20,309 nt of DNA, from positions 1 through 20,309 of IMG/VR virus record IMGVR_UViG_3300022935_000145; one strand, written 5' to 3'. A program made the translations under genes and the position numbers. Below, piece by piece: positions 1 to 20,309 of this stretch (position 1 is its first letter; each line of letters starts with the position of its first letter). The notes beneath the pieces are model-generated. The model had not been told where the DNA came from. It was given only the letters and a program-made list of their open reading frames with translations, and did no database searches. The stretch comes from a virus.

Positions 1-2
1 CT

Positions 3-2822
3 GCATGGCATGAATCATTACCGATCATAACAGTTGCTTCAGGAACCTCAGTAACAAGTGGTCACTCAATGATCATCAACGGTACCACTATCACAACAAG
101 TGGCACAACACTTTCAAACGTTGCGTCAAACATTGGTTCAAATGTTACAAACGTGTCAGCGAGTATCAACAGCATCACAGGTAACCTTGAAATATTCCAT
201 AACGGTAAATCACTGGGTGATTCTACAAGAGATCCTGAAGGAGGCAACGACAACGCCATCAAATTTGAAGCGGCGGCGGCCGGAACTTTGCTTTCTGACT
301 TAGGTATCACGGCAGGAACTTACAAGGGTGCAAAATTCTTACAAGACAAACACACAAATAGACCAACTTGGAAAACAGCAGACGAAGACAGACCAAATGG
401 TTCTGTTTGGTTTAAAACAACCAATGCAAACTCAGGTGCAAACATTGTTGCTAAACTTTACAGTTCATCAAGTGCTAGTTTCTCAACTGTTTCTAGTCCA
501 CTTTACGCAAGTAACCATTCAGCGATCTACAACTTAGATCCTGCTAACGGTGGTACAGGCTTGAGCGTGGGTGACTTGTATACACAATACAACATCACAG
601 AACAATTCATGGCAACAAACGATGCCGCGGATGCATCACCAAATGTAGGTGACTTCCAATTGTTCAGATACGAAGGTGGTGTCACAAAAATCGTAAGTAA
701 ACTTACTTCACCAACTTTCACAAGTACTGAAACTTTCACAATCAAAGAATCAAGAAAAAATCAAGAAGCATTAAGTTCTGCTATCACAATCACATTGGGC
801 GGTACAACAGCAGATGATTTTATTGCGGCTGTAAACGCAAAAGTTGATGCGAGTGCGCCGGCTAGTTCGGCTGATAAACTTATCAACATCAAAGCATCTA
901 AATTATCCACTGGTGAGATTGTTCTTGAACACTTACTAGGTGGTGAATTCAGAATGTTTGATACACTCGGAACTCCATTAGCAGATGCTGGTTTTGATCA
1001 CACAACTGCAAACGACTATGGATCATACACTGAGAACAGTTCAACGTTAATTGATAACTTGTACAAAGTGCCAACAGGTGAGACTGTTGACTCAACAGCG
1101 AACACGGCGATTTTAGCCTCAAACTGGAAAAGATTAAGTTACACAGCATCAACATCGTCTCCGACAAATGAGCCAGCGGACGGTACATTATGGTATGACA
1201 CAAGTATCGATTCGGCAGATATCATGATTCATAATGGTACAACATGGGTTGGTTATCAAAATTACGATAGTTCATATGCGGACACTGACCCTAATGGACC
1301 ACAGTTCAGTGCAACTGCACCAACTACACAGTCAGATGGTACAGCACTTGTGAACAATGACTTATGGATTGACACAAGTGATTTAGAGAACTATCCAAAA
1401 CTTTACAAATACAACACGTCAGCAACTTTGAGTTCAACTAACACAGCGAACCAAGTGGCAGTGACGACAACTGGTGCGGCATGGGTATTAGTTGACAAAA
1501 CGGATCAAACCACAGAGAACGGTATTGTGTTCGCGGATGCCAGATGGCATACATCAACCGACAAAGCGGCGGGAACGTCTACAGCGGCTGGTACAGCCTC
1601 GACTATCAAGAATTTATTGAGTGATAACTTCTTAGACCCAGATGCTCCAGATCCTGCCAACTACCCAAATGGTATCTTGTTATGGAACACTAGAAGAAGT
1701 GGTTACAATGTAAAAGAATACAAGAACAGTTACATCACAACCACAAAATATCCAGGAAGCGGATCAGCGGGACTAGGTAACATAAGATTCAATAACAACG
1801 AGTCTGTATCGACCTATTACCCAGACAGATGGGTTACGAAATCTAGCAACAACGCAGACGGCTCTGGATCTTTTGGTAGAAAAGCACAGAGAAAAGTAAT
1901 TGTTGAGCAAATCAAATCTGAGATCGACACCAACCAAGCGATAAGAGAAGACCAAAGAGGTTACAATGTTATCGCTACACCTGGTTACCCAGAAGCGATT
2001 GCAAACATGATTAACCTAAACACAGACAGAAACAACACAGCATTTGTAGTAGGTGACACACCTTTAAGATTGGCGGGTACATCCACTGCGATACAGAACT
2101 GGGCAAACAACACAGCATCGGCACTTGACAACGGTGAGGATGGCCTAGTGAGCTCAAGTGATTACTTGGGTGTGTTTTATCCATCTGGTTTGACCACAGA
2201 CAACACAGGAAAATCAATTGTTGTTCCACCATCACACATGATGTTGAGAACGCTGGCCAACAACGACAACATCGCATTCCCATGGTTTGCACCATCAGGA
2301 ACAAGGAGAGGTGTAGTTGACAATGCCACTTCGGTTGGTTACATAGACACAGCGAGTGGTGAATTCCAAACAATATCTGTTACGGAGTCAGTGAGAGATT
2401 CTATGCATGAAGTTAAAGTGAACCCAATCACTTTCTTCTCAGGTGCAGGAATTGTGAACTTCGGAAACTTGACCAAGACATCGGCAAGTTCGGCGTTAGA
2501 CAGAATAAACGTTTCAAGATTAGCAGTGTATCTAAGATCACAACTTGATGCAATCGCTAAACCGTTCATATTTGAACCAAACGATGAACTGACAAGGAAC
2601 GAGATCAAACAAGCAATCGAATCATTCTTGTTAGAGTTAGTTGGTCAGAGAGCGTTATATGACTTCCTAGTAGTTTGTGATGACACTAATAACACACCTA
2701 CGAGGATCGACAGAAACGAACTTTACGTGGACATTGCAATTGAACCGATCAAATCAGTCGAGTTCATTTACATTCCACTAAGAATCAAAAACACAGGAGA
2801 GATTGCAAATTTAGGGAACTAA
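3..2822 (+). CDS. gp18: Tail sheath protein gp18 (5' end outside window)
   Basis: Contractile tail sheath subunit that surrounds the tail tube and drives DNA injection. The reading frame is open from base 3, so the ATG at 69 is probably internal and the gene starts upstream of the window; at least 939 codons are present against 659 in T4 gp18. The C-terminal ~130 residues match the conserved sheath domain closely: an ALDRINVSRL segment, then VVCDDTNNTPTRIDRNELYV, close to the T4 gp18 end. The N-terminal and central parts are rich in Thr, Ser and Asn and carry four degenerate repeats (about bases 391-420, 1159-1254, 1315-1410 and 1660-1720) of the form P-x-G-x(n)-LW-x-x-T, which look like surface-exposed insertions. 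gp19 follows after 24 bases, the T4 order. Identity is very secure; the true start is unknown. Confidence 0.95.
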   Translation, partial: AWHESLPIITVASGTSVTSGHSMIINGTTITTSGTTLSNVASNIGSNVTNVSASINSITGNLEIFHNGKSLGDSTRDPEGGNDNAIKFEAAAAGTLLSDLGITAGTYKGAKFLQDKHTNRPTWKTADEDRPNGSVWFKTTNANSGANIVAKLYSSSSASFSTVSSPLYASNHSAIYNLDPANGGTGLSVGDLYTQYNITEQFMATNDAADASPNVGDFQLFRYEGGVTKIVSKLTSPTFTSTETFTIKESRKNQEALSSAITITLGGTTADDFIAAVNAKVDASAPASSADKLINIKASKLSTGEIVLEHLLGGEFRMFDTLGTPLADAGFDHTTANDYGSYTENSSTLIDNLYKVPTGETVDSTANTAILASNWKRLSYTASTSSPTNEPADGTLWYDTSIDSADIMIHNGTTWVGYQNYDSSYADTDPNGPQFSATAPTTQSDGTALVNNDLWIDTSDLENYPKLYKYNTSATLSSTNTANQVAVTTTGAAWVLVDKTDQTTENGIVFADARWHTSTDKAAGTSTAAGTASTIKNLLSDNFLDPDAPDPANYPNGILLWNTRRSGYNVKEYKNSYITTTKYPGSGSAGLGNIRFNNNESVSTYYPDRWVTKSSNNADGSGSFGRKAQRKVIVEQIKSEIDTNQAIREDQRGYNVIATPGYPEAIANMINLNTDRNNTAFVVGDTPLRLAGTSTAIQNWANNTASALDNGEDGLVSSSDYLGVFYPSGLTTDNTGKSIVVPPSHMMLRTLANNDNIAFPWFAPSGTRRGVVDNATSVGYIDTASGEFQTISVTESVRDSMHEVKVNPITFFSGAGIVNFGNLTKTSASSALDRINVSRLAVYLRSQLDAIAKPFIFEPNDELTRNEIKQAIESFLLELVGQRALYDFLVVCDDTNNTPTRIDRNELYVDIAIEPIKSVEFIYIPLRIKNTGEIANLGN

Positions 2823-2828
2823 TTTTGG

Positions 2829-2836
2829 AATAAATA
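2829..2836 (+). promoter_or_regulatory. T4-type late promoter box AATAAATA before gp19
   Basis: AATAAATA differs from the T4 late consensus TATAAATA at one base. It lies between the gp18 stop and the gp19 ATG, ten bases before the start. An AGGAG Shine-Dalgarno sequence (2836-2840) overlaps its end, so gp19 may be translated both from read-through gp18 mRNA and from its own late transcript. Function is inferred from the motif and position. Confidence 0.6.
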
Positions 2837-2846
2837 GGAGAAACAG

Positions 2847-3467
2847 ATGGCAATATCAACTTTATCAAAATTTACAGTACCTTTAGCAAACGATCAGAGT
2901 TCAGCATCGCAAGGATTATTGATGCCAAAACTACAGTATCGTTTTAGAGCGATCCTGGAAAATTTTGGAGTATCAACACCGAGATCAGAACTTACAAAAC
3001 AAGTGATCGATATTACAAGACCAAACTTGACTTTTGACAACGTGACGTTAGACGTGTACAACTCGAAAGTTTATGTTGCTGGTAAACACACTTGGGATCC
3101 GATCACGATCAACCTAAGAGATGACGTCAACAACTCAGTTACAAAACTGGTCGGCGAGCAGATACAGAAACAGTTCGACTTCTTTGAACAGTCAAGTGCG
3201 GCATCAGGTATCGACTACAAATTCACAGCAAGGATCGAAATGCTTGATGGTGGTAACGGAGCAAGTGCACCGAATGTTTTAGAAACATTTGAGTTGTACG
3301 GTGCATATGTTGAAAACGTGAACTACAACACACTGGCATACGCAACTTCAGAGCCAGCAACTATCACATTATCACTAAGATACGACAACGCAATTCAAAC
3401 TCCAACAGGAACTGGAATTGGAACAGCGGTATCCAGAACGCTAGGTACGTTAAGTACTGGTGGTTAA
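2847..3467 (+). CDS. gp19: Tail tube protein gp19
   Basis: Major subunit of the rigid inner tail tube, 206 residues (T4 gp19 has 163). The central segment LDVYNSKVYVAGKHTWDPI corresponds to the T4 stretch around MNRKINVAGDRTFDDWTV, and the end (ATITLSLRYDNAIQ) matches the T4 C-terminal strand FEVTLALDYW. Both are hallmarks of the tube beta-sandwich. The extra length is mostly a longer N-terminus and a Gly/Thr-rich tail after the last strand. The start is supported by AGGAG seven bases upstream. It sits directly after the sheath gene, as in T4, and is followed at once by a strong hairpin terminator, consistent with high, separately controlled expression. Confidence 0.93.
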   Translation: MAISTLSKFTVPLANDQSSASQGLLMPKLQYRFRAILENFGVSTPRSELTKQVIDITRPNLTFDNVTLDVYNSKVYVAGKHTWDPITINLRDDVNNSVTKLVGEQIQKQFDFFEQSSAASGIDYKFTARIEMLDGGNGASAPNVLETFELYGAYVENVNYNTLAYATSEPATITLSLRYDNAIQTPTGTGIGTAVSRTLGTLSTGG

Positions 3468-3495
3468 TCAGCATTAAGTTAGCAATTATACAAGG

Positions 3496-3521
3496 AAAGC
3501 GTCTTTATAGGCGCTTTTTTT
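3496..3521 (+). terminator. Rho-independent terminator after gp19
   Basis: AAAGCGTC (3496-3503) pairs with GGCGCTTT (3510-3517) as an 8-bp stem with one T:G wobble. The loop is TTTATA, and a run of seven T extends to 3521. It lies 28 bases after the gp19 stop and just before the next gene's promoter box. This is the only canonical intrinsic terminator seen in the window. Confidence 0.88.
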
Positions 3522-3526
3522 GTGGC

Positions 3527-3534
3527 CATAAATA
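3527..3534 (+). promoter_or_regulatory. Late promoter box CATAAATA, predicted leaderless start
   Basis: CATAAATA ends six bases before the A of the ATG at 3540. With T4 late geometry (box at -13 to -6), transcription would begin exactly on the start codon. It lies five bases after the T-run of the gp19 terminator and no Shine-Dalgarno precedes the ATG. Inference from motif and spacing. Confidence 0.6.
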
Positions 3535-3539
3535 TCCAT

Positions 3540-4949
3540 ATGCCAAGCATTAATAATTTTCTAAAAGGATTCCAGGAAGGCCTTCCTGGCATGAAAGACT
3601 ATCGACACGCATCCAGATTGTATATAGACGACAATCATAAATTGATGCCAAAACAGAAATTTCTGTTCCATGTGGTTTTTCAAACAGACGAAACCCTATT
3701 CTACAATGGATTCAATACTAATGAAAGATACGAACTAAACATGTTGGTAAAAGCATGTGACCTGCCAAAATACAACATGAGTGTGGAAGAAAAGACACAG
3801 TACAACAAGAAGATGTACGCGGCAACCAGAATAGCATATGAACCTGTCAACATAACATTCCACGATGATCATGCGGACACTGTAAATGCTTTCTGGAAAA
3901 AATATTACGAATACCACATCGCTGATTCGGTAGCATTAAATTCTGACCTTGCAATATCTAATACAAAAGACGATTACTATGATGGAATCGATAAAAAGAA
4001 CATCAGTAAATTTGGTATGGATACTCCCGCGATGCGAAAAAAACCTTACCTTAAAGGTATAGAAATCTTTGTATTACATAAACAGAGATTCACATCAATG
4101 ACCTTAGTCAACCCAGTGATAGGATCTTTCAGTCACGACAACCTAGACCAAGCCGACGGCGGAGGTGTGCTACAAAACACAATGCAGATACTTTATGAGA
4201 CAGTGATATACAAATCAGGTCTAATAAACAGATCACTAGGCCAACCTAATCCAAACAGTGTACCCGGCTTTGCCACCATCCACTACGATAAAGAACCATC
4301 ACCATTGACGGTGCTCGGAGGTGGAACAAATAGCATCTTCGGACCAGGCGGTGTTGTGGATGGCATAGGATCAGTGATAAGAAATGTGAACCAGGGCAAC
4401 ATCCTGGGAGCAATACTGTCAGCATCAAACACTTACAACAACGCAAAAAAAATTAAAAAACAAGATGCCAAAGAAGAACTAAAAGGCATCGCTAAAAGAG
4501 GAGTCCTAGAAGTAGGAAAACAAGCAGGCACGATAGATAATCCTGTCGGATCGTTTTCAGTGGGAGCGGCTGTGGCCGCCGGGACCATAATTGCGGGTGC
4601 AAAGGCAACCAATGACAGGCTGAATAAACAAGACACACGTGTGATTCAGTCGCCGTCTTTAGATACCGTAAATTACCTCACAGCCGAAGAGGCATTCAAT
4701 TTGATATCTAACGACAGTACAATCAAAGATGAAATTGCCGCAGGAATTTATTACAAAGACATCGGATCAAGAAATAATCTCACAGTAGCGGAATCTGATG
4801 TGCAGTTTGCGAACTCTAATAATACGATTAAGACAGTATATAGGAATAAAGCAATCACTGACATCAGGAAATTAATAACAGAAGGATACTTGAAAATAAA
4901 CAGATCTACGCAAGAAGTATCGGTAGCAACTGAGAAGGCAGGACTATAA
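3540..4949 (+). CDS. Tail-tube-fold structural protein (gp19/gp54-like N-terminus)
   Basis: 469 residues. The first ~200 residues look like a tail-tube-type domain: FLFHVVFQTDETLF, then VKACDLPKYNMSVEEKTQYN, then YEPVNITFHDD followed by an aromatic-rich FWKKYYEYH helix. This recalls gp19 and the T4 baseplate tube proteins gp54/gp48. A Gly-rich stretch (about 258-300), a small hydrophobic Ala/Gly segment (about 340-360) and a polar C-terminal domain follow. T4 has the portal gene gp20 at this position, so the order is rearranged. I chose the ATG at 3540 over an in-frame GTG at 3522, because the GTG touches the terminator and lies inside the promoter region. The stop overlaps the next ATG by one base (TAATG). 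Most likely a tube or tube-initiator structural protein; the exact T4 counterpart is uncertain. Confidence 0.7.
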   Translation: MPSINNFLKGFQEGLPGMKDYRHASRLYIDDNHKLMPKQKFLFHVVFQTDETLFYNGFNTNERYELNMLVKACDLPKYNMSVEEKTQYNKKMYAATRIAYEPVNITFHDDHADTVNAFWKKYYEYHIADSVALNSDLAISNTKDDYYDGIDKKNISKFGMDTPAMRKKPYLKGIEIFVLHKQRFTSMTLVNPVIGSFSHDNLDQADGGGVLQNTMQILYETVIYKSGLINRSLGQPNPNSVPGFATIHYDKEPSPLTVLGGGTNSIFGPGGVVDGIGSVIRNVNQGNILGAILSASNTYNNAKKIKKQDAKEELKGIAKRGVLEVGKQAGTIDNPVGSFSVGAAVAAGTIIAGAKATNDRLNKQDTRVIQSPSLDTVNYLTAEEAFNLISNDSTIKDEIAAGIYYKDIGSRNNLTVAESDVQFANSNNTIKTVYRNKAITDIRKLITEGYLKINRSTQEVSVATEKAGL

Positions 4950-5326
4950 TGGCTGAATTATACACTAACTTACCACCAAGAGATAAAGATGATCTCGAAA
5001 AAACTATAGAAAAACTCACCACGTCAAACTATGAGACTGATTATCAATTTAATGTGGGAGAGTATGACAGCACTGTAGCGTTCTTTGTGAAACGTGGATT
5101 TTCAAGGACCTCTGCTGAATCAACAGCATATGTGATTCTTGCCCAGGCCAAAATAGACAATGTAAATCCACAAGAAGTGTTAGACAAACTGACTTATGCT
5201 TCACCGGCACAATTATCCGAGGTCATCACAATTATACTAAATGCTAATCGATACAAGTCAAGTAGACTCGGTGTCAGGCAAACACTAACAACGAAAGAGA
5301 CCGTATCTAGAAACATCATAGATTAA
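4949..5326 (+). CDS. Conserved marine T4-like virion protein, 125 aa
   Basis: A 125-residue soluble protein with no signal peptide or membrane segment. From memory it resembles a short protein often listed as a virion structural protein in T4-like cyanophages, with an N-terminal LPPRDKDD-type segment, a central FNVGEYDSTVAFFVKRGFS, a helical SAESTAYVILAQAKIDNV and an ILNANRYKSSRLG motif near the end. It overlaps the upstream tube-like gene by one base (TAATG), suggesting translational coupling and a shared role in the tail. The molecular function is unknown to me. Confidence 0.65.
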   Translation: MAELYTNLPPRDKDDLEKTIEKLTTSNYETDYQFNVGEYDSTVAFFVKRGFSRTSAESTAYVILAQAKIDNVNPQEVLDKLTYASPAQLSEVITIILNANRYKSSRLGVRQTLTTKETVSRNIID

Positions 5327-5340
5327 TATCCAAAGAACCT

Positions 5341-5838
5341 ATGTATATCAGTCTAAATTTGCCAACTATTGAAACAAAAAAAATCAAATGGAACACTAAT
5401 AAAATAATTGATAAATCAAGCAAGTCAACAATTAATGTCAATGGAAAATTAGGTTACTGGGCATACTCTGTAGATGATGTTACCTATAAAACACTGCAGG
5501 AATTTTTCCCAACAGAAATTATGGTAAATTCGCGCGTGTTGGTGCAGTTCCTTAGATCGACTACGAATGATAATCCGCACAGAGACAGTTATCCATGGAC
5601 TTTTATGTACATGTTGGATGATGCCAGTGGATACACAACTTTGTATGATGAAAACAAAAAAATTGTATCATCGCATGTTACACATAATAGAAACTGGGCC
5701 TTATTTAAATCTTGGTGTTGGCATTCGCCTGCAGGCATAAAGGAAAATAAAATCAGGAAAGCACTTGTGATACGTTTGAAGAAGGATTTCGATCTAAGAT
5801 TTTTACTGGAGAGCACAAATGTTACCGAGATTCGCTAA
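5341..5838 (+). CDS. 2OG-Fe(II) oxygenase-like protein
   Basis: 165 residues with the pattern of a 2-oxoglutarate/Fe(II) dioxygenase double-stranded beta-helix. An H80-R-D82 dyad follows a QFLRSTTNDN segment, the distal iron ligand is probably H128 in WCWHSPAG, and R139 or R145 (RKALVIRL) would bind the 2-oxoglutarate carboxylate. Such enzymes hydroxylate proteins, sugars or nucleobases; the substrate here cannot be read. The gene is visibly more AT-rich than its neighbours, with A-runs, and separates a tail gene from the gp4 head gene, so it looks like cargo. Its last 20 bases overlap the gp4 start. No Shine-Dalgarno or late box precedes it, so expression probably comes from read-through. 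Confidence 0.65.
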   Translation: MYISLNLPTIETKKIKWNTNKIIDKSSKSTINVNGKLGYWAYSVDDVTYKTLQEFFPTEIMVNSRVLVQFLRSTTNDNPHRDSYPWTFMYMLDDASGYTTLYDENKKIVSSHVTHNRNWALFKSWCWHSPAGIKENKIRKALVIRLKKDFDLRFLLESTNVTEIR

Positions 5839-6259
5839 GGGGAAGTTCTCGCCCAAGAACGGAAACAAGTATGTTGGTACCAAAACCCCCACTTACAGAA
5901 GCAGTTGGGAACATGCCTTCATGCGATTGTGCGACGAACACCCAAACGTGTACCAATGGGCAAGTGAATCAATAAAGATCCCATACAGACACCCATTCAC
6001 CGGGAAGTACACAGTCTACGTGCCTGATTTCTTTATCGTGTACCAAGACAAGGAAGGTCGGAAACATGCTGAAATGATAGAAGTCAAACCCATGAGTCAG
6101 ACCACAATGGAGGCCGCGGGAAGAAGTCAGGCAAAGAAAAAACAAGTCATAATCAACATGGCCAAATGGGAGGCGGCTAATGCATATGCCAAACAAAGAC
6201 GCATCAAATTCCGTGTGGTTTCAGAAGAACAGTTGTTTCATAATAGCAAACGTAAGTAA
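5819..6259 (+). CDS. gp4: Head completion protein gp4 (TnsA-like nuclease fold)
   Basis: 146 residues, close to T4 gp4 (150). In T4 this protein acts after DNA packaging to finish the head before tail joining. The sequence shows a YRSSWEHAFM helix with E31, the strand YVPDFFIVY with D70, and E88-V-K90 in MIEVKP. Together these give the E...PD...ExK signature of a TnsA-N/restriction-type nuclease. A C-terminal MAKWEAANAYAKQRRIKFRV helix-strand unit also matches T4 gp4. The basic N-terminus (KGKFSPKNGNKY) corresponds to the T4 GKFNPKHPEKY segment. The start lies inside the end of the preceding oxygenase gene. Whether it cuts DNA is unproven, but the active-site residues are intact. Confidence 0.88.
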   Translation: MLPRFAKGKFSPKNGNKYVGTKTPTYRSSWEHAFMRLCDEHPNVYQWASESIKIPYRHPFTGKYTVYVPDFFIVYQDKEGRKHAEMIEVKPMSQTTMEAAGRSQAKKKQVIINMAKWEAANAYAKQRRIKFRVVSEEQLFHNSKRK

Positions 6260-6264
6260 TTTTG

Positions 6265-7296
6265 ATGTATTCATTAGAAACTATAGAGCTGATCGATTTC
6301 GAATTAAGCAGTCATTGTAACTCCAAATGTCCTCAGTGCCCACGCTATGACATGCAAGGTAATGTACACAAGGATTTAAATGTAACACACCTGCCTTTTG
6401 ACACGATAAAGAGGTTACCACTAAATCATATGAAAGGTCTAAAGAGAATTTCGTTTAGAGGCAATTTTGGCGATCCGTTGATGCATCCGGAACTGGATAA
6501 TATTGTAGATTTTTTTTCAAATCAAAAAATTCACATCAGCACAAATGCATCTCTAAGGAATAAAGATTGGTGGGGACGACTGGGCACCAGGAAAAACGTT
6601 GAAGTGGTATTTTGCATAGATGGGTTAGATGATACCCATCATCTTTATCGTAGAAACACGTCATACAAAAAAATCATGGAGAATGCGGAATCTTTTATAG
6701 GCAACGGAGGGAAGGCTCTATGGCAATACATTGTTTTCAAACATAACGAACATCAAATCAGAAAAGCAAAATCTCTATCAGAATCATTGGGCTTTCAGTC
6801 TATCAAATTCATGTATTCGGAAAGATTTGATGTTGATTCTAAATTTAAAGTTTTTGAAAACAATGAACATCTATATGATTTGGAAAAAAGCACCAAGCAA
6901 AAATTATTGCGTGAAAAACTAGATTCCAACCACGGAGAAAAGTATTGGAAAAAATTATTCCTAAAGAGAGATCCGGGAAAAGTTGAATGCATATGGAGTC
7001 ACCGTAAAGAAATATACATCCACAGCGATGGAAATGTTTACCCTTGCTGTATGATTGGTTCTGTACAGGCAGGTAAAAATATAGAAAAACTAATGTTTGG
7101 AAAAATTGTCAAGGACAATGCCAATATTAATCTGCACAAAAATAGTTTTGAACAAATTATAAGTTCTGACGTTTTCCAAAAACTGATACCGGATAGCCTT
7201 AACGGACACCCTTTCACCCACCCTGTTTGTATAGAATGGTGCAACAAAAGGACGGGAAAATTTGCAAACAGTTTTTTAAATACTGTAAATACATGA
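6265..7296 (+). CDS. Radical SAM protein with SPASM-like C-terminus
   Basis: 343 residues. C18-x3-C22-x2-C25 (CNSKCPQC) is the radical SAM [4Fe-4S] motif, set right after the first strand (IELIDFELSSHC). RGNFGDPLMHPEL fits the GxGxP-type SAM-binding loop, and ISTNASL and FCIDGLDDTHHLYRR match later core motifs. The C-terminus carries CIWSHRKEIYIHSDGNVYPCC and a final HPVCIEWCNK, a SPASM-like pattern of Cys for an auxiliary cluster. SPASM enzymes act mostly on peptides, sometimes on sugars; no precursor peptide gene is evident nearby. I chose the ATG at 6265 over the in-frame TTG at 6262. The gene is AT-rich with long T-runs and lies between gp4 and gp16, which suggests acquired cargo. Its substrate is unknown. 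Confidence 0.85.
   Translation: MYSLETIELIDFELSSHCNSKCPQCPRYDMQGNVHKDLNVTHLPFDTIKRLPLNHMKGLKRISFRGNFGDPLMHPELDNIVDFFSNQKIHISTNASLRNKDWWGRLGTRKNVEVVFCIDGLDDTHHLYRRNTSYKKIMENAESFIGNGGKALWQYIVFKHNEHQIRKAKSLSESLGFQSIKFMYSERFDVDSKFKVFENNEHLYDLEKSTKQKLLREKLDSNHGEKYWKKLFLKRDPGKVECIWSHRKEIYIHSDGNVYPCCMIGSVQAGKNIEKLMFGKIVKDNANINLHKNSFEQIISSDVFQKLIPDSLNGHPFTHPVCIEWCNKRTGKFANSFLNTVNT
7284..7291 (+). promoter_or_regulatory. Late-type box TGTAAATA before gp16
   Basis: TGTAAATA ends seven bases before the gp16 ATG, which places a T4-style late start one base upstream of it. A second copy of the core, TTTAAATA (7275-7282), lies just upstream. Both sit inside the end of the radical SAM gene. No Shine-Dalgarno is visible. 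The first two bases deviate from TATAAATA. Confidence 0.45.
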
Positions 7297-7297
7297 T

Positions 7298-7822
7298 ATG
7301 ACAAAAAAATTAGAGGACATTCTTAATTTACCAAACGTAAAAGAGGCATTCAAAGAGGTAGACAAGAAAGAAAAAGATAGAAAAATCAAAGAAACCAACG
7401 TAAATCCTTCAACAAAGAATCTTGATCCACAAACACAGAAAAACTTGCAAAAAAGTTATGCGGAATTTGACAAGGTTGCGGCGGCGTTGCCCCAGGTAAA
7501 AGGCTTGGGTGAACTGTCAGATCTAGAATTAGACAAACTGGCAATTGAAGCCGAAGAGAGTTACAAGAATCTAATGGATCTAGGCATGAACGTGGACTCC
7601 AGATACTCAGGCAGGATCTTTGAAGTGGCTGGAAACTTCCTTAGGAACGCCATAGATGCTAAAAGCGGCAAGATCGACAAGAAACTGAAAATGATCGAAT
7701 TACAACTCAAAAAGCAGAAGTTAGATCAGGGTAATAAAGATGGGCCCGCTATAGAAGAAAGCGACGGATTTGTGATATCTGATCGTAACGAATTGATGAA
7801 GAAACTACTCAAAAAAGACTAA
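7298..7822 (+). CDS. gp16: Small terminase subunit gp16
   Basis: 174 residues (T4 gp16: 164). The small terminase recognises phage DNA and stimulates the packaging ATPase gp17. The N-terminus (LEDILNLPNV) matches the start of T4-type gp16. The middle is an alpha-helical coiled-coil-like segment, and the C-terminal part FLRNAIDAKSGKIDKKLKMI followed by LQLKKQKLD, then DGFVISDRNELMKKLLKK, closely resembles gp16 of marine T4-like phages as I recall them. Highly charged, no Cys. A late-type box lies immediately upstream. Unlike T4, it is not next to gp17: two genes intervene. Confidence 0.8.
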   Translation: MTKKLEDILNLPNVKEAFKEVDKKEKDRKIKETNVNPSTKNLDPQTQKNLQKSYAEFDKVAAALPQVKGLGELSDLELDKLAIEAEESYKNLMDLGMNVDSRYSGRIFEVAGNFLRNAIDAKSGKIDKKLKMIELQLKKQKLDQGNKDGPAIEESDGFVISDRNELMKKLLKKD

Positions 7823-7825
7823 ATA
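7818..7825 (+). promoter_or_regulatory. Late-type box ACTAAATA
   Basis: ACTAAATA overlaps the gp16 stop codon and ends seven bases before the ATG at 7832. The predicted late transcript would start one base before the ATG. Same geometry as the boxes before gp16, gp17 and the 704-residue gene. Confidence 0.5.
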
Positions 7826-7831
7826 TTGCAT

Positions 7832-8443
7832 ATGAGCACGTTCAAAGACTACCTAACAGAATCAACCAAGTCATATGACTACAAAATAAAGATTGCTGGT
7901 GAACCTAAAGACATCGACAAAAATGCTTTAGAAACAGCACTACAAAAATTTGATCTTGCTAAAATGTCAGCAGGCAAAAGCACACCTATTATGACTTTGC
8001 CATTGGACTTTCCAAGATTAAGCAACGAATCTGTTACTATTTTTGATGTCACAACGAATTATCCAGAATCGCCTAGGGTCATGCAAGAATATCTTTCAGA
8101 CATTTTGAGGATTCCAGCAACACACATTGTTGTGAGGAAACCAGGAGAGCCAACAGAAGAATATCAGAACGACATGGAAGTTGCTAAAAAATCTGAATAT
8201 GCCAATAAACTTCACGACATCGAGTACAAAGATGCTCCTAAAGTAAACGCAGAAGACTACCACAGCACAAAAGCAAACATGGGTCTTCTTAAAGAATTAT
8301 TAAAAGACAGAGAAGCCAATGCACTCAATATGGAAGTGGGCAAAGACAACAAAACGCAAGAAGTACAGAGCAACGAAGAAACAGGCTCACCAAGTCCTTT
8401 ATCAAAATCAACTAACCCGCACCCAGACCCAAAAAGGAAATAA
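7832..8443 (+). CDS. Conserved marine T4-like protein with capsid-targeting-like N-terminus
   Basis: 203 residues of unknown function. It begins MSTFKDYLTES, very like the capsid targeting sequence of T4 internal head proteins (MKTYQEFIAEA), and contains the prohead protease pattern (I/L)-x-E as LTE followed by S. The body (KIKIAGEPKDIDKNALETAL, then LAKMSAGKSTPI, then LPLDFPRL) resembles a conserved unknown of T4-like cyanophages that I recall in this packaging region. The last ~40 residues are polar, Pro/Ser/Lys-rich and probably disordered. I chose the ATG at 7832 over the in-frame TTG at 7826, since the late box fits only the ATG. Possibly a head-internal or scaffold-associated protein; this is inference. 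Confidence 0.65.
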   Translation: MSTFKDYLTESTKSYDYKIKIAGEPKDIDKNALETALQKFDLAKMSAGKSTPIMTLPLDFPRLSNESVTIFDVTTNYPESPRVMQEYLSDILRIPATHIVVRKPGEPTEEYQNDMEVAKKSEYANKLHDIEYKDAPKVNAEDYHSTKANMGLLKELLKDREANALNMEVGKDNKTQEVQSNEETGSPSPLSKSTNPHPDPKRK

Positions 8444-8446
8444 GTT

Positions 8447-9229
8447 ATGGAAATGATAGATGTGTTAACAAAGTTAAAAGAAATCGCAGAGAAAAAACCC
8501 GAATTGGTGAAAGATGCAGTAGAGAATGTTGAAAGAACAAACCCAAAAGTAGATGAGGGTGCTGTTAAGAGACAGATGGAAGACGATGCTGAAAAAATGT
8601 CTAAAGAAGAATTCATTGAAAAATACGGAAGTGCAATGGCAGATTTTTGGCATGCCTATAATGGTTATGACGAAGCAACCGAGAGTAAAAAAGAAATTAC
8701 AAAAAAAGAAACTGTGAACGAAGCAATCAAGATATCAACAGACAGTCCCGAAGAAGCAGGCATGATGATGCAGATCTTGAAACTAGCAGGTGTGCAACCA
8801 GTAGATGCAAAAATGATCGGTGCAGATGAACCAGAAATGGACACAGACGATGCGGCAGGATCCATGGACATGGCTAGAATGAGAGACATTGTAACTAAAC
8901 CCGAAGATGAAAAACAGGAAGAAACATTCGCTAACGAACCTGAAGAAAAAGTTCAAGACATAGACAGTTTGGTAAACAAACACTCAGGCGGTCTTAACAG
9001 ACAAAAGAAAACTTATCCTAAAGTTGCTGATGGAGATAACCCAATGGCGGCAGAAGACAAGATCACTGAAGAAGAACTGGCGAACAGTCTTAGAACACAG
9101 TACGAAAGTTTTAAAACAGCATATCAGACAGAGGCCAAAAAAGCAAAACCGGACTTCTTAGATATGGACAAAGATGGCAACAAAGAAGAACCAATGAAGA
9201 AAGCCATCAAAGACAAAGAGAAAAAATAA
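8447..9229 (+). CDS. Acidic coiled/disordered phage protein with Ca-loop-like motif
   Basis: 260 residues, very rich in Glu, Lys and Asp, with no membrane segment. Visible blocks are a helical start (VLTKLKEIAE), KMSKEEFIEKYGSAMADFW (50-68), IKISTDSPEEAGMMMQILKL followed by AGVQP (95-118), and a tail DFLDMDKDGNKEEPMKKA in which D239, D241 and D243 form a DxDxDG calcium-loop-like pattern. I recall similar blocks in marine T4-like phage proteins encoded near the terminase. Composition and context suggest a scaffold/core-associated or head-internal protein, but no enzymatic function can be read. It starts three bases after the previous stop and has no clear Shine-Dalgarno, so it is likely co-expressed with the 203-residue gene. 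Confidence 0.6.
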   Translation: MEMIDVLTKLKEIAEKKPELVKDAVENVERTNPKVDEGAVKRQMEDDAEKMSKEEFIEKYGSAMADFWHAYNGYDEATESKKEITKKETVNEAIKISTDSPEEAGMMMQILKLAGVQPVDAKMIGADEPEMDTDDAAGSMDMARMRDIVTKPEDEKQEETFANEPEEKVQDIDSLVNKHSGGLNRQKKTYPKVADGDNPMAAEDKITEEELANSLRTQYESFKTAYQTEAKKAKPDFLDMDKDGNKEEPMKKAIKDKEKK

Positions 9230-9253
9230 GTCTTTTCCTAGCACCTATAAAGC

Positions 9254-9261
9254 CTTAAATA
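9254..9261 (+). promoter_or_regulatory. Late-type box CTTAAATA before gp17
   Basis: CTTAAATA ends eight bases before the gp17 ATG. A T4-style late start would fall two bases upstream of it. The 39-base gap holding this box contains no Shine-Dalgarno close to the start. Confidence 0.5.
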
Positions 9262-9268
9262 CTACACT

Positions 9269-10861
9269 ATGGCGTATGTATCATTAGATAGCGACCAAAT
9301 TAAAAAGGCCAATAAGAAACACAAATACACCAAAGAGCAAGTGCAAAAACTTGAGAAGTGTATGGACCCTAAGAGCGGCCCACTTTACTTTATGAAGGAA
9401 TTCATGAAGATACAACATCCAGTTAAGGGCTCAATGCGTTTTGAACCATTCCCGTACCAGGAAAGGCTGATCAATAGTTACAACGATCACAGATTTTCAA
9501 TAGCAATGCTACCCAGACAGACAGGCAAAACAACTTGTGCTTCGGGTTATCTGATATGGTATGCTATGTTCAGGCCGGATTCACAAATTCTGATTGCGGC
9601 ACACAAATACGCAGGAGCGTCAGACATCATGTCAAGGGTTCGTTACGCATATGAGATGTTGCCAAGTTGGATCAAGGCCGGTGTAACACAGTACAACAGA
9701 AACAGCATAGAATTTGACAATGGATCTAAGATAATGGCCACAACAACGACAGAAAACACAGGTAGGGGTATGTCACTTACACTAATATATTGTGATGAGT
9801 TTGCGTTCGTGCAACCACCAGAGAAGGCAAAGGAATTCTGGACTTCGCTGTCACCCACATTGAGCACAGGTGGTAAGTGCATGATAACATCTACACCAAA
9901 CAGTGACGAAGACCAGTTCGCAATGATCTGGAAAGAAGCCAACAAGCGATTTGACGAATACGGAAATGACAAGATAATAGGAACCAACGGTTTCTATGCT
10001 ATGAAGGCTCACTGGTCAGAACACCCAGACAGAAATGAAGCATGGGCGGATGCGGAGCGTGCCAGAATAGGGGAAGAAAGATTCAGAAGGGAACACGAGT
10101 GCGAGTTCTTGATCTTTGACGAAACGTTGATATCAAGTATTGTTTTGGCCGACATGGAAGGTGTTCCACCGGTAGAGACTACAGGACAGGTGCGTTGGTT
10201 TAAGCGTCCAACACCCGGACACACCTATATGGTTAGTTTGGATCCAAGCATGGGAACAGGAGGTGACTATGCCGCAATACAGATTTTTGAACTACCAACT
10301 TTTGAACAGGTGGGAGAATGGCATCATAACCAGACTCCAATGAATCAGCAGATACGTATCCTTCAAGGAATCAACAAACACATACATGACACCATAATGG
10401 AACAGGATGCAACAGCCTCTCCACAGATTTTCTACTCCATGGAAAACAACACAATAGGTGAGGCCGCACTTATGCGGGTGATGGACATAGGGGAGGAAAA
10501 TATCATGGGTATGTTCCTATCTGAGCCTATCAGAAAAGGGCACAGACGTAAGTTCAGACGAGGGTTCAACACCACGGCGAAACACAAGATCGATGCCTGT
10601 ACAAAATTCAAAGAACTGGTCGAGAACGACAAGATGAAGATAAACTCACAATTATTGATATCAGAAATGAAGGACTTCGTTGCCACGGGTTTGAGTTACA
10701 AAGCAAAACCAGGACAACATGATGACCTTGTCAGTGCGTGTTTGTTAATGACACGTATGATGAAGGTGCTGGCAGACTTTGATCCTAAAATATTCGAAAA
10801 ATGGACAGATCGGACCAGCGAAATCACCCCAATGCCAATATTTGGATCATTCACAGGATAA
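9269..10861 (+). CDS. gp17: Large terminase gp17 (packaging ATPase/nuclease)
   Basis: 530 residues (T4: 610). This motor translocates DNA into the prohead and cuts the concatemer. The N-terminal ATPase shows Walker A PRQTGKTT (82-89), Walker B LIYCDE with D176/E177, and the coupling motif TSTP (207-210). The C-terminal RNase H-like nuclease shows D325 (SLDPSMGTGGDYAAI), E392 (YSMENN) and D485/D486 (GQHDDL), the three acidic positions of the T4 enzyme. All key residues are intact. The shorter length is mostly a reduced N-terminus. It is preceded by a late-type box and followed after only 12 bases by the 704-residue gene with another such box. Confidence 0.95.
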   Translation: MAYVSLDSDQIKKANKKHKYTKEQVQKLEKCMDPKSGPLYFMKEFMKIQHPVKGSMRFEPFPYQERLINSYNDHRFSIAMLPRQTGKTTCASGYLIWYAMFRPDSQILIAAHKYAGASDIMSRVRYAYEMLPSWIKAGVTQYNRNSIEFDNGSKIMATTTTENTGRGMSLTLIYCDEFAFVQPPEKAKEFWTSLSPTLSTGGKCMITSTPNSDEDQFAMIWKEANKRFDEYGNDKIIGTNGFYAMKAHWSEHPDRNEAWADAERARIGEERFRREHECEFLIFDETLISSIVLADMEGVPPVETTGQVRWFKRPTPGHTYMVSLDPSMGTGGDYAAIQIFELPTFEQVGEWHHNQTPMNQQIRILQGINKHIHDTIMEQDATASPQIFYSMENNTIGEAALMRVMDIGEENIMGMFLSEPIRKGHRRKFRRGFNTTAKHKIDACTKFKELVENDKMKINSQLLISEMKDFVATGLSYKAKPGQHDDLVSACLLMTRMMKVLADFDPKIFEKWTDRTSEITPMPIFGSFTG

Positions 10862-10867
10862 TAAATA
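10860..10867 (+). promoter_or_regulatory. Late promoter box AATAAATA
   Basis: AATAAATA overlaps the gp17 stop and ends seven bases before the ATG at 10874, predicting a late transcript that begins one base before the start codon. One mismatch to TATAAATA. No Shine-Dalgarno in the gap. Confidence 0.6.
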
Positions 10868-10873
10868 CACTAT

Positions 10874-12988
10874 ATGAACCCTAAAAATTCGCAAGATTTA
10901 TTCAATAAGATAAGATCACAGTTCGCCAACATACGTTTAGGCGACGAAAATGGTGCCGCCACAGCAGATCCAAGCAATGCGGTATTTTTTGAATTTGAAT
11001 TCCAGGAAGACGCCGACACTTTTGGTTCTGTGAGTATCAGTCTAGCAGATGGTGAGAACATGAAAGTGTACTACAACAGGGATCTTGTGAATAAAATCGA
11101 CGAAGACAGCAGGGACGAATGGTACGCTTTCCTCAAAGAGCTCAAAGACTTTGCAGTTGAGCATAGTCTGAGATTCGATGTGAGAGATATCACTAAAAAC
11201 AACCTAACGAAGCAGGATTACGAAAATCTTGCAGATACGAACAAAACGGTAAATACTGATGAAATGTCAGAAGAACTAGCAAGAATCACAAAATTAGCAG
11301 GCGTGAACGAAGGCCTAACAGGCACATCAAAACGTTCATATGAGAATCTAGACAAAACAAAATTAATAATCAGACACAAAGGCAAGGTTGACGAGACTGT
11401 GCCGGGTGCGAGATCAAGACAGATACAATCATTGTACATAGAAAATGAAGACGGTGAAAGATTCAAGTATCCAATGACACACCTAGCAGGTGCGAGAGCA
11501 ATGATGAGACACGTTGCTAACGGCGGTAGACCACATGATGAATTTGGTCAACACATAATCCAAACGTCAGAAGATATCGCAAAATTAAATTCTTTCCAAA
11601 GATATGTCTCTAACAAAGATCAATTGAACGACAACGCAGGCGACATAATTGAAAACACAAAATTACAATTAGAAAACCTAAGAGAGTACATGAGAAATCT
11701 TAGCAAACAATCTCATTATGAATCAAGTTGCAAGAGTTACAAGAAAGCAGAAGATCAAATCTTAGATGATGAGACTGTTAACAAATTAAGAGAGAAGTTC
11801 ACTATGACAAACCTCGATAGCCGCGTGGAAGACGCTATTCCTCTGATTAGTAGGGTCATGAGTGAATTGGAGAAAAACAAAACACAACCAGTAAATGAAT
11901 TAGACCCAGGCGATGAACCAATTGACGCACCTATACAACCACCCGTGGACCATGGTGCGGTTGTACTGAGTTTCTTAACAGATCCAGATAAAAAGTTAGT
12001 GCTAAGAAAAGATGACACAGCAGACAAGATGTTGAAAACAACAAAATTCACAAACAAAAACACAATGTTAAGTTCTATATTATCAGACATCGCATCAAGA
12101 CTTTTGACAAAGTCGGGCGAGGAAGACAGAGTGGCGAACTTCGCTTCAAGAGTGGCAGACGAGATGGAACAAGAAAATTCAGCAACGTTCAAACCAACTC
12201 CAGACTACATCAAGAACAAAAAGATTGCTGTGCAGTTAGCGAAGAGATACATCGACGACTACAAGAAAATGCAATCAGATCCAGACTACGGCAAAGAGGT
12301 GAGAATGGATCCAGGAGCGTTCGCACCCAAGAAAGATCTAAAAGGTAAAGCCAAAGAAACAGAAGCATTTGAAAGTTGGGTTGACAACATAACTGAACAG
12401 AAACCTTATGTGTCAATGTACAGAGGTGATGACGGAAAAATGATCTATGACGTGCTAGACAAAGATGGCAAGTCAGCGTTTACCTCATCAGACGAAAAAA
12501 TTGCGACAGGTTACCTAAGTAAAAACTATGACGAATTGATGGGTAGAATGCCTGTGAGTAAGGCAGACAAGATGGTGAACTCTCCAGCGTATCAAAAAAT
12601 GAAGGCAGGTGATCCAAAATACTCAGACAAGACAGAAGGCATGGGCGACAAGATAGCAGACATGGCTCAGAGCATGACCCGAGACGAATTCATGAGCAAA
12701 GCAGACGAATTGGGATTGACTCCCGAAGAGGCCGCGGAGCACTACGAGAAGATGTCGGGCGGTGCACACGCAGGCAAATTCGAGGGTAACCAATTTGCAC
12801 AGGCAGTACAGAAAGCCAAGGCCGCAGGCATGAAAGCAGGCGACAAGTTTAAAGTGGGTGACCAGGAGTACACTCTGAAGGATGCCATAGAACTTGCTGG
12901 CCTACAGTTGGAAGACTTCTATTCAGAAGAAGAACAGGCATACGACTCACAGATCGGTCGTATAAAAAACCTCGCATTTTACCAATAA
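10874..12988 (+). CDS. 704-aa conserved marine T4-like protein, function unknown
   Basis: Large, charged, soluble protein with no recognised catalytic motif. Blocks such as KLIIRHKGKVDETVPGARSR, GERFKYPMTHLAGARAMMRH and NGGRPHDEFGQHI recall a conserved unknown in T4-like cyanophages near gp17. Residues 1-125 are an acidic alpha/beta region, then a linker holding M131 (MSEELARITKLAGVNEG), a helical middle to about 350, a Pro-rich linker, another helical part, and a C-terminal segment around 600-675 with SMTRDEFMSKADELG and a short FKVGDQEYTLKDA motif. The latter recalls small domains that I associate with marine phage structural proteins. The late box upstream and the position after gp17 favour a virion or assembly role. 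A TAAATA box precedes the in-frame ATG at 11264, so a shorter product is possible. Confidence 0.7.
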   Translation: MNPKNSQDLFNKIRSQFANIRLGDENGAATADPSNAVFFEFEFQEDADTFGSVSISLADGENMKVYYNRDLVNKIDEDSRDEWYAFLKELKDFAVEHSLRFDVRDITKNNLTKQDYENLADTNKTVNTDEMSEELARITKLAGVNEGLTGTSKRSYENLDKTKLIIRHKGKVDETVPGARSRQIQSLYIENEDGERFKYPMTHLAGARAMMRHVANGGRPHDEFGQHIIQTSEDIAKLNSFQRYVSNKDQLNDNAGDIIENTKLQLENLREYMRNLSKQSHYESSCKSYKKAEDQILDDETVNKLREKFTMTNLDSRVEDAIPLISRVMSELEKNKTQPVNELDPGDEPIDAPIQPPVDHGAVVLSFLTDPDKKLVLRKDDTADKMLKTTKFTNKNTMLSSILSDIASRLLTKSGEEDRVANFASRVADEMEQENSATFKPTPDYIKNKKIAVQLAKRYIDDYKKMQSDPDYGKEVRMDPGAFAPKKDLKGKAKETEAFESWVDNITEQKPYVSMYRGDDGKMIYDVLDKDGKSAFTSSDEKIATGYLSKNYDELMGRMPVSKADKMVNSPAYQKMKAGDPKYSDKTEGMGDKIADMAQSMTRDEFMSKADELGLTPEEAAEHYEKMSGGAHAGKFEGNQFAQAVQKAKAAGMKAGDKFKVGDQEYTLKDAIELAGLQLEDFYSEEEQAYDSQIGRIKNLAFYQ
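11248..11255 (+). promoter_or_regulatory. Possible internal late-type box inside the 704-aa gene
   Basis: GGTAAATA lies nine bases before the in-frame ATG at 11264 (residue 131). The predicted late start is three bases before that ATG. It has only the TAAATA core and lies inside a coding region, so it may be chance. Confidence 0.25.
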
Positions 12989-13008
12989 GGTATCTTTTAT
13001 AGAATACT

Positions 13009-13602
13009 ATGCAAGTACATAGTAAAGACTACCTTTATTCTGTGAAGTTAAATTCCATAGACAATCAGCAACTCGCTTCATATAGTTTAGAAGTAGAAAA
13101 ATTATTAAAAAGTAAACTGGCACATTTAGAAAATACCGGATGGTACGGTACGTTTACAACTGCCAATCATAGGAAATATAATTTTTTAACCTTTCCAAAC
13201 AGACAAGTGTCTGTGCTCTATCACGAAATAGTAAAGAATGTAACTCCGTTGTTGGATGATAGGGCCTATGTGATAAAATCTTGGCTAAACGTTTTTAGAA
13301 AAGGAGAAAAAGTTGACTGGCACAAACATTGGCCTGCTGATAAAAAAGTATGGCATGGATTTTACTGTGTACAAGTAGGGAATAGTTACACAGAATATCA
13401 AATTCCAAATACAGATAAAATTATCACAGTAGTCAGCAATGAAGGTCTTTTAGTTGTGGGTAAAAGCGATAACGATAGACATAGAAGTTCATTGTGGAAT
13501 GAAGAGGATAGACCCAGAATAACTATCGCTTTTGATGTTGTGCCTATTGATTCTGTCGACGATCCCTTAGAAATAAATCATTTCATACCATTTAAACTAT
13601 AA
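13009..13602 (+). CDS. Putative 2OG-Fe(II) oxygenase (PF13759-like)
   Basis: 197 residues. SWLNVFRKGEKVDWHKHWPA, then VWHGFYCVQVG, matches the W-N-...-G-...-HxH-...-G-Y-Y layout of the putative 2OG-FeII_Oxy_5 family, with H105 and H107 at the metal site. Near the end R157-H-R-S-S and RPRITIAFDV supply a second His (H158) and an Arg (R168/R170) for 2-oxoglutarate. The family is common in marine phages; substrates are mostly unknown. It is AT-rich and lies between a virion-type gene and gp32, so it looks like cargo. The 20-base gap before it has no Shine-Dalgarno or correctly spaced late box. Fold call is fairly secure, activity is inferred. Confidence 0.7.
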   Translation: MQVHSKDYLYSVKLNSIDNQQLASYSLEVEKLLKSKLAHLENTGWYGTFTTANHRKYNFLTFPNRQVSVLYHEIVKNVTPLLDDRAYVIKSWLNVFRKGEKVDWHKHWPADKKVWHGFYCVQVGNSYTEYQIPNTDKIITVVSNEGLLVVGKSDNDRHRSSLWNEEDRPRITIAFDVVPIDSVDDPLEINHFIPFKL

Positions 13603-13620
13603 TATTACCAATAATAGTAG

Positions 13621-13649
13621 TAGACTTTAGATAAATAACACTGTATATT
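13621..13649 (+). promoter_or_regulatory. Possible sigma-70-type promoter for gp32
   Basis: TAGACT (13621-13626, 4/6 match to TTGACA) and TATATT (13644-13649, 5/6 match to TATAAT) are separated by 17 bases. The predicted start is near 13656, leaving a leader of about 60 bases before gp32. It overlaps the late-type box at 13630. Moderate match in AT-rich DNA, so uncertain. Confidence 0.4.
13630..13637 (+). promoter_or_regulatory. Late promoter box GATAAATA upstream of gp32
   Basis: GATAAATA is a one-mismatch match to TATAAATA, placed 79 bases before the gp32 ATG. Unlike the other boxes in the window it leaves a leader of about 73 bases. T4 gene 32 is also transcribed from more than one promoter class, so a second late promoter here is plausible. 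Confidence 0.5.
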
Positions 13650-13700
13650 ATTCAGTATATGTCTAATATACATTTAGGCAAACAACAACATAGGCACAAT

Positions 13701-13708
13701 AAAGGAGG
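13701..13708 (+). promoter_or_regulatory. Strong Shine-Dalgarno AAAGGAGG of gp32
   Basis: AAAGGAGG lies eight bases before the gp32 ATG at 13717. It is the strongest ribosome binding site in the window and fits the high protein level a single-strand binding protein needs. It fixes the start of gp32. Confidence 0.85.
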
Positions 13709-13716
13709 CTTACATT

Positions 13717-14712
13717 ATGGCATCATTGGCTGAAATAAGAGCGAAGTTAAAATCTCAAGAAGTGAATCGCTCCACTTCCAACACAGGCGGAGACAACGCC
13801 ATCTACCCACACTGGAACATAGCAGAAGGATCAGAAGCAGTGGTCAGGTTCTTACCAGACAAGGACGAGACCAACACATTCTTCTGGACCGAGAGGAACA
13901 TGATCAAGTTACCATTCGCTGGTATCAAAGGTCAGACAGACTCGAGACCAGTGACAGTGCAAGTACCGTGCATGGAAATGTATGGGAAGACTTGTCCAGT
14001 ACTCACAGAGGTGAGACCGTGGTTCAAAGACAAGAGCATGGAAGACATGGGCAGAAAATACTGGAAAAAGAAGAGTTACATTTTCCAAGGTTTTGTCACA
14101 ACGAATCCACTAGCAGAAGACTCAACACCTGAGAATCCGATCAGAAGATTCATCATTGGACCTCAGATCTTCAACATTATCAGAGGGGCACTTATGGATC
14201 CAGAGATGGAAGAAATGCCAACTGATTACTTGAAGGGTGTAGACTTCAGGATTACTAAGACAACAAAAGGTGGTTATGCAGACTACTCAACATCAAAATG
14301 GTCAAGAAGAGAAAGACCGTTGGACGAGGCCGAGAGAGCCGCGATCGACACACATGGGTTACATAACCTAGGTGATTTCAGACCAAAAGAACCAACCGAA
14401 GCAGAGGTAAAGATAATCAAAGAATTATTTGAGAAATCTGTTGAAGGTGAGGCTTATGATCTTGAGCAGTATGGACAGTACTTCAGACCAGCGGGCGTGG
14501 CTTATCAAGGTAAACCACAAGTGGCAGTACCAACAGCATCGGCTCCAGTGGCAACACCAGTGGCAGAAGCGGCCCCAACAGCGGCTCCAGTTACTGAATC
14601 TGCACCAGCACCACAACCTGAGGCGGCTCCGGCAACGGCGGCACCGGCGGGCGACAGTGCCAAGAGAGCGGAAGACATCTTGAAGTTGATTAGATCAAGA
14701 CAAGCAAAATAA
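13717..14712 (+). CDS. gp32: Single-strand DNA binding protein gp32
   Basis: 331 residues (T4: 301). It coats single-stranded DNA during replication and recombination and works with UvsX and UvsY, encoded just downstream. VNRSTSN near residues 16-22 resembles the basic LAST motif used for cooperative binding. The OB-fold core includes AVVRFLPDKDETNTFFW and a GRKYWKKKSYIFQGFV segment typical of marine T4-like gp32. T4 gp32 binds zinc through one His and three Cys; here only C85 and C93 exist in the whole protein, so the zinc site appears reduced or lost. The C-terminal region (about 265-315) is an Ala/Pro-rich linker ending in a basic helix (AEDILKLIRSRQAK) rather than the acidic T4 tail. Strong Shine-Dalgarno upstream. 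Confidence 0.9.
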   Translation: MASLAEIRAKLKSQEVNRSTSNTGGDNAIYPHWNIAEGSEAVVRFLPDKDETNTFFWTERNMIKLPFAGIKGQTDSRPVTVQVPCMEMYGKTCPVLTEVRPWFKDKSMEDMGRKYWKKKSYIFQGFVTTNPLAEDSTPENPIRRFIIGPQIFNIIRGALMDPEMEEMPTDYLKGVDFRITKTTKGGYADYSTSKWSRRERPLDEAERAAIDTHGLHNLGDFRPKEPTEAEVKIIKELFEKSVEGEAYDLEQYGQYFRPAGVAYQGKPQVAVPTASAPVATPVAEAAPTAAPVTESAPAPQPEAAPATAAPAGDSAKRAEDILKLIRSRQAK

Positions 14713-14725
14713 TCTGACATTTTAC

Positions 14726-14756
14726 CAAGGCCTTGATATTGACTGTCAGGGCCTTG
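14726..14756 (+). other. 11-bp hairpin between gp32 and uvsX (attenuator/processing candidate)
   Basis: CAAGGCCTTGA (14726-14736) pairs with TCAGGGCCTTG (14746-14756) with one T:G wobble and a nine-base loop. It lies 13 bases after the gp32 stop. There is no T-run after it, so it is not a canonical terminator; it could protect or end gp32 mRNA. Its loop carries the -35 box of the promoter for the next genes. Confidence 0.75.
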
Positions 14757-14767
14757 TGTAATATAAT
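14739..14767 (+). promoter_or_regulatory. Near-consensus sigma-70 promoter for the 31-aa ORF and uvsX
   Basis: TTGACT (14739-14744) and a perfect TATAAT (14762-14767) are separated by 17 bases, 11 of 12 consensus positions. The predicted start is about base 14774, the A of the small ORF's ATG. The -35 box sits in the loop of the hairpin. It would let host RNA polymerase express uvsX and downstream genes early. Confidence 0.75.
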
Positions 14768-14773
14768 AAGAGC

Positions 14774-14869
14774 ATGAACAATATTAAGAAAGCGATCGAA
14801 TGGATCTTATACAAACAGATACCGGCATGGGTGTTGGTAGTATTAGTGATCATTTGGATCTTACTATAG
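14774..14869 (+). CDS. 31-aa single-pass membrane microprotein
   Basis: 31 codons beginning MNNIKKAIEW and ending in a hydrophobic stretch AWVLVVLVIIWILL at the stop. A short basic/amphipathic N-terminus (two Lys, then K14) followed by one predicted membrane helix would place it in the inner membrane with N-terminus inside. It fills most of the gap between gp32 and uvsX and ends 10 bases before the uvsX ATG. No strong Shine-Dalgarno precedes it; the sigma-70 promoter predicts a transcript starting at its ATG. The clean hydrophobic block supports a real gene, but I recognise no family, and it could instead be a translated leader for uvsX. Confidence 0.55.
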   Translation: MNNIKKAIEWILYKQIPAWVLVVLVIIWILL

Positions 14870-14879
14870 GACGATAACA

Positions 14880-15944
14880 ATGACAAAAGTGTTTGACGCA
14901 ACCAAATTTAGAAAGAGCATAACAAAATCAATACAGGGTCTGGGCATAGGATTCAGCGACCCCACAGATTGGATATCAACAGGAAATTATGCATTAAATT
15001 ATTTGATGACCAGTGATTTCAACAAAGGCATTCCATTAGGTAAAGTCACTGTACTTGCAGGGGAATCAGGAGCAGGTAAAAGTTACATAGCATCGGGAAA
15101 CATTATCAAGAATGCACAGGATCAAGGCATCTTTGTTATATTGATTGACACAGAGAACGCATTAGATGAACAATGGCTACAGGCACTTAACGTCGACACG
15201 TCAGAAGAAAAATTATTAAAGTTAAGTATGTCAATGGTAGACGATGTAGCGAAAACCATTTCAGAGTTCATGAAAGGCTATAGAGAACAACACGCAGACA
15301 ACAAGGAAGGTGCACCCAAAGTATTATTTGTAATAGACAGTTTGGGTATGATGCTTACTCCAACAGATGTAAACCAGTTTGAAGCAGGTGACATGAAAGG
15401 TGACTTGGGTAGGAAGCCTAAGGCATTAACGGCACTTGTAAGAAACTGTGTTAATATGTTTGGTAGTTGGAATGTAGGACTTATAGCAACCAATCACACA
15501 TATGCATCACAAGATATGTTTGATCCAGATGACAAGATATCAGGTGGACAAGGATTTATCTATGCATCAAGTATTGTTGTTGCGATGAAAAAATTGAAAC
15601 TTAAAGAAGACGAAAAAGGCAACAAGATATCTGACGTAAGAGGTATCAGGGCCGCTTGTAAAGTAATGAAGACAAGATATGCTAAACCTTTTGAAGGTGT
15701 ACAGGTTAAGATTCCTTACGATACTGGTATGGATCCATACAGTGGACTTGTAGACTTGTTTGAGAAAAAAGGCCTATTAGTACAGCAAGGAAATAGACTG
15801 AAATACATCGATAAAGCAGGCAAAGAACACATAGACTTCAGGAAAGCATGGGTCGGAGATAAATTAGACATGATAATGGCAGAGTTCAAAGAAGAAGCAC
15901 CAGTTGAACAGCCGGAGGAAATTGAAGAGGAAATAAAAGAGTAA
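14880..15944 (+). CDS. uvsX: UvsX RecA-like recombinase
   Basis: 354 residues (T4 UvsX: 391). It forms filaments on gp32-cleared single-stranded DNA and performs strand exchange for recombination-dependent replication. Walker A is GESGAGKS (61-68), Walker B VLFVID (148-153), followed by LIATNHTY (201-208) and the SGGQGFIYASSIVV loop-2 region (221-234), all as in UvsX/RecA. The C-terminus is a long acidic tail (EEAPVEQPEEIEEEIKE), a feature that modulates DNA binding in RecA relatives. AGGA lies nine bases upstream of the ATG. The stop overlaps the next ATG by one base. Confident. Confidence 0.94.
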   Translation: MTKVFDATKFRKSITKSIQGLGIGFSDPTDWISTGNYALNYLMTSDFNKGIPLGKVTVLAGESGAGKSYIASGNIIKNAQDQGIFVILIDTENALDEQWLQALNVDTSEEKLLKLSMSMVDDVAKTISEFMKGYREQHADNKEGAPKVLFVIDSLGMMLTPTDVNQFEAGDMKGDLGRKPKALTALVRNCVNMFGSWNVGLIATNHTYASQDMFDPDDKISGGQGFIYASSIVVAMKKLKLKEDEKGNKISDVRGIRAACKVMKTRYAKPFEGVQVKIPYDTGMDPYSGLVDLFEKKGLLVQQGNRLKYIDKAGKEHIDFRKAWVGDKLDMIMAEFKEEAPVEQPEEIEEEIKE

Positions 15945-16177
15945 TGATCGACTTTACACACGAAGATATCGAGAGGTTGTGGGATTCTGTTGTACACTAC
16001 GTACCTGAAAGACAGAAACTAGACATGGCCATCGATTTCATAAAAAGTCTCGAGGACATTGGCGTTGAACACGATGAGATAAAAGCATCTGCCGAATATG
16101 ATCCAAAACTAGAAGAAGCAATCAACACTGTGTTCGAGGAAGACGAAGAGTCAGACGGATACGGCGAAGATGATTAA
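15944..16177 (+). CDS. Small acidic protein between uvsX and uvsY
   Basis: 77 residues, strongly acidic, ending in a run of Glu/Asp (FEEDEESDGYGEDD). The N-terminal two thirds are predicted helical (DIERLWDSVVHYVPERQKLD, MAIDFIKSLEDIG). No Cys, signal or membrane segment. It overlaps uvsX by one base (TAATG) and uvsY by eight bases, so it is translationally coupled to the two recombination proteins and probably acts with them, for example as a regulator or DNA mimic. That role is inferred only from context and charge; I recognise no named family. Confidence 0.65.
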   Translation: MIDFTHEDIERLWDSVVHYVPERQKLDMAIDFIKSLEDIGVEHDEIKASAEYDPKLEEAINTVFEEDEESDGYGEDD

Positions 16178-16631
16178 TTGGTACAACGAAGTAAGCAGGA
16201 ATTTAGATAAGATACCAGACTGTATCGCATACTTTGACAAGGAATTGTTAGAGGCCAAAAAGCAGTGCAAGATATACGGTAACCTCGAAAAAGCAAGTGC
16301 GGCATTGCCAGGAATAGTTGAAGAAAGATTTGGACAACTACAACAACTGGAAGCGATACTAGAATACCTAAACATTGAATTGCGTAGATTAAGATCAAAA
16401 ACATTCAGGAAATATTTAGAAAACTACAATCGAGCATTATCAAGCAGAGATGCAGAAAAGTATGTTGACGGAGAGGATGATGTTGTTGACATGGATAAAA
16501 TTATAAATGACTTTGCATTGATAAGGAACCAATGGTTAGGCATCACCAAAGGACTAGATCAGAAGCAATGGCAGATAACAAACATTGTGAAACTGAGAGT
16601 GGCGGGCATGGAAGATGCAGACATCAAATAG
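16170..16631 (+). CDS. uvsY: UvsY recombination mediator
   Basis: 153 residues (T4 UvsY: 137). UvsY helps UvsX replace gp32 on single-stranded DNA. The protein is almost entirely helical and charged, with LRRLRSKTFRKYLENYNRAL in the middle, a conserved acidic linker (KYVDGEDDVVDMDKI) and a C-terminal LDQKQWQITNIVKLRVAGMED helix. These parallel the T4 segments around LKARLDYYSG, VLSADKDVLKVDT and IKSRGFAIKHIQDMRAFEAG. Position after uvsX in a coupled cluster supports the call. It overlaps the next gene by 17 bases. Confidence 0.85.
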   Translation: MINWYNEVSRNLDKIPDCIAYFDKELLEAKKQCKIYGNLEKASAALPGIVEERFGQLQQLEAILEYLNIELRRLRSKTFRKYLENYNRALSSRDAEKYVDGEDDVVDMDKIINDFALIRNQWLGITKGLDQKQWQITNIVKLRVAGMEDADIK

Positions 16632-17241
16632 AATAATACTTACAGACGTTGACGGAGTGTTGCTGGAATGGGAACACCATTTCACCAAATGGATGTTACA
16701 ACGTACATTGTTCGACGAACGAGGTGCTAGATATCATCCTCACAGATTACTACCAGACAAAGAAAACACATACGAGATGGCAGAACGTTTTGGTGTGACA
16801 AAAGACGAGATAAGAAAACACATTAGGGAGTTTAATCGAAGTGCCTGGATGGGTACACAGCGTCCAATGATGGAATCACAAACATGGGTAAAACTACTTG
16901 CCGCCGAAGGTTGGACGTTTATTCCTATCACATCACAGACATCAGACATACCGGCACAACAACTGCGTAAGAGAAGATTAGGTGAGTTGTTTGGAGATCA
17001 TGTGTTCACAAATTACCATATACTTGGCACAGGAGCGGACAAAGACAGTGCATTATCGGAGTTTCACAACACCGGACTATATTGGGTCGAGGACAAGCCA
17101 AAGAACGCTGTAGCCGGGCTCAAATACGGTTTAAAGCCTATATTAATCGACCACCCATACAATCAAGACTTTGATCATCCTGACGTTATACGTGTAAGTA
17201 ATTGGAAAGAGATACACCAAATACTTTCAGGAAGAAAATGA
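16615..17241 (+). CDS. HAD-superfamily phosphatase
   Basis: 208 residues. Motif I is D11-V-D13-G (ILTDVDGVLLEW), with D11 the expected nucleophile and D13 the acid/base. ITSQTSD (about 119-125) fits motif II, and YWVEDKPKNA (about 155-164) with E158/D159 fits the C-terminal metal-binding motif. The insert between motifs I and II is a helical cap. HAD enzymes with this layout often dephosphorylate nucleotides, sugars or DNA 3' ends; the substrate cannot be read. It lies between uvsY and a glycosyltransferase and overlaps both (17 bases and ATGA), so it could serve either nucleotide metabolism or sugar processing. Confidence 0.78.
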   Translation: MQTSNRIILTDVDGVLLEWEHHFTKWMLQRTLFDERGARYHPHRLLPDKENTYEMAERFGVTKDEIRKHIREFNRSAWMGTQRPMMESQTWVKLLAAEGWTFIPITSQTSDIPAQQLRKRRLGELFGDHVFTNYHILGTGADKDSALSEFHNTGLYWVEDKPKNAVAGLKYGLKPILIDHPYNQDFDHPDVIRVSNWKEIHQILSGRK

Positions 17242-17912
17242 AGATCTACGTAGGACACGACAGCAGGGAAGATATTGCTTACCAAGTTTGTGAGCACAGT
17301 ATCAAGAGAAGAGATCCGTCTGCAGAAGTAATTCCTTTGAAACAAAAACAGATGCGAGACCAAGGCCTTTACACACGTCCCGTTGACAAACTAGCCTCTA
17401 CAGAATTCACGTTCACAAGATTTTTTGTTCCGTATATGAATGATTTCAAAGGATGGGCAGTATTCTGCGACTGTGATTTTCTATGGAAGATTTCGTCGCA
17501 TGAATTGATCAAATACTGCGACAACAGTAAGGCGGTGGTCTGTGTACAACATGATTACGCTCCAAAAGAAACTACGAAAATGGACGGACAAGTACAGACA
17601 GTGTATCCAAGGAAGAACTGGTCAAGCATGGTACTCTGGAACTGTGAACACCCTAAGAACAAAATTTTAACACCCGATTTACTAAATCAAGAATCTGCCA
17701 AGTTCCTACACAGGTTCAGTTGGTTAGATGATAACGAAATTGGATCATTGCCCATGGAATACAACTGGCTTGTTGGTTGGTATAAAGAACCAGCCGATGG
17801 CACACCAAAAATACTCCATTACACAGAAGGAGGGCCATGGTTTGATGGCTATCGTGACTGCGAGTATGCAGACGACTGGAAGAAAGAACTAATCAATTTA
17901 TTCAGTGCATAA
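17238..17912 (+). CDS. GT-A-fold glycosyltransferase (GT8-like)
   Basis: 224 residues. The start KIYVGHDSREDIAYQVCEHS fits a nucleotide-sugar-binding first strand and helix. D78-C-D80 in VFCDCDFLW is a DxD metal motif, and HYTEGGPWF near the end matches the H-x-x-G-G-P-W-type metal/acceptor motif of GT8-like enzymes. TRFFVPYM and AVFCDCDFLW resemble proteins of this group in marine phages. No membrane segment. I chose the ATG at 17238, which overlaps the HAD stop as ATGA, over an in-frame ATG at 17202. Probably transfers a sugar to a host-surface or phage glycan; donor and acceptor are unknown. Confidence 0.75.
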   Translation: MKIYVGHDSREDIAYQVCEHSIKRRDPSAEVIPLKQKQMRDQGLYTRPVDKLASTEFTFTRFFVPYMNDFKGWAVFCDCDFLWKISSHELIKYCDNSKAVVCVQHDYAPKETTKMDGQVQTVYPRKNWSSMVLWNCEHPKNKILTPDLLNQESAKFLHRFSWLDDNEIGSLPMEYNWLVGWYKEPADGTPKILHYTEGGPWFDGYRDCEYADDWKKELINLFSA

Positions 17913-18355
17913 TGAATTGGGAGAAACTCAAACCAAATCATTTTTTTAAAAATCCTGTGCCCTACGTTTATGCATCAACGTTGGTAGATACTGTTGAATA
18001 TGACAAATTATATGAAAATCAAAACAATCTTACTCATCGAGTTTGGCAAGACTTTGATAAAAAATACAAGACAGGTTTCCAATTCTACAACGACATAAGC
18101 GAAATAAATTTAAAAAAAAATTTAATATGTGCTTGGTTCTTCAAAGAGAGAAATGATCAAAGTGGCGGCGAAGATATTTTGATTGCTGGTAAAAAAATAC
18201 GATATTTTCAAAACACATTCATAATAACAAGATCAAAAGATATTGAAATCCTAAAAAATCAAAAGCGTCAATACATAAGGAGACCTTTTATACAGTTAGA
18301 TCTCAAAGAAAGTGTTTGGGATAATATATTAAAAAGATTCAATAAAAGTTCTTAA
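17912..18355 (+). CDS. Orphan protein, possibly a degenerate oxygenase-type fold
   Basis: 147 residues, AT-rich, coupled to the glycosyltransferase by a one-base overlap (TAATG). The start (NPVPYVYASTLVDTVEYDKL) and the core (CAWFFKERNDQSGGEDILIA, then KKIRYFQNTFIITRS, then RRPFIQLDLK) follow the order of strands seen in small phage 2OG oxygenases, where a GGxD, a K-I-x-Y-x-x-N and a final R-x-F-x-x-x-D occur. However it has only two His (H10 and H42) and no HxD, so metal binding is unlikely. It may be a non-catalytic relative or something else. Its last 27 bases overlap the tail of the convergent minus-strand gene. Confidence 0.45.
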   Translation: MNWEKLKPNHFFKNPVPYVYASTLVDTVEYDKLYENQNNLTHRVWQDFDKKYKTGFQFYNDISEINLKKNLICAWFFKERNDQSGGEDILIAGKKIRYFQNTFIITRSKDIEILKNQKRQYIRRPFIQLDLKESVWDNILKRFNKSS

Positions 18356-19039
18356 AGCGTCAACATCTGCATTCAAATGTCTATCCCGGACTTTTGTCCA
18401 TACAAACTCATCTCGATTAGCAATATTGAAATTTGATCTTATTTGTCTAGCCGCATTATCATTCATTATCTTTTTGGCTTTGAACTCCACTGTGGGAAGA
18501 TACAAGCATCTGTTCAATTTCCTAGCAACTTTCTGTGTGTAGGAATCAACGTGCCAATGCCAGAAAAAGACCGGGGCCAAATAACCCAAAGTATTTGTCC
18601 AGTTCTTGTGGACAGCAAAATGTGCCGCCGGTAAAGGCTTGTCGGGCCACAATGCTATTTTGTCACTATAATCTTTATTACCTTTTACCCTTCCGTCACT
18701 GGGCACGACCATTAAAATTTTATCTTTGAAATTATCAAATTGGTCTGAAATAATCTGATCCCAGTTTTGTGTTTGTACCTGCACGTCATCTCCCATCAGC
18801 ATCACTATGTCATTAGATGCTTTTTCACACATGAGATTCCAACTGTAACAAGTTGATTGATTTGGTCCAACTGTATAATGCTTGTCATCTAACAAGTCTT
18901 TATATTCTTCTAACTTCGGATCATCGTCATTTAGATAAAAAAGAAATTCGGTGTTTCCTTTTTGCGTTTTGGTTGCGGTATCGATTAACCTTTTTGCAAG
19001 TTCGGGCCTACCCCTAGATGGACAGCAAAATGAAATCAT
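18329..19039 (-). CDS. GT2-like glycosyltransferase
   Basis: 236 residues. SFCCPSRGRPELAKRLIDTA is a typical family 2 start, followed by EFLFYLNDDDP (33-41) and the metal motif region DIVMLMGDDVQVQT with D84/D85. HFAVHKNWTNTLGYLAPVFF and HWHVDSYT lie where acceptor-side residues occur. No membrane helix, so a soluble enzyme adding a sugar to a nucleotide-activated or lipid-linked acceptor. Its ATG overlaps the epimerase stop by four bases (ATGA), so the two are coupled in one minus-strand operon. The 3' end overlaps the + strand orphan gene by 27 bases. Confidence 0.75.
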   Translation of the reverse strand: MISFCCPSRGRPELAKRLIDTATKTQKGNTEFLFYLNDDDPKLEEYKDLLDDKHYTVGPNQSTCYSWNLMCEKASNDIVMLMGDDVQVQTQNWDQIISDQFDNFKDKILMVVPSDGRVKGNKDYSDKIALWPDKPLPAAHFAVHKNWTNTLGYLAPVFFWHWHVDSYTQKVARKLNRCLYLPTVEFKAKKIMNDNAARQIRSNFNIANRDEFVWTKVRDRHLNADVDALRTFIESF

Positions 19040-20040
19040 ATCAATTTATTTTTCCAGGTATCTGGTGTGATGTCATTTACAATTTCCAAAGGTAAGTGGT
19101 ACTGGAATTTTTTTATTCCTCGTGTCCTGATGTAATCAGCGGTCTTCTTAACAGACTGTCTCATGTTTGTTGCCGTTTTATATCCCAATAACTTTCTTGC
19201 CTTGTCAGATGAACAAACAGCGAGTTTCACTTCTTTTGGTCTGTCTTTATGATGGATAGGATCTAAGTTCAATCCTGTTTCGTTAGCACAGGCCTCGGCC
19301 AGTTCATTTATTGACACGGGCTCCTCGTCTGGCCCTATGTTGACCACCTCCCCAACAACGTTGTCTTGAAATGCTAGGGCATTGAGGCAGTAAAGGCAAT
19401 CATCTATATAACTGAAACACCTTTGCTGTTCACCATCTCCATAAATGATAGGTTGTTTACCTTGTAACATTCTGTTCAACATGATCGACATCACATTTCT
19501 GAAAGGGTCATCATATTTTTGTCTCGGACCAACTATATTATGAGGTACTGCAATCACGTACTCAACTCCATGTGTTTCACATAAATTTCGTAGTACATCC
19601 TCACCGGCTTTTTTTGCAATTCCATATGGGTCCTGTGGACGGCATTCATAACTTTCTTTGTATGGGAGTTCATCATGATGACCATATCTTGCCATGCTTG
19701 AACAATACACAATACGTTTTACTTTGTTCCTGATAGCGGCTGTGATCGTTGTCACCGATGCTTCAAAAATGTTCTTTGTAACTAAAACGGGCGAAAATAC
19801 AGAAAGACCCTCATAGGCAGTAGCGGCCGTATGATACACGATATCGCAATCTTCCATTGCTTTGGTCATGTTTTCTAAATCGCAACAGTCTACTTGATGA
19901 AATTCAACATCTTGTGGGACATTGTCTGTGTAACCGCCTATCATGTTGTCATTTCCGGCAACTTTATGACCTTGTGAGATCATCAAATCTGCTAAATGTG
20001 ATCCTAAAAAACCAGCGACACCTGTTATAAAAATTTTCAT
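19036..20040 (-). CDS. NAD-dependent sugar epimerase/dehydratase
   Basis: 334 residues, the usual length for extended short-chain dehydrogenases acting on nucleotide sugars. The Rossmann motif is G7-V-A-G10-F-L-G13, the catalytic pair is Y139-G-I-A-K143, and the catalytic Ser is in YCSSMARYG (S114/S115). PHNIVGPRQKYDDP and RCFSYIDDCLYCL match conserved UDP-glucose 4-epimerase-type positions. Close to GalE/WbpP-like enzymes, but 4,6-dehydratase or reductase activity cannot be excluded by eye. It would supply an activated sugar for the coupled glycosyltransferase. A late-type box lies immediately upstream on the minus strand. Confidence 0.88.
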   Translation of the reverse strand: MKIFITGVAGFLGSHLADLMISQGHKVAGNDNMIGGYTDNVPQDVEFHQVDCCDLENMTKAMEDCDIVYHTAATAYEGLSVFSPVLVTKNIFEASVTTITAAIRNKVKRIVYCSSMARYGHHDELPYKESYECRPQDPYGIAKKAGEDVLRNLCETHGVEYVIAVPHNIVGPRQKYDDPFRNVMSIMLNRMLQGKQPIIYGDGEQQRCFSYIDDCLYCLNALAFQDNVVGEVVNIGPDEEPVSINELAEACANETGLNLDPIHHKDRPKEVKLAVCSSDKARKLLGYKTATNMRQSVKKTADYIRTRGIKKFQYHLPLEIVNDITPDTWKNKLI

Positions 20041-20046
20041 TTTTGA

Positions 20047-20054
20047 TATTTAAT
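20047..20054 (-). promoter_or_regulatory. Late-type box ATTAAATA on minus strand before the epimerase
   Basis: Reading the minus strand, ATTAAATA ends seven bases before the epimerase ATG, so a T4-style late transcript would start one base upstream of it. This is the same spacing as before gp16 and the 704-residue gene, on the opposite strand, which argues the motif is a real phage signal. Confidence 0.5.
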
Positions 20055-20059
20055 TTGTA

Positions 20060-20309
20060 TCATGACCTGTAAAAAACTTTATCTGGCCAATGATCCATAA
20101 GCACTTTAAAACCTAACGATCCTATGTATTTTTCAACTTCGATATTATTACTACCGTATTTTTTTGTGTTGTTGTTCAATTCGATCATGAGGTATTGTGT
20201 TGTTTTCAGTGTATCTTCGGCACCTTTGATAACTTGCATCTCATACCCTTCTACATCTATCTTTATAAGATCAACGTTAGTAAAATTAAAACTGTCCAGC
20301 GTAACCATT
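20060..20309 (-). CDS. FkbM-family methyltransferase, C-terminal part
   Basis: Only the last 82 codons are in the window, and the frame is open to its edge. VDLIKIDVEGYEMQVIKGAE is the conserved late motif of FkbM-type SAM-dependent methyltransferases (strand 4 with IDVEG, then a helix), followed by YLMIELNNN. Complete members are usually over 200 residues, so the Met at 20308 is probably internal. FkbM enzymes often methylate sugars of surface polysaccharides, in keeping with the epimerase and glycosyltransferase downstream in the same operon (19-base gap). Confidence 0.8.
   Translation of the reverse strand, partial: MVTLDSFNFTNVDLIKIDVEGYEMQVIKGAEDTLKTTQYLMIELNNNTKKYGSNNIEVEKYIGSLGFKVLMDHWPDKVFYRS

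Follow-up and report, generated by a model that had tools for sequence, protein, structure and literature searches.

In a 20.3-kb fragment of a T4-superfamily virus, analysed over its whole length and called the window here, the hexamer TAAATA repeatedly lies 5-8 nucleotides before the ATG of genes that are mostly for packaging and structure. The best explanation, which we hold with considerable confidence, is that these sites belong to late promoters of the gp55 type that yield leaderless mRNAs for many, though not all, late genes. Many virion-gene mRNAs of this large, mostly uncultured T4-like group should then begin 0-3 bases from the AUG.

The window carries the genes of the gp18 sheath and gp19 tube, a second tube-like gene, a gp4-like head closure gene, gp16, and two virion genes flanking gp17, followed by gp32, uvsX and uvsY. 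The closest named gp17 is that of the Pseudomonas jumbo phage PA5oct (55%), the closest named UvsX is that of the Sinorhizobium phage Phosso (68%), and relatives of the window are numerous in IMG/VR, with gp17 identities of 91-100%. The genome-bin route to a host of this clade led to two MAG contigs that conflict (Betaproteobacteria TMED41 versus Pelagibacter). The relevant features are listed below, the gap being the number of nucleotides between the end of TAAATA and the ATG.

2831-2836, + strand: TAAATA before gp19; gap 10, then GGAG; an exception to the short-gap pattern
3488-3524, + strand: intrinsic terminator after gp19 (fold -19.5 kcal/mol, z -7.2), ending just before the box of the tube-like gene
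3527-3534, + strand: candidate late-promoter box CATAAATA of the tube-like gene; gap 5; predicted leader 0 nt
3540-4949, + strand: tail-tube-like gene, 469 aa from the ATG at 3540 (phrog_4542, tail tube, E 1e-9)
7277-7282, + strand: upstream tandem TAAATA before gp16; gap 15
7284-7291, + strand: candidate late-promoter box TGTAAATA of gp16; gap 6; inside the 3'-terminal part of an inserted radical-SAM gene
7298-7822, + strand: gp16, small terminase subunit (phrog_16202, E 2e-13; phrog_445, terminase small subunit, E 6e-4)
7818-7825, + strand: candidate late-promoter box ACTAAATA of the 203-aa gene; gap 6; overlaps the gp16 stop codon
7832-8443, + strand: 203-aa virion structural gene (phrog_14802, E 4e-11)
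9254-9261, + strand: candidate late-promoter box CTTAAATA of gp17; gap 7; predicted leader ACU (3 nt) or none
9269-10861, + strand: gp17, large terminase subunit (phrog_36964, E 1e-107)
10860-10867, + strand: candidate late-promoter box AATAAATA of the 704-aa gene; gap 6
10874-12988, + strand: 704-aa virion structural gene (phrog_13484, E 1e-21)
11250-11255, + strand: possible late promoter inside the 704-aa gene; gap 8; the in-frame Met there would give a 574-aa product
16418, - strand: further TAAATA site with a gap of 6-8, probably spurious
20047-20052, - strand: TAAATA before a 334-aa NAD-epimerase-like gene; gap 6 to the ATG at 20040

The five boxes of the packaging and structural genes lie where the original prediction had placed them, before the ATGs at 3540, 7298, 7832, 9269 and 10874 with gaps of 5, 6, 6, 7 and 6 nt, and, as it had also held, there is no Shine-Dalgarno sequence between box and ATG at any of them. 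The Shine-Dalgarno sequences that it had assigned to other genes were borne out for gp32 (GGAGG) and gp19 (GGAG), the latter having a TAAATA at gap 10 as well, but the uvsX site (ctatAGGAcgataacaATG) is weaker. Before gp16 there are two tandem boxes (TAAATA at 7277 and 7286); the radical-SAM gene sits between gp4 and gp16 in the window, and the new junction still has a box with a 6-nt gap. At the internal site of the 704-aa gene, GTA AAT ACT is invariant in 65/65 orthologues, and the preceding codon block is equally invariant. In the epimerase family, the gap is 5 or 6 in all six sites that have a box. Possible alternative starts are an in-frame GTG for the tube-like gene, 18 nt ahead of its ATG, and a TTG for the 203-aa gene, 6 nt ahead of its ATG.

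Spacing was assessed by counting TAAATA sites with a gap of 5-8 nt to the ATG of an ORF of at least 60 aa. This holds for 8 of the 12 TAAATA on both strands of the window, compared with 1.8% of random positions (p = 5.7e-12), for 23/59 in a 138-kb relative (G001; p = 1.6e-25) and for 23/50 in a 91-kb relative (G002; p = 1.2e-27). Across the window's clade (80 loci) the count is 477/717, but these loci are close relatives whose counts are not independent, so that the fair p-values are those of single genomes. As a permuted control, the 14 remaining hexamers of composition T2A4 reach gap 5-8 in 2.5-3.3% of cases. The start codons at short-gap boxes are almost exclusively ATG (ATG/GTG/TTG: 8/0/0 in the window, 23/0/0 in G001, 23/0/2 in G002, 15/0/1 in the pelagimyophage HTVC008M). 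The comparison of TAAATA-to-ATG spacing with controls, which had been proposed as a check, is thus far above chance in all three sequences, and the binomial test, the permuted hexamers and the codon control rule out chance as the source of the spacing. The short spacing is real, well beyond chance.

AT-rich, unstructured start regions aid initiation, and several of the boxes include a TAA stop, so TAAATA near the ATG might be an AU-rich translation enhancer or the relic of a stop codon and not a promoter. This is hardly credible, given that the 14 permuted hexamers together attain only the low share above and that the 5-8 window is sharp and accompanied by initiator-like bases. Moreover, late promoters of T4 consist of an 8-bp TATA box that has this same position with respect to their start site (PMC2988020). 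The relic in particular is ruled out, as TAATAA and other hexamers are without the spacing signal.

Among orthologues, the gap is nearly constant in the five families despite changes in the spacer sequence. It is 5 in 46/46 orthologues of the tube-like gene (7 different spacers), 5 or 6 in 64/67 of gp16 (27 different spacers), 6 in 70/70 of the 203-aa gene, 7 in 74/75 of gp17, and 6 or 7 in 68/68 of the 704-aa gene. Of 80 gp17 genes in the wider PA5oct-related group, half (40) are preceded by a box at a gap of 4-8 nt; in 33 of these 40 the gap is exactly 5, with many different spacers. On a gp17 tree, the window's branch has the short-gap layout throughout, and the layout turns up again across neighbouring uncultured branches; the well-supported branches require at least eight changes of layout. 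A gp17 scan with XacN1 as query found no relatives.

The layout is unevenly spread among phage groups, which were compared over about 80 IMG/VR loci each. The share of boxes at gap 5-8 is 66.5% in the window's clade (group A), 16.5% in the PA5oct-related group (group C; 104 sites at exactly 5), 3.7% in pelagimyophages (27/37 at exactly 5) and 0.4% in cyanophages (3/700). Among named phages, HTVC008M has 15 of 186 boxes at gap 5-8, 12 of them at exactly 5, and XacN1 has 4 of 24, all at 5; the short-gap layout is absent from T4 (1/72), Syn9 (0/36), Phosso (0/24), GAP32 (0/46) and Atu_ph07 (0/41). The 12 gap-5 genes of HTVC008M include those with CDS starts at 18916 (minus strand), 18943, 19456, 31132 and 75830, and the box-adjacent ATGs of XacN1 include 126974, 128288 and 158321 on its minus strand. 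The T4 count agrees with the earlier remark that late mRNAs of T4 itself mostly carry leaders. Phage-encoded ribosomal protein S21, considered as a correlate, is present in HTVC008M, Mosig, PA5oct, Phosso and others and was not found in G001, G002 or XacN1, a mismatched distribution that gives no simple association with the short-gap layout.

Two promoter classes emerge from the distances. Hardly any sites of groups A and C fall at gap 9, gaps 0-3 and 9-14 are likewise nearly empty, and the clade-A sites at gap 10-14 all contain GGAG, being gp19-type sequences. Motifs resembling a Shine-Dalgarno sequence occur at 0-5% of gap 4-8 sites versus 54-77% of gap 15-45 sites, although a spacer of 5-8 nt has no room for one, so that its absence is partly built in and the empty zone is the stronger sign. 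In relatives of the window, gp18 belongs to the leadered class, with a box about 39 nt away plus AAGGAG. The gp19 site, with its gap of 10 and GGAG, fits neither class cleanly. A similar division is known from Lactococcus cremoris, in which mapped leaders are shorter than 5 nt or about 40 nt, with none between 4 and 14 (PMC10986495); the two-class pattern found here, predicted from box spacing, matches it.

These distances also bear on genome compaction, by which short intergenic regions alone would push promoters toward starts. Coding density is indeed about 0.95 in G001, yet the boxes of T4 and cyanophages and most boxes of pelagimyophages are leadered though these genomes are compact too, boxes lie at the ATG-proximal end of longer intergenic stretches (39 nt before gp17, 72 nt before the tube-like gene), and the sharp 5-8 window is flanked by nearly empty gaps. 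Compaction as the sole cause is therefore very improbable.

The position of the presumed transcription start can be read from the T4 model, in which the 8-bp TATA box begins at -13 (PMC2988020) and +1 is consequently the sixth base after the box. The T4-type box TATAAATA at -13 to -6 recurs here in its TAAATA core, while its first two positions are variable in clade A, which does not conserve the T(-13)A(-12) of T4. At leadered promoters, purines peak at the sixth base (T4 75%, cyanophages 84%, pelagimyophages 80%, clade A 83%, group C 67%), and at unlinked boxes, where 40-57% are purines, the peak is weak or absent; the peak lends indirect support to the T4 start-site geometry. In gap-5 sites, the A of the ATG occupies the sixth position and follows a pyrimidine (purine in 5-7% in groups B and C, 35% in A), and all 27 distinct spacers of gap-8 sites have a purine in sixth place. 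Sites with gaps of 6-7 mostly have a pyrimidine in sixth place and, in 67-90%, a purine in fifth, which suggests that transcription starts either at this fifth base or at the ATG. The initiator bases would thus predict leaders of 0-3 nt at all short gaps. Leader lengths had been given as 0, 1, 1, 2 and 1 nt for the five genes, values that are probably off by a base or two, since the initiator bases suggest 0 at gap 5, 0 or 2 at gap 6, and 3 or 0 at gap 7.

Further evidence comes from the sequences around the boxes. All 22 distinct sequences found upstream of the gene in relatives retain the terminator after gp19, which shows paired changes among them (GUC/GGC, GCC/GGC, GUC/GAC). Lying directly upstream, it leaves about 16-19 nt for promoter and leader, so that the tube-like gene's own transcript has little room for a leader. 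In HTVC008M, a divergent gene pair only 26 nt apart has a box at gap 5 before each gene. Wrong start-codon calls were ruled out: third-position variation starts within codons 2-5, in-frame stops lie just upstream in 4/5 families, and all 17 box-adjacent ATGs of HTVC008M, many of them in virion genes, are CDS starts in GenBank.

The same surroundings might suggest that the boxes are promoters but that translation proceeds mainly on longer read-through mRNAs by termination-reinitiation, the promoter near the ATG adding little. Stop codons do lie 9-15 nt before the ATGs of gp16, the 203-aa gene and the 704-aa gene, with the TAA inside the box in some cases, and coupled translation on read-through mRNA is possible there as well and may add to the expression of these three genes. 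As the main mode it is unlikely, because the in-frame stop of gp17 is 21-42 nt upstream and its intergenic stretch in the window measures 39 nt, the tube-like gene comes after a strong conserved terminator, and neither the specificity for TAAATA nor the pyrimidine-purine placement would be explained.

Under the preferred explanation, gp55-type promoters of the T4 class would have been shifted until they all but adjoin the start codon. Late RNA polymerase would start five or six bases past TAAATA, at the A of the ATG for gaps 4-5 or 2-3 nt before it for gaps 6-8, and the resulting mRNA would have a leader of 0-3 nt, no Shine-Dalgarno sequence and AUG at or nearly at its 5' end. The host ribosome would initiate at this 5'-terminal AUG, as on other leaderless mRNAs, and other late genes in the same genomes, such as gp18, would use a box 15-45 nt away and a Shine-Dalgarno sequence. 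From sequence we infer that the boxes are active late promoters, that their late activity depends on gp55, where the 5' ends lie, and that translation is leaderless. A gp55 homologue is encoded by G001 (phrog_234, E 2e-24) and was also found in HTVC008M, XacN1, Mosig and T4; the 20-kb window fragment is without it. The sliding clamp gp45 had no match in the clade contigs or the searched jumbo relatives with PHROG or Pfam models, the PHROG search being without a positive control and the Pfam model also missing jumbo relatives.

The proposal that late transcripts are leaderless therefore has strong in silico backing from the spacing, its bimodality, the initiator bases, the AUG-only starts, the lack of Shine-Dalgarno sequences, the upstream terminator and the T4 and cyanophage controls. 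It does not stand as a general rule and applies to a large class only, since gp18 of relatives is leadered and gp19 has GGAG, and its further idea of Shine-Dalgarno-independent translation tuned to the late phase likewise overreaches. More tentatively, leaderless mRNA might have taken over a large part of the late regulon in this whole T4-like branch, with initiation at a 5' AUG independent of Shine-Dalgarno sequences and possibly favoured by the state of initiation factors or ribosomes late in infection, a suggestion that we regard as rather doubtful.

Late promoters of T4 and leaderless mRNAs are both familiar on their own, and their combination is apparently new: the open-access literature yielded no account of leaderless mRNAs in a T4-type late regulon. 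If true, it would allow late promoters and true start codons to be located by a simple rule, both in pelagimyophages and in a large group of uncultured aquatic viruses. It would also allow leadered and leaderless late expression to be compared cleanly within one virus family, including the cultured phages HTVC008M and XacN1, and it would be a rare viral late regulon built on leaderless mRNAs.

Several known systems are comparable in part. The T4 late promoters (gp55/gp33/gp45; PMC2988020) share the TAAATA core, which precedes the start by about one helical turn, the purine at the sixth base and a gp55 homologue in the 138-kb relative; however, their boxes are mostly 15-40 nt before the ATG with a Shine-Dalgarno sequence, whereas in the window's clade the ATG would be at about +1 to +4. 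Cyanophages, unlike the window's group, have late mRNAs with a leader and a ribosome-binding site. For the giant phage AR9, mapped late transcript starts were likewise discussed in terms of leaderless transcripts, but its leaders measure 26-491 nt and it uses phage RNA polymerases and unrelated promoters (PMC5312081). Leaderless mRNAs, defined by a leader of at most 5 nt (PMC7566282), include the lambda cI type and those of Zymomonas, Caulobacter, mycobacteria and Lactococcus (PMC7566282, PMC10986495, PMC4633059), and are numerous in Alphaproteobacteria such as Zymomonas (PMC7566282). They resemble the present case in the predicted 0-3 nt leader, the AUG, the absence of a Shine-Dalgarno sequence and the bimodal lengths, and differ in that here a phage late regulon on a T4-type promoter is concerned, with leaders predicted from promoter geometry alone. 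The pelagimyophages, which are marine and T4-like, have TAAATA at a gap of exactly 5 before many of their virion genes (12 gap-5 sites in HTVC008M), and a 2020 survey stated that middle and late promoters were not predictable in their genomes (PMC7029224); the ATG-proximal layout may be one reason why late-promoter prediction failed there.

Late-promoter boxes (core TAAATA) fall into two classes, those 4-8 nt from the ATG, almost always without a Shine-Dalgarno sequence and predicted to give leaderless transcripts, and those at 15-45 nt, often with one. The window also contains:

2831-2846, TAAATA followed without a break by GGAG, at the tail tube gene gp19
6262-7296, radical-SAM gene, between the gp4-like gene and gp16 (small terminase subunit)
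11250-11255, plus strand, TAAATA inside the 704-aa virion structural gene, with an in-frame Met 8 nt downstream

The gp19 gap is 10 nt in the window and 12-14 nt in some relatives, and the site matches neither class, because under T4 geometry the GGAG would fall outside the transcript. Tandem TAAATA boxes occupy the radical-SAM/gp16 junction; in most relatives, a gp4-type stop lies immediately 5′ of gp16. Judged from sequence, the internal TAAATA of the 704-aa gene may give rise to a 574-aa short form: its GTA AAT ACT is invariant in all 65 orthologues, while the two codons after it vary, but the block of preceding codons is likewise invariant.

Ribosomal protein S21 is encoded by the phages HTVC008M, Mosig, PA5oct, Phosso, Atu_ph07 and Vibrio 2.275.O, the last of which also carries an IF-3-like gene, and by three large IMG/VR contigs (G013, G014, G018); among the phages and contigs compared, phage-encoded S21 shows no simple association with the leaderless layout.

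Mosig (MT647606) has gap-5 boxes and several at gap 8. Of the latter, those at 23681, 75341 and 78035 fall inside annotated genes of greater length and could be coincidental, whereas 89800 (minus strand) is where the annotation places the start of a gp25-like gene. In the cultured pelagimyophage HTVC008M (KC465899, 18916-18943), the genes for the DNA-end protector and for head completion diverge from a common stretch of 26 nt. Within it are two late boxes pointing in opposite directions, and the gap between box and ATG is exactly 5 nt for both genes.
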